A DNA stretch of 64,000 bases. It comes from Melanopsichium pennsylvanicum (Eukaryota > Basidiomycota > Ustilaginomycetes > Ustilaginales). Numbering within the stretch: the stretch's first letter is position 1; the number at the start of each line of letters is the position of its first letter. The stretch lies in NCBI GenBank assembly GCA_900208305.1, contig OAPG01000002.1, forward strand, positions 1,674,001 to 1,738,000, given 5' to 3'. The position numbers and the translations under genes were made by a program. Under the pieces are notes generated by a model. That model ran no database searches. It had not been told where the DNA came from and saw nothing but the letters and a program-made list of their open reading frames with translations. Shown piece by piece: positions 1 through 64,000 of the stretch.

Positions 1-221
1 TTCCCCGTGGCCCCGTAGGGGTTCTATGGAAGTGCTTCGTTGAGGCTCAAAGAGACCAGGATCTGTGATTCATGATTAAGATCGGCAGTGTGTGCCTAAG
101 AATGGATCAAGTACAAAGAAATGTACGAAGGGGGAAAGATTGGAGGCGAGGTGCGGCGTTATTGTGAGATTTGGTTGTTCAAGAGACAAAATGCAGGGGA
201 AGAAAGGGGGGGAGGTGCGAT

Positions 222-1448
222 TCACTTTATTGCTTCTTTTCTCCTCTTCTTTTCTCTTTTTTGGCTTGGTGTGGCCAGGTCTTCTGCTTCATCTGTGACA
301 CCTGAAATTGACTTTCTCTTGCTCTTGTTCGAAGAGGATTTGGGACTCTTTGTCTTGACCACAACTTCGGGTTTCACCACGGATGCGGGTGTAGTCAACA
401 TTTTCAAATCATCATCATCATCATCAACAACAACATTTTGTGCAATCTCTGGTGCGGTTGGCGATTCATCCTCGTCTTGCCACCTGACCCTCCTTGGTGC
501 TGGTGGCGGTGTTGCGACTGCCTCGGTCTCTGAGCCTACTTCACTACCACCACCAATCATGTCACCACCTGTCGCAACTGCAGAAGAAGGAGTAAATCTC
601 GACCTTTGTTGTTTCGAACCCGCTGTTCCCAGCCCTAGTGCCTGAGATGGGAGGAGACTCTTTTTGAGGTAACTTCGGTCGAGTGTGGGAGGTGGACCTT
701 TGAACGGTTCTGGTAGAAGTGATCCGTGAAGGGACAGCATATGATTGGCGATGGTGAGGCTGATGACTGTAAACGATAGTTTGCCTGTGCTTCCACCGAG
801 CTTGGTTCCATCGGCTTTGTTCTTCCAGTGACCTAGGCCGTGATCTGTGCTAGCGATGATTTCGGATTCGTCATTGAGGACGAATTCCCATTCCTCTTCA
901 GGCAGATGGCTAGCAGGGATACTTGCGTTGAACAAGCCATACAAGAGCAGCGAGACGTGACTTGGGGAAGAAAGACAAATAGTGCCTTCCAGTACTTGGC
1001 CGATTATGGGACGCCAAACGACGCACTCGAATCCAACACTGGCAGTAGCGAAAGCAGAGTCGGCAGAGAAGAGCGCTGTATCTTGAAGGAAGCGTGTTGG
1101 TGAGTGAGTGATAAGTACACCAGAGAGCTGGGGTACGTAGCGCATAACGAGGGTATCCATGAGATCGGAAAAAGCAGAGTAGGGGTCATTGGACCACACG
1201 GGAGGGATAGGCAGGTTGAGGACGGGATACATGGTTACGAAAGCTGATGTGACCGTGCGAGAAGAGGTGGAAGTAGTGGAGGTCGAGGCGCCATCGTTGG
1301 CGAGGGTGAGAGGCAAGTCGGAGATCGAGGTGGTTGAGGTGGTTGAGGTGGTTGAGGTGGACTTGCGGCTCTTTTTTGATTTTGAGGAGGAGGAAGATGA
1401 CGACTTGGACTTTTTGTCCTTGCTACTTTTGGTCTTGTCCTTGGACAT
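222..1448 (-). CDS. RPA43: RNA polymerase I subunit Rpa43
   Basis: A 408-residue protein that resembles Rpa43, the Pol I stalk subunit that pairs with Rpa14 and is the docking site for Rrn3. After a Lys/Ser/Thr-rich N-terminus (about residues 1-65), residues 66-112 read like the N-terminal Rpb7-type fold (SAFVTMYPVLNLPIPP...). Residues 125-235 carry the OB-fold hallmarks GFECVVWRPIIGQVLEGT, HVSLLLYGLFNASIP and GHWKN. The tail is disordered and acidic, ending in a basic cluster near KREKKRRKEAIK, a probable nuclear or nucleolar signal. The frame extends upstream without an ATG; MSKDKTKSS at 1448 is the first ATG and is chosen as start. Repeats of a GGTTGAGGT-like unit at 1326-1358 encode a Thr/Ser tract. 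The gene is divergent from Ran. Family assignment is by recognition of these motifs, and I am fairly sure of it. Confidence 0.85.
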   Translation of the reverse strand: MSKDKTKSSKDKKSKSSSSSSSKSKKSRKSTSTTSTTSTTSISDLPLTLANDGASTSTTSTSSRTVTSAFVTMYPVLNLPIPPVWSNDPYSAFSDLMDTLVMRYVPQLSGVLITHSPTRFLQDTALFSADSAFATASVGFECVVWRPIIGQVLEGTICLSSPSHVSLLLYGLFNASIPASHLPEEEWEFVLNDESEIIASTDHGLGHWKNKADGTKLGGSTGKLSFTVISLTIANHMLSLHGSLLPEPFKGPPPTLDRSYLKKSLLPSQALGLGTAGSKQQRSRFTPSSAVATGGDMIGGGSEVGSETEAVATPPPAPRRVRWQDEDESPTAPEIAQNVVVDDDDDDLKMLTTPASVVKPEVVVKTKSPKSSSNKSKRKSISGVTDEAEDLATPSQKREKKRRKEAIK

Positions 1449-2356
1449 GATTGAAGGTATGAGAGCTTGAGGAGATGTTGTTACGACCGCAGAATGGGAT
1501 GGCTTCGAAGCAATGACCGATGGGTTTAGCAAGGGAGTGTCAAGCTTCAGAGCTCGAGAGATGGGTGCGAGTGACCAGTTGCAAAAAAAAAAAACAATTG
1601 ACGATGCTCGGGCTGCGAAGGGTGTCGACTGTATGGTCTCTGTTCAAGGTGACGCTGCATCAACTCCTAATGGTTGGTTGTTGGCTAACTTACATTACTC
1701 GCTGCTACCTGTCTGTCTGCACCCTTGAAATTTGAGCTGTCAAGAATGGAAAGGAAATTTTTTCTTCCCATACCAACTGTCACCTCCACAGTCTCGGCTT
1801 TCGGCATTCAAATCGCAATCTAAGCCATTCAACCCAATCGGGTCAATCCAGTCTGGAAATGTGGAGCTGAATCATTCAAAAGATGAAATCTGCAATCGAA
1901 CCAAATCGAGCAAGTGAAAAAATTCTTCGCATCCGCTTTGCCGCTGAACCAAGCGCGATTGGAATGTCATTCAATCCTCTCGATCACCAATTTTTTGTTG
2001 CGCAAGTTTGTCCTTGAAATTCGGTCTGGTCAAAAATTTGATTGACCTGCACTTCGGCTCAGCAATGTGAATGCTTGTTCAAAAAATTCAACAGGTCTTT
2101 TGTTTTCCCCTGCTGCACGTCCTTGCTTCGCCCGGTGTTGGTTGGCCTCACGTCACCGAAAACACAGCAGAGACAATTTCCAATTTCTCTCTCTCTCAGA
2201 GCAAAGTTGGCCAAACATGTTGAGCCCGCACAAATTAGCACCTCGAACAAGATTCAGACCAAAAGGATACCCAACGTAGTCTTACCACAATTCGATTCTC
2301 ATCACCTTCACCTCCACCGTCACCCGCACCCACACCCACACATCCTCATATTCAAA
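1449..2356. promoter_or_regulatory. Shared upstream region of RPA43 and Ran
   Basis: About 0.9 kb separates the two divergent starts, so both promoters should lie here. I see an A12 run at 1583-1594 and, just before the Ran ATG, a leader rich in C, A and T (2285-2350) with repeated CACC/CACA, typical of a highly expressed fungal gene. No convincing TATA box or further gene was found. Confidence 0.4.
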
Positions 2357-3010
2357 ATGTCCTCCGAAAACACCGAGATCCCCCAGTTTAAGCTCGTCCT
2401 CGTCGGTGACGGTGGTACCGGCAAGACCACCTTTGTCAAGCGCCACTTGACCGGAGAGTTCGAGAAGAAGTACATTGCCACCCTCGGTGTCGAGGTCCAC
2501 CCTCTTCAGTTCCACACCAACTTTGGCACCATTTGTTTTAACGTTTGGGACACTGCCGGACAGGAGAAGTTTGGTGGTCTTCGTGATGGATACTACATCC
2601 AGGGTCAGTGTGGTATCATCATGTTCGATGTGACTTCGCGTATCACCTACAAGAACGTTCCCAACTGGCACAGAGATTTGGAGAGGGTTTGCGAGAACAT
2701 CCCCATCGTTCTCTGCGGTAACAAGGTTGATGTCAAGGAGAGGAAGGTCAAGACCGGTGCCGTCACTTTCCACCGCAAGAAGAACTTGCAGTACTTTGAA
2801 ATCTCGGCCAAGTCCAACTACAACTTTGAAAAGCCTTTCCTTTGGCTCGCAAGGAAGCTCGTTGGTAACCCCACACTCGAATTCGCTGCCGCTCCCGCGC
2901 TTGCCCCTCCCGAGGTCCAGGTCGACGAGCAGCTCATGGCCCAATACAACGCAGAGCTCCAGGCCGCCGCTGCCGCTCCTTTGCCCGACGAGGACGATGG
3001 CGATCTTTAA
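2357..3010 (+). CDS. GSP1: GTP-binding nuclear protein Ran
   Basis: A 217-residue Ran GTPase, the small G protein that gives direction to nuclear import and export and acts in spindle and nuclear envelope assembly. All G boxes are intact: P-loop GDGGTGKT (17-24), switch I T42, WDTAGQE (64-70, with catalytic Q69), NKVD (122-125) and ISAKSN. The basic stretch KERKVK and the acidic C-terminal end DEDDGDL, which binds Ran-binding proteins, are present. Length and residue numbering match Ran almost exactly, and no insertions are seen. The frame stays open upstream to 2042 without an ATG; the ATG at 2357 (TCAAA before it) gives the family N-terminus. The gene is intronless. Confidence 0.97.
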
Positions 3011-6000
3011 ACCAAAATCATCGCACTTTAATGTTTACTTACAGCAACTTCATCAATCTCAAGCCTTTGCGTGGGTTTCCACCACTGAAGCACCTGCTGC
3101 GAGGCTGTGCCAGAACAAAACATCTTCTCTTTACTATCATCTGGCACCTCATCCCCCAAATTCGTAAATCATACCTGCATTCTGTCCGCACCAGCTTCTT
3201 TCGAATGCCAATTCTTCCGGTTCCAGCTTCTTTCTTGATGATGGTTGTTTCCTGGGTGTGCTTGTGTCCAATCATGTGTGTCTTCCAAACTGCGTCCTCG
3301 CTTGTCAAGTTTTGCGAAAGGTGGTTTGTCGAAGAGCGCCGAATTATTTCTGAGTTGTTAGATTTAACTCTACAAGTTCCAATGCGTGAAATACTCGTGC
3401 GATAAATGGGTCGAGGGTTTCAAGGCCATGTGGCGATGCATCTCCCTCTTGGGTAGGGACTGGTGCTCATGCATATTTGATCGGAAACGCGTCGAGAGGC
3501 TGCGCACGGGACACTCGGACTGGAGAAAGCCTGGCGATCAACCAGGTTTCGAAATTGGCACGCGACACGGTCAATTCGGTACAGTTAGTCAACCTAACTT
3601 GTGCTTGATCTGCGGCTCAGGACCAAAAAGCATTGCTTGATCGAGCTTCCCTTAGCTTTGAGCTCAAAACGCTCGACGAATTCCATTGCCTTTGCTCGAA
3701 CAGTCTCAATTTCCAGAGCGCTTGAGAAAGAGCTTATGTAGAACATGACTGTGCCAAGAATCCCACCACTTGGAAACCATACTTTGCTTGCACATTCTTA
3801 CACTTTCTGAGCGGGATAAGGAGCAAAGCCGTGAGTGATTTCTCTGAGAGAGAGAGGTCAACTTAGACTCAGCTCGGAATGAAGCGGAGACAGGTACAGT
3901 AAATCTACAGTAGTGACCAAAAGATCGTGAGACTCCCTTTCTCTCTCACTCTGAGATCACGCCAGCCTTAAAACTTGAGTGTAGACTGGAAGAGAATGAT
4001 TTCAAAAATAGGCGTCAGCGGTTGCCCGTGCCATTTTCTGGACGATACATGATGGGCTCGTGCAGGACTGGTTTGAGTGGTGTGCTTGACCGAGAGCTGG
4101 GAAAAGTGGCTTTTGGCGGTTGTGGTTTGTGACTTTCAAGGGCTTGGCCCTCGGTGCACCGCATCTCTCTCTATGCTAGGAACCTCAAGGACTTCTTTTC
4201 CTCTGGTCTTGTTTGGACTTGGACAGGCACAGACGCACAAGCCGACTCGAAGGTGCAGCGCTCGCGCGCATCACGCACAACTTGCCTCGGTCAGTTCTCG
4301 CTAAGTCTGGCCTATTTGAAAAGGACAACACCGTTCTTGCGCCTGATCAGCAACATCCCAGGAAGCACGGCATCCAACGCGCTGCCCAGCTCACCAGGAA
4401 TTCGCAGCCCCCAGAATGACAATAATTTGGCAGCTTTAGTGTGGTTGCGCGTGTGTGTGCGATGCGGAAGCTTGCGTGTGTGATGTGCTGTGTTGTGGGC
4501 CCGTTGGTTGATTATTTTCCAGGGTTCCAAATCACTCTCATTCTCACACTCTCACCCTTCCCTACCTTACCTTTTCCGGTCTTCTTCATCCTCCCTTCTT
4601 CCCCGATTCCAGAGGGAATTGAATTTGAATCCAACTTGCCAATCCGAAAAGGAAGAAAAAGAAAAAGAGAAAAAAGAAGAAAAAAAAACCGATCAAATGC
4701 TAATCATCTCCCCTTGCTTTCGTCGCGCTGTCGTCTCTTGCGGTCTGTCTCACATGCGGCCACCCCCTGCTTGTTTCTCTGCCCTTCTACCGCATCTTGT
4801 CGTTACTCGCTCGGCGCGTTGAAGCCCCCAATATTTTCCAATATTTTCACAACTTAGAATATCTGAAATCGACTTGTAGTCCGTGAGTGGGCGCATTTTG
4901 TAATCCTATCACAATCGTCGCGCTTGCCCGCCACTTGGCCAGTGTGAGAATGTGTGTTGTATGTGGGCGAGTGAGTACAGTAGTGGCGCTGCCTTGTGTT
5001 GTGCTGGACTCGTATCGCTCCCATCTGTTCACCAAACTCGCCTCTAACTTACCCCAAATCCGCTTGGATTCGCGTCCCCTTTCTGGCCAGTTTTCTCTGC
5101 GTGTGCGCTGAGCTGTGTGTCCTTTCGCTCTATCCTTTCATCCGCACACACTCCCAATTCGTTGGCCTGTTCTGTCTGTCCGTCTGTCCGCGTCCCACTG
5201 CGCTGCCAAACCTCACACCTTCCTTCGCCCGTTATCATCATCACTCTGACTCGCCCACCATCACCATTAAGTGTCGCTTGACCCATCATCCATCTACATC
5301 CACCTGTTCAGCTCAGGGTGAGTATCCCATCTATGCCATTCCGCCAATCCACACCCAGAACGCGTGCCCCGCGCCCGCTCCACATTCAGTATCAACAACA
5401 TCTGCATCTTGCCCGCCGTTGTGTCCGCCACCTCATCTCGGGACTACCGCATTCTGCAATCTTCCTCACGATTAGCATTTCTCAACAGCTTTCGTCGAGC
5501 CTTTGCGCCAACATCAGCGTATCTACTTGCTATCAGAAAGAAGGTTGGCCCATCGTTCTTGTCCATCGGTGCGATTTCGACGGCGACTCCGCTTCCTGCA
5601 TCCCAACGACTTGCGTAATCTTGTCAAACACAAATGCACATTGATACCAGCAATGACTACTGGAGCTTATCAGCATTGTGATTTCATTGGTTGAAACCTG
5701 CGTCGAACGTTCTATATCATTGCGATGGGCTCGTCGATGCTGCGACTATTCCACAATGCACACCGGCGATTTCTTTGTTTTAAGACAACACCGCTTCGAA
5801 CACGGCGCACCGAATTGCAATCAATCCAGCGTCGAAAGCGGCTCATAGTGGCATTCAACCTCTTCCGAGGTGCTCATCCATTGTGGCAGTGCTAGCTCAG
5901 TTTCAAATTCATCAATTTTCGCAACCTTGGACAATGTCGTTTCTCGGGTCAATCGTCGAGCTTTTCAGTATTTCCACAAGCAGCTGCTGACTCTTTCCAC

Positions 6001-6080
6001 TTCTACTGCTCGCAACATCTCCTTCTTGACCTGAACAGCTTTCAACTTCACCCTAGAACTTTTTCATAACCATCTTCACA
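3011..6080. other. Gene-free interval between Ran and 14-3-3
   Basis: Three kilobases with only short overlapping frames that look random. A palindromic motif copy lies at 3895-3912. From about 4500 the plus strand becomes strongly pyrimidine-rich, with many TCT, CTC and CATC runs to 6080, which suggests a long promoter and leader for the 14-3-3 gene. GGTGAGTATCC near 5318 could be a donor of a leader intron, but I cannot place its acceptor with confidence. Confidence 0.4.
3895..3912. repeat. Dispersed palindromic motif, copy 1
   Basis: The 18 bases TACAGTAAATCTACAGTA form an imperfect direct and inverted arrangement of TACAGTA around an AT-rich core. Similar sites recur between genes elsewhere in the window (17.1, 17.6, 36.8, 53.3, 63.1 and 63.5 kb). 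Confidence 0.5.
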
Positions 6081-7208
6081 ATGCCTGAATCTCGAGAGGA
6101 CTCCGTCTACCTTGCCAAGCTCGCCGAGCAGGCTGAGCGATACGAGGGTAAGCTTAAATACAGTTAAAATTTTCGTTGTTGACTCGCGTCGTGCAGCACG
6201 ATGATCGCGAGAGCGATCGCATCAAAGTGTTGCAAAGCGCATACATCAGATGGCTGAACAGAGGGCAAAAACAAAGTCTCAAATCAGACAACGAGACCGA
6301 GGTTCCATCAGTCTGACCTTTCTTGAACCTTGTTGATTTGTTTCGCAATTGCAGAGATGGTTGAGAACATGAAGCGCGTCGCTTCGTCCGACCAGGAGCT
6401 CACTGTTGAAGAGCGTAACCTCCTTTCCGTCGCCTACAAGAATGTCATCGGTGCCCGCCGTGCCTCGTGGCGCATCGTCTCCTCCATCGAGCAGAAGGAG
6501 GAGTCCAAGGGTAACGAGACCCAGGTTTCGATGATCAAGACCTACCGTGAAAAGATCGAGGCTGAGCTCGCCCAGATTTGCGAGGACATTCTTGACGTTT
6601 TGGACAAGCACCTCATCCCCTCTGCCGCTTCCGGTGAGAGCAAGGTCTTCTACCACAAGATGTACGTATCTTTCAACTTGAAGAAGCCCTTTTGAGGATC
6701 CAATCGAGGTTTCAAATGGCTCTTTTATTAGCATACGGGTTTACCATTGACTGACACGTGCTTTTTGTCGCTCTCCTTTTTTTTTCCCGCAATTCACAGG
6801 AAGGGTGACTACCACCGATACCTCGCCGAGTTCGCCACCGGTGACAAGCGCAAGGATTCTGCCGACAAGTCGCTCGAGGCTTACAAGGCTGCTTCGGATG
6901 TTGCCGTCACCGAGCTCCCCCCTACCCACCCCATCCGTTTGGGTCTCGCCCTCAACTTCTCGGTCTTCTACTACGAGATTTTGAACTCGCCCGACCGTGC
7001 TTGCCATCTCGCCAAGCAGGCGTTCGACGACGCCATTGCCGAGCTCGACACGCTCTCCGAGGAGAGCTACAAGGACTCGACCCTCATCATGCAGCTCCTC
7101 CGTGACAACCTTACCCTCTGGACTTCGGACATGCAAGATTCCGAGAAGCCTGCTGAGGCCGCCGCTGCTGAGCCGGCTGCTGAGGCCAAGGGTGAGGAGG
7201 CTGCCTAA
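6081..7208 (+). CDS. BMH1: 14-3-3 protein
   Basis: A spliced gene: exons 6081-6147, 6355-6661 and 6800-7208 give 260 residues. Introns start GTAAGC and GTACGT and end GCAG and ACAG; both junctions restore the family reading ([19 protein letters not shown] and [16 protein letters not shown]). 14-3-3 proteins are dimeric adaptors that bind phosphoserine/threonine peptides in many signalling routes. The hallmark segments are present: [47 protein letters not shown] and [16 protein letters not shown]. The acidic/Ala tail after about residue 235 is variable, as usual. Codon use is the biased, C-ending type of highly expressed fungal genes, as in Ran. The first exon is short (22 codons). I am very sure of the product and the splice sites. 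Confidence 0.97.
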
Positions 7209-8623
7209 ACGTGCAGAGCTACAGAATTGAAAGTAAAAATGTTCCTTCCTCCTCTTCCCCTGCTTCCCCTTGATTTCTTCACCCTCCAGTTCTTCGTTTC
7301 CTGTGTCCTCACGTCACTTGGAGGCCGTCGCTTTCGTCTCGCAATCCCCCACTCCGCCCGTCTTGTCGCTGATCGACTGATGTTCACGTTGCTTAAAAGA
7401 GGTGCATCATCTTGATCGGGCGTTTTTTTACTTTCGTTTGTGTATCAGCAGCGGTGTAGATGCGGTTCGAGATGATTGTTGCGGCCTCTCATCCGGCACA
7501 GTTACATCGACTGGTCTCGATGGGATTAGCTCAGGGGGTTCAAGAGAACGTGCTGTGTACCTGTATTACGATCAGGTCATGTTACCGAATATCTTTCATT
7601 CGACGTCGTGCTATATCCAGAACAACTTTTCAAAGTCCATCCATGCTGAAGAGTGTGTACTGCGCTTGTGAAGAGTGCTTTCTGGGATGAGATGAGGAGT
7701 ATAGAAAGCGGGCGAGAAGGATTGAATTTTTCATAGATTGCCGCCTGAGACGGTGCGACGAGACGGAGTCAGCAGCCCATGACAGTAGAGCGAGCGGCTT
7801 TGGCTGCGCAAGGGATCGTCGTAAAGACAAGACACAAAGATGACCAGCATCGGCATGCCAAAGACAGCCATAGTTTGTAAAGGCAAGCTGAGATGTTCTA
7901 ACCAAATTCCAGGATCTCCTGAAGGGCTTTCTTTTCGTCCGTTGATCCGTCTTTGAGATGGATACCTACTGACGCTGAACTTGATTTGGCATGATTGCCG
8001 TTCGAGATATAACAAGCAGGTTAGATTGCATCAGGAGAAGGTTGGAAGCTTTGAAAATGTCATCAGCACGGACCCGCTTACGACTTGGGAGCTCGGCCAA
8101 CCCGAAATTCGCGCCACAGGAGCGCTTTGTCTGTTTTTGTCTGCCGGCACTTGCGGCATTGCGTGCCGCAGGCCCTCGATGGGACAGCACAGCACAGCGC
8201 ATCAAATACGCCAATTTACACATAATTCCACCTGTGTTTGGTTGTGCTTCTCAAATCACTTTGAGCAACCTTCCCTTTGTCTTCGTGTTTACCACCCAAT
8301 ACGCTACACCTCTCTTGCTCAAGGCGTTCCAGTACTTGGCTACGATCAGCACGGGGCGTACCAATCACCGATCGGATTCTCCTGGAGCATCGCAAGCATC
8401 AAGCTGTACAGATCATTGCTACCTCCACCTTACCAACACACCATATCATTGTTCTACTCGATCTTGCTCGCAGCTGCCTTCATCAGGTCTTATTCAAATA
8501 CGATCAGCCAGCAGTGATTGGACTGCCGATAGGACTCAAGGTATTTGACAGGCGCCACACAGCAGCTCCCGTACAACCAATTGCCGACCTGGGAGGACGG
8601 CAGGATTACATTCTGAATCCATC
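7209..8623. other. Intergenic region upstream of AP-2 alpha
   Basis: About 1.4 kb after 14-3-3. Two overlapping open frames near 7981-8548 resemble no family and have no biased codon use. I take the interval as the 14-3-3 terminator plus the AP-2 alpha promoter and leader. Confidence 0.4.
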
Positions 8624-11593
8624 ATGACGTCCAATTCCTCGTCCTCCATGAGAGGATTGACGCAGTACATTGCAGACCTACGAGCATGTCGAGTCCGTGA
8701 ACTCGAAGAGCGACGAATCAACAAGGAGATGGCCCACATCCGCTCAAAGTTCAAAGAAGGCAATCTCGACGGCTACCAAAAGAAGAAGTATCTCTCCAAG
8801 ATTGTCTTTACCTACATTCTCGGTTATCCGGTCGATATCGGACACATGGAAGCGGTCAACCTCATCGCCAGCAACAAATACTCAGAGAAGCAGATCGGCT
8901 ACCTTGCTATTACTTTGCTTATGCATGAGAACTCTGACATTGTGCGTTTGGTCGTCAATTCGATTCGCAAGGATTTGGACGAGATTAGCGAAGTCAACAA
9001 CTGCCTGGCACTTCATGCGATCGCAAACATTGGCGGCAAGGAGATGGCCGAGGCCTTGGCGGGAGACGTGCACCGCTTGTTGATTTCGCCCACCTCGAGG
9101 AGCTTTGTCAAGAAGAAGGCGGCCTTGACGCTGCTGAGGCTGTACAGGAAACACCCAGAGGTGCTCCCGGCAGAGGATTGGGCATTGCGCATCATTGCCA
9201 TCATGGACGATGATGATCTCGGTGTGGCTCTGGCAGTGACGAGTCTGGTGATGACGATGGCACAAGATCACCCAGAGGCATTTGCAAGCTCATACCAAAA
9301 AGCCGTGTACCGTATGCACAGAATCGTGGTGGACAATGACTTCACCGCCGAGTACGTTTATTACAAGGTCCCCATCCCGTGGCTTCAAGTAAAGCTTCTG
9401 CGTCTACTCCAGTACTATCCCGCGCCAGAAGATCCGACCTTACGACGCACCATCGAGACAATCCTCGACACCATCATCAACAACTCTCAGGTTAGCCCTA
9501 AAAACGTGCAACACAATAACGCGCAGAACGCAATCTTGTTCGAAGCGATCAACCTCGCAATTCAACTCGACACGGAATCGCCTGTCGTCGCCAAAGCCTC
9601 TGTCCTTCTTGGTCGCTTCATTCTCTCCCGCGAGACCAACGTCCGATATCTCGGTCTCGACACCATGGCCCATCTCGCAGCCTGTGCCGAGAGCCTCGAA
9701 CCCATCAAGATGCACCAAAACACAATCATCCTCTCGCTTCGAGACAAGGACATCTCTGTGCGTCGTCGCGGAGTCGATTTGCTGTATAGCATGTGCGATG
9801 TCACCAACGCCAAAGTCATCGTATCAGAGTTGCTCAAGTACATGCAGGTTGCAGACTACGCCTTGAGGGAGGAGATGGTCTTGAAGATCGCCATCCTGAC
9901 AGAGAAGTTTGCGACAGAATACAACTGGTACGTGGATACGATTCTGCAGTTGATCAGTTCGGCTGGAGATCACGTAAGTGAGGAGGTTTGGTATAGAGTC
10001 ATTCAGATTGTGGTGAACAATGAGGATGTGCAAGAGTACGCGGCGACCAAGGTGCTTGAGCACCTCAAATCGAGCACATGTCATGAGAACATGATCAAAG
10101 TTGGCGGATACATTCTCGGAGAGTTTGGCCATCTGATTGCAAACGATCAGGGTGCGAGTCCGATCGAGCAGTTCCACACGCTTCACTCGAGATCGCATCT
10201 ATGCTCGCAGTCGACGAGAGCACTGTTGCTTTCGACGTACGTGAAATGGTTAAATTTGTTCCCCGAGATTCGCGAGCAGGTTCTCTACGTGCTCAACAGG
10301 TATCGCCACGTGCTGGATGCGGAATTGCAGCAGAGGGCGTGTGAATATGTAGCGCTGGCCGAGATGCCGGACGATGACCTGCTGCAGGCGGTATGTGATG
10401 AAATGCCGCCGTTTGCGGAGAGGAGCTCATTGCTGCTGTCTCGTTTGCACAAAAAGCACACGGATACAGAGGACAAGCGAACGTGGATCATTGGTGGCAA
10501 AGATACGAACAGAGGAAGGGATCAGGCGAGGCTGGAGAGTCTTAAGAAGGGCAAGGCTAACGGTGGCGCTATGCCAACAGGCAATGTCGGAGGTAATGTC
10601 ATTCCTGCAGGGCATACCAGCGGCGCAGTCACTGCCGATTCGATGCGCAACGGTCCCAATGACGATGCAGAAAATGTGCTTGCAGGTTTGGAAGGTCTCG
10701 ACATGAACGCCCCTACCCCAGGCGGAGGCGAAGATGCAGGTCTTCTTTCGGAACAACCGCTGATCTCGCACGACTCCGCATCCTCTACGCCTGCTGCAAC
10801 CACTCCTTCGACGCCACTCGGTAACAAGCCTATGTCCGCTGGGGCAGAAAGGTTCTTCCAACGCCTCTGCTTCGCTGCCGAAGGAGTGCTGTACGAAGAC
10901 AGCCAGATTCAGATTGGGCTCAAGACCGAATACCACGCCCATCAAGGTAGACTGGCTTTGTACTTTGGAAACAAGATCGCGGTCAACTTTTCGTCGTTTA
11001 CCGTCAATGTTCGTTCCCAAGATCCAAACGCTCTCAGCGTTACCGTACCAAAGATCCCGACCAACATGTTGGGTGGCATGACCCAGGCTCAAACACTCGT
11101 GCTCATCGAGTGCAAGGACTTGTTCACAGCTCCGCCAATACTCGAAGTATCGTACCTCGCCGGATCGTTGCAGGAAATCCGACTGCGCCTTCCTGTGTTG
11201 ATGACAAAGTTCATCGAGCCTGTTCAACTTGGAGCCAGTGACTTTTTCGAGCGATGGCGTCAGATCGGTGGTGCACCGCGCGAAGCGCAAAAGATCTTTG
11301 GATTCAAACTCTCGCCCACCAGTGGCGAGGTGGATGTGACGAGGCAAAGGAGGATCGTCGAAGGCGCAAGGTTGCAAGTGCTCGATCGGGTGGATGCCAA
11401 CCCGAACAACAGTGTGGCTGCGGGAGTATTGCATATGGCTGATGCGGGTAAAGTTGGATGCTTGTTGAGGTTGGAACCCAACAAAGACGCAAAGTTGGCA
11501 AGGTTGACAGTCCGAACGACCAACGATCTGGCTAGTGCGGAATTGCTCAGGGTTCTCTTGGCTGTTTTGGGCACGGATCAAGGTAAGCTGTAA
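8624..11593 (+). CDS. AP-2 complex subunit alpha (alpha-adaptin)
   Basis: A 989-residue large subunit of the AP-2 clathrin adaptor, which selects cargo at the plasma membrane for endocytosis. The N-terminal trunk (1 to about 620) starts MRGLTQYIADLRACRVRELE and carries the phosphoinositide-binding lysines K53-K55 in GYQKKKYLSK. Alpha-solenoid repeats follow, with typical lines such as YLGLDTMAHLA and LRDKDISVRRRGVDLLYSMC. A Gly/Ala/Pro-rich hinge (about 640-735) links to the appendage domain (about 740-989: FFQRLCFAAEGVLYEDSQIQ..., MLGGMTQAQTLVLIECKDLF) that binds endocytic accessory proteins. Length equals that of known alpha subunits. The ATG at 8624 gives the conserved N-terminus. No intron. 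Very sure. Confidence 0.95.
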   Translation: MTSNSSSSMRGLTQYIADLRACRVRELEERRINKEMAHIRSKFKEGNLDGYQKKKYLSKIVFTYILGYPVDIGHMEAVNLIASNKYSEKQIGYLAITLLMHENSDIVRLVVNSIRKDLDEISEVNNCLALHAIANIGGKEMAEALAGDVHRLLISPTSRSFVKKKAALTLLRLYRKHPEVLPAEDWALRIIAIMDDDDLGVALAVTSLVMTMAQDHPEAFASSYQKAVYRMHRIVVDNDFTAEYVYYKVPIPWLQVKLLRLLQYYPAPEDPTLRRTIETILDTIINNSQVSPKNVQHNNAQNAILFEAINLAIQLDTESPVVAKASVLLGRFILSRETNVRYLGLDTMAHLAACAESLEPIKMHQNTIILSLRDKDISVRRRGVDLLYSMCDVTNAKVIVSELLKYMQVADYALREEMVLKIAILTEKFATEYNWYVDTILQLISSAGDHVSEEVWYRVIQIVVNNEDVQEYAATKVLEHLKSSTCHENMIKVGGYILGEFGHLIANDQGASPIEQFHTLHSRSHLCSQSTRALLLSTYVKWLNLFPEIREQVLYVLNRYRHVLDAELQQRACEYVALAEMPDDDLLQAVCDEMPPFAERSSLLLSRLHKKHTDTEDKRTWIIGGKDTNRGRDQARLESLKKGKANGGAMPTGNVGGNVIPAGHTSGAVTADSMRNGPNDDAENVLAGLEGLDMNAPTPGGGEDAGLLSEQPLISHDSASSTPAATTPSTPLGNKPMSAGAERFFQRLCFAAEGVLYEDSQIQIGLKTEYHAHQGRLALYFGNKIAVNFSSFTVNVRSQDPNALSVTVPKIPTNMLGGMTQAQTLVLIECKDLFTAPPILEVSYLAGSLQEIRLRLPVLMTKFIEPVQLGASDFFERWRQIGGAPREAQKIFGFKLSPTSGEVDVTRQRRIVEGARLQVLDRVDANPNNSVAAGVLHMADAGKVGCLLRLEPNKDAKLARLTVRTTNDLASAELLRVLLAVLGTDQGKL

Positions 11594-12326
11594 GAGCGCT
11601 TGGTTGAGGTCACAGTATTGTGTGTTTTTTTTTGGGTCGGTGCAATACCAGTCATCTCATTTCAATCAAATTGTGTGTGATTTTAGAGAGTGTGCTAAGG
11701 CTTTGAACTAGGAAGTGAGCGTACTACAGTATACACTGTGAGAACGGCGACTGATTTGCAACACGTCTGAACTGAAGGCAGAGTAGTGTGAGTTCGTGCG
11801 CTTGTGATGGTTTGTCGGTCATCTGGGGGCCTGCACGCAAATCTGCAACGTTGGCTGTAAATCCAGATTCCGGAGGCAGTGCCTCCTTTCATCACTGCAC
11901 CTCAGCGCTAGTGAATGTCTGCCAGATCAGCAGAGGCTTTCGCGCGGAGAAGGCTGTCAGGAAGGTGACCGAGACGGCAAAGCGACAAGTGTATCGGAAT
12001 GTCAAGAAGACGGTCAATTCAAGGCGCTGTATCCACTTGTAGGTTGGTCGTCGTAGGATCGGAATGGCAAGGCTGAACTTAAGCTCATCGATGAGACATC
12101 AGAGAAGACTGACCGAGGACTGCCAAACCTCACACTCAACGACAAAAAGACTGGCCAAGTGATTGTGCATAGGCTAGCGTTCACCTGTCAAGAAACGCAT
12201 TGAAAGCGAAAGCCAGCGCCTTGAAAGGTAAGAACCTGCTTGACCAGTACGTCGACACAAACAGTCATTCCGAAAGCAGCTCCATCTCACGCAGTTTACG
12301 GGGGGATGAGGCCAATCCACGAAGAG

Positions 12327-12370
<44 letters not shown>

Positions 12371-12884
12371 GGGCATCGAAGGAGCGTGGATTTTCGGAAT
12401 TCATTCCTTTTTCCATCCAAAATCGACCAAGCTATGGCAGAGCTCTCGAAAAGCATTCAACCCCGTTGGTTAAATTCTTGAAAGGCGCAGCGAGCCAATC
12501 GATTTTGAATGGAAAAAGGAATAAAGTCACCAAAATTGATCTCAGCCAGGGCACACGACACTCACTCGACCCGCGCATGCACGTCACTCAGCAGAGGCCC
12601 TCCTCGACATCCAGCAGAAATTCATATTATTCACTCCACCTGTTCATTCCTCGTCTCAAGCAAACATCATCATCTTCTCATCGAATTCTTCAAAACCAGT
12701 CTCGACTAAAGTGCGAGGCGTTAGTGTAAGTTGATCATCCTCCAACCCCTCCTTGATCCCCGATGCTGCATGGGGAAAATAGGTTGGCTGACATTTCGAT
12801 GACTTTTCGTTCGGGCGGTGGTATGTGCTATTTGCAGTTTTAGGTCTGTGGAAGTAGTTGCAACGAAGTAAGACGTTGACCAAG
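11594..12884. other. Intergenic region upstream of the CCHC protein gene
   Basis: About 1.3 kb with a long A tract (annotated separately) and no credible gene. GTAAGT at 12726 and TTTGCAG ending at 12837 could bound a leader intron of the downstream gene, because its first coding exon is very short; this is inference. Confidence 0.35.
12327..12369 (+). repeat. A43 homopolymer tract
   Basis: An uninterrupted run of 43 adenines between genes. It could be a remnant of a retroposed poly(A) tail or simple slippage growth; the sequence before it shows no open element. Its exact length in an assembly is uncertain. Confidence 0.8.
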
Positions 12885-13751
12885 ATGTTCCGTCGTAAGG
12901 GATGCTATGTGTAAGTGCTACGATCACGGCCATTTCAGCGTTGATCTGAAGCTCGGACTAACCATGGACCACTCGCCTTTGCCTCGTCTTTTGCATTTGC
13001 ACTCTATGTACTTGCAATCTTATCAGTTGTGGCCAGCGTAAGTCGCTTTTCAAACCAAGCAAACTTACCTTCTCCTTATCTCCCTTCGAGTCACACTGAC
13101 ATTTGTATCACTTTCTTCCTCTCGTCCATCCATATAACAACTTTTTTACTCCTTGTCGGTGCGGGCTGGTGCATCGCAGTGGGTCACCTAGCTGACAACT
13201 GCAGCTACGAGGGTCGTCGATGCTTCAACTGTCTCGAGCCTGGTCACGAATCCTCGGCCTGCGAAGCACCTCGTACTACCGAATCCAAGCAGTGCTACAA
13301 CTGTGGTGGCAAAGGCCACGTCAAAGCAGACTGCCCTTCGATCGACAACTCTCAATGCTACGGTTGTGGAGGTAAAGGTCACGTCAAAGCCAACTGTCCC
13401 TCGGTTGACAACCAGAAATGCTACGGTTGTGGTGGAACGGGTCATATCAAGGCCAACTGTGCCACCGTCAAAGCTGGGGGTGGATTCAAAGGTCGGAAAT
13501 CCATCAACAACAATAACAATAACAACGCAGAGGGTGTGAAATGTCACAGGTGCAACGGTCCCAACCACTTTGCCAGGGATTGCAAAGCTCCCCTCCCCAC
13601 TAACAACGCAGTACCCGCGAGGAAGCCAAAGACTTGCTATACTTGCAACGAGACAGGTCACATTGCCAAAGATTGCCCCCAGACAGCTGTCAAGGCAGGT
13701 ACAATGGCAGAGGCTCCCGGAAGTAACGCTGCAGCCGCTCTCACTGCCTGA
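12885..13751 (+). CDS. CCHC zinc-knuckle protein (CNBP/Gis2/Byr3 type)
   Basis: Exons 12885-12910, 13027-13037 and 13180-13751 give 202 residues. The middle exon is only 11 nt. With it the N-terminus reads MFRRKGCYVCGQLGHLADNC, a perfect C-X2-C-X4-H-X4-C knuckle, which is strong support for the model. Six further knuckles follow: CFNCLEPGHESSAC, CYNCGGKGHVKADC, CYGCGGKGHVKANC, CYGCGGTGHIKANC, CHRCNGPNHFARDC and CYTCNETGHIAKDC, seven in all as in CNBP and Gis2. These proteins bind single-stranded nucleic acid and associate with translating ribosomes and mRNAs. An Asn-rich stretch lies between knuckles 5 and 6. Introns start GTAAGT at both donors and end CAG. Product class is very sure, splice pattern sure. 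Confidence 0.93.
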
Positions 13752-14334
13752 AGCTTCCCCCATGTGCCCTGCCTAGTAGCTAACAGCAGCAGCAGTAGTA
13801 GCGATTTAATTTGCTAGCATGTTGGGATCACATTGCTATTGAGCAAGGCCCCTTTTTTTGATATGAAATCTCTCTCAAAATCACGAAAAAAATGCCCGAC
13901 CGTGGTTGACTGACAAGACTCGTTCCCCCCTGTTGCCAGAGATATCAGGACAAGATCGGGTTTGTGCTCATAACTAACTTGAAACGTCTCAAGAAAAAAA
14001 AAAGGTGTAAAGGCCAAGGGCTTGTTGAAGAGAAGAAAGCTGGCTTGAAAAGAAAAAGAAGAATGTCTTGACCATGAAATCTCCTCCTTCTGCCTCCAAT
14101 CGATGGGCGTCTTTTTCCGATCGATTCTCTTTATTTATATATATATATTTGAACCAATTTTTGACGCAGCTGAACACGTTTGGTTAAACTTCAAGGCTGG
14201 CTGAAAGGACGAGAAAGAATGGAAAAAAATGGACGATTGGAATGCATAAAACAAACAACAACAACAACAAGAGTGTCTGGGTGGGTTAGAGAATGTATTG
14301 GTGTGTTTGTGTGTATAAGGTAAGATATCAAGCC

Positions 14335-14365
<31 letters not shown>

Positions 14366-14677
14366 CTTGGGATCAAGAAAGATGCTTGAGGATTCGAATG
14401 GCAACGCAATGTCTAGGGCTACAATTGAAAAAAAAAGAGGGAAGGGAAAGGGAAAGGAAATCTGGTCTCCCTTATTGTACTTCAAAAGTCTGTGATCCTG
14501 TTTGAAATCGGAAAGGGAGGGTATATTTTAAACAAGGTCACCGACCGCTGAAGAAGAACAAAGGCCATTTTTTTTTAACGTTTTCAAACGAACGTGTGTA
14601 TATTGCATGCCATTCGTGATGTTTATGGTCTTATTTGATTGGTGTGTAGGATGTTGAAACAGGAGCCAGAACTCGTC
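13752..14677. other. Convergent 3' region
   Basis: About 0.9 kb between the ends of the CCHC gene (+) and the uncharacterised 358-residue gene (-). It is AT-rich with many A runs, TATATATATA near 14140 and an A26 tract at 14335-14360. It probably holds both terminators; no gene is seen. Confidence 0.4.
14335..14360 (+). repeat. A26 homopolymer tract
   Basis: A run of 26 adenines in the AT-rich convergent interval. Read from the minus strand it is a T tract downstream of the 358-residue gene. Confidence 0.75.
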
Positions 14678-15754
14678 TTAGTAGACGGAGGCAAACTGTG
14701 AGGTACCACCATAACTGCCCCACTGCTGCTGCTGCTGTGCCGACTTGACATTGGCAAGGTTGGGCCTGACAATCCTCAGCCTTTGCGGAGAGGGAGGCTG
14801 AACAACAAGCGTAGGTGGACTGCTCGAGACATTGCAGCCACTGTCAAGAGGAGCCAAGGAAGTTGGGGACGAAGAAGGGGTTCCGATCGAACCAAAACCG
14901 GCCGTGCTAGCAGATGTGAGCGCTGGCGAGGGAAGATCAGTCTGGAATCCACGCGGCGAGGAAAGCGGGGATGAGAATGCTTCATAACCAGTGTTGCTGA
15001 AAGGGAAGCCGGGGTTGTAATTGCAAGTTTGGGTGAAGTGAGAGGGGCGGATGGGGGTGACTGGAGCACTGCGGCTCAACTGAGCAGCGGCATTGTGGGA
15101 TTGAGAAACGTATTGTTGCAGATCACCGGCTTGAACCTGTTGAGGGTTGTTAAGGGCTGCGACAAGTGCCTCTCTTTCCCTACGGCGTGCGAGACGCTTG
15201 CGCTTCTCCTGAGACATACGAGCACGACCTTTCTTCTTGATCGTGTCAGACTCTGCTCCGCTGAAGCAGCTCTCTGCAGGCGATACGGGCGAAGAGAGAG
15301 CAGGGGAAAGGGGAGCAGTGAGACACCCCCTCTGAGCAGCGAGAGCATTGGTAGAAATCCTCAAACCTCGACTCAGGCTAGGCTCCTCCAGCACATCAAG
15401 CGCGGCTTTGACGGCTGTTTGAGCTGTGTGCATTTCCCAGCCGTCGTAGTTGGAGTCTTCGTTCATAGAAAGTTGCATGGTGGGTGGAGCGATGGGCGAA
15501 GGAGTGCGATAGTTGTACCAAGAGTTTTCGATAGGCATGGCGGTGGTCCAAGGGGAGATAGGACTGTGCTGAGAGACAGGGGACGTGGAAAGGTTTTGTT
15601 CGTCGAGGGATGCGAGAGGCACGTCGAGGAGAAGAGAAAGCACATTGAGTTCCACCTCGGCTGAAGAGGTGGGGACTGATTTAGTGATCATCCTACGTGC
15701 CCATATGGTGGATGAAGCGGCGCTTCCTGGCGCTGGAAGAGGGGAGAAGGACAT
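14678..15754 (-). CDS. Uncharacterised protein with a basic helix-like segment
   Basis: A 358-residue protein that I do not recognise. It is rich in Ser and Pro with many SP/TP sites, and has one conserved-looking hydrophobic segment near residues 34-50 (VELNVLSLLLDVPLASL). Its most ordered part is residues 173-200, KKKGRARMSQEKRKRLARRR followed by EREALVAALNN, strongly basic and likely helical; it could be a nuclear signal or a nucleic-acid-binding region. A Gln run lies near the C-terminus. The frame extends upstream to 16168, but that part is low in complexity, and MSFSPLPAPG at 15754 is the better start. The segment has some bZIP-like basic character, but no leucine zipper follows it. Confidence 0.65.
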   Translation of the reverse strand: MSFSPLPAPGSAASSTIWARRMITKSVPTSSAEVELNVLSLLLDVPLASLDEQNLSTSPVSQHSPISPWTTAMPIENSWYNYRTPSPIAPPTMQLSMNEDSNYDGWEMHTAQTAVKAALDVLEEPSLSRGLRISTNALAAQRGCLTAPLSPALSSPVSPAESCFSGAESDTIKKKGRARMSQEKRKRLARRREREALVAALNNPQQVQAGDLQQYVSQSHNAAAQLSRSAPVTPIRPSHFTQTCNYNPGFPFSNTGYEAFSSPLSSPRGFQTDLPSPALTSASTAGFGSIGTPSSSPTSLAPLDSGCNVSSSPPTLVVQPPSPQRLRIVRPNLANVKSAQQQQQWGSYGGTSQFASVY

Positions 15755-17088
15755 GTCTGAATAAAATTTGCTTGAGGGTCGAGGATTGAGTAAGTTGCTG
15801 AAAAATGTAGAGAGAGGCTGACTGGAGGATGTCAAAATGCTTTGGATCCGTCGATACAGTCGACAAGAGATTGATGCTGAGGTAAGGGCTTTGTGGCGGT
15901 AGCTGATGAGATGATGCTGGAGTTGGAGCTTGGTTAAAAAAGGACGATTCACTTGAGGTTCTTTGTAGCCGAGAAGAGAAGGGAGAGAGAAAAGAGAGTG
16001 TGTATGTATACGTTGGTGTGTGATGACGAGTCCAAAGGGAAGAAGGAAGGTGGAAGTGGGGGCAGTTTTGACCGCTGCAAAATCAAGCAGAGGGCAGGGG
16101 GGGACAGTTGTGCAGAGAGGAGGGGGAGGTATTGAGATATGAGACAGTGTATTAGAGAAGGGAGTCAAGACGATGACATGTCAAAACGATGGTGGATACA
16201 TATATGTCTTGACGTAGGAGGGGATCGGGATCTAAGCGAAGACAGCTGACAGCTCTGCATGGCCAGTCTCGTGGGAAGCAAAGGACAAATCAACAAAGGT
16301 GAAAGCAAGAAAGAGATAGAGGAAGCCAAGCTGTCTCATGGTTGCATGACAGATACCGTACAGTACAAGCAAGAATCAATGTCCGAGACCGAAGTAGGCA
16401 AGTATCAGAGTATGGTATGTTTGGGAGGAGTCAAGCCGATGGTACAGCACGCCCGAGACGGCGGCGCTTGGCGCACATCACAAAGCGTTGGCTGTCAAGG
16501 ACGCAAGACTGACCGGCTCGCAGCTCGAGGAGATGTCGTCGATCATGTCGATCAATGAGGGAGGACAGCGCAGTCTGACAGAATGCTTAAATGTGGATGG
16601 TGAAGGTGCGGACGAGGTAAATATGCATGCCAAACGTCTCGGACATTCGGACGTGGAGTGCGTCGGGCAAGCCAGAGTGAGAGTGCAATATTGGAGAGTG
16701 TATGGCAGCCAAAGAAAGCCTTGCAGCTGGCAGCGGCCTTTCCTGATTCTCGTCTTCTCTTGTTCCGCTGCTCCTCGGTAGCTTATGAGAGGTATATTCA
16801 AATGTCTCAGAGCCTCCTTGACAAGAAAGTTCAGGCTGCTGGCTGCTCAGCAGATAATGGCCTTTTCTTATTCTTCTCTCCATTGCAGCATTGCTCAGTA
16901 CGTAGTGGCCAACCGACCCTCTAATACATGTCACTCAGTACCGCAAACTTAGAGCTCTGGAAGTAGCTGGAATTGCCTTGTACTGCCATACATTCGGATG
17001 AGACCCGACGAGGATTCGTCATCTGATCATTGCTGATTACTGAGGGCTGAGTGGCGGATGCTCAAGCAGCTCGAGTATAGCAGAAACG

Positions 17089-17111
17089 TACTGTAAAGTG
17101 AATTTACCGTA
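17089..17111. repeat. Dispersed palindromic motif, copy 2
   Basis: TACTGTAAA, a short GTGA spacer, then ATTTACCGTA: an imperfect inverted repeat of the same type as at 36752-36771. Confidence 0.5.
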
Positions 17112-17600
17112 CAGAGTGTATTAAACAGCTGTGGGTCGGCCAGCGAGTGACTGCAACTTGTTGTGCCTCGGATACCGCTTAGAATCAGTCAACGAAATGT
17201 ACCGCGCCTGTTCAAGACGCGTGCCAAAGATGAAAGAGGGGATGCGCGTGCCTGCACGGTTCTCGGAGAAGCCGCAATGCCTCGATATTCACTGCTGCTT
17301 TTTGGCCTGTCTCAATTCGAAGTTGCATTTTAGCCCATTTGTTTCCAACCCAGCCAGAGGTGTTGGTCTCGGTTCGACCCTGAAAACTATCCAAGTGTTC
17401 GCTGCTCTGTCTTATTTGATCCTGCTCGTCATTGCTTCCGAGATGCTTCCTCGATGAAAAGCAAGCCATCCCGCTCAGCACAGAAGATGGAAGCAGTCCG
17501 AAGCTCCTTTCCTTTCTCATGCCAGCACAGTCCTGTCATATAGGCGTGGCGTGGCGTGAGCGCATCGACAAAGGATGCCGAGTGTTCGACGAACAAAAGC

Positions 17601-17623
17601 TACAGTAAATTACATTTTCAGTA
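17601..17623. repeat. Dispersed palindromic motif, copy 3
   Basis: TACAGTAAATTACA, a short T-rich spacer, then CAGTA. It shares the TACAGTAAAT core with copy 1. Confidence 0.45.
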
Positions 17624-18834
17624 CTGACGCGCTTGGACGTTGGTCATTGCTGTCAAATGTGAGCGCTTCGGCATTCTCGCTGCATCTCGGTCAGAGACTA
17701 ACACATGCTGTGAGGCTAATCAATGCTGTAGTGTAAATACAGCTGGATGACTCTACTTGCGCAGCTCAGCCTTGGCCCTCTCTCTCCCTACTAGTGCAGC
17801 AATCTGGCTGCCCGGCTCTTTCTCCTCGATGTCGTTTACAAGCGTACTATACAGTAAGAGCTGATCGCCTTACTCGACTTCTTTCGCGAGTCCGCTCTGT
17901 GTGCACGGACATGAGACAGTTAGCCTCACCAAGTTGACGCTTTGAAACGACCGCATATCCGCTACAAAGTGTCGTTGCAAGAGTGCAGTTTGGTGAACTG
18001 ATAAATCAGGTCGTAACCGTCCTTTCGACTGCCTGTCATGGGCTAGTTTGTGGTTGTGCCGCCGCAGCGGTTTGATTATTTTGACACTGTTGCGAGTCCG
18101 TTGACTTGTGAGAAATATGTCTAGCCTGTTTTCTAGTCCTTTGCGAGAAATCTCAGAGTCGAAATTGTGTACCAAAAACGGATGCACTTTGCATCGGGAT
18201 TCGATCGGGAGAAGAGCGTCGTTTGCGAGAGGCGATCAAGAATGCAGGTCCGACGCAACTTGGACAAAGCAAGGCGCCTTCCATATCCCCTTTCCAGGGG
18301 TCTCTGCGCAGAACAAATATTCGCCCCAGCCGCTGCCAGAAATCCGCAATTTCTATCGAATTACAGTACTGGAGCATACAAGCGAGGCTTTCGATCCGAC
18401 TCGAGGACAGACAGATTTTCCCTGCCACGAGCTCAGGTCAAAGTGGTGGGTCAAAAGAGTTCCATCATGGAGACGTGGCGTATGGGGCAATGCTTCCTTC
18501 AAGGCGTCACTTGTGTTTGAGGTGTTGAGCCAGTTGACTCAATGTCACAGCTCGTTTGTACAGGCTGCGTCGAAACCGTACTCCACGAGATGTCTAGGAG
18601 CCCTCTCTCCTGTGTTTTCCGGAAGACTGCAGTACATTATAGGGTCATCAGGTGTGGTGAGACTGATATAGCTGAATATAATTATGTAAGCATTACCATG
18701 CCTGGACTCGAAGGTCCTTCTCCACATTCGTTGGTTGCAGCCGCTTTCTTCTTGCCGCAAATTGGTCACTAGCCTCACCTCAACACCTTCATCCAAACAC
18801 TTCGCACATCTCTTACTCTTATCCCATATCCAAC

Positions 18835-19394
18835 ATGCTGAACCGCGCACTTCGTACGACTGTACCTGTACGTCGCAACCTTACCTCGACTCCAAGCCGA
18901 ACTTTCACCAGCACCCCATTGGCCTTGAAGGTATACGACAATGTCGATGCTGAAACCTTTAAATCGCGCGTACTCGCGCCTTCAGCAGCCGATGCAGACA
19001 CTCCGGTGCTAGTCGACTTCTTTGCCACTTGGTGTCAGCCTTGCAAACTTCTCTCTCCAGCACTTAGAAAAGTGGCTACACAACCCGACGTTGTGGGTGG
19101 TAAGCAAGTGGACTTGGTGACGATCGATGTGGATATCCACCAGGATATCGCGCGCGAGTTCAAGGTATCGGCCATGCCCACGGTCGTTGCTATGAAGAAT
19201 GGAAAGGTAAGTATAACACGTCCAACCGTACGGAGCGATATGCAGAGCAGGGCGGAGAAGAGAATTTGATCGTGACTGATCGATGACCTTTTCTCTTGTA
19301 ATTTGTGATGCGGGGGGACCAACAGGTACTCGATGGATTCGTCGGCATGCTTCCTGAGAAAAAGGTCATCGAATTTGTCCAGAATCTCAAGTAA
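18835..19394 (+). CDS. Mitochondrial thioredoxin
   Basis: Exons 18835-19206 and 19326-19394 give 146 residues; the intron begins GTAAGT and ends AACAG, in phase 0 between K124 and V125. Residues 1 to about 32 (MLNRALRTTVPVRRNLTSTP...) have the Arg/Ser/Thr-rich, acid-free character of a mitochondrial presequence. The thioredoxin fold follows: VLVDFFATWCQPCKLLSP (redox pair C67/C70), VDIHQDIAREFKVSAMPTVV with the cis-proline, and GMLPEKKVIEFVQN at the end. The active site is WCQPC rather than the usual WCGPC, which may alter redox potential or partner choice. It reduces protein disulphides with a thioredoxin reductase. It is convergent with RRN3. Confidence 0.92.
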
Positions 19395-19403
19395 TCGTCC
19401 CTT

Positions 19404-19437
19404 CTGTACGGCCGTATATTCTGTACGGCCGTATATT
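19404..19437. repeat. Tandem 17-bp repeat with palindromic core, x2
   Basis: Two exact copies of CTGTACGGCCGTATATT lie 9 bp after the thioredoxin stop. Each contains the near-palindrome TACGGCCGTA. The position between convergent genes suggests a 3'-end or terminator role, which is inference. Confidence 0.6.
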
Positions 19438-19686
19438 GGAATGAATCGGGACTAAGATCGCGAAAATGTAGCAGAATCACCTCGGCAGTCACACTGTAGA
19501 ATGCAAAGAAGGATTAAATGCGACCGATTGGGGTCGACTATGGTTACAAATGTGCGCGGTGGTATGAATGCAGCTGCGATGCTGAACGGTGTGCGAGCAG
19601 AGAGTGACGAAAATCAACAAGTACGACGGGTGATCCGCTTCGGAAGTGCCGAAGTTTCAGCAAAGGAATGAGAGGCGGCAGTCCGA

Positions 19687-22245
19687 CTAGAGGTACGGGC
19701 TAATGCTCATCGCCTCGACTTGGGAAACGAACGACGAGCTGTTGCCTTCTTCCTCGTCATCCTCAGTCCCACCGTCATCAGTCTCCTCTCCGTTGTTCCT
19801 GCCTTTCCCATTCGAGCCGGGAATGGCTACACCGCCGCCAGCCTCGTTACGTCTAACGTCATCCGCTTCATCATCATCTTCCTCGGACGATGAGTCATCT
19901 CCATCCTCATCAGGAGCCACTTCGGACCATTCCCGATACAGTGGCTCAATGAACGATGCCGACGATTCGAGCTTGTATGGGTCAAAGGGGAAGAATGATT
20001 CCAGCACCGAAGCGGTGGTGACTGCCTTGGATTTTTGTTCTAGCTCCTCCGGTCGTGGTGTGTCGCGATCACTGCCGTCATGACTCATGGGTGTGGCTGA
20101 GCCAGAATTGTCAAGGTGAATGCGGTTGAGGGATGCAGAGCGAGAGACGAGGCTGCTCCGGTTGCCCCGAACGCTGCGGTTGTTGGCTTCGATGATCGAA
20201 TAGCAGTACAGGAAGCCCGTATGCTGAGCAATGCGTGCAAATTGCTTGACTACGTTCGCTGAGCAGTACTTGAGCGGATTGAGTCTGGACGTAACTGCTC
20301 TCTGCAGCGAGGTGAGCCCATCGCACCACGCTTCGGCACCGAACTGGCCAAGACTGCCCACACTGTCGTGCATACCTCCGCCAATCTCGTCGGCATCCTG
20401 GTAGTCGAGGTCGTCAACGCCTTGCTCGTCATTGGTAGTCTTAAGATCTCTCCATCGGAAGCAAAAGATGTAGAATGCTGCCTGCACCACCGAGTAAAAG
20501 ACCGAATGCGTGCTCGATCCTGGCGCTGCTGAGCTGAGCTCTGTATCTGTGCGGCTGCTCTCGTCAATATGCGCATCTAAAAAGGCGCACAGATTGTACA
20601 GCACGACGCGCGTTGTGTGTCCGTCAACATACGACGCTCTGCTGACGAAGCTTGCGACGTAACCAGCTGCCGCAGATCGGATCACCGCTGATTCCTCCTT
20701 TTCTCCCATCTCGACTCTTCGACTATACAGGCTTTTCTCGAGTAACACGCCGAGGAAGAAGTCTGAGAACTCGGGATCGAGCGAATTGAACCAAAAGAGC
20801 AAGAACTGCACGTGCCGGGATCGGAAAGTGGGCAAAATGTTGCGTGCGAAGATGGACAGCAATGTGTGGAAGAGGTTCCGGCGATTAGTGTCGGCGTTCA
20901 TTGGAGTGTTGTTTGCTTTGCTGAACGAGAGGCTGGTAGTGCCAGCGACATATTGCGCGTCGAGCTTGCGTAGATGCTCAAAGAGGGCAATCATGATGGC
21001 ATCGAGCTTGGCTACCGATTCGCGGATGCGCCGCATCGATCTCTGAAGGTCCTCCTGAGTGCGTTTCTGTTCGTCTGTTGCCACATTCTGATCGTAATTC
21101 TCGTCCGAAAGGTCGGAGAGGTTGTCTGCAAAGTCTCCTTCATCGCTGTCGTCGTCATCGTCGGAGCTGTCTGCATCGTCAATATCGTCCAGAGCCTGCT
21201 CGAATGGATCCTCAAAATCTAATCCGAGCTCCTCGGCTTCTTCGTCGTCAAACTCGTCGAGTTCGACCTGGATCTCGACGTCAAGCTGAATGGCGCGGTC
21301 GATGACAGCCCCGAGGATGGCCTCGGAAAGCTCAGCGCAATACTCGCTGACATGAAGGATGTTGCGCATGTATACGAGCTGATCAGAGCGGTGGACCATC
21401 TTGTGCGGCAGGAATTGCACAAGGAGAGGGCCGAGAACACCTGGTAGTGTTGGCACGACACTCAGAAGCGAACGAATGAGGAGATGGACTCGCTCATAGA
21501 CTTGCCTGCGTTTGAGTGTGGAGACGGACCTCTTGCCAGTTTCGTCGGAAAACTGATAAGGGAGCCACTCCAGACGATATGAGAGGGCCTTTGTAGCTTT
21601 TGTTAGGATGATCGAGAGCCATTCGCTTCGGGCACTGACGAGACTGCAGACGAATTTGATCCACATCTGGGCAAAGCTCTCGTCCATGGAGGTCCACGGC
21701 AGAGCAAAGATGCTCTCGACCAGCTTGGAATGCGATCTGTCCAGGTCTGACACTACATGGGAGAGTGCAGCCAGTAAAGAGCGGAGGGAAGAGATGGATG
21801 CGCCAGATCTGCCGGTGGAAGGCTCTGCGAACTGAACCAGAAGCTCGTAGTATGAGCCTGTGTTTCCCTTCTCCTTTTCCGAGAGCGCATTGATAACAAA
21901 GCTGAGGTACATTCCCTGGTAGTTGGTGGAGGTACTGCCCAATGAATTGATGGCAGCCATGCTACCTGGTGGTGGCGCCTTCTTCGAAAGGCTGGAACGA
22001 AGTGGCTTCATTGGTGTGGAGGGTGAAGGCGATGAAAATTCGGATTCATCAGATGCAGAGCTGCGACGCTTTGAAGGCGAAGGTGGCACGACATTGATAT
22101 CGGCAAGGCTGGATTGTGAGGCTCTCTTCATGATGTCAGCGGTTGGGGCAGTCTCTATAGGACTTTTAAGCGAGCGTATTCGTGATGATGTCTTGGATGG
22201 CAGTGGCGCGATGTCTCGAGCTCGAAAAGGCTCGACGGACGGCAT
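19687..22245 (-). CDS. RRN3: RNA polymerase I initiation factor Rrn3
   Basis: An 852-residue protein of the Rrn3/TIF-IA family, which binds free Pol I through its Rpa43 stalk and makes it competent to start rRNA transcription. After about 100 residues of Ser/Pro/Lys-rich sequence come the HEAT-like helices, with family-like lines such as YQGMYLSFVINALSEKEKG, LVESIFALPW, VHLLIRSLLSVVPTLPG and NILPTFRSRHVQFLLFWF. An acidic stretch (EFDDEEAEELGLDFEDPFEQ, then a run of Asp) sits in the position of the phosphoregulated acidic loop. The tail holds CSANVVKQFARIAQHTGFLY, ESFFPFDPYKLESSASFIEP and a long acidic end. The frame continues upstream without an ATG; MPSVEPFRAR at 22245 is the first ATG. No intron. 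Confidence 0.9.
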   Translation of the reverse strand: MPSVEPFRARDIAPLPSKTSSRIRSLKSPIETAPTADIMKRASQSSLADINVVPPSPSKRRSSASDESEFSSPSPSTPMKPLRSSLSKKAPPPGSMAAINSLGSTSTNYQGMYLSFVINALSEKEKGNTGSYYELLVQFAEPSTGRSGASISSLRSLLAALSHVVSDLDRSHSKLVESIFALPWTSMDESFAQMWIKFVCSLVSARSEWLSIILTKATKALSYRLEWLPYQFSDETGKRSVSTLKRRQVYERVHLLIRSLLSVVPTLPGVLGPLLVQFLPHKMVHRSDQLVYMRNILHVSEYCAELSEAILGAVIDRAIQLDVEIQVELDEFDDEEAEELGLDFEDPFEQALDDIDDADSSDDDDDSDEGDFADNLSDLSDENYDQNVATDEQKRTQEDLQRSMRRIRESVAKLDAIMIALFEHLRKLDAQYVAGTTSLSFSKANNTPMNADTNRRNLFHTLLSIFARNILPTFRSRHVQFLLFWFNSLDPEFSDFFLGVLLEKSLYSRRVEMGEKEESAVIRSAAAGYVASFVSRASYVDGHTTRVVLYNLCAFLDAHIDESSRTDTELSSAAPGSSTHSVFYSVVQAAFYIFCFRWRDLKTTNDEQGVDDLDYQDADEIGGGMHDSVGSLGQFGAEAWCDGLTSLQRAVTSRLNPLKYCSANVVKQFARIAQHTGFLYCYSIIEANNRSVRGNRSSLVSRSASLNRIHLDNSGSATPMSHDGSDRDTPRPEELEQKSKAVTTASVLESFFPFDPYKLESSASFIEPLYREWSEVAPDEDGDDSSSEEDDDEADDVRRNEAGGGVAIPGSNGKGRNNGEETDDGGTEDDEEEGNSSSFVSQVEAMSISPYL

Positions 22246-23172
22246 CACAGCAGCAGCTCGTGAATGATATCGAGCTCGTGTATCGACTCCAAGTATGTGT
22301 TGAGGATTGTGTACGACTGCCAAAAGATCAAACTAAACGGCGCGCATCGAGGTTGATGGTGGCACCTGCTGAGCTGCGTGGTAGGCGAGCGCCAAAAGGA
22401 CGACCGCGGTGACTTTACGGAAGGCTTTGCATGCTGTGTAAGTAAGATTTGGATTTGGTCTGTTGGTCCAATGTGGTTGTGAAGAATTCCAAAGGTGAGC
22501 GAATTGCTTTGCAAGTCTTGAGTCTTTCGAGTGCGCGGCCGTCTATAGAAAGGGTTGCGAATGGACAAGTGAGAATGGTGGTAAGAGTTTTGTGCAACGG
22601 TGTGGTTTGGGCGTTGAATTGGGAAAATCGCAAGACCAAAGCAGCAAGCTACCTAAGAGAGAGATTAAAACCTAGAGCCTAAACGCCCAACGCCGTTTCA
22701 AAGCTTGAGATTCCTAGGAAATTTTTCTTTTTCTTTTACTTTTACTTTTTCTTGTTGCCAATGGAAATCAAAATTTGGAGAAATCAAAATTTGGAGAAAT
22801 CAAAATTTGGATTTAGGCGAGGGAGGAAAGGGTGGAGTTCTTCCCCACCTTCGCATTCTTTTGATAGCATTCAAGCAAACAATGGCATGACTAAGCATGA
22901 GTTGAGCAATCCAGGGTCGTAGTTTTAGCAACAATTTTGTCGAAAATTTCCAAAAGTTGAGCCTTTTTTAGCAAGGTTTTTCTTCTTATTGCAGCTCGCA
23001 GAACCCTGACAGACTAGAAGAGCCAGAATGAGAATTACACAGACCCAGCCAGTTCTAACTTTGTCTTCCCTTTCCTCATCCATATCCCTTTGCTTTTACC
23101 CCTTACAAGCATCGGTTCATCGTCTATTGTGCCTATTTACATCACAAGCAACCCAGCTCAGGCCAGGAAAGC
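22246..23172. promoter_or_regulatory. Divergent promoter region of RRN3 and the GNL3-like gene
   Basis: About 0.93 kb between two divergent ribosome-biogenesis genes. It contains a pyrimidine tract (22728-22753) and the 16-bp tandem repeat listed below. A shared control of both genes is plausible but not shown. Confidence 0.4.
22765..22810. repeat. 16-bp tandem repeat, about 2.9 copies
   Basis: AAATCAAAATTTGGAG is repeated twice exactly, followed by a third copy lacking its last two bases. Each unit contains the partial palindrome CAAAATTTG. It lies in the RRN3/GNL3-like divergent promoter. Confidence 0.8.
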
Positions 23173-25137
23173 ATGGTCAAGGTTAAGAAGCGCGCTTCCA
23201 AGCGTCTCAAGTTGGCACAGAGGGAGAAGGTCAAGAAGAAGGTCAAGGAGCACCGCCGAAAGTCCCGCAGAGACGAGCGAAGGAGCACGCAATGGAAAAG
23301 CAAGGCAAAAAAGGATCCCGGTATTCCCAATTCTTTTCCCTACAAGGAGCAGCTCCTCAACGAAATCGAATCAAAGCGTAGACTTCTAGAGGAAGAAAAG
23401 CTTGCCAGGAAAGCCGAGAAGCTCGCTGAACGCAACACAGACAAGGATGCTGACGAGGCAGAAGATTCCGATGCAGAAGCCGCAGAGGAAGGTGAGGAGC
23501 TCGATGATGACGACATGCTCGATGACTTGCCCTTGACCGCCCCCCTATACCGTGGCACCCTTTCGGAGTTGCTCGACTCGGACGAAATCAAGACCATCAT
23601 TCTCACTCTCGACGCTCGTGACCCACAGAGTTTCCGCAGTCCATGGCTCGAGGCCGAGGTCAGCAACGCCAAGAACAAAAAGCTCGCTCTTGCGCTCAGC
23701 CGTGCCGACATGGTTCCACTCGAGACCGTTGCTGCTTGGTCGGCCTACCTTTCTTCCGCCACCGGTCTCTCCGTCTTCCCCATCTGCTCCCCCTCCGAAC
23801 AGCTCGCCGAGAGCACCGGTGCCGAGGCGCTTGTGGAGCAGCTTGACCTCAAGGGAGTCAAAAAGGGCGATGTCGCCGTCCTCGGTCTCGCTCACTCGGG
23901 CAGGAGCACTGTTGCCGATGCCATCCTCAACGCGATCGGAGTTCCCGAGGACGAAGACATTCAAGACGAAGACAATGAGACCAGCGACTGGCCTGCGGTG
24001 TTGGACACTCCTGCTCTCATCCCATTGAAAAATTCCGAGGCCGCCGAGGAGTCTGACGAGGAGGATGGTCAAGATGAAGAGGATGAGGACGAGGAGGTCG
24101 AGGATGATGAGCACAGATTCATGGCACGTATGGAGCTCAAATCGATGCAGACATTGATGCGTAACCAAGGGCACGTTCAGAGAATCAAGGAGCCGCTCCC
24201 ACTCACACGGGCATTGATGTCGCGAGTGTCGCATCCTGAGGATCTCATGCTCCTTTACAACGTACCAGCTTTTGGATCGTTCCAGCCCGACAAGGCTTCG
24301 TTGGCCGACGAAGAGCTGGACGCTGAGGAGAAGGAGAAGATGAAGGCTGCCTCAAGACGCCAAAAGGTACACGCCGATACACAAGAGTTCCTAATTGCCC
24401 TCGCACGAGCCACAGGACGTATGAAGAAGCGCAACATTCCCGACGAGATCGGCGCTTCGCGTGTGTTGCTGCGAGATTGGTCGCATCAAATGCTTGGGTA
24501 CTACACCCAGGCGCCCAAACTGGCAGCCGAGGCGCAAAAGGCTTCGGACGAGATTAAGCAGCGAATTTCAACTACTATGCCACTCGTGCTTGCCAGGAAG
24601 GAGTGGCGCAAAAAGTTCCAGGCGCGTGAGCTGCGACTCAAGCCTATCTCGCTGGTGCTTGGTCGTGACGCTCTGGTTCAGGAGCAAGTCGAGATGCTGC
24701 CACCTTCGCCCGAGGAGGACAGCGAAGAGGACGAAGACGAGATCAACGAGGCTCTGCTCGAGGAAGGCGAGGACAGCTTCGAAGATGAAGATGAAGACGA
24801 GGAGCACGAGAAAGAGGTCGCTCCAAAGAAGGCGACACAGCTCCAGTCGATTCTCAAGAAGAGCGGCTCCAAGAAACGCGATCTTGCTGCAGAGGAGCAG
24901 GTCGAGGAGGAAGAGGAGGATGAGGATGAGGAGGAAGAAGACGATGGCGAGCAACTCTCTCGCAAGGAGCGAAGGATGCAGAAGAAGGCTCGCGTTGTCG
25001 CTCCCTCGAAGTCTAAGCCAGCACCCAAGCGCAACGGAAAGCAGGCTTCCAAGTTGGCAGCTGCTGCTGCCAAGGCGGCATCGGCTGCCACTGGACCTGC
25101 CCCTGGCGAGAAGTACGACTTTGGCGCCTTCTTCTAA
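23173..25137 (+). CDS. GNL3/Grn1-like nucleolar protein, degenerate GTPase
   Basis: A 654-residue protein of the nucleostemin group (GNL3, fission yeast Grn1), which acts in the nucleolus on 60S ribosome assembly. The N-terminus is the basic Grn1 domain (KRASKRLKLAQREKVKKKV..., KDPGIPNSFPYKEQLLNEIE at about 48-67). The circularly permuted GTPase order is kept: G4/G5 come first, then G1 and G3. Key motifs are altered: LDARDP (146-151) is intact, but NKxD is SRADMVP (176-182), the P-loop is GLAHSGRST (238-246, with R244 in place of lysine) and DTPG is DTPA (278-281). GTP binding is therefore doubtful. Long acidic blocks lie at about 292-316, 515-550 and 575-595. The C-terminus is Lys/Ala-rich. 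The ATG at 23173 gives the family start. Confidence 0.85.
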   Translation: MVKVKKRASKRLKLAQREKVKKKVKEHRRKSRRDERRSTQWKSKAKKDPGIPNSFPYKEQLLNEIESKRRLLEEEKLARKAEKLAERNTDKDADEAEDSDAEAAEEGEELDDDDMLDDLPLTAPLYRGTLSELLDSDEIKTIILTLDARDPQSFRSPWLEAEVSNAKNKKLALALSRADMVPLETVAAWSAYLSSATGLSVFPICSPSEQLAESTGAEALVEQLDLKGVKKGDVAVLGLAHSGRSTVADAILNAIGVPEDEDIQDEDNETSDWPAVLDTPALIPLKNSEAAEESDEEDGQDEEDEDEEVEDDEHRFMARMELKSMQTLMRNQGHVQRIKEPLPLTRALMSRVSHPEDLMLLYNVPAFGSFQPDKASLADEELDAEEKEKMKAASRRQKVHADTQEFLIALARATGRMKKRNIPDEIGASRVLLRDWSHQMLGYYTQAPKLAAEAQKASDEIKQRISTTMPLVLARKEWRKKFQARELRLKPISLVLGRDALVQEQVEMLPPSPEEDSEEDEDEINEALLEEGEDSFEDEDEDEEHEKEVAPKKATQLQSILKKSGSKKRDLAAEEQVEEEEEDEDEEEEDDGEQLSRKERRMQKKARVVAPSKSKPAPKRNGKQASKLAAAAAKAASAATGPAPGEKYDFGAFF

Positions 25138-25638
25138 GTTCAGTGCTTTCGCATCGCTTTCGCGTTCCGTGTATCTTTTTGTCTTGCCAATGTACTCTAT
25201 ACCTATTGCATCTCTACAATCACGCTACCAAATAGCTCTCTCTCTTATGTTCGATCGAGCATCAGTATGCTGAGCATACTCAACTTTTAAAGCTATAAAA
25301 AAAGAAAAGTTGGCCAATTCGACAAAAGCGTTTCAATTCACAGCAGATGCCATCGGTGACGTGCCACAATTGGAGGAGTAATGCGGAGAAGCGAAAATCA
25401 GGGCAAGCAAATCGCGGTCTCCCAAAAAAAAGTGGGCTATAATAAATTCTGAATAATTTATGCTTCCAGAGCACAGACCGCCACCGAATCCTCCAGGGTC
25501 TTGCTTCTTCCAGATTTGTCCTACCCCTTACTCACAAAACACGACCCTCAGCTGCTGCGTAGCGGTTCACAGTCTGTGCAGTAGGATCCCCGAGCTCTCG
25601 TCCTAGCCATAAGCTCTTCGGACGCCAGCTTGGCTCGT
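25138..25638. other. Intergenic region before the STIMATE-family gene
   Basis: Half a kilobase with AT-rich stretches near 25285-25460 (the terminator of the upstream gene) and then presumably the promoter of the membrane protein gene. No gene seen. Confidence 0.35.
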
Positions 25639-26952
25639 ATGGCCGGCGCAATTCGTAACATGATCCCGTCACCCTCCGCGGCGGCTACCATTATGGCAGA
25701 CACAATGCCCTCGCCCTCACCAACACCCATTATTGGAGCACCGGAAGTCGATGGAGTCAATTGTAAGCTCATGGGGCCCTTTGCACTATTTGTACAAGCC
25801 ATCATGGGTATCCTCGTCATTGGTTCACTCGTTTACAAACGGCAGCGCGAAAAGCCGAAGCGCAAATGGAAGATCTGGGCCCTAGATATATCGAAGCAGA
25901 TGCTTGGCCAACTCTTCGTCCACATCCTCAACGTAATTCTGTCCGACTTTGTTGCCAGCGGAGGTGGAGAAAATCCTTGCTCTCTCTACTTCCTCAACAT
26001 CCTCGTGGACACAACCCTAGGAGTCTTCTTCATCTATATCGCCCTCAAGTACGTCACCTGGTTCCTCACCGAACGACTCGGTCTGGAAGGTTTCGTCTCA
26101 GGACAGTATACCCCGCCACTTCCAACCCCAGCTCCAGCGTCCGGAACAGCGTCCGGAAGCTCCAGCTCATCCATTCAGTCAGGAGTGGGTCGCCGATCGT
26201 ATCGCAGGGGCAGACCAAAGATCGAGTACTGGCTTAAGCAGCTTGGCTCTTACCTCTTCGTACTATTTCTCATGAAGATGGCGGTCCTCCTCGTCTTGGC
26301 TATCTTCCCATTCCTCTTTGACGTCGGCTCTTGGATCTTGGGCCTTTTCGGCAATAATAAAGATTTTCAGGTTCTCTTCTCCATGGCCTTGTTCCCGCTC
26401 GCAATGAATGTCGTGCAATTCTGGCTCATTGATTCTCTCCTCAGGCATAATCCTTATACATCAGCTTACTCCAAGATCAACCCTGATGATGAGGAATTTC
26501 TCAACATCTCCGATCGAGTCTCGCAAGACTCTCGCTTTTCAGATACAAGGCCCTCGGCAGACGGTCCTGCCCCTTCCCACTCGATAAGTGTCGCAAGTGA
26601 CGACGAGGCAGACGATTCAACCAAGCTCCATATTAAACCTCACGCTTCAGGCTCGGGCAAATCGAGACGGAGGCCCTCACCACAAAGATCATCGCCTTCG
26701 CTCGCCGGCCTGCCTTATGAGTATCCACCACCAGCAGATCTGTACGGATCAGTGCACAAGTCCCCTTCCCTGGTACCGTCTAAACCTACAGATGAGATGC
26801 GCCGTCAAGCCAGTTTGACTCTTTCGGATCCAGGCTCCGATGAAGAGAATGGCTCGCAAAGCATACATCAAACTTTGTCATCCAGCAAGGCCTCGCTGCA
26901 ACGGTCGGAGTCGCATCATCTCAAAAACGTCAGTACAGACATCAACGACTAG
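25639..26952 (+). CDS. STIMATE-family membrane protein (yeast YPL162C-like)
   Basis: A 437-residue multi-pass protein. Residues about 45-140 and 210-290 match the STIMATE/TMEM110 family in layout: a first membrane helix (LFVQAIMGILVIGSLVY), the conserved KRQREKPKRKWKIWALDISK loop, then helices around GQLFVHILNVILSDF, YFLNILVDTTLGVFFIYIAL, YLFVLFLMKMAVLLVLAIFP and VLFSMALFPLAMNVVQFWLI. In yeast the relative is a vacuolar membrane protein; in animals STIMATE acts at ER-plasma membrane junctions in calcium entry. The Ser-rich loop (about 165-205) and the long Ser/Pro C-terminal tail (after about 310) are probably cytosolic and phosphorylated. The first in-frame ATG is at 25639. Role here is inferred from the family only. 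Confidence 0.85.
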   Translation: MAGAIRNMIPSPSAAATIMADTMPSPSPTPIIGAPEVDGVNCKLMGPFALFVQAIMGILVIGSLVYKRQREKPKRKWKIWALDISKQMLGQLFVHILNVILSDFVASGGGENPCSLYFLNILVDTTLGVFFIYIALKYVTWFLTERLGLEGFVSGQYTPPLPTPAPASGTASGSSSSSIQSGVGRRSYRRGRPKIEYWLKQLGSYLFVLFLMKMAVLLVLAIFPFLFDVGSWILGLFGNNKDFQVLFSMALFPLAMNVVQFWLIDSLLRHNPYTSAYSKINPDDEEFLNISDRVSQDSRFSDTRPSADGPAPSHSISVASDDEADDSTKLHIKPHASGSGKSRRRPSPQRSSPSLAGLPYEYPPPADLYGSVHKSPSLVPSKPTDEMRRQASLTLSDPGSDEENGSQSIHQTLSSSKASLQRSESHHLKNVSTDIND

Positions 26953-27261
26953 TAAGGGCAGCATTTACACCATAGCATCCCTTGTTTCCTTAACGCATGC
27001 AACAGCCTCATATAATCTACAGCACCGGCATCACTGCATTTCGATCTTCACATCATTTTCTATTCGCACCGGTACAGTTCGCCGAGGCGGAGATTTGTGA
27101 GAAAGAGAGTGTCACTATTGCTACGAAGGATGATAAAGGAAGGGATTCACTACCGAAGTGTGTACGTATGTTCAACGACCAGGAATGAGGTCACGGACGA
27201 ATCAAAGATGGCAATAACAAAGCATGATGAGAAGGGAGAGACCAGCTTACTTGAGTAGACT
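26953..27261. other. Convergent 3' region
   Basis: About 0.3 kb between the ends of the STIMATE-family gene and the minus-strand membrane protein gene. Nothing beyond presumed terminators is seen. Confidence 0.35.
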
Positions 27262-28551
27262 TCACAACCTGTGAGGCGCAAGTTCGCCAGCGGAGTCGGT
27301 AGCAAGTGGGCAGCCCTTCGGTGGGAGTGGCGACATGTCGATCGACACTTCCACTTCTTGTTCGTAGTTGGTGCCTGTCTTGGGAGGCAGTTGAGGGGGT
27401 AGATCCTCGGGGCTGTTCTTGACATACGCTGGTACTGAGCCGAAGGAAGAAAGTGCACCTTTGTATCCACGATGCTCTGAGATGGTCACATCTGTTGCCG
27501 TGTTTGCCGTACCAGGGCGCTTGAAGTAGGACCACGTTCGGCTCGGTGAGCTGAAAGACATGTTGCTAGCTGTCGCATGGTGTGCAGGCTTGCCGTAGCT
27601 GCTGTTGCTTGCATAGTGAGCACCGCTTTCGTAGGTCATACCAGAGCAGCTAGGGCTGTGCACCGCTTCTTGTTCTCCGATCAGCATCTGAAGGCCCATG
27701 ACGATTTGCATCGCAATCGAGGTGATGTGTAGTGGAGGTAAGCTCGCGGCCCAGGCAATAAGCATGATCAGTTCGATGACGTTGCAGGTCTCGACTCCGG
27801 CCATGTAGTGTACGTTGTTGACGAAGAGAGCCTTGGCGATCTTCGTCAATCCACCCGGTCCACTGGACGTCTTTTTCAATCGCATACAACATGCGACCAA
27901 CAGAGTCAACTCAAACACCGTGTTGTAGAGTAGGAACCAGAAGGTCGACCTCTCCCAGAAGTGGAGCTTCAAATTCTCATTACCGTTGGAGGACCCGTGT
28001 ACCTGCGCACTCGGGCCACAAGTGCCCGCAGGTGACAACGCATCCGCTTTATCCACGCGATAGTTGGTCCACATTGCAATTGCGAATTGCACTACCAAAC
28101 CTGCAGAGATCAAGTAGCTGGCGAGATTCGAGGTCCGAAAAATGATTCGAGCGCGCCATCCGATCACGCAGAAGACGAGCGAGGAACACACGAAATAGAA
28201 TGTTGACGAAGTCCAAGCCCACGATCGACAATCAAAGTCTGATTTGGCATAAAAGGTCTCGGTCACCAAGATGTCGAGAATCACGGCGATCAGAGTTAGG
28301 TACTTGATTAGGATGAAAAAAATTTCGGCCATGTTTGGCTTCTTCCTCTGGCGCAGGCGGAGGATCATCCTAATCTCTGCCGGATAGGTTCGAACAACCT
28401 CGGCCATCAGGAGTGTCTGTGCAATCATGGTTGCGAAATTCCACGTCATGGATTCTTGCTCGAATCGCATCAGACCGATCACTTGGCTGACTTGGGGCGG
28501 TCGACCATTAAAAATCTCGGGGATATACTCGATCCCGTCGTGGCGCTGCAT
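27262..28551 (-). CDS. Uncharacterised multi-pass membrane protein
   Basis: A 429-residue protein with about six or seven hydrophobic segments (roughly 36-52, 74-97, 113-132, 143-162, 203-224 and two between 240 and 292) and a 130-residue Ser/Pro-rich, probably cytosolic tail ending in Pro-rich motifs (EDLPPQLPPK, DMSPLPPKG). The loop between the fourth and fifth segments holds a Cys and an Asn/Ser-rich stretch and may face outside. The general pattern resembles fungal seven-helix integral membrane proteins of unknown role. I do not recognise a catalytic or receptor signature. The upstream frame to 28857 has no ATG; MQRHDGIEYIPE at 28551 is taken as start. Confidence 0.75.
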   Translation of the reverse strand: MQRHDGIEYIPEIFNGRPPQVSQVIGLMRFEQESMTWNFATMIAQTLLMAEVVRTYPAEIRMILRLRQRKKPNMAEIFFILIKYLTLIAVILDILVTETFYAKSDFDCRSWAWTSSTFYFVCSSLVFCVIGWRARIIFRTSNLASYLISAGLVVQFAIAMWTNYRVDKADALSPAGTCGPSAQVHGSSNGNENLKLHFWERSTFWFLLYNTVFELTLLVACCMRLKKTSSGPGGLTKIAKALFVNNVHYMAGVETCNVIELIMLIAWAASLPPLHITSIAMQIVMGLQMLIGEQEAVHSPSCSGMTYESGAHYASNSSYGKPAHHATASNMSFSSPSRTWSYFKRPGTANTATDVTISEHRGYKGALSSFGSVPAYVKNSPEDLPPQLPPKTGTNYEQEVEVSIDMSPLPPKGCPLATDSAGELAPHRL

Positions 28552-30376
28552 CTTGATGAAACCTTTGTTGCTCAAGATTCCTGATCCTGTGGAAAAAGGT
28601 AAGAAAGAACTGCGATATCGACCTTGGCGATGTCGATCAAAGGAAAAAGAATGAGGAAAGGGCTTATGAGAAGGGGAGGCGAGTTGGCTTGGAAGGGAAT
28701 TTGAGGAGTCAGGGACTATGGTCGGCCGGCGAATGTCCAAATCAGAACGGTGTGATACAAATGGGAGAGAAGGAAAGTAAGAAGAGCAAGATCTAGTCGT
28801 ACAACGAAGGGTGTGTTGTCTCTTGCGATGGGTCAGAGGGACATCAGCTGCGAACAAGAAAAGCCTTTCTCCAACAAGATTGTTTGAGTGTAGAGATATA
28901 CTGTACTTATACGATCAGAAGCCCACACGGCACACAATAGCCAAAGTTGACTCAGCGACTGTGAAGACGCAATTTGTGCGGGGCCATACGGGTCCAACAG
29001 GCAGGTATCCACTTTTATTAGATGAGTAGATTAAAGTCGGAGCAGGTGGGACCAAGCAGGGATAGCAACAGCCAGTGGTAAGGTTCAATGGATAGATCAC
29101 GCGCATCTGTCGACGATAAAACTTCATCTCCTCTCTTTTGGCAGTCTCCGAGCCGATTGCGCCCCTCAGACCGGAAACAGCCAGAGAGCGATGGAGTAAG
29201 TATTTGAGGTCTAAGGTAAACACCTTTCCATCGATTTTCTGCTGTTCCTGCTCCGGGCCGTTGGGTCCGTGCTCCGCACCGAAGATGAAGCAGGGACGTG
29301 CAACTGCCTTGGCAAGAAGCAGCCCTATTATACTGAGATTTGACGAGGGCGAAAGATGGGCGTATCGCCTCATCTAGTTCGAGAGCAACGGAGCAGTCTT
29401 TTGTTGCCTTGACACAGGGAGCAGAAAATGTCGACAAACGTAGACACGAAATCCGCAGACGTTGTCTTCCTCTGTTTCTAAAGAAAAGCCAATTTTCATT
29501 ACTCTTGATCAGACGGCGATTCAAGGGATTGGCCGAGTGACAGAGAGCGTAGTATCGCAAACGCCGCCTTGATTCGAGGTAGCACATCTTTGATCCGTGA
29601 GACAAGATAAGATTCTCATTTCTTAACCTCCTGTCCGGTCTGATGTGATGGTCCTGCTCCAGCTAAGCTCGTAAGACGGTAAGCGTCAAGCCAGAGCCTG
29701 TGCCATGTCAAAGTGGGCTGATCGGAAGGGGTCTGACCGCATGAGCCCACAAACCGCAACGAGATACTGTACAATATATCCTTCCGGTGCTCTTGATGCA
29801 GTCGAGGTGCTGTATCGATTACGCCGCCGACGAGCACAGAAACCGATCCGGATACCAGGTGCATGCAAGTTACAGTCCTTTGAGTCACCATCGCTGCCAG
29901 TTACGACACGGAGCAGTGCATGCAGTATCACTCCAAAAAAGTGGCGTGCTTTTATCGTTGGTGGGTAAGATGCTGATGAAGTCGGTGGGGATCACGTCGC
30001 CATCGAGCAAAACAACCGTGGGAATCAAAGTCTTTGCTTGCCATTGTCTGCCACTGATCACATTGATGCAAAAAATCTCGGAATTCCAGCCATCACTATG
30101 CGATTCACCTCCTTCAGCCCACCAGGCGCCTTGCACAGGTTCAACTGCTGTCCCTAGACGCATTCTTCACTTTAGCTGCGAAAGTTCTTGCGGGTCAATT
30201 TTGCTTAAATAGGTGGGCCGCCAGCGAGCGCAAACCATGATCCAAGAGCTCTTTCTCTTCGACAGTGCTTCAGGCTCCATCCCGACGTCATTTCTCAACA
30301 CCACACCCAGGATAAGCCTAGCGCTCGCTTTTCACTCCTTCTCAGCTCACACAAACATTACATTGTAGGGACAATT
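28552..30376. other. Intergenic region between membrane protein and secreted protein genes
   Basis: About 1.8 kb with several mutually overlapping short frames that I do not regard as genes. TACTGTAC-type motifs occur at about 28899-28907 and 29765-29772. The last 100 bp before 30377 are CA/TC-rich, a likely leader. Confidence 0.35.
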
Positions 30377-30798
30377 ATGTGGCAATCTGGACGCCTCATT
30401 CTTCTTGCAGCACTGGCGGCTGCATGCCTCCTGCAACACGCCCAAGCGGTAAGTGTCTTTGAGCAAGACTTTCTTCGGCCTCGATTGCGAACTTTTACTG
30501 ACAACACCACAAGGACGCTTATCTTCTTGTGATATGCCAGGGCCGAATCCAAGCTGTACCTCGAGCTGTGGCTGACGATTCTGCGTCGGATAGGGCATCC
30601 AAGCTCAGCCGTAGATGGATGTTTGGCTGGGATGGCTCACTCTCACCTGCGCCCAAATACAGCCCCACAAAAATTCACATCATCGCACCCGACTTCCTTA
30701 GAGACAATCGCCCCGCCACCGATAGCGAAGCTCAGCGAGAGCTTGACCGCCTGGCCAAACGACAAGCTCAAATTTTTTGGGTCACTTTTTCGCAGTAA
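30377..30798 (+). CDS. Small predicted secreted protein (candidate effector)
   Basis: Exons 30377-30448 and 30541-30798 give 109 residues; the intron begins GTAAGT and ends GCCAG, phase 0. Exon 1 encodes a near-perfect signal peptide: MWQSGRL, then ILLAALAAACLLQ, then HAQA with a cleavage site after A24, and the intron falls exactly there. The mature part (85 residues) has no cysteine. It contains two dibasic sites, SRR at 47-49 and AKR at 96-98, that a Kex2-type protease could cut; they would leave a C-terminal peptide QAQIFWVTFSQ. I recognise no family. Small secreted proteins of this kind are common in smut fungi and can act as effectors, but that role is inference. It is convergent with the tubulin cofactor gene, 205 bp away. 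Confidence 0.65.
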
Positions 30799-31003
30799 CT
30801 TACGGCACTACTGGTAGTCTTGGTACGAGCGTGACCGAGATTCACTGAGTTGTCATCCGACTCTTCAATCTTACCCTCTGTTTATCTGTTACTGAAACAT
30901 GAATTGGCTCCTTTTTGTCTCGATGAACGGCCAACGAAAACCTCTGCGCTTCGTATACTGTATAAGATTATTTTTGTAGTTATTGGCACGAGTGAAGATG
31001 TGT

Positions 31004-32878
31004 TTAGGCATCAATGACGAGAACGAGCTGATCCCCTGTGTTGACCTCGTACCAATCTAGATTACGAGACATGTCGTCCACTTCTAGCACAATTCTCTCT
31101 CCATTCTCTTCCTCGCTTTCTTTCTCATTCGGTTGCTTGAGCAGCGCCCAAATCTGAGCGATCTGGGCCGCCTTGACACCAACCGAGTTAGCCAGCTTAA
31201 TCTTGGCCAACCTCAATGGCGTTGAAATTAGCAGCTGCACTTTCGCCTCTGCTTTCGTCTCGCTCAGATGCGGCATCTGCATCGATGGAGCTGCGGCTGC
31301 CGCGAACACAGTAAGAGTTAGCATCTTTGACCTGAGAGTATTCATCTTCTTGTTGCTCTTTGGGTGAGTTTGGTGGATCGAGGTTGCCGAATCGTCACCA
31401 TCGAAGAGTTTTGCGAGCTCGAGGTAGCGCGGAAAACGGCTCGACTTCTCTTCGGTCGTCAAGTTGAGCTTCTCCTCGCTATCATGCAGAATCGGCTTTC
31501 CTGAGGCGGACGTGTTCCCATTGATGATGTATGCATCTCCTTCGTGGAAGCGAGTGTAGACAAAGAGCTCAGCATCCTTTCTCTCCTTGAACGTGATTTC
31601 GGTCTTGTCGAGAATCTTGAGTGAGGGGAGACGGGCGATGGTTATTGCTCGGAAATCTCGATATTCGTACATCGACAGCAGGCCGGAAGGGCCTGCTGTC
31701 GATGATTTTTGAGGATCGTCCTCGTCGCAAATGGTCGATACGTGAAGCGCTTCCAAGCCTTCATTACGCCCGAGCCATTGTGCGATGTGCTCGAGTGTTG
31801 ACCACGACTCGATCTGATTGTCCCGCAAATGAAGCTCTTTGAGCTTTGACAGTTTCCTTGAAGAAGGCGTTGCGGCAGGAATGGCGACAACACGGTTCCG
31901 ATTGAGGTTGAGACTCTCGAGCGAAGGCAAGGAAGATAGAGCGGCGACTAAGCCTGGCCACGACTCTATTGCGTTGCCCTCCAGGCTCAGAGATACTAAT
32001 GAAGGCAGAATCGCAGCCATTTCTTCGCTGCCCGTTCCGTCTATGGATGACGTGACAAGCCTTGAGATTCCATTGTACCCAAGCTGCAGGTGGAGCAATC
32101 CATCCAATGCAGGTGCCAGCCTCACCAGCTCCTCCCACTGCATCAAGGTCTCATCTAATCTTAGATCCTGCACGTGCCTAAGTCTGGCAATCCAAGTTTG
32201 AGGCACCTTCTTTGGCGGGCTTTGAAATCGGTTAAAGTGCAGCAGGAGCGTCTTAAGATGAGCAAGTTCTCCTGCTATCAATGAAACTTCCTCCCAGTCG
32301 GACAGCAGCGATCTTGACAAATCCAACCACCGAATATTCGGACACGTCTTATTGATTGAACCGCCAACGTACCCCTTGCCACCATCGAACGCTTTGGCAA
32401 CGTCATACCGCGGATCGTGCACGTTTTCCGCTTCAACATCAGGCAAGTTCGACTGCTGCCACCCACCAAGCCCTATTTCCTTGAGCCTGTCCAGCTTTGC
32501 AGCTCGCTTCGCTATACGATCGAGATTGGGCGCTTCGATTTCGATATCTGCGATATTCTTCCTCGTGTACTTGTGCTGAATCTCCCGCTCCGATTTCGCT
32601 TCCTCTGTCGGTGGAAGATACTTATTTCGCAAAGCCTCGAGAAAGCAGCACCCGGAAGAGAGCTTCGATGCCGTTGGTCGGATGAAGGAGCCACTTCCTG
32701 GCACGCGGACGTGAAAGTATTGTGTCCCATCAGCAAGTGCGCCACTATGCTTGCCCCGGGCAGGATCGTCCCATTCGATTCCGAGCCATTCGCCTGTCGA
32801 GGGAGGAACGGGACCGCGGTAGCGTATTGTCCCTCTGTGCTGACCTAGCGAGACCCGATGGCCCACGGCGAGTTCCAT
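31004..32878 (-). CDS. PAC2: Tubulin-specific chaperone E (cofactor E, Pac2)
   Basis: A 624-residue protein with the three-part layout of tubulin cofactor E, which binds alpha-tubulin and joins the complex that forms alpha/beta dimers. Residues 5-70 are a CAP-Gly domain (GTIRYRGPVPPSTGEWLGIE, GKHSG at 42-46, YFHV). Leucine-rich repeats occupy about 185-440 (VSLSLEGNAIESWPGL, LESLNLNRNRVVAIP, LKELHLRDNQIESW), capped by LPSLKILDKTEITFKERKDA. The C-terminal 90 residues (KVQLLISTPLRLAKIKLANS ... LDWYEVNTGDQLVLVID) form the ubiquitin-like domain. The ATG at 32878 is the first and gives a complete CAP-Gly domain. No intron. Sure. Confidence 0.93.
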   Translation of the reverse strand: MELAVGHRVSLGQHRGTIRYRGPVPPSTGEWLGIEWDDPARGKHSGALADGTQYFHVRVPGSGSFIRPTASKLSSGCCFLEALRNKYLPPTEEAKSEREIQHKYTRKNIADIEIEAPNLDRIAKRAAKLDRLKEIGLGGWQQSNLPDVEAENVHDPRYDVAKAFDGGKGYVGGSINKTCPNIRWLDLSRSLLSDWEEVSLIAGELAHLKTLLLHFNRFQSPPKKVPQTWIARLRHVQDLRLDETLMQWEELVRLAPALDGLLHLQLGYNGISRLVTSSIDGTGSEEMAAILPSLVSLSLEGNAIESWPGLVAALSSLPSLESLNLNRNRVVAIPAATPSSRKLSKLKELHLRDNQIESWSTLEHIAQWLGRNEGLEALHVSTICDEDDPQKSSTAGPSGLLSMYEYRDFRAITIARLPSLKILDKTEITFKERKDAELFVYTRFHEGDAYIINGNTSASGKPILHDSEEKLNLTTEEKSSRFPRYLELAKLFDGDDSATSIHQTHPKSNKKMNTLRSKMLTLTVFAAAAAPSMQMPHLSETKAEAKVQLLISTPLRLAKIKLANSVGVKAAQIAQIWALLKQPNEKESEEENGERIVLEVDDMSRNLDWYEVNTGDQLVLVIDA

Positions 32879-33691
32879 CTTGCGACGATCAGATAGTTGG
32901 AGGTTAAATAAAGCAAAGAATGTGTTGGTCTCAGAAAGAACGCGTCAATCGGGTCTGCGGACAGAGATCACGGGTCCTCGGGACTCGGCAAGCTGTCAAG
33001 TAACGAAAGGGCATGTCTGGATCGCCATGGGTTGCCACGACAATGTCTGGATCCTCTCGCCCCGACTCTACCGAGAAGATCAGTAAGGAGCCCGTAGATC
33101 GGAACGAAGATCTCCAAGTCCGGCTCCTACCCAAACGATGTCACAGGAAAGCTGCCAGTGTAACCTTTGCATCTTGGTGGGAGTATCAAGAGACCACGGA
33201 GGACAATGAGGCCAGGCGACAACAATGTCGCTTTGCAGAAAGGCGCAAGGACTTCATCTACAAAAACGTTGCGAATCTCGTGCTGAGTGCTTGATCATGC
33301 CAATGCAAGAATCGGCGGGACACTGTCGCCGACGTGCATGGGTTTTGCTCTTCATAGCATTGTATGTCAGCGCCTCGTTGGCCGGGATGAGGAGTGAAAA
33401 TCTTCTTCTAAAGTACTTCACATGACCTTGGAGGCCTAGCATGAGGTACTCTCAGGTACATAAGGGACAGTCTTTTTACCGCATCATGAATTCCCTCATC
33501 TCTCGCCATTTCCCCTCTTTTCCTCGCGTACCTTTTTCCTTGTCTCCGTCTCCTTCGTCTTCATCTCCTTTTCTGGGCTGGTCCCGTATCCACATCCGTT
33601 TGCCCTTAGTCTTTCATCAGTGTGTCGAGGGACCTTGAAGGCCATCACGAACACTCTTTTCTTTCAATTAGTATTTGATCTTCTGTTCAAG
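32879..33691. promoter_or_regulatory. Divergent upstream region of PAC2 and the expansin-like gene
   Basis: About 0.8 kb. A strongly pyrimidine-rich leader (33485-33690, with many TCTC and CTTTT runs) precedes the expansin-like ATG, typical of an expressed gene in this window. No other gene is seen. Confidence 0.4.
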
Positions 33692-35260
33692 ATGCGCATC
33701 ACTCCAGCCTTCGCACTCGTGGCTGCCATCTCAGTCTCCTCGAGCTTCGGAGTCATCGCTTCTTCCGGCCAAGGCCACGGTCATGCACCTGCCAGGCTCC
33801 ACCGCAGGACATGCAAGGTTGCAGGCCACAAGGACGACATTGCTTCTTTCCCAGCGCCTGTCTCGGCTCCCGCCCTTGCACCTGCTTCTCTCTCATCTCC
33901 CGCCGGCTCGGGGGAATTTGCAGCCCCCCTTTCCAGCGATAAAAAGATGCATAAGAGAAAGAAGCACAAGGGAAAGTGTGCACTGAAGCCCAAGGGTCAG
34001 GTTGATGCAAGTCAATCGCATACCAATGGCGGTGGAGCTCAGGGCTTGTCCGACCGGTTTCCCAATGCCCGTGGCGGTGGAACGCCGAGAGGTGACATGC
34101 CTCACATCAGTGACGCTCACGGCGGAGCTGCTGGAGGATCGTTTGGTACTGGAAGTTCGCAGACTCATAAGAATAATGCTGTCTCCACTGACTTTGGCTC
34201 AAAACCTGAGGGCTACGGTGACGAAGGAGCGGGATACCAGCCTCCTTCTACGCCGACTGCACCTGGAGCTCAGGTCGGGAGCAACACTGGTGGCTCTTCC
34301 GGTCTTCATAAGATCGGTGGCGGCCAGAGTCAGGACCAGAAAGGTGGCAACCCACCTCAGCAAGGCAACCAAACTCCTCTTCCCACCCGTGGCAAGGATG
34401 GAGTCACCGGCAATGACGAGCAAGGAGCCGGGAGCGGCACTAAGTGCAAAGGTATCCCTGGAAGCACTGCTCTTTCTAACGACGGCAAGATCAAGCCTCA
34501 CTGGTTCGACCCCGGCCTGGTTCACCATGGTCCGGGTACTCAATTTGGCGGAGGAAACAACTTCTGGCAAGGTGGCGCTTGCATGTTCGACGATATGCCA
34601 CACCACAACCTTTCCTCCGTCGCTATGGACCAGACCTTCTTCCAAGATGGTCTTGCTTGCGGTACTTGTGTGGAAATTGGCTCAACTTCCGCTTCGCTTT
34701 TCAGCAATGACGCCAGGTGGAGTGTTGAGACCCCCAAGCAGGGCACCCTCCCTCCTGGCAATAAGACCTTTGCCATCGTCAGTGATCTCTGCCCTGGCGT
34801 CAACCAGTGCTGGTCCGGACTTGACATGCACCCCGATGCCTGGAACAGTGTCACCAATGGCGCCAACGGTAGCAAACTCCCGATCAACTGGCGATTTGTC
34901 AACTGCAAAGAGGCTTTCGAGACATCTGGCAGCGGGATCAACTACCTGCAGGTCCACTGGAGGCCAGGTGCCAATGCAGGCTTCTTTCAGGTCCAGATGA
35001 GGGGTAATTATGAGGCCGTGGTCAGGGTCGAAATGAAGTGGGGTAACAAGGAGTGGAAGCAAGCTACTCATGTTGACAATGGCTGGTGGAAGTTTGATGA
35101 TCAGAGCGGGGCTGGATTTGACGCCCAACGCAGCATGGTCTTTTTCAGACTTACCGACTGGCAAGGCCAGACGCTTGCATCCGAGGTCGGCACCCAACTG
35201 GGCAAGGATCTTTACTTCGAGTCCAACTTTGAGCGGGTCGAAAGCTACAGCGCTCAGTGA
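33692..35260 (+). CDS. Expansin-like secreted protein
   Basis: A 522-residue protein. Residues 1 to about 23 form a signal peptide (MRITPAFALVAAISVSSSFG). A basic patch (KKMHKRKKHKGK) and a long Gly/Gln/Ser-rich linker run to about 250. The two-domain expansin module begins at C252. The double-psi beta-barrel domain has GGNNFWQGGACMFDD, LACGTCVEIGS, SDLCPG (364-369) and LDMHPDAW (377-384), where D378 matches the key aspartate of microbial expansins. The C-terminal beta-sandwich domain (about 425-522) has YLQVHWRPGAN, VRVEMKWGNKEWK and FRLTDWQGQTL. Expansins loosen cellulose networks without hydrolysis; in a plant-associated fungus this would help growth in the host wall (inference). The linker may tether it to fungal wall polymers. 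Confidence 0.85.
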   Translation: MRITPAFALVAAISVSSSFGVIASSGQGHGHAPARLHRRTCKVAGHKDDIASFPAPVSAPALAPASLSSPAGSGEFAAPLSSDKKMHKRKKHKGKCALKPKGQVDASQSHTNGGGAQGLSDRFPNARGGGTPRGDMPHISDAHGGAAGGSFGTGSSQTHKNNAVSTDFGSKPEGYGDEGAGYQPPSTPTAPGAQVGSNTGGSSGLHKIGGGQSQDQKGGNPPQQGNQTPLPTRGKDGVTGNDEQGAGSGTKCKGIPGSTALSNDGKIKPHWFDPGLVHHGPGTQFGGGNNFWQGGACMFDDMPHHNLSSVAMDQTFFQDGLACGTCVEIGSTSASLFSNDARWSVETPKQGTLPPGNKTFAIVSDLCPGVNQCWSGLDMHPDAWNSVTNGANGSKLPINWRFVNCKEAFETSGSGINYLQVHWRPGANAGFFQVQMRGNYEAVVRVEMKWGNKEWKQATHVDNGWWKFDDQSGAGFDAQRSMVFFRLTDWQGQTLASEVGTQLGKDLYFESNFERVESYSAQ

Positions 35261-36751
35261 AAGCCTGGGGCTTGACTTATTCTAGCACTCCGTTGTGTTG
35301 TCGTGAACCAGATCTGGAAAGGCCGCGCTTTTTACATTCTTCTTCTGCGTCATCATACCCTGTCTCTCCCTTCACATCCACTCTTTCGCCCGTTGAATTA
35401 GTGGCTGTATCAAGTTACTTGCGTGTTCGTCATAGTCGGTAAGAGGTGACGCTCAATCAGAGGACAAAACGCTCGACATCATTTTCAAGTGACATGTCGA
35501 CACGGAGGAACAGTGAACAATCTCACATCTTGTTGCAGAGGGGTCATCGTTGAACGGTCATCTGCTCGATCATCCAAATCCGGCTGTTCTGTCCAATTCA
35601 GCGCCATGTGAGGTCCGAGTCCCGTTGAGCGTTCCCCCTAATACTGTGTTCCGCAGACGTTCTACCACTTGTCACCGATCAACAGTAGACCCACCAGTCG
35701 CGCGGCGCAATCGACCGGTCGCGCTGAGAATTCAGAGTGAGCCGCAGCCTTACACCGAAGTGATTCGCTTCGAGCCAGCAGAATTTGAGGGGACTGCGTT
35801 TATTGCTTTGTCAGCTGAAGCACGGACACGATATTGCGAGGTCAAAACGCGATTTTAGACTCAAACTCGTTTCATTGCGAGCTCGACCCACACCATCCTG
35901 CAAACCATAGCCAGAAACGAGGTTTGTTTTGCATTGCAAGCTTAGGCTGTATGCTGCGGATAGCAGGCATAGGGGCGGGACTTCTGATTGAGCTTCAAAA
36001 CGACAAAGCTCTAAGCGGCCATGGCGTCAATGGCTGAGGCAAAGGGTCAGCGCTTCTTTTTTGAATAACTCTTACAGGCTTCAAGGCTCAGGAACTTCGA
36101 AGTTGTGGGGTGGAACCTTCATTTGACGGTGCTCGTTCGGTCCTTGCGACGGGGCCATCCTCGCTCCGAGACTTGAGCTGAGAAGCTGAAAATACAAGGG
36201 ACGTAAATCAAGGTGTGTGCGCAAGAGACAGGAGCGGAACAGACCTCATGACCATCATGCTTCAGGTTGATTCCTGTCAGTAAAATGGCATCTGGGTCTC
36301 GACATATCGCCCGTCGCGGAGGTTGCATCTATCAACCTTTAAACGCCACCCATATGTACTCTGCGGAGGACCTAAAACAGCTGATTTCTGCGAGTTTAGC
36401 ATATGAAGCGGACGAACAGTAGATGGTGTGTCGCGACGGACTACGGGCTGATGCCAAGAAAATTGATAAAGGAGAAGCGGGTCACATCGAAAGTAGTGGG
36501 AGCGAGTTTTCGGCGTTCTTGGCCCTCGCTCTTCGTGGTCATCCCGACATCTTTGTCACTTGAAATTTTGTTGGACGCTCCGAAGCAAGACTTGAGAGCC
36601 AAAATTCGGGTCTTCGCTTCATCCGAATATGATTGATTGCCTCAGTACTCGGCAGCAGAACAATTGAAGGGCAGAAGGCGCAGCAGAGCAAGAGAGCGAA
36701 GAAGGTATGAAATGATGCTTCTTCTCGCGCGCGCACTGGCTTCGAGAAGGA

Positions 36752-36771
36752 GTACTGTAAATTTACGGTAC
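36752..36771. repeat. Dispersed palindromic motif, copy 4 (best copy)
   Basis: GTACTGTAAATTTACGGTAC is a 20-bp inverted repeat with one mismatched pair. It is the clearest form of the motif seen at 3895, 17089, 17601, 53327, 63125 and 63529. Confidence 0.65.
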
Positions 36772-39700
36772 ATCTTGGAACACGCGGTCGTCGGACATTT
36801 CCGACGCTCGCTAAAGAGGCTGTGTCCATTCGAGTCGGGCCTTGTTGAGAGCCTTTCTTTTCCACTCTTCCCTCATGATTTGGCACAATTGCCCGCGCGC
36901 TAAAGACAGCAAGCAGATTGATGAGCAGGAAGCGAGTCAATGAAGAGACTTTGCATGGTTGATTCTGGATGCTGGTGAAGATGACGGTGTGACCGGCATA
37001 CGCCTGCAACTGGCTGTGCAGCACTCACCTCGCAAAGGAGAGGACTGTGCTTCTTGAACTTGGTAACTGGCTCTCGAGCACTCCTTGTCGAAGCCCAGGC
37101 GCCAATTATCAATATAAGTCGTGTCAACAAGTAGTCAGTCATACGCAGCTTGACGACGATGTGTTTGTTAGACCGAAAGTTATCGCTATTAGAGCATTTC
37201 CTAAGGCTGACAAGGATCGGTTCAATCAAGCTTTGGGTAAATTTACTCTGGACCCACGTCAAACGATGCGTTCGATTATCGGACTTGCATGGAGCGCTGC
37301 ATCGTGATGTCACCTGATGCCCAGGCAACCCTGCAACCAAGGCACAAGACGTGTGGAGCTGGAACTCTTGTCTGGGATTTTTGTTCTTCTTCGATCGAGT
37401 AAAGCCCAGCACACTCCAACTCTCAAGCAACCCTCTCGCGATTGCAGAGCGCCCCAACACTATCATCGTCTCATATTATTTAAAAAGAGGTGGGGAGCAC
37501 TTACAGATGAAGCTCTTCACGCTATGGTTCGGCTAGCCAAACAGCGGATCATCCGAGCGAGTTCGAGATAGCCCGTCCGACGAAACTCAATTGTCACGGC
37601 GTCCGAAGGTGAAGCGTGAAAGACCTCGATCAATGTTGATGGATCGATCGCCTGAAGGGCCTTATACTTACTTACGAGGACTGTGCCGGAGTCCGAAATG
37701 GGGATTTCCTCTCTGTCATCCTAGAGTGTGTCAGTGAGTGAGAGGGCCGTTCCGACATCTACTAAGGGTCATGATGTTTCGACATCCGCTGCTGATACTT
37801 ACTCTAGCTAATCGTCACGCTCCCATTCACCTTGGGCTGAGCACCGGAGATCATTTTGCATCGAATACCGAGCGGCCTGCATGTTCTTATCGGGTAAGCA
37901 TCAAAGCACGGTGCAGTGGTCAAGATCCAAGAAATTTCTCGGCCATCTTGGCGCCTCGCTGCTCAATTGCTCATTATTACTTCTCCAACGATCAACTAGG
38001 CTTTCCCCCGCTTTGGTGGGCCGTGATAACTGAGTGCGAGTCAAGCGAGCTTCGAGGTGTTCGTCGCTCTATCGAAGATGATTCGTGTGACGACGCAGAG
38101 CCTTCCATGGCGAGCTTCCTGTACGAATGAAGAGAATCTCATAAAGTTAAAGCTTGCAAGGGCGCACAAGGAAGCAACCACACCCCAAGCAGCGGCTCGA
38201 CCTTGGTGCTACAAGCTCTCAGAGTGGATCTAGAAAAAATCTTGCACCTACTTAACTTAGCCGGGCTTACTGTGTTTGAAAAAAAGTGGACCCAGGCATT
38301 GCGAGATAATTCGGCGCCGAAGCAAACCCGCGATGAATGCAAATGCCTGCTGGTTTCACAAGATGCATGGCCCGATGTCAGCAACCCTCTGAACTCAACC
38401 GTAACATTTTCTTTATGCTTCACTCCCATAGCAGGCTCAAGATCGGCTTGACCAAGCTGCACTTTTGTGAAACCTATGATACAGACAAACCGGCATTGTC
38501 GAGCATGTTCGAGACAATGGCGAGTTAGACGATCTCTGGGGCGATCAGGCTATTATGTTTGGCCAGCATGGCGAAGCAAGCCGAAGGAATGCTTTTACGC
38601 ATCGGATCATTCGTGCTGGCCCAAAGCATGTGTTTCGGTAGCTTGCTAAGTCACGCCTAGCATGATGACTATGATCGGCTTATCTGCTTTACACTTCACT
38701 TTTCGTTCAACATACTTGACCGAGCTGGCTGGACGACGCTAGTCGCATCCAGGCTGGGGAAGTGTCAAGGTATCTTGGACGACGTACGTTGCGCGGAAAT
38801 ATTTCGGCTGAGGATCGCGAGCTCTCACTAATCGGCTTGCGATCGCCAAAGATCCTAGAGTAGCTGATTGTGTTGATTCCAACGCTCCGTCTAATTTCCC
38901 GCAACGAGGCCGATGACATGTGGCCCCTAGCTTTGCAGGACAACCAACTTGAGGAGGCATTGGGTAAAGGATGTACAAGATTTCCGTACAGTACCTGCGG
39001 GGTTCGTCAGTGGACCCTCGCAGGAGCCGGATGGAGTATGCATAGCGGTGCTTGCACATAGTACGACGGCAGTACCAGCGCGTGGGTCTGAATGCTTACA
39101 AGCGTCGACATTGTGCATGCTTCTTCCTTTTTACTGCATCCGCATTCGACTTTCAGAGCAGACGAATGCTGCAAAAGAGTCGACAGAACGCAACTCAGAT
39201 GAGCGTCATATTGGACGACGTTTGAAATGAGCAGCTCGGCCATGTCTTTCAATTCTTGAGATCGTGGTCTCACCTGGCAGCTTCCCGCTTTCCTTTGTGG
39301 GCTCGTCCGTCTTGAAGGGCCAAGAACCCTGTTGATCATACGAAGCGAGGTTATTTCCTAGACGAGTCGTGCCACCTGCTTGCGAGATGCGCTTGACTGC
39401 CTGAACAGCATCAACGTAAGACCGGCAGCTTGCATCTGACTTGTTGCATGCGAGATTTCAGGACATTCCGGCTGTGGCTTCAGGTGGGATTCGAACATTT
39501 TTGAATTGACTAGCTGCCATTGTTGCGATATCTCGCAGATGGCATCACCGCTTGCCTGCCCTTGGTATTCGAAATGGTCAAGTCATATGGTGAAACTTGG
39601 CTCGTCAACTCCACCGACTTTTGTTCTGCCAGCTATTTTTCGAAACTGGCGAATACCCAGAAACCTGTGCAAGTTTTGACGAGGCAGGAAAAACTCGATC

Positions 39701-40574
39701 CGGATCGAGACTTGCCCTGCCATGCCAATGTACATCGGGCATTGCAACGATGCCAGCCTTGTGCTGCTGGTGGCCCTTCACAGTCACATAATGTTCACAT
39801 GCCGATTCAGCGCTCTCTTTTGCCATCCCGCTGTACGCTTGGAGGGGAGTGTCGGATGTCTTTTGCTTCTACTTCTCATCGGAATGCGCCGTCACATATG
39901 GTCAAGAGCTTCGGCATGCTGATCTGTATGGATGCTTTCAATAGCAATATGACATTGACGCTGCTCCTCGCTTTCGAATATAGATTCATCCCCTAGCCGA
40001 TGGGTGAAGCGAGCTGATGGCGAAAGTTGCGGTTTGAAGATTGTGACGCTCACAATCGATGTTTCTATTTTTCTTTCTTTAATGTTTCTTCTTCTTTTTT
40101 TCGTAGAGTGGATGGTCCTTGGACGGCGATACCATCTGCTTAATCTTGGCTTCTCCTCACCTCTCTACAGAAAAAAGCTCCACACGTCGAGAAGAGCAGA
40201 TTGTGTGAGTGTGTATCTGTCTGTGTGTGCGTACTGCATGTTGTGAGCACACGCGTTCAGCGAGGATCCAACTCCAACTCTGGGTGCGATTCCAACCCAG
40301 TAGTGAAAGGATCCGGGACCAATTGCGACATTTTGCGTCTCTCAGATCTCGCCTCTTCCTTGCCCAACACACTGCCAAAAAGGGATAGCCAAGCCTGGCC
40401 AAGAAGTGTGGCACTCGCGGATGGATTTTCCTACGATTTGCGCTCTCATCTCGCAACGTGACTACCGTGCCCGTTCACCTCTCCGCTACTTGTCGGCCTC
40501 CCGTTGTTCTGGCAGGCAAGGTCAGCGGTGTGCGTGGATGTGCGGAGCGAGGGTCCAACGTTGTCTCGCTTCGG

Positions 40575-40629
40575 TTTTTTTTTTGTTTTTTATTTATTTA
40601 TTTATTTATTATTATTATTATTATTTTTT
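40575..40629. repeat. T-rich microsatellite (TTTA)n and (TTA)n
   Basis: A T run is followed by about five TTTA units, then about five TTA units and another T run. It lies in gene-free DNA. Confidence 0.8.
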
Positions 40630-41010
40630 CTTCTTTGTCTCCACGGCTCCCGTGGACAACGTACAGTCAAAAAGACAGATGAAGCGACGATCTGAGCTCG
40701 CAGACGACGCCGACACTCCCGAAGCTGCCTCGACTTTCGTGATCGAGCCCGTCTCTCACGAAGCCCAAAGATCTCATCGGACCTGATCTAGAACAGGTAT
40801 GATGGTTCGACCGTCAAGAAGAAATATGAAGGCGCAGGTGTCCGTTTGAATGAAGCCTGTACTGACCAAATCGTTCTGAAGAGACCGTCAAGGCAGCGGA
40901 AGGATGAGGCAGAAAGATCATCGAACCGTCGAAACCTGTGCCGAATGCGCAAAGTGAGAATTGTCGTGTGTCCACACGGAAGGAGGAACTTTTCTCAACA
41001 GGGTTTTCTT

Positions 41011-41037
41011 TTCCTTTCTTTCCTTTCTTTCCTTTCT
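41011..41037. repeat. 9-bp tandem repeat TTCCTTTCT x3
   Basis: Three exact copies of TTCCTTTCT in a longer pyrimidine tract. Simple sequence between genes. Confidence 0.75.
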
Positions 41038-42376
41038 CTATTCGATGCAATTTGGTGGAGTGGCTCAGGGAAAATGTCAGCTGTTTCCTGTGTGCAGTGA
41101 TTTAACGGTCAGCGCTGCTTTCCTGCAATTTCTGGGCCATACAGTTTGGTCAAATTGCCACCGTCTGGCTCTGTTCCCCTTCTACCAATGACCTCCTGCA
41201 GAACTTGATGCAGGTGAGCCATGTCCTTACCCACCTTACCGTCTTGTCATTCTGGGTCCATCACTCGACCATTGTGATTCTCGCAGTTTCGTGAGCACTC
41301 ATCTCGCTTGCACCTGCTCGGTCTGCACCTGCGCCCTCTCTCTGTTTAGCGTGCCCTGCAGTTTGTTTCCTGAATACCGCCGTATTAGATAGGTCAAACG
41401 ATTTGCGTTCCGCTGCTCCTTCTGCACTTTTCGAACTGGGAGTTCCGGATTCTTTGCCTTCGACCCTTTTTCTTTCCCTTGAGGAATGGATGCCCTGCTG
41501 ATCTATTCTGCCCCATGTCCATATTGATTCGCTCGTTTCTCATTCCATGATCCATTTACGTTGGCTCTCTCATCTTCATTCATCGTTCTTTTTATCTACA
41601 CCATATCTTGACTTGCCAGGCTTACAACTGCCAAACCGGCTTTACCTCTTCAGCATCGTCGTCTCTTTCTGTAGTCACCGCTCATACTCGCGACAGTTGG
41701 TGTCTCCAGCTAGCTCAGTAGCCCACCCATCAGCACGGTGTTCTCACTACACCATCAGTCGTCCAGCCATTCATCTTTGATTAACACGCTTCTGTCTCTA
41801 CTTGATTGGCTCGCTCCTCACAGGCATCAGCTTCGGACATCGGACTATTCGCCGTCCGTCTTCTAAGCAGCACCTATTACCCTCTTGGCTCGAACGTGCA
41901 GCATAGTCGCAGGAAGAGTCTCGCAACTAGCCAGCAGCGTGGACAAGTAGTGCATTTGCAGCACCTTCCCTTAGAATTGTCTCTCTGCAATCTCGCTGCT
42001 ACCACACTGAGCCAGCCCTCAGACGACATGGCTTTCTCGACTTGAACAGCGCCTATTCAGCAACCTCCTCCGTCTCGCATCGGCCGCTCCGCAGCGGATT
42101 TTCCGGTCTCGTGTACATCTGACACGTTGCAACGCATTGACCGTTCTCCACTCAGGTCAAACTCTATGCTTCGCAGAGCTTATTTGGCTTCAACTTTGAG
42201 TTTGCGCATCTTCTAGCTGCTCAGCTTCTTGCTAGGTCGACTTTCCGCTGGCGCCACTTCGTACGCATCCGACCGTCCAGCTTCGAGCACGAGCGAAATC
42301 TTCGAGGATCAGACAGTCAGCATTTTCACCACCAGTCCTCTCTATTCACTGTCACTCACCGGCTATTGAGACAATA

Positions 42377-45300
42377 ATGACCCCCAACGACTCAGCGACA
42401 AACAGCCTTTATTGCGAAGTCGAGCCTAGCAAGATACCTACAGAATCACCAGCAGCTTCGGGATCATCTTCACGATTGACTAAAATGGACAAAATCTCGA
42501 CCGCGATAGTATTCCCCTCTTCTTCCCACAGCTCCGTCGATACGTATGATGACGACGCTCGCCATGGCGTCAGCCGATCAAGTGGCTCTTCCTCAATAGC
42601 TTCGCCTGCGGTCTCGACACCGAGGGCGACATCGCCAGACCAGGCCTCGGCACTGCATTCTCGCAACAGGACGACAGCATTCGAATGCTCTTCTTGCGAC
42701 AGCTTGGGAAGTCCTGTCTCTCCTGCTTCGGAATCCACGGTTCCAGTCTGCATGGCTGGCCTCGCTCTTCAGGTGCAATCCGCTGTCTCTCGCAATGTCA
42801 CTGGGCCCCTAGTTCAGGTACTGACCGACGCGGAAGAAGCATCTGCTCTTCACCAGACAGGAGATGATATGCACAACGCTGATTTGCACGGTGCAGGAGC
42901 GAGCGGCTTGAGCTCTAGAACTGAACCTCTGCATCGACAAGGGTCTGGAAGCTCCGACTGTGTCACTGCACTCAGTTCGCCCGACCCGGCGTCACGAGAC
43001 GTCGCATCCCGCTCGCCACTGTCGGCCATGTTCAGCAGCACAAGCGAGGAGGCCATCGGCACAGCGCTCGGGTCAGCTAGTGCAGTCAATGACCTACAGT
43101 CATCTTCGTTGATTACTCCCAAATCCCAAGAGCGTGATAGCGGCAGCAGTGAGGGCAGTGGCACCGATTCTTCTGCTGCTCAAACTGACATCAGTCGCAC
43201 ACCTTCCACTTCGACCACAGGCTCGAGCCACGCAGGCAGTCTCGATACAGCCATCAGCTCCATCCCCTCGGGCACTGAGTTCGAGACGAATTACAAGTCG
43301 CACGTCGAGGAGCGTTCGGCAGATACCTTCCGCGTCGAGGTTGGAGAGTACGACTCGAGTGTGCCGCCAAGCCAAGCTTCTCCAGTCTCCTTGATCTCCG
43401 AAGGCGACGCTGCTTTTCTGGAATACCCCGGTCTAATCGAAGGAGGCGCAGTAGATAGCATCGCCGAAGCCAAGTTCACGACAGCCAAGATCCGTCGCTA
43501 CGCCGCTTTGCTCGAACTCGTCGACACTGAGCGCAACTACGCTGATGATCTCGCCACACTGGTTCTGGTCTTTTTTGACAACCTCTGTATGATGCCCTTT
43601 TTCAACGACCAGCCTGCTCGCCAGGCCCTCGTGATGAGGAACTCGGAAGATTTGCTGCGCACCCACCAAAAGCTCTCAGCTAAGCTTGAAGGTATACTGA
43701 TCGATCTCGGCCTTCGAAAGGCGGGTCAGCGCGGATTGATGGACGACAAGAAGACCGAGCTCGAGAAGGCTTTGAGCCCTCAAGCCGACGAGGCGGTCGT
43801 TCGCGCTGCCAAGCTCTTCAACCAGATGATGCCCCAGCTCCAGAGCTACAAGGCTTTCTGCTCTCGCCATGGCGAGGCTCTGGCGCTCATTCGCGAAGCT
43901 GAGAAGCGGCAAACTGACTGGGACGCATTCGAGAGGCACTGCGCCGACATCCTTAAGCTAACGCGGATGGCACCGAAGGGTGGCTCGCGACCAGCATCTG
44001 GCGCCAACACCCCTAGCGTGTGGAGCAACAGCCCCTCGTCCTACTTGACGCCCATGTCGCCCTCGGCCTCTTCGGCGCTTGCTTCCGGTTCCACGTCTAC
44101 CTTGACAGCCGGAACCAACTCTGGCCCTGGCAGCGCCGCAGCGACACCGAATCTCGGCCTTGGCTCGATGCGTCAGAATTCCTCCCGCCTGCTCTTTCGC
44201 GACTTTCTCATCAAGCCTATCCAGCGACTCTGTCTCTACCCACTCGTATTGCAGACACTGCAGAAGCACAGTTCGGCTATGGGTGACTCGGTTGAAGAGC
44301 TTGCCCTTGCCATCTCGCTTATGAGGGAGGTGGCTGACCAGGTTGACGAGGCCGGTAAGCGCCGCGAGTCTGAGCTTCGCGCCGATCTCATCTCATCTCG
44401 CATCGAGCCAAACCAAGGTGTCTCGCTCGGATTCATCAAGTCGCTCGGAGATTGCCAGCTGTCTGGTACTCTAGATGTCCTGCATCATCACCGGGTGTTG
44501 AACCCTCTCGTGGCTCCTTTGCGTTTCAAGTACTTTGGTGTCTTTGTCTATCACAGCTTCTTGCTCATGGTCAAGGTACGCAAGAATTCGACGTACGAAT
44601 GCCGACACTGGTTCCCGCTCTGGGCAGCGCGCCTTTCCAACGTCGAAGAGGAGAGAAACCTAATTCCTCACTCCTTCCGCCTCTCCGTGAAAGACCACCA
44701 CTTCGAGCTTGCTGCTTCCAACACCAAGGAGAGACAGCTATGGATCGACATGCTTTCGCTGGCCATCTCCCGCGCTACTTTCTCGCCTCCCGGCACTGAA
44801 GCAACATTCCCCTGCAGTCTCTACTTCGGTGACGCTGCCGATGGCGAGTCACTAGAGGCTTCGGAAGCTCAGACGCCTAACGCGAGTCGTCCTTCGGAGT
44901 TCCAGGGCTATTTCGATGCAGCCAAGGCCGGCACCGTTGATCCGCTGATGGAGTTCCTTGCTATGCACGCCGCTGGAGCAGCGCAGGCAACCGGCTCGAG
45001 CCAAAAGGGGCAACGCATTTCGTCGGGACCTTGGATGCCCACCGAGATTCTGCTGCGACATGCTTCATCCAATTCACGAGCAATAGTGGACCGCGGAATG
45101 GTGCTCTCCGACTCGGTCATCTCTGCCCGTATTGCCCGTGACGGAGGAGCCCTTTCGACCTTGTATGCAGCCTCCGGATCTGGCATCGGGTCAGCTGTGG
45201 GCTCTTCCCTCGGTTTGAGCCGTCTTGGTGCGAAGGAAACTTCGACTGTAAAGATCCAGCGCCGCAAGAGCTGTGCTGATGTGCTCGAGAATGCTGACGC

Positions 45301-46657
45301 CATTGAGGACCCAAACAACCTGGTCTTCACCGCCACTTTTGTGCAGCCCAGCTCGCGTTCACGCTCCTCGACGAGGGTGCAGCTGGATGATCGAGAGGGA
45401 TGGAAGTCATCTCTGCTCAAGAAGGCCAACAGGGTGCGCCCAGCTAGCATCTTTGCGCCGACCGGTCTAAGTATCAATACTGAGCTGGGCAGCCCAACTT
45501 GGACGCCGGGCTCGGTTTCCACACCCACTTCGCCTGTCACGGCCAGTCGCGATCTTCCTGTGCACGAGTTTGGCACCTTTGGTGTTGCTGGCTCTGTTCC
45601 TTTGAGCCCAATTTCGCGACCCACATCCACCGGACCAGGGCCAACTTTGCACTCGCTCACCTCGTCGCCCATCTCAGGGCCCAACTCAGCAGCCAATTCG
45701 ACCGTCAATCTGCGAAGTAATGTGCCGTCAATGCCGCCACGATCACGCCCCAGCCTATACGGCATGAAGGATTCTCTGACTATGACTTTCGGAAGGAGAA
45801 CGCGAACTCGTTCCGCGCAGGAAGGCTTCAGTGACAACCTCATTGCTGACTTTGGCGCTCTCTCAGCGCAGTCTCTGACGGCTCCTTCGCCATTGGCGAG
45901 CAACCTGAGCTTGCCACACGGAGAGGTGGTCGACAGCAGCTCGCAAAGACCCTCGATGGAGGATCTGCACGCCCAGCAACAGAAGGCTCGATCCGACGGT
46001 CGATCGCGCACCAACTCGATCTCGTCTGTCACCGGCTCCCTGCGTCGTGTGTTTACCACCGCTTCCCTTGCGCCTCTCAACCACAAACGCGCCCAGAGCG
46101 ATGCTGTCAAGTCGCTCGGCGGCTCTGCGCAGTCCGAAAGGCAGTTGGCACACGGGTTGCCGACGCCGCTGACTGAATCGGCACCTTCCGATGTAATGAC
46201 TGACATTCCGGAGGGCAACGAGTCTCCACGCAAGACTGGCTTCAATACCTTGCGCAGATCCAGGACGATGCTCAACTACTCGCGGAACTGGTTCCGCGCT
46301 TCTGCAGCTGCCAGCGAAGTTCAACGAGTCAACGCCGAGGCAGTCTCTCCTGTGCATGGTTTGCGAAGGCATCCGTCATCGATGACCACAACCACAGCTT
46401 CCTCGGCTGACGACTTCGATATCACAAGGGAAGCTCCTAAGCCGCTGCGTACTGGTAGCGCTCCTGTCACTCGCCAGACCCCCAAATACACCGAAGGTTT
46501 CAGGAGGGCATCGGACACCCAACTCACCACCATCTCTGAGCTGCACCGTGATACAACAGGTGGCATAGGAATGCGACGAGCATCCAGGGGTTTTAATCCG
46601 CTCAGGTTCCTCCAAAATAATCGACTCTCGCCCCTACCCTCGAGAACCGGTGCCTGA
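42377..46657 (+). CDS. Rho guanine-nucleotide exchange factor (DH-PH)
   Basis: A 1426-residue protein. The first 365 residues are Ser/Thr/Pro-rich and probably disordered. A Dbl-homology domain starts at about 371 (KIRRYAALLELVDTERNYAD), includes LFNQMMPQLQSYKAFCSRHG, and ends with the signature FRDFLIKPIQRLCLYPLVLQ. It is split by about 75 Ser/Gly-rich residues (about 530-604). A PH domain follows (about 696-798: SGTLDVLHHHRVL, FGVFVYHSFLLMV, FELAASNTKERQLWIDMLSL). The last 600 residues are Ser/Pro/Arg-rich with many possible phosphosites. Such proteins load Rho-family GTPases with GTP to control polarity and the actin cytoskeleton. No CH, FYVE, BAR or PB1 domain is seen, so it is not an obvious Cdc24 or Don1 equivalent. 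The target GTPase cannot be told. The ATG at 42377 is chosen. Confidence 0.9.
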   Translation: MTPNDSATNSLYCEVEPSKIPTESPAASGSSSRLTKMDKISTAIVFPSSSHSSVDTYDDDARHGVSRSSGSSSIASPAVSTPRATSPDQASALHSRNRTTAFECSSCDSLGSPVSPASESTVPVCMAGLALQVQSAVSRNVTGPLVQVLTDAEEASALHQTGDDMHNADLHGAGASGLSSRTEPLHRQGSGSSDCVTALSSPDPASRDVASRSPLSAMFSSTSEEAIGTALGSASAVNDLQSSSLITPKSQERDSGSSEGSGTDSSAAQTDISRTPSTSTTGSSHAGSLDTAISSIPSGTEFETNYKSHVEERSADTFRVEVGEYDSSVPPSQASPVSLISEGDAAFLEYPGLIEGGAVDSIAEAKFTTAKIRRYAALLELVDTERNYADDLATLVLVFFDNLCMMPFFNDQPARQALVMRNSEDLLRTHQKLSAKLEGILIDLGLRKAGQRGLMDDKKTELEKALSPQADEAVVRAAKLFNQMMPQLQSYKAFCSRHGEALALIREAEKRQTDWDAFERHCADILKLTRMAPKGGSRPASGANTPSVWSNSPSSYLTPMSPSASSALASGSTSTLTAGTNSGPGSAAATPNLGLGSMRQNSSRLLFRDFLIKPIQRLCLYPLVLQTLQKHSSAMGDSVEELALAISLMREVADQVDEAGKRRESELRADLISSRIEPNQGVSLGFIKSLGDCQLSGTLDVLHHHRVLNPLVAPLRFKYFGVFVYHSFLLMVKVRKNSTYECRHWFPLWAARLSNVEEERNLIPHSFRLSVKDHHFELAASNTKERQLWIDMLSLAISRATFSPPGTEATFPCSLYFGDAADGESLEASEAQTPNASRPSEFQGYFDAAKAGTVDPLMEFLAMHAAGAAQATGSSQKGQRISSGPWMPTEILLRHASSNSRAIVDRGMVLSDSVISARIARDGGALSTLYAASGSGIGSAVGSSLGLSRLGAKETSTVKIQRRKSCADVLENADAIEDPNNLVFTATFVQPSSRSRSSTRVQLDDREGWKSSLLKKANRVRPASIFAPTGLSINTELGSPTWTPGSVSTPTSPVTASRDLPVHEFGTFGVAGSVPLSPISRPTSTGPGPTLHSLTSSPISGPNSAANSTVNLRSNVPSMPPRSRPSLYGMKDSLTMTFGRRTRTRSAQEGFSDNLIADFGALSAQSLTAPSPLASNLSLPHGEVVDSSSQRPSMEDLHAQQQKARSDGRSRTNSISSVTGSLRRVFTTASLAPLNHKRAQSDAVKSLGGSAQSERQLAHGLPTPLTESAPSDVMTDIPEGNESPRKTGFNTLRRSRTMLNYSRNWFRASAAASEVQRVNAEAVSPVHGLRRHPSSMTTTTASSADDFDITREAPKPLRTGSAPVTRQTPKYTEGFRRASDTQLTTISELHRDTTGGIGMRRASRGFNPLRFLQNNRLSPLPSRTGA

Positions 46658-47365
46658 GACCATCCATCGCTATCGTAGCGAATCTATACCTAGCATTGTA
46701 TCGCTCTTTTCAGCACATTTGTATTTCTGCTCAATCATTCTCTAGCCATATAATGGCACTAATTGCATTTCTTGATCCGCTTTGAGCTCATTATTATTGT
46801 GTTTTGCGAAATATGACTGCGACGATGAAGTGTGAAATTGTGATGGGCGTAAGAAGCTGCTCGTGATGAATGGAACGGAACAGAGGCGTGATTCATGTCA
46901 GCGAAAAACAGTTGGATCAAGACGCTGATCAAGACGCGGAACTCGGCGGCTTCTTACAGTATCTTCTTCTCCACATCATGCGAGTTCATTAAACTTTTCT
47001 TGTTTGATCATCAAAGAGTCCTTTCACTCACACACCCAGCAACAAGCATCAAACATCCAGGGAAGCCTAAGCGGTACCAAAGCACGGATTTGACCAGACT
47101 CGAATCAGACTTTGGCTACACACTTCCGGCTCGACGAGTAGCGTCAAGCACCGACTTCTTGCACTGTCACTTGGTGTTGCTCGCAAAGAGACCGTCATAA
47201 TCTGACACACGTTCATCGGCCGGTCGACAGCATGCAGTATCTATGATCGCCAACTGCATCATTTCCATAGTCTGATTGCCCCCAAATTGTACTGCTCAAC
47301 ACGCTCCAGCTCAGGAAGATTGCCCGTCGATCCAGCCGTCCCATCCCAAAGCAAGTCTATCCAAG
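46658..47365. other. Intergenic region between RhoGEF and IMP1
   Basis: About 0.7 kb. AT-rich terminator-like sequence lies at 46690-46810. No gene seen. Confidence 0.35.
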
Positions 47366-48331
47366 ATGTTTCGACTAGGGGGCTTCAACCGCCGGCCATG
47401 GATCACGAACGCAGCCTACACAGGCGCCATAACAATACAAATAGCATGTACAGTCCATCTAATCAACGAGCATGTGTTGGAAGTGCGCAATTCCACCGGA
47501 GCCTCTATGCTGCCCACTTTGGCACCGGAAGGCGATTTTCTTCTCCAATTGCGGTTGCCTTTCACTCGCTTCCTTGACTCGATAGCAACCACTTTCGCAC
47601 GCCTTTCGCCGGTGGAAGATGGATCGAAGCATCCCTACTACAATAGAGGAAGAAAGAATATTGGCGGGGGTGGATTCAGCAAGAGTGACCAGGCGCAGGG
47701 GACAGGATTGAAGATAGGGGATCTGGTCGTGGCGTTGAGCCCCTTCGATCCCAGTAGGTCCGTTTGTAAGCGAGTAATTGGCTTGCCAGGGGACACTGTA
47801 TGCTTGGATCCCAGAATGCGCCCTCTACCCGAGCATGCTTGGCGTGGTCGGAAGGCGCTAGAGCAACCGCAAGCAAAGAGGGGAGTTAACGCTGAGGATG
47901 CTGGGGGAGATGAATTAGGAGGGAAGCTGGTAAAGTTTGAGGATCTGCTCGCAAGCCTCGGCGCAACCAAATCTTCAGCCGCAAGTCCATCCTTTGAGAA
48001 AAACATTTTGGTTGACGGCGAAGTCGACCTTTTGAAAAGCATGGACACGGACCCTCACCTAACGCCAGACACATCCGAAGCAGACACAATCGCACACAAT
48101 ACAGCAGCAGCATCCGAAATCACCCAACACACCTACATCCGAAGCAAAGGAGACGTGCAATACGTAACGGTACCACTAGGTCACGTCTGGCTAGCAGGGG
48201 ACAACATGGGCAATTCTACCGACAGCAGACATTACGGACCTGTGCCATTGGGAATGGTAAGGGGCAAAGTTCTGGCTCGGGTCTGGCCTAGTCCACGGTG
48301 GTTGACAAACAAATTGACTTTCGTTGATTGA
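47366..48331 (+). CDS. IMP1: Mitochondrial inner membrane protease subunit 1
   Basis: A 321-residue member of the type I signal peptidase family (S26). The catalytic dyad is S47 in GASMLPT and K135 in CKRVIGLPGD. Box E is PLGHVWLAGDNMGNSTDSRH followed by YGP. A membrane anchor lies at about 16-34. The enzyme cleaves sorting peptides of proteins delivered to the intermembrane space. Yeast Imp1 has about 190 residues; the extra length here comes from a segment at about 72-112 and a larger acidic, low-complexity insertion at about 150-275 between the Lys box and box E. The frame extends upstream without an ATG; MFRLGGFNRR at 47366 is the first ATG. Imp1 rather than Imp2 is judged from the overall motif pattern only. 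Confidence 0.87.
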   Translation: MFRLGGFNRRPWITNAAYTGAITIQIACTVHLINEHVLEVRNSTGASMLPTLAPEGDFLLQLRLPFTRFLDSIATTFARLSPVEDGSKHPYYNRGRKNIGGGGFSKSDQAQGTGLKIGDLVVALSPFDPSRSVCKRVIGLPGDTVCLDPRMRPLPEHAWRGRKALEQPQAKRGVNAEDAGGDELGGKLVKFEDLLASLGATKSSAASPSFEKNILVDGEVDLLKSMDTDPHLTPDTSEADTIAHNTAAASEITQHTYIRSKGDVQYVTVPLGHVWLAGDNMGNSTDSRHYGPVPLGMVRGKVLARVWPSPRWLTNKLTFVD

Positions 48332-48558
48332 AGATTCACGGTCGTCGGAGATCAATCAAAACCTTCCTAGGGTGTCACGCACATGTGTGTGCCAAGTGTT
48401 CGCGGAATGGGTATCTGCAATATGCATGACTCATGAGACGGGTGCGCAGAGAGAGAATTGAAGTTGATAAAGTACAGGGTATATATGAGGGATATGTTAC
48501 ATAACACTGACGATACTTGCATGAACCTAAGATCAATGGTGTGAAAGTGGGCCTTGAG

Positions 48559-49605
48559 TTAGTGCCATCCGCACCTCTTGCGAAGAGCCACACTCCACTG
48601 GTGGCGCTGCCAATCCAAGATGATGGGGACAATATCTTGAAGTCCGAATTGGGGCCAGAACTTGTCGACAAAGTGCATGTGAGTGTTCTCCGTGCATTGC
48701 CAGAGCATAAAATCGCTCAATCGAGAGACTCCCGAGGTTCGGACGAGGATGTCTAGTGGTGGAGAGTGTGCCAACTGCATGTGCTCCGAAAGATCTTCTG
48801 GGGAAGTATTGTAATCTATGGATTTGAGTATGTGGTCGAGCGAGGCTTGGGTGTCTCCCTCTGCGATTCGTTGTGCTTTCTCCGCTACAGCAGCCTTCTC
48901 TATGTCTCTCAGCTTGCGATCAAGACAAGCCCTGGCTGCGCCCGCAATCTCATCCCTACTCGAGTAAGGCATACAGATGTTCAAAATCGCCTTGGAGTTG
49001 TCCTTTGTCATACTCTCGACTCTCTCCACAGCCTCTCTGACGTCCTCGGGTAGCAGCTCTTTCCTTCCCACCACCCGAATCCGAACACTGTATCGGGCAA
49101 TGAGCTCCCCATGACCCGCCAACTCAATCAAACGTGTCTTGGCGATCTCCATCAATGCTTTGACCTCGCTCTCACTTCGGCCGAAGTTGTCGATTGCAAA
49201 AGCGTACACTGTGACCGTTGAAAGACCACCAAGATTGAGACAGACCTCAAGAACGGACTTGAGAGTGGCGAAACCGGTCAAGTGACCTTGGGCTACGGTG
49301 TGGTGTGACGTTCGAGCCCAACGGCGGTTGCCGTCCATTACGAAGGCTATGTGTCGAGGAATAGGGCCAAGGCTGAGAGTGTGTAGCAGAAGTTGTTGGA
49401 GTGACGGGACAGGAAGGAGGGACAGAAGAGAAAGCGGAGACAAGGCTGCTTGTTTCAGAATTTGGGTTTTGGTGGGCATGCTCGAAGTACTGGTTTGTGG
49501 TTGTGACTGCGCTCGCGACTTCGCCTCGTGAGTGCTTGGTTTGGACGATCGTGACTGTGCAATGTCGGCGATTCCGACGCTTGGTGCGGAATCTGCCAGC
49601 GGCAT
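48559..49605 (-). CDS. RER2: cis-Prenyltransferase (dehydrodolichyl diphosphate synthase)
   Basis: A 348-residue member of the UPP synthase family, which adds isopentenyl units to farnesyl diphosphate to build the dolichol backbone used in protein glycosylation. The substrate site is HIAFVMDGNRRWAR (85-98, catalytic D91). Other conserved boxes are GHLTGFATLKSVLEVCLNLG, VTVYAFAIDNFGRSESEV, LNICMPYSSRDEI and the C-terminal ILVRTSGVSRLSDFMLWQC with FVDKFWPQF. The first 80 residues are variable with a hydrophobic stretch (LSLLSLLPVPSLQQLLLHTL) that may associate with the ER membrane. M43 is an alternative start. It lacks obvious Nus1/NgBR-type loss of the active site, so it should be the catalytic subunit. 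The gene is convergent with IMP1, 227 bp apart. Confidence 0.92.
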   Translation of the reverse strand: MPLADSAPSVGIADIAQSRSSKPSTHEAKSRAQSQPQTSTSSMPTKTQILKQAALSPLSLLSLLPVPSLQQLLLHTLSLGPIPRHIAFVMDGNRRWARTSHHTVAQGHLTGFATLKSVLEVCLNLGGLSTVTVYAFAIDNFGRSESEVKALMEIAKTRLIELAGHGELIARYSVRIRVVGRKELLPEDVREAVERVESMTKDNSKAILNICMPYSSRDEIAGAARACLDRKLRDIEKAAVAEKAQRIAEGDTQASLDHILKSIDYNTSPEDLSEHMQLAHSPPLDILVRTSGVSRLSDFMLWQCTENTHMHFVDKFWPQFGLQDIVPIILDWQRHQWSVALRKRCGWH

Positions 49606-50043
49606 GACGTGTGTTGAAGAGCACAGTGCTCAATGTCGAGGAATAAATAATGCGAGGTGGAAGGAGTTTGTATCACAAAGTCGGAAAGCGCGATTAGGTC
49701 GCAGTTCTTGCCAAAAAGATGAACCGCAACCGAACTCTGATGTTGCAATTTCCCAGAATCTTCCTATTTGCAGACAAAATCGGCATCGGGAGAAGAATGT
49801 ATGCAGCGAGAATCTGTGAATACAACAAATCTTGTACTGCTTGCCGCCTTCTCTACACTTTAACGCGGTTGGGCCATCACGTTGGCCAGCTTTTCCACCT
49901 CACCTTGCTTCGTCACCATCGTCGACGGCGTTCACAGGTCCACGCCCAACTCAGCTCACTGAACAACATCATTCAGCTTCAACAACAGTCAAGGTCGGAA
50001 TCGATTCATAGCAGCAGCTACACTCGAGTTGGCGTGTCTCAAG
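49606..50043. promoter_or_regulatory. Divergent upstream region
   Basis: About 0.44 kb between the starts of the prenyltransferase gene (-) and the acidic trafficking-protein gene (+). Both promoters must fit here. No recognised motif was found. Confidence 0.35.
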
Positions 50044-51813
50044 ATGGATTCAGATCCGTTCGCAGTATGGGATGATCCCACACCAACACCTGCACCAGCA
50101 TCTTTCATTTCTGCCTCAAAAGATTCCAAGAGCGCTAAAGAAGAAGAAGACGTGCGCCTATCACTAGAATATGAAGACGACGATCCGGGATGGGGTGCTG
50201 CGTTAGCGTCAACAAGCAGGGCGAACAGCCCAGAAAAGTCAAGAAAGGCAGCTTCAACCACTGCGCATGTCACCCCAATCGCAGGAACCACGGTTCTGGA
50301 CGAGACAGAGATGGCTGTTTCGTCATTAAATGAACGGCGTCAAGAATTGCATACACCAGCGTCAGCTCTGGACGAGACTCCTGCAACCGGTGCTGCGAAA
50401 CAGGCCACAGCCACGGCTGAGAAGACTGTACCAGAGGAGTCATCGACAGAGAGTGATGCGACACTCCAGTTTGCAACGGAAGATGGAGATGATGACGAGG
50501 TCACTTTCAAAGATTCGCGAAATGGGCAAATCGGGCAGAATGAGGTCAGTCTCACACCAGAGCTTACAGAAGAGGCTGTTATCACCGCCCCGACAGAAGA
50601 AGATGACGGCTTTGATGACTTTGGCGAGCCGTCCGGAGCGGCCAGTGCTGGAGCAGATCATGATGACTTCGGCGACTTTGATAACTTCGAGACGGGTGAC
50701 GCGCAGGACGATGACGACTTCGACGACGGCGGGTTTGACGAGCCAGCCGCAGTGACAGAACAGAGATCAGCAGCACCGCTAACGGCGACACCAGTACCAA
50801 CACGATCTTGGGCTCCACTTGATGTCACACCAAGGTCAAATCGGCTCCAACTCGCAGACTCGGTCAACGCGTTGCTCCCACTCTCAGTCGCGGCAGAGAA
50901 GGAGCTTCTAAACGTACCACTGCGTCAGGTGGAAGGCCTTTCGCAAGTGCTGGTGAGCGGAGAGTCGCGTCAGCTGTTGGCGGATCTTTCCACGTTCCCC
51001 TCGGTAAGACCTATTGATTGGGTACGCAGCAAGACCCGTCGTGACTACCTCATCTCGATGGGTGTACCTGTCAATCTTGACGAGATTCACTCAAGCTTTG
51101 CTACGGGATCGGCTGGCTCGAGGCAATTGCCGCCGCTGCAGCTCAAGTATGATTCATCCGCCCAACGTACATCTGGGTCGCTTGATGTAAACGGCAGCAG
51201 TCTCCAAAGGAGCTCGAGTCTCAATGTTGCTGGGACATGTTCGGGACAAACAGCGGCAGCGCAACGATCAGCATCGACCTCAAACAGCCCGAGAAACGGA
51301 AGTCAAAGTCCGGCACTTGGCTCAAGTGCGAATCGCGAGCGAATCGCTGAACGCCGCATGCAAGAGCTCGGTCTAGGACCCGCACCTCAAGTGGACCTAC
51401 GACGAGCCGAAGAACTTGTCAACAAGACAGAGGACCAACTAACTCTACTTTCTCTGCCTGCACTCAAGTCGATATTGAGAGAGTTCAACACGCTAACGAC
51501 GTCTACGTCGAGTTTGCTGACGCACCACCTGACGCTAAGGGAGAGCTATCAAGCGGACTCGGAGATGTATAATTCGATGATCAAGGATCTTGTCACAGGC
51601 GCAGCGAGCAGATTCAGCGGTAGCGGTGGTGGAAGCAACTCGGTGGCTGGTGGGAGGGGGGATAGCAGAAGATCGACGACGATGGGTACGAGTGTATCGA
51701 GCTCGGGAAAAGCGAGGGTGAGTAGCTTACCAGCAGGGTCGGCAGCCATGAGCGGGGCAAGGTCGATGAGTCCGTCGTTGAGAGGTGGAGCTGGGTCGAG
51801 TCCGAGACGGTGA
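50044..51813 (+). CDS. Probable AP-1/clathrin accessory protein (aftiphilin/Laa2-like)
   Basis: A 589-residue protein. Its N-terminal half is acidic and contains repeated acidic-phenylalanine motifs, GFDDFGEP (about 189-196) and DDFGDFDNF (207-215), then DDDDFDDGGFDEP. DFGDF-type motifs are known ligands of the gamma-adaptin and GGA ear domains. A more ordered region at about 270-355 reads LADSVNALLPLSVAAEKELL and RPIDWVRSKTRRDYLISMGV followed by PVNLDEI; I associate this with a fungal family that includes yeast Laa2, but from memory and without a search. A helical segment follows (about 435-520), then a Gly/Ser/Arg-rich tail. A role in clathrin/AP-1 transport at the trans-Golgi is inferred. 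The first ATG in frame is at 50044. Confidence 0.7.
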   Translation: MDSDPFAVWDDPTPTPAPASFISASKDSKSAKEEEDVRLSLEYEDDDPGWGAALASTSRANSPEKSRKAASTTAHVTPIAGTTVLDETEMAVSSLNERRQELHTPASALDETPATGAAKQATATAEKTVPEESSTESDATLQFATEDGDDDEVTFKDSRNGQIGQNEVSLTPELTEEAVITAPTEEDDGFDDFGEPSGAASAGADHDDFGDFDNFETGDAQDDDDFDDGGFDEPAAVTEQRSAAPLTATPVPTRSWAPLDVTPRSNRLQLADSVNALLPLSVAAEKELLNVPLRQVEGLSQVLVSGESRQLLADLSTFPSVRPIDWVRSKTRRDYLISMGVPVNLDEIHSSFATGSAGSRQLPPLQLKYDSSAQRTSGSLDVNGSSLQRSSSLNVAGTCSGQTAAAQRSASTSNSPRNGSQSPALGSSANRERIAERRMQELGLGPAPQVDLRRAEELVNKTEDQLTLLSLPALKSILREFNTLTTSTSSLLTHHLTLRESYQADSEMYNSMIKDLVTGAASRFSGSGGGSNSVAGGRGDSRRSTTMGTSVSSSGKARVSSLPAGSAAMSGARSMSPSLRGGAGSSPRR

Positions 51814-53874
51814 TTCGATCAACTTGCTTCACAGATGTAGATGCTCAGCATGCAACCATCCACTATGCCAATTAGTGAAGTCTTTGCTCAGCCTTCATCC
51901 TCTGCCTACTGTGAGACGACGCATTCACAATGTGATAGGAGGATATGTGACCTGGGAAAAGTGACTCACACTGAGTCATGTGGTTTGGCCGGTCCCGATG
52001 CGGGTTCAAGCCAATCACCGATCCTGCATGCATGTACAATAATTTTACATCTTGTGATTGACCTTGCCGAGTGGTCGCGCTGCAACTGAAAAGCTCAAAA
52101 TGAGTGCCCCACGTAAAGCTTTTTGCATCGTGCGCGGAGCACTTGGAGAGCGTCGAAGGGCAGGAATTTCAGTAGCGACAATCAGCGCTCCCAAGATTTT
52201 TGAAATGCTCGACACGACACGTTGGACGGACGGACGGACGGAAGGACACAGCGCGCTCTGTTGGTTGACGCGACTAGGTCGCTGTCACGTGGCATCATTA
52301 TAGAGTATCTGTATTATAAGTATTTTTGTCGTGTTGATGTGGATGAAACGTTGTTTCGGTGGTGATAGTAGTAGTGTTGTTGTTTGGTTTGAATTTGAGC
52401 AAGCCCTTTACAGCAGACGTGGACAGTAACATGCATTCGAAACAGAGCGGAGATGGCACATCACTATTTTTGTAAATTACATTTTCTGCTTCAACTCCAG
52501 AGCAGCCTTGAAGGATTAGCATTGCATAGTTTAGGCAGTCCCGCATATATTTGCCAGTTTCAGTTGCGAATCGCGGGGCAACTCTTGAGGTGCCCACAGC
52601 TGATTTGCCAGGGTGGCACAGCACAATAACAATGTCAGCCGTGTCGATGTGCTGTCACCGCCAAAAAATAAAATAAAACAAGAAAGTAACAACGGGGGTC
52701 GCCTCTTATTGGATCGTCAACACATTCATCGGCTCGGGTGCAACTCTGGAAACCCACAAAGCTGCTAAGCTGATCAACAAGCGAACAATCCTCGCTGTCC
52801 ACTGCTGGTGACTAGAACGCCTGGTCTATGTCTATTTCCGACACGCTCACCAAACCGATCAGAGGGCGGCCCGTACTTTATCAATCAAAGGCTTAACTTA
52901 GGTGGGGTTTGAGCATGCCCACGAGGCATCTCTTGCTTATTGGAAAGCGGGCGAAAGGAAGAGAGAAAGATAGGTATTCCCTCCGTCCGTAGCCTCCGAT
53001 GGTCTAGTGCGGCTTTGTTCACACTCCGACGTGTTCTTTGTTCCTCTATTCCGATGTGCCAACTGCCGAAAAGTGGCTGTCTAGTCGTAAAGCTTTCGTC
53101 GGAGAAGTAATGCGGTCCGAGTGATGGTTTAAAATCCAATCTTGTGGCATTCAACCTTGGCTATCATCCTAGACTACCGTCGCGAGGTCTCATGAGAACC
53201 ACTTTATGAGCAGCATCTCACCAATCTGAGTCTCAAAATTATAGCATCAACCACTGTATCACGCGCTGCACTTCTACCTTCTTCCTGAGATCCTCCAAGT
53301 CACAAAGGTTCCGCTAGATTGTGCTGTACAGTAATCTACAGTGTGATGTCAATCAACGGCTCGCTCGTCCTAATTCAAGATCAGTTTTTGACTTGCATAA
53401 CAGATGCCTGCTGTCTACCTCGCTTCTAACATCCAGACAATCCCCGGCTCTTCGCGTATCAAAGAGTTCCTCTCCCCCCTTTGTTTTGCAGGCTGATCCT
53501 CTATTGTCCACCCAATCTGCGCCCGCAATCGGCTTCGTCAGGTTGAATCTGCAGGCCCCCGCAACTTGGCTCCAACCCTGCCCTGCCTCTCTTCACTTTG
53601 GATTTCTCTGACCACCTTTCGAATCGTCCTCCCTCCCATCACTACCACCATCTTTGTCCTCCGAAGTTCCCTTTACGAACCTTCACTACCGCCCTTCTCC
53701 CTATCTCGGCACTCCCTATATACCCAACAATATCCCTTACAGATCTTTTCTCCTGAACCACACGCGCAGGGCAAGCTCTCACCAAACGGCTGCAACTTGA
53801 CCTTTTTCTCGACCCAAACTGACTTTCACATCCTCTCGAGGTGAGGTAGATACCCTGTTCTCAAATCTCGGGTC
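51814..53874. other. Intergenic region upstream of the RNase H-fold gene
   Basis: About 2.1 kb. It contains a (GGAC)n run at about 52224-52240, AT-rich stretches near 52300-52490, a palindromic motif copy at 53327-53342 and a long C/T-rich leader (53400-53870). No gene is supported. Confidence 0.4.
53327..53342. repeat. Dispersed palindromic motif, copy 5
   Basis: TACAGTAATCTACAGT, almost the same as the copy at 3895-3912 apart from one missing A in the core. Confidence 0.5.
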
Positions 53875-56800
53875 ATGCCTACTGCAACCAAGCGCAGAGA
53901 GGCCTCTGTGCGCAATTTCAAGCGCAGACCTTCGGCGACCGCTCGCTCGGAGTCAGGTTACTCACGTCGATCCTCCGTGGGTTCCTTCAAGACTGCAAAC
54001 GGTGCTTCCTCTGACTATGCTCCTGGAGGCATCTCCGCGTCAGAGCAATACGAAAATGAAGACGAGGCTGATCCCGAGTACGGCCACGACGCTACCATGA
54101 TTCGTTCGACCAGCAAACGAAGTCTCGCCTCGGACGAAGATGGTGAAACCGAGACCGTTTCTCGTCAAGATGGCTCACCAAACGGTTTCGTCGCGGCGGA
54201 AGGAGAGCACGACGATCAAGCGTCAAGCAATGCTTCAGAGGAATCCCTCGCCATTTTTCATGCAAAACCTTCCAGCGATACCAGCACCGTCCACAAATCC
54301 CCTCCTACGTCTCAAGATGATGCTGCATCGCATGATGCCACCGTTAGGGACCAGCGCAGTCCATTGCAGAACTACAACTCCAAATTCAAGCCGGCACGTC
54401 ATGAGCTTCTCATACCCGACACTGCTCTCGCAAGCAAAGGCCGTGCTGATCGCAAGGGCGTCCGCGCCTCGCACGCTAGCCACTTGACCCTTCCTTACCA
54501 GCCCTCCGAAGCAGGTGACTACCTCGAATCCTCCAGGCGTCTGAGCAAGATGACCATGTCCAGTTATGATCCTCGCAGCAGGGCACCTTCTCGTGCAGCC
54601 AGCTTCATGGACGATATCCTTGACATGGAGATGCGCGATGCACGACACCGCTCCGTGTCGGAACGAGGCGGTACCAGGTCCAGTCGTCTTCTGGCTCCCG
54701 CTTCAGTCCGTGACTTTGGAGGATCTGTCAGCGACTCATATCAACCGCAGCGAGGAACTGGCTCGCGCTACGCGTCGAGCTACATCGAGCCCAGCTCTCT
54801 CAGATCCCCCTCCAAACAGGACACACGCAGGTTGCACGCAGCGGGGATCCACCATCGCGATTCTGATCGCCTCAGCATCAACTCTCGCGGCACCGCTCGC
54901 AAGCCAGCATCTGTCACGTCCAAGACTCTTGACGCAGACACCCAGGTCTTTCCAGGGACACGTATTCGCAAGTACATCGAGCCGCAGCTCAATGAGGCCA
55001 TGCGTCGTGTTATGAAGCAATTCTCGGGTCACAGTATGCAGGATCATAGATGTAACGGCTACCCTATCGCGGTGTTCGTTGGCGCAACTGCTATTGACAC
55101 TGGCAGCATCATCCAGCCTCATGTTTCGGGATCTATCTCGCTGTACTTTGGACCTGGTCATCCTAAGAATATGGCTTCGCTTCTGCCGGAAGAGGACAGG
55201 ACACCAAGCCACATCCCTAATCCAAAAGCCCCCACTCCAGCCTCTCTCTCCCGCCGTGCTGAACTGCGTTCTGCCATCACTGCACTTCACACCATCTACG
55301 AGCTCTACCGCGGCCGCGCGTGTGCCCATGTCTGCATCGACTCGGCGTACGTAGCAAAGGCGTGGGGTACCTGGATCCCAACTTGGGAGCTCAAAGGCTG
55401 GCCTGGCGAGGACGATGAACAAGAAGGTGACCGCGAACGCTGGGAAGAAGAATACTATGAGCGCCGCCGTACCCAGCGTAGGGCGTACGATAGACATGGC
55501 ACGCGGTACATGCATCTTCCTGATCGACGTGACCGTGACCGCAGCAGGGATGGCTATGCAAGTGACGGCGGACGTTACAGATCGCGCGACTCGCGAGCTC
55601 AACCTCGTAGCAGGTACAACGATCGCGATGATTGGCTTTCTAGCGACCCTTATGCTGACCGTAGCAGGCGTCGTGGTGACCGCGGCCCTCCTCCGCAGTC
55701 TCCTCGTCGACGAGGTAACCGCAGAGACTACGACTACTCCTCGGAAGAAGACGATTACAACTCTCGTCGCGGTGGTCGACGCAGATACGATGACGAGTAC
55801 GGCAGTCCGTACTCACCCGATCGCGCCCCTCCTCGTCGTCGCCCAATGCGTCGTGCACCTGGCCGTCGTCTTGTTGATGAGGATCTTCTCCGCGAGCTCG
55901 CTGACATTCGTTATGAATTTGCACGAGTCGAGCGCGATCGCCAAGGAAGTGCCCACCTCTACCTGATCGACCGGAGCAACAACCCCGCCGACCGCATGGC
56001 TCGCGCAGTTGCAAAGTCTGAAGGAAGCCTGCTTCACCTGGCGGATGAATTCGACACACAGTCCGAGATCGGGTTACACGTGGATGAAGCGCCGTTGTCC
56101 GACGATGATAATCCCCTCGGTGAGGAAGACGACGATTGGTTGGAGACGCGCAGTCGCTTCTCGACTCGTTCGAAGAGCACCAAGGGCGGTGCCCGAGTGA
56201 GCAGTAGGAACAGCAGGAGGGAGAATATCATTTCGAACGCTACGGGTAGGTTGAGGACCAGCGCTTCGCTGCCATCGGGTCATCTGAGGGGCGGACCGAG
56301 GAGGCAATTGGATACATTCGCTGAGGAAGATGAAGACGACCTTGCTGAAGACGCTAAATCTGTTCGCTCTGTTAGAAGTCAGCGTTCCGAGCGCTCGCGC
56401 AAGTCGACCCGAGCCGAGAGGGAGAGAGACGACTATCTCGCCAGGCAGGACAAGTTCGGGGCGGCGGAAGCAGCTGCGATCCGACGCTCCACCCAACGCT
56501 CGGCATCGCGTGCCAGCCACCTCTCCCCACCTGCCCCTCGATCCGAAGCAGGTGGTGCTCGGCGCTCCTTGGATTCGCGCAGGAACCTATTCTCGCCTGA
56601 GCCTGCGTCTAAACGTGGCTCGATGGACTCCAGGAGGCGGATGAGCAATGTTCGTTCCCAAACCGATATTCGTTCACAGAACGGTCGAAGCGGGACTGCG
56701 AAAAGCGCGCTTGCGTCGGCTGCTGTGATTAACGGGGAGGACCTGGAAGAGGAGGAGAGTTTCAGACCGCGAAGCTCCTTGCAGATGCACCAGGGCTCCC

Positions 56801-57273
56801 CCGGTGGATCCAGGCATCCTAGGACTCGAATGATGTCTGCAGAAAATGACTATCCCGAAATGGAAGACTTGGTTCCGCCCGTGCGGATGTGGGACAACGG
56901 GTCGGTGTATTCGAGGAACAGCATCGACAGCCGCCGCGGCCCAGCCTCTCCTCGAAAGGGTTTCTTCGGTGGCACATCCGAGCGGCAACCGCCACAATCT
57001 CCCTCAGGATCAGAAAGAAAGGGTTTTGGGTTGTTCTCAAACCGATCCACGCCCTCTCTTCATCGCGCCCCCGCACCAGAAGATCCGGACTACGAATGGT
57101 CTAAAAGCTCCAGAAAAAGTACGAGCAAGGGAAGGAGCGCGAGGCAGCAGCGTGAGTGGCATTCTACAACCCCCAAGGATTACAACAACGGCGCAGAGAG
57201 GAGTCAGTGGGAGCCAGAGGAAGGTGCGAAAAAGTCCGGCTTTTTGAGTCGAATGTTTGGTCGCAAAAAGTGA
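53875..57273 (+). CDS. Large protein with a divergent, interrupted RNase H domain
   Basis: An 1132-residue protein. Residues 1-357 are Ser/Arg-rich and probably disordered. Residues about 396-510 and 666-717 together match RNase H: strand IAVFVGA (398-404), SLYFGPGHPKN, RRAELRSAITALH (E463), HVCIDSAYV (D489), then GTWIPTWELKGW (498-509). After a 155-residue Arg/Asp/Tyr-rich insertion come LVDEDLLRELADI (666-678) and NNPADRMARAV (702-712, D706). Three of the four catalytic acidic residues are kept; the first, normally in a TDG motif, is Gly403. Cleavage of RNA in RNA-DNA hybrids is therefore doubtful; binding or a changed reaction is possible. Residues 718-1132 are again Arg/Ser-rich, ending FLSRMFGRKK. 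The ATG at 53875 is chosen. The function is unknown; the fold is my inference from motif order. Confidence 0.8.
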   Translation: MPTATKRREASVRNFKRRPSATARSESGYSRRSSVGSFKTANGASSDYAPGGISASEQYENEDEADPEYGHDATMIRSTSKRSLASDEDGETETVSRQDGSPNGFVAAEGEHDDQASSNASEESLAIFHAKPSSDTSTVHKSPPTSQDDAASHDATVRDQRSPLQNYNSKFKPARHELLIPDTALASKGRADRKGVRASHASHLTLPYQPSEAGDYLESSRRLSKMTMSSYDPRSRAPSRAASFMDDILDMEMRDARHRSVSERGGTRSSRLLAPASVRDFGGSVSDSYQPQRGTGSRYASSYIEPSSLRSPSKQDTRRLHAAGIHHRDSDRLSINSRGTARKPASVTSKTLDADTQVFPGTRIRKYIEPQLNEAMRRVMKQFSGHSMQDHRCNGYPIAVFVGATAIDTGSIIQPHVSGSISLYFGPGHPKNMASLLPEEDRTPSHIPNPKAPTPASLSRRAELRSAITALHTIYELYRGRACAHVCIDSAYVAKAWGTWIPTWELKGWPGEDDEQEGDRERWEEEYYERRRTQRRAYDRHGTRYMHLPDRRDRDRSRDGYASDGGRYRSRDSRAQPRSRYNDRDDWLSSDPYADRSRRRGDRGPPPQSPRRRGNRRDYDYSSEEDDYNSRRGGRRRYDDEYGSPYSPDRAPPRRRPMRRAPGRRLVDEDLLRELADIRYEFARVERDRQGSAHLYLIDRSNNPADRMARAVAKSEGSLLHLADEFDTQSEIGLHVDEAPLSDDDNPLGEEDDDWLETRSRFSTRSKSTKGGARVSSRNSRRENIISNATGRLRTSASLPSGHLRGGPRRQLDTFAEEDEDDLAEDAKSVRSVRSQRSERSRKSTRAERERDDYLARQDKFGAAEAAAIRRSTQRSASRASHLSPPAPRSEAGGARRSLDSRRNLFSPEPASKRGSMDSRRRMSNVRSQTDIRSQNGRSGTAKSALASAAVINGEDLEEEESFRPRSSLQMHQGSPGGSRHPRTRMMSAENDYPEMEDLVPPVRMWDNGSVYSRNSIDSRRGPASPRKGFFGGTSERQPPQSPSGSERKGFGLFSNRSTPSLHRAPAPEDPDYEWSKSSRKSTSKGRSARQQREWHSTTPKDYNNGAERSQWEPEEGAKKSGFLSRMFGRKK

Positions 57274-57429
57274 GCGTCTCAGCTTCAAAGAATGATCATG
57301 TTCAGGTTGCACAGAACGGTTTGTTCGGGACGAAACGAAGTGTACGTTGAATTTTTGTACTATTGCATGCGATGGTAACGTTATCTTGTGCCCGTCTCGA
57401 GAGCCTTTTGTGAAGTTGTGATGACTATG

Positions 57430-60400
57430 CTAGCCGGCGATGCCGACAGTGAAAATGCGAAAGTCGTCTGCGCCACGCCAATCGAACGCCACAACACCAG
57501 CATCGCCGGCCAAGTCTGGAAACAGAGCGTGTGCTGCCGAGATTGGCTCTTCCTCCCCTTGGCCGCGCTGTCCCTGACGTTGTGGGAACGGCAAGACGAG
57601 AGACTGCGAACCGCAGCTGTGGGGGTCGAGGTCGATGGGATGGAGTGTGAGCAGTGGCGCACAGAGATACTCTAACTCCTGATTGATCGCGCTGGGTGCA
57701 GTCATGCTGCGCTCGTTGGGCGTAGCGATAGAAGGATAGGCAAAAGATTGTTCTTCGGTCATGGCACGCCAACCATCACCCACGCTGGTTGAGTCATCGC
57801 CGACCTCACCCGATGCAATAGGTCGGATTTGTGTGGAAGATTGCAGGCCGGCAGCAGTGCCGTTCGCGCGGCTGTAGTCTCTACCCTGTGCGAGGGGAAT
57901 AAGCTCGAGCTCGCTGTCCAGAGACAGATCAAAGTCTACGGTCACTGGGACCCTAATTGAGGCTTTGCGAGATTCGATTCGACTGGGTAGGAACGCGACG
58001 CAGGTCACACCGACGTGTAAAATGAGTCTGCTGTTCCTGCGACGAGCATTGGACTGAGCTGATCGGATGTCTTCAAACGAGTTTGGTGGGTCAGAAGATG
58101 TCAAGGTGGTACTCGACTGCTTCAGTTGACTCGAAGGCGTATTGCCCCTGAAACTTGACCGCTCGACACCCAAGACTCTTGCCCACCCGGACACAGCATT
58201 CGGTGTATCAGACCATTGCATCACTGCCAGCGGTGCGGCTTGAGCCAGATCGGCGGCTAGCGGAAGCTGCATGACGTGAGTGAATGCGCCTCTAGATGCG
58301 AAGGCTAATCTGGCTGACACAAGCTCTGCGGGCGGAAGTGAAAAAGAGCGATGTGGTGTCTTCAGATGGGCTGAAGAGCTCTGAGACGGTACTGCCCCAC
58401 CTGGCTGGAAGTGTTTGTGAGGAAGAGGCCCAGGATCGGTCAGCTGATATTTCGCAGCCCGCTCTCGCTTATCGACCAAGCCAATGTCATCGCTGCTGTC
58501 ACTGCTGCTGTCGGCCTGAAGCTCATCGTGGAATTGCGAGATTTGCTGGGGCAAGTGCAGCCTTGACATGCGTCGGTCAAAAGAAGCGTTCTGATTGGCG
58601 GGAACTCTAGGAAGGTCCTTGTCCACATCGATGAGCGATGAGCTAGGTGTTGAGGAGACAGATTTTACTATCGACAGACCCATCGGCGATAGGCTCACGC
58701 CATCGCGACGCTGTGGCCACTTGTTCGGAAATGCTCCTTTACGTTCTATCGCCTGGTCAGACCACTGCCTGATGAAAATGCGTGCTTCAACATTCGAAAA
58801 GCCGACCCAATTATGCTTGTTCGACCTCTTGTCGAGGGTTGAGTCTCTGATTCTTTGTTCCATCGAGCCTGGACGGGAATGACCAGAGCCGCTTGGCATC
58901 TGGCCGTCTGTCCACAGAGCACCGTCGCCGACCGTGCTCAAAGGTCGGGAGCGTTCAAATCTGGCTTGATGCTCGACTGTACCGGTCAGAGGATTGGGCT
59001 GAAGCGACAGTTGTGTTGTCGATCCGCTTTCGTGCCCATCAGCAGCGGCGACCAAAATCTGAGAGAGGGGCTTGAGGTCCATTTCGCGGACGTGCGAGTC
59101 TCGAAGACGGACGAGCACTGCACGACGGCCGAAACTTAGCAGCAAGCAGAGGTCCGCTTTTTGCCAAGAGGCTGGAGCAGCCGTGGTGCGGGACGAGTTG
59201 ATGGGGCTTGAACCTCCACTTTCGCGAATAGAACCGCTGGCATGGTCGCGATCGCGGTGAGAGCCTTTCTTTAATGTCGACAGGGGACCCTCAGCGGAAG
59301 CAACCCTCAATTTTGTCGGACCTGTGTTTGCTGGTCCAGGGCCCAGGCCGGTGAACGGATGTAGCTCGTCAGAAACTGCGGCTGGGGCGAAAGCGACGGC
59401 CTTTATTGGGAATGGTGCATAGAGCTCCTTGACGAAGGACCAAGCCCTCGATGATTCGGACCTTGGCATAGAAGCCTCGTAGACCATGACACTGCGAGCA
59501 TAGGCGATGGCAAGATACCATGTGCCGGATCCTTTAGTGTCAGCGCCTGCCTGGTGGATAGAAAAGAACAAGACGCCTTTGGAAGCACTTTGTGCGCCCG
59601 CTTCCCGGTCCTTTCCTTTGCCGCCAGCTTGTCTGCCTGCTGAAAAGGACTGGATGAGATCGTCCGCAAAAAGCGAAGTGAACGACGCGTTGTGACCGTA
59701 GGATTGGGCGGTCGCATGAGACGGTGGCTGGATAGGCACGGAGCTGGACGCTAAGGACAATGCTGCGGCATGTGCCGGATCTTGCTGGCGTTTTGATGAC
59801 GGAGGTGAAGTCTGAGGAGGTATGGATCCATCAGGATCATGCTGAGGTAGACGCGGTGGTGCTCTGCTTCCCAAGGATGTCTTTGGAGGACTTGACGCAG
59901 CTCTCGAAGAGAAAATTGGTAATGATTGCTGAGAGTGGGATGCTGACATTGTAGTAGCATTAGCTCTGGGTAGAGGGTTGATCGTTGCCGAAAAAGAGGC
60001 GCTCGAAGCGCTTCGTTCATGTGTGCCGGACTTTGCTTCAGCCCAGGTTTTGGGTTTAGAGAAAGTCTTCTTGAGGATGCTGCCAAGTCCAGCTCTTTTG
60101 TCTCCGAAGCTGCTGGATGGTTCTGCTAGATTGATGGGAACCTGCGCATCTTGTCTATCAAGGGCGTAGCTTAGTAGCTCTCGGATGGCTTGCAGGTGCC
60201 ACATTCTGACGACACCTGTGCCGCCGGGTGGTACAGCACGACCTGGACCGCCTCCAGCTGTAGATCCAAAGTTGGCAGCCGCAACGCCATCGTTGAGGTC
60301 GGGAACGGTTTGGCTTTGGTGGCTCGAGCTAGAAGAACTGGATGCGAATGCCGCGGAAGACACGACACTCTCCAGAACGGAGCCAGCATGAGCACTGAGT

Positions 60401-61467
60401 TGCATCAGGGAGGAAGTTAGAAAGCCATCGCGAGCGGAGGAGGGGCAAGTGAGGGCCAGAAATACACCCGAACTTGGCGTGCTGTCGGATTTATGCGTCC
60501 GACTGCTTGTGGCGGCGCTATCTTGCTTGGATGCTAAGACGCACATCTGATATACGGCTAAGCCAGACCATATTGGAACGCAGCGTATGTTGTCGTTCCA
60601 CTGTCCTGGCGATGATGAAGGGCTGGATGCTGAAGGGTGCGTCTGACTGGGGCCAGACGGATTTTGAGGATGCCGAAACTGAATGGCGAAAAGGCCCTGC
60701 GCAGTACCGACGAGAAGCACTTGCCTTGTCTGAGACTTTTCAACCATGTTATGGCGAGCTGGCGCAACGAGTTCTACGAGGATGCTGCACAACGGTTGAG
60801 CAGGAAGATGTGGTATGAAGCGGGAACCGAAGTGATGTAAATGCAGTGGTGGCAGTGAGGAAGTATTGGATGTGGATGCTTGCGCGTGAGCCTCTGAGGT
60901 ATCATTATCGTCATTGATGGCATCGGGACCGTTAACCCAAGTGCCCCAGCTCTTCTTTCTGTTGGGTACGTGTGCTCCACTGTGCGGGGCATCTTGTTGT
61001 GCTAAGGCATGCTGTTCGAGCCGAGCATAATGACGCTCTAGGGCGCGCTTCTCAAGCCAGGTACCCCATCGTGGAAAGCGTGAGCCAAACGAGCGAGGCG
61101 GCAGTTCGGAGGGAGGCAAGGTCGAATTTGCGGGCTGGATGGGTTCTGGGAAGGCGTGGTGGCTCTGATCAAAGTACGAGCCTGTGCCAAGATTGGAGCT
61201 CTGCAATGCTGGAGGTGTTGGTGGAAACTGATGCGAGTCGTACTTGGGCGGAAGATCGTTTGATGGGCTGGCAACCGTTGGGTCTGCGATCCATGGAGAG
61301 GCGGCTGGAATACTGTTCCGAGTTGAGGTGTCGGGAGGCAGCATGATGCCGTGTTGGTGGGGTGAGGTCGCTTGACCTTGTCCATCAAGGCGCGTTTGTT
61401 GAGGTCGAGTGCCAGAAGGCTGAGCGGTATGCTGTGCTGGCGTCGCGAAGAGCCTGTGATTTTCCAT
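57430..61467 (-). CDS. Large uncharacterised protein with CNH-like beta-propeller segments
   Basis: A 1345-residue protein. The N-terminal 130 residues are Pro/Ser-rich. A charged segment, WGTWLEKRALERHYARLEQH (134-153), and a second WGTW motif near 174 follow. Then come beta-strand-like blocks spread over about 900 residues: VLLVGTAQGLFAIQF (250-264), VPIWSGLAVYQMCVL (about 307-321), WYLAIAYARSVMVYEAS, LYAPFPIKAVAFAP, LCLLLSFGRRAVLVRLRD, and near the end GVVAFDWRGADDFRIFTVGI. Their order resembles a citron-homology (CNH) or WD-like propeller with long Ser-rich insertions. I do not recognise a named family. Many SP/TP sites suggest phosphorylation. It is convergent with the RNase H-fold gene (156 bp between stops). 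The first ATG, at 61467, is used. Confidence 0.75.
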   Translation of the reverse strand: MENHRLFATPAQHTAQPSGTRPQQTRLDGQGQATSPHQHGIMLPPDTSTRNSIPAASPWIADPTVASPSNDLPPKYDSHQFPPTPPALQSSNLGTGSYFDQSHHAFPEPIQPANSTLPPSELPPRSFGSRFPRWGTWLEKRALERHYARLEQHALAQQDAPHSGAHVPNRKKSWGTWVNGPDAINDDNDTSEAHAQASTSNTSSLPPLHLHHFGSRFIPHLPAQPLCSILVELVAPARHNMVEKSQTRQVLLVGTAQGLFAIQFRHPQNPSGPSQTHPSASSPSSSPGQWNDNIRCVPIWSGLAVYQMCVLASKQDSAATSSRTHKSDSTPSSGVFLALTCPSSARDGFLTSSLMQLSAHAGSVLESVVSSAAFASSSSSSSHQSQTVPDLNDGVAAANFGSTAGGGPGRAVPPGGTGVVRMWHLQAIRELLSYALDRQDAQVPINLAEPSSSFGDKRAGLGSILKKTFSKPKTWAEAKSGTHERSASSASFSATINPLPRANATTMSASHSQQSLPIFSSRAASSPPKTSLGSRAPPRLPQHDPDGSIPPQTSPPSSKRQQDPAHAAALSLASSSVPIQPPSHATAQSYGHNASFTSLFADDLIQSFSAGRQAGGKGKDREAGAQSASKGVLFFSIHQAGADTKGSGTWYLAIAYARSVMVYEASMPRSESSRAWSFVKELYAPFPIKAVAFAPAAVSDELHPFTGLGPGPANTGPTKLRVASAEGPLSTLKKGSHRDRDHASGSIRESGGSSPINSSRTTAAPASWQKADLCLLLSFGRRAVLVRLRDSHVREMDLKPLSQILVAAADGHESGSTTQLSLQPNPLTGTVEHQARFERSRPLSTVGDGALWTDGQMPSGSGHSRPGSMEQRIRDSTLDKRSNKHNWVGFSNVEARIFIRQWSDQAIERKGAFPNKWPQRRDGVSLSPMGLSIVKSVSSTPSSSLIDVDKDLPRVPANQNASFDRRMSRLHLPQQISQFHDELQADSSSDSSDDIGLVDKRERAAKYQLTDPGPLPHKHFQPGGAVPSQSSSAHLKTPHRSFSLPPAELVSARLAFASRGAFTHVMQLPLAADLAQAAPLAVMQWSDTPNAVSGWARVLGVERSSFRGNTPSSQLKQSSTTLTSSDPPNSFEDIRSAQSNARRRNSRLILHVGVTCVAFLPSRIESRKASIRVPVTVDFDLSLDSELELIPLAQGRDYSRANGTAAGLQSSTQIRPIASGEVGDDSTSVGDGWRAMTEEQSFAYPSIATPNERSMTAPSAINQELEYLCAPLLTLHPIDLDPHSCGSQSLVLPFPQRQGQRGQGEEEPISAAHALFPDLAGDAGVVAFDWRGADDFRIFTVGIAG

Positions 61468-62217
61468 GATCGATTATGGATCCCATCGGAGGCTATACGA
61501 TTCCAAGACCATTGTGATTCAGGAGAGCAAGATGATCGCTTGCCAAGAGTGTCAGGTGAGCGCAGGCAGTCGGATCACAGTCGGATCAACGTCGAAGTGA
61601 TAGACGGTGCAAGATAGTAGCAAAAGAGTCAAGTCAAGGAATTCGAGGGGAAAGTTTTGTGTAAGTCTAGAGTTGAGTGACAAATTGGATCCACAATCAA
61701 ATCACAAGATCGTGCACCGTGCGTTGTCGGGTGTTCCGGTGGGCTGCACCAAATTTCTCGACGATGCATCAACTTTAATTGCAGCTCCTGTCAAGGTCGC
61801 AAAGAGCCGTTTAAAATACAGTACATCTCGCCTCCTCCTCCACTCTGTGCTTGCGGCCGACCGACCGCTGGTCACTACCTCGTAATTCTCTTTCAATTCC
61901 TTGCACACTGCACTGCCTCTTTGTACTTGCAACAAATGCAGCAGAATGAGCACCATCGCAAAAGCCTGTTGGACTCGTCCTCTCTCTTGACCTGTACCGA
62001 AGTTGTCGGTCTGTGAAAGTTGGGCGCGTCCGGGTAGGCTCGCTCCTGGGCTCATTATCATCCAGCATTGTAAGCACGGACCGAGGCGGGTACTGTGGGC
62101 GTGAAGCTTGCTGTGGCAGTGATGAAGTAGGGTACAAGTACATTGACATAGGCACGATGATCGGTGGGATTGACATACTCGGATGTGCCTTGTAGGCTCG
62201 AGTTTGTGGTACAAGAA
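61468..62217. other. Intergenic region
   Basis: About 0.75 kb between the start of the CNH-like gene and the stop of NAA10, both on the minus strand. It should hold the NAA10 terminator and the promoter of the CNH-like gene. A TACAGTACA motif lies near 61817. No gene seen. Confidence 0.35.
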
Positions 62218-62890
62218 TTAAAAATTGAGCCGCATGTGCAAAGCATCCTCGCCGTCGGCATAGTAACCTTTCTCTACACCGTGCACCTCGAAGCCGAGCG
62301 TGTCACGGTACAAGCCAATAGCAGCACGGTTGGTCTGTCGAACGTGAAGCGATACAAACTTGGCAGCAAACACATCTCGCATGGCGTCCTCTGATTAGAT
62401 GCAAGTCAAGACGATGTTGAGAAAAGGTCAGCCAACTATTCGCAACAGAGTCTGGGCGCGATCGGTGGAGAAAAAGCAGACGGTGAGAACGTAGACACTT
62501 ACGACTCTGCTTCATGAGCTTGTTGGCCAGTCCGAGGCGACGGTACGACCGGAGCACACTGATACTCGTGACGTGTCCGTGAGGAATGCCATCTGCCGGC
62601 TCCTCCTCCATCTTGCCGAGAATGTAACCGACAATCCTTCCCTTTTCATCCTCGGCGACGTACGAGAGCTGCGGCCAGGTCAATGCATGGTAGAGATAGT
62701 ATCTTAATGTGTAATTTTCTGGAAGGTTGTGCAGGTTGCAGTTCTGCATGCCCAGCAGGTCATCAATCTGAAGCAAGTAAGCACCATACGCATCAGAAGC
62801 TTGGGTCAGTACGTCACAGCTCCCTTGCACCGGCACAAAAAAATGAAGAGCTGTATTCAGTATACTCACTGTCGCTTCTCTGATGTTCAT
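62218..62890 (-). CDS. ARD1: N-alpha-acetyltransferase catalytic subunit Naa10 (Ard1)
   Basis: Three exons on the minus strand, 62890-62870, 62767-62503 and 62390-62218, give 152 residues. Introns start GTGAGT and GTAAGT and end TTCAG and ATCAG. The spliced reading [20 protein letters not shown] is the hallmark Ard1 N-terminus, and the second junction gives LMKQSQDAMRDVF. This is the catalytic subunit of NatA, which acetylates Ser, Ala, Thr and similar N-termini on the ribosome together with Naa15. The GNAT fold is complete: [52 protein letters not shown] (acetyl-CoA loop RRLGLA), [20 protein letters not shown] and [13 protein letters not shown]. The variable C-terminal tail of animal Naa10 is absent. 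Very sure of product, sure of splicing. Confidence 0.93.
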
Positions 62891-63124
62891 GGTGAAAGCA
62901 GCGACCTTGCTCGCGGGACAATATCAAGCGGTGGACGGTTGAAAAAAGAGGGAACAGTAGAAAGCTGCAAGCTGTTTGAATGATGCAGTGCTTCTCTCTA
63001 GACTCCTCGCTCGCGTCACGTGCATCTGCAGTGAGAACCCGATTCCAGTGTCTGAGACAAGAAAATCGACCGATTGATCCAATGAAGATCCCACCGTGTT
63101 GTTCACACCTTGATCTAGTCAAGA

Positions 63125-63147
63125 TACAGTAACGTTAATTTACAGTA
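63125..63147. repeat. Dispersed palindromic motif, copy 6
   Basis: TACAGTAA, CGTTAA core, then TTTACAGTA. Same family as the copies at 3895 and 36752. Confidence 0.5.
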
Positions 63148-63452
63148 CAGTGGGTGCAGGCTCCAGTACATTAGGAACTTGACATAAAGCTGCAGCCCCT
63201 TTCATGAAAAGTAGGAGCTGTTGCTCTGAATGGAAGGTTGCGCTTCCTGTGGGGGACGGTGATATCTGCCGTAGAAGGATGCGGACACAAGTAAAAGTGC
63301 AGATGGTACCTGGACAAGCAGAAGTGAGCTTCCAACACCACTTAACTTGTTGTTACACATTCATTTCTCTCTTGTCGTGTGTCTTGGATCATATGCTCTG
63401 TGTGAGATGTAACAAGCAAGCTACTTTAGTTGTCGGTCGCTTCAATCCGTCA

Positions 63453-63480
63453 CTCGAAATGCACTCTCGAAATGCACTCT
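63453..63480. repeat. Tandem duplication of CTCGAAATGCACT
   Basis: Two adjacent exact copies of a 13-bp unit, CTCGAAATGCACT, in intergenic DNA. No function evident. Confidence 0.6.
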
Positions 63481-63528
63481 CTCGTTCCCAAAATCATGCG
63501 CGTCCAATTTCCCGCAATGTGATAATGG

Positions 63529-63542
63529 TAAAGTAATTTACA
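63529..63542. repeat. Dispersed palindromic motif, copy 7 (partial)
   Basis: GGTAAAGTAATTTACAG contains the inverted GTAAA/TTTAC core of the motif without full outer arms. Confidence 0.35.
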
Positions 63543-64000
63543 GAGCAGACTAGTCTCTGCTTTTTCGCTTCGCTTTCCGTACAGCCTCCGCAACACTGTG
63601 TCTGACTGGCTACCCACTCTACCCTAAATGCCCCCTTTTGGGCCTGAACTATTGTGTGTCACATACAGGCATCACACCCCTAACATGACTTGAAATTTTG
63701 ATGTCCTGTGCAAGCACACAGCTGTGTTCATCCCAGCCCACACACCGCACCCACGACATCCTCCACGCTTCACGCCAGCCAGGTCCAATTTTGCAAATTT
63801 CAATAATCACACTGCAGTGTCCACTCACCCACCAATTGTCCTTCTAAGTACGTATTCCTGCGTCACGCTCTCAACACCCGAGCCTTGTCTCGGTTTCTCG
63901 GTCCTCAACCACCATCCTCTACACTACGTCGGTAGAATAGAGCTGCGCGCGACACAGTTCTCTGTTCCTTCATCTGTCATTTGATCCAAGTTCATCCCTT

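Follow-up and report, generated by a model that had tools for sequence, protein, structure and literature searches.

A probable dead RNase H1 descendant with a candidate zinc site in Ustilaginomycotina

The window, by which we mean the whole analysed stretch of 64,000 nucleotides (G000:C2:1674001-1738000, in a genome of 21.1 Mb), contains an open reading frame for a protein of 1132 residues. With a probability of roughly 60%, this protein descends from RNase H1, has lost catalysis, and persists in Ustilaginomycotina as a scaffold for binding that carries a candidate zinc site. The frame has no visible intron and comprises an N-terminal arm, an RNase H-fold domain with a disordered insert, and a C-terminal arm (Table 1). 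Both arms are disordered or poorly conserved, and outside the domain the protein is conserved poorly beyond its own class; a PAPED-x-x-YEW-type motif outside the domain is present in many smut rows. The closest named relative is an Ustilago trichophora protein, with 91% identity over residues 355-740.

The family alignment includes 53 rows, the present protein and 52 relatives, which fall into 21 smut-class, 7 Microstromatales-type and 25 Malassezia-type rows. By look-up, Violaceomyces and Thecaphora belong to the class Ustilaginomycetes, Parajaminaea to the Microstromatales and M. nana to Malassezia; the remaining named members of the first loop group we take to be smuts and relatives of the class Ustilaginomycetes. 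The protein searches rely on shared five-residue words, over lengths of about 622-1981, 639-2033 and 188-598 residues; in two of them the 7976 and 7998 candidates with the most shared words were scored, and relatives elsewhere in fungi may be missed. These searches returned Ustilaginomycotina-like proteins and two short fragments, and neither Tilletia, Exobasidium nor U. maydis appeared by name among the matches. One fragment, P0055 (76 residues, from a 229-bp contig labelled Bradyrhizobium sp. 23AC), shares 87% identity with the domain of the Microstromatales where the two align and is almost certainly fungal contamination in a bacterial draft genome. The other, P0054 (162 residues), is a Malassezia-like family fragment between odd flanking stretches, presumably translated sequencing adapters by their resemblance. 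A literature search, limited to papers outside subscription, listed no paper on the family and found no occurrence of the locus tags of six relatives. The word 'Ustilago' is absent from the main text of an RNase H superfamily survey (PMC3985635).

Table 1. Positions in the window of the reading frame, its domain halves, conserved residues, insert and tail.
Feature	Position	Strand	Basis
Whole open reading frame, 1132 residues	53875..57273	+	Open-reading-frame translation; 52 related proteins besides itself
Domain part before the insert	54988..55407	+	AlphaFold2, Pfam
D390-H391-x-C393, directly before beta1	55042..55053	+	D, H and C invariant in 52/52 rows with a residue there
Gly403, first catalytic Asp position of RNase H1	55081..55083	+	Family alignment, structure match
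Glu463, second catalytic position	55261..55263	+	Glu in 50, Asp in 2 and Gln in 1 of 53 rows
C483-x-H485-x-C487 on beta4, candidate zinc ligands with H391 and C393	55321..55335	+	Invariant in 53/53 rows
Asp489, third catalytic position	55339..55341	+	Asp in 33, Ser in 19 and Asn in 1 of 53 rows
Trp-rich handle AYVAKAWGTWIPTWELKGWPG	55345..55407	+	Among the family's most conserved stretches
Arg/Asp-rich insert, residues 512-664, 153 residues	55408..55866	+	AlphaFold2, composition
Second domain half after the insert, residues 665-722, with helix D, beta5 and the start of helix E	55867..56040	+	AlphaFold2
Asp706, fourth catalytic position	55990..55992	+	Asp in 27/52 rows having the second half
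Basic/aromatic C-terminal tail KKSGFLSRMFGRKK	57229..57270	+	Variants by eye in 20/21 smut-class rows

An RNase H1-type fold

The original prediction, made from the letters and translations of the window, had proposed a hidden RNase H fold from motifs in RNase H1 order. All of these motifs are present at their predicted positions, and the fold is borne out by a Pfam match to RNase_H (PF00075, E 3.2e-4) and by the predicted structure. The match falls below the Pfam curated cut-off (21.3 bits versus 25.8; 25.0 in the genome search), and 28 of 34 family members, the present protein included, match PF00075 at E <= 0.01. At E <= 1 Pfam lists only one other family, Baseplate_J (E 0.2), and no N-terminal hybrid-binding domain in the 1132 residues. 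In the AlphaFold2 model, the mean pLDDT per 10-residue block is 81-97, mostly above 90, before the insert, and it is 90-97 over residues 665-714 and 79 over residues 715-724. Strands beta1 and beta4 are predicted at residues 396-408 and 482-488. The two halves pack as one RNase H1-type fold across the insert, as indicated by both AlphaFold2 and Foldseek, in agreement with the proposals that the halves form a single domain and that the insert is built into it.

A Foldseek search with the smut model gave 13 matches at E <= 0.001, with moderate TM-scores of 0.49-0.54 by target length. Human RNase H1 was matched in the PDB at E 1.2e-5. In a viral structure library the best match, which is unnamed, had an E of 3.8e-5; those with names at the top of the list are RNase H or pol proteins. 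Neither Maelstrom nor another zinc-bearing RNase H-like fold is among the 50 structure matches listed, which is no evidence either way. The same fold is predicted for the Malassezia nana member (P0030) despite Ala, Glu, Ser and Leu at the four catalytic positions. Its full-length model is mostly below pLDDT 50 outside the domain, and a 45-residue helix is predicted at 608-652 in the otherwise low-confidence C-terminal arm.

The protein resembles eukaryotic RNase H1 (human RNASEH1 and the genome's own enzyme) in fold, element order, handle tryptophans and the helix A motif RRAEL/NRAEL, and presumably also in the GPGHP loop of the human enzyme. Unlike RNase H1, it belongs to a family in which the first catalytic Asp is gone in all rows, the other carboxylates are decaying and the basic handle is lost, and it has an extra Cys/His set, a long insert after the handle and no Pfam hybrid-binding domain.

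An invariant Cys/His set and a Trp-rich handle

Invariance was scored over 201 core positions, counting those with at least 50 residues. This analysis revealed 29 invariant positions, including D390, H391, C393, C483, H485 and C487. C393, C483 and C487 are the sole cysteines of the present protein within the core positions. Handle (Y492, A496, W497, W500, I501, P502, W504, G508, W509 and P510), R460/R461 and helix D together hold most of the other invariants. As every second residue of beta4, C483, H485 and C487 point to the same side, which by this spacing is also the side of Asp489, and H391 and C393 precede beta1, the strand that adjoins beta4 in the RNase H fold. An HxC and a CxH on adjoining strands would make a tetrahedral zinc site feasible. 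From these residues we lean slightly towards a domain that holds a structural zinc, with candidate ligands from the Cys/His set. This set, which the original prediction had missed, is probably the key to the present role of the domain. The zinc geometry is not assured, because C483 would stand beside residue 397, four past C393, if Gly403 and Asp489 face each other in the way they do in RNase H1.

A less probable but serious reading is that the set serves core packing, binds no metal, and that the dead RNase H1 is kept for protein contact. Instead of being ligands, the three beta4 residues C483, H485 and C487 may be buried in the core: they alternate along beta4 as core residues do, Cys is often tolerated within buried strands, and 23 other positions are equally invariant, so that invariance is not special to Cys and His. 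Against this, the six residues are invariant in 52-53 rows while the four catalytic positions vary or are lost, and in the alignment the genome's own RNase H1 has Leu, Glu and Val at the three beta4 positions.

In the favoured reading, that of a scaffold with a candidate zinc site, an RNase H1 descendant has lost its catalytic carboxylate set across the family and retained the fold, as sequence and prediction show. H391 and C393 before beta1 would then bind a structural Zn2+ together with C483 and H485 on beta4, with C487 near, at the bottom of the sheet. The conserved metal site would then be this one and no longer the catalytic Mg2+ site, an 'active site switch' comparable to that of Maelstrom. 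Maelstrom is described as an RNase H-like fold that has lost DEDD, holds a structural Zn2+ at the sheet bottom and binds RNA (PMC4408791), and as an 'active site switch' in which the catalytic carboxylates are lost and a conserved Cys/His set is present (PMC2628886, PMC4408791). The likeness to our protein extends to the RNase H-like fold, the missing carboxylates and the conserved Cys/His set. MAEL, however, derives from DnaQ-type exonucleases and the present protein from RNase H1; the MAEL zinc ligands are a beta2 Glu and a Cys/His/Cys of the alpha9-alpha10 region, whereas ours would lie before beta1 and on beta4; and the zinc of MAEL is established, whereas here it is a prediction. Membership of the Maelstrom family was rejected, as Pfam at E <= 1 lists no MAEL and the E-C-H-C ligand positions differ. 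Fungi provide another parallel in Ssd1/Dis3L2, described in PMC8097288 as pseudonucleases of the RNase II family whose active site disappeared in at least four fungal lineages while another function, as RNA-binding proteins, was kept.

We regard it as conceivable, at rather less than even odds, that an 'active site switch' took place a second time, independently, within the RNase H superfamily: in this family an RNase H1 lost its Mg2+ site, gained a zinc site of HxC before beta1 and CxHxC on beta4, became a subphylum-wide scaffold and, in smuts, grew a mixed-charge domain for condensate targeting from the former substrate handle. If true, this switch would start from RNase H1 and not from a DnaQ exonuclease. 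Few dead enzymes keep their fold and also acquire a new metal site; within this superfamily, the example found is Maelstrom. In the apparent parallel in the RNase H1 branch, the Cys/His set is invariant in 52-53 sequences and the catalytic set decays differently among smuts, Microstromatales and Malassezia, a pattern by which the steps of such a switch could be put to the test. The family is also a clean case of a disordered mixed-charge domain that sits inside a fold in one clade and is missing in its sisters.

Conservation is highest in the handle and in helix D, which may form a docking surface for protein (or single-strand RNA) and would not form a hybrid-binding groove. In RNase H1 the handle holds the hybrid by means of basic residues, and these are replaced in the family. 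The net charge of the handle is -2 to +1 across the 53 rows versus +4 in the genome's own RNase H1, and Glu505 (50 of 53 rows) sits where that enzyme has Lys. Since the Lys and Arg residues are lost, hybrid binding in the RNase H1 manner is disfavoured. We consider unlikely a repurposed binder that holds RNA or an RNA/DNA hybrid without cutting, the Arg-rich loop adding affinity. Trp500 and Trp504 are invariant, the former at a position that we equate with W221, the tryptophan of the DNA channel in human RNase H1, and the 43 Arg of the loop and the precedent of Maelstrom also favour such a binder. Besides the altered handle, it is opposed by residue 459, presumably at the place of the RNA-contacting Asn of RNase H1 (E. 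coli N44, human N182), which shows 11 different residues, and by the near balance of loop Arg with Asp/Glu (net +8).

Origin and loss of the catalytic residues

The genome's own RNase H1 (locus L001, G000:C7:202040) has all four carboxylates and is the sole other genome match of the first half of the domain (E 0.069); one copy of the domain was found. Besides these two, PF00075 is found at 11 further places (L002-L008 and others), five of them in 1271-residue frames that we take to be a LINE-type element in several copies. That several of the 11 lie in long retroelement-like frames lends some colour to an origin by domestication of a retroelement RNase H, as opposed to copying of the cellular RNase H1. 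We hold this origin to be improbable. Profile scores lean towards cellular RNase H1 (24.6 versus 5.1 bits), in a comparison that took four domains from the seven loci other than RNase H1, leaving out L002, L003 and L006.

That the protein is a dead RNase H1 fold is close to certain. The D-E-D-D carboxylate set is incomplete, with Gly403 at the first position, where none of the 52 rows with a residue has Asp or any acidic residue. The original prediction had proposed a pseudo-nuclease or a repurposed nucleic-acid-binding protein; the pseudo-nuclease claim is strengthened by the family-wide absence of the first Asp and by the decay of two further carboxylates in other lineages. All seven Microstromatales-type rows lack Asp706 (Asn in 6, His in 1), and Asp489 is gone in 20 of the 25 Malassezia-type rows; row P0021, whose second half is missing, was left out of the count at 706. 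A still-active nuclease, with another residue in place of the first Asp, is accordingly very improbable, the more so as the genome already has a normal RNase H1. What favours it is that Glu463, Asp489 and Asp706 are all kept in rows P0002 to P0020 and, as had been predicted, in the present protein. From their presence in 50 and 33 of the 53 rows, Glu463 and Asp489 might possibly retain some metal binding at the old catalytic site.

The Arg/Asp-rich insert and the genomic setting

The loop had been put at about 155 Arg/Asp-rich residues, close to the 153 found. It contains 43 Arg (28%), no Lys, 15% Asp, 7% Glu and 9% Tyr, with a net charge of +9 over 153 residues (+8 over 152). In the AlphaFold2 model at least 103 of the 153 residues have a pLDDT below 50, and one middling helix is seen at 519-534. 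The insert is thus a disordered mixed-charge stretch with the composition of an R-MCD, described in PMC9324279 as an Arg- and Asp-rich mixed-charge domain. It resembles the R-MCDs described there in its Arg/Asp-dominated mixed charge; unlike them it lies within a folded domain and also has Tyr, Ser, Gly and Pro. An unspliced intron or annotation artefact, to which the 459-nt length and low complexity would be suited, was rejected as next to impossible, as the donor pattern GTRNGY has no match in 55381-55900 and 20 of the 21 smut-class rows, all but P0021, have an insert of similar composition through which the frame stays open to the second half. Past the loop, this exceptional 628-residue protein continues with unrelated residues and lacks the second half, so that its letters there are alignment noise; it is a truncated or frame-shifted gene model.

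The loop is enlarged beyond the usual ~10 residues throughout the family. It measures 109-195 residues with 23-30% Arg in the 21 smut-class rows, 26-33 residues in the 7 Microstromatales-type rows, and 40-121 residues, often Ser-rich, in the 25 Malassezia-type rows. The Arg/Asp form is absent from the latter two groups and therefore cannot be the core function of the family. Of the two features whose conservation the original prediction had proposed to check in orthologues, the loss of the first Asp thus holds family-wide, whereas the Arg/Asp insert is confined to the smut class. In a tree built on the core without the insert, with unnamed rows assigned to groups by similarity, one change suffices per loop group (support 97/84, 100/100 and 100/99), so that the Arg/Asp domain would most simply have arisen once, in the smut class. 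The smut loop is best understood as an Arg-enriched mixed-charge domain. As the most speculative step of the proposed mechanism, this loop, growing from the docking surface, might gather the protein in a nuclear condensate, for instance speckles. Targeting to a condensate by the insert is a doubtful proposition, and the basic tail at the C-terminus of the smut proteins would fit a membrane just as well. This tail, of the KKSGFLSRMFGRKK type, is possibly a membrane or docking motif. By eye, it is absent from P0021 and was not seen in the 25 Malassezia-type rows; the Microstromatales-type rows end otherwise, in a FSFKRSMSKLMTME-like manner.

Between 42377 and 61467 of the window, the neighbouring genes encode RhoGEF, signal peptidase S26, cis-prenyltransferase and LAA2 family proteins, and a 1345-residue frame has a weak, sub-threshold CNH match; no functional link between these neighbours and the domain gene is obvious. 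On the minus strand, an open frame of 358 codons (54736-55812) runs antisense to the domain and is probably a by-product of composition.
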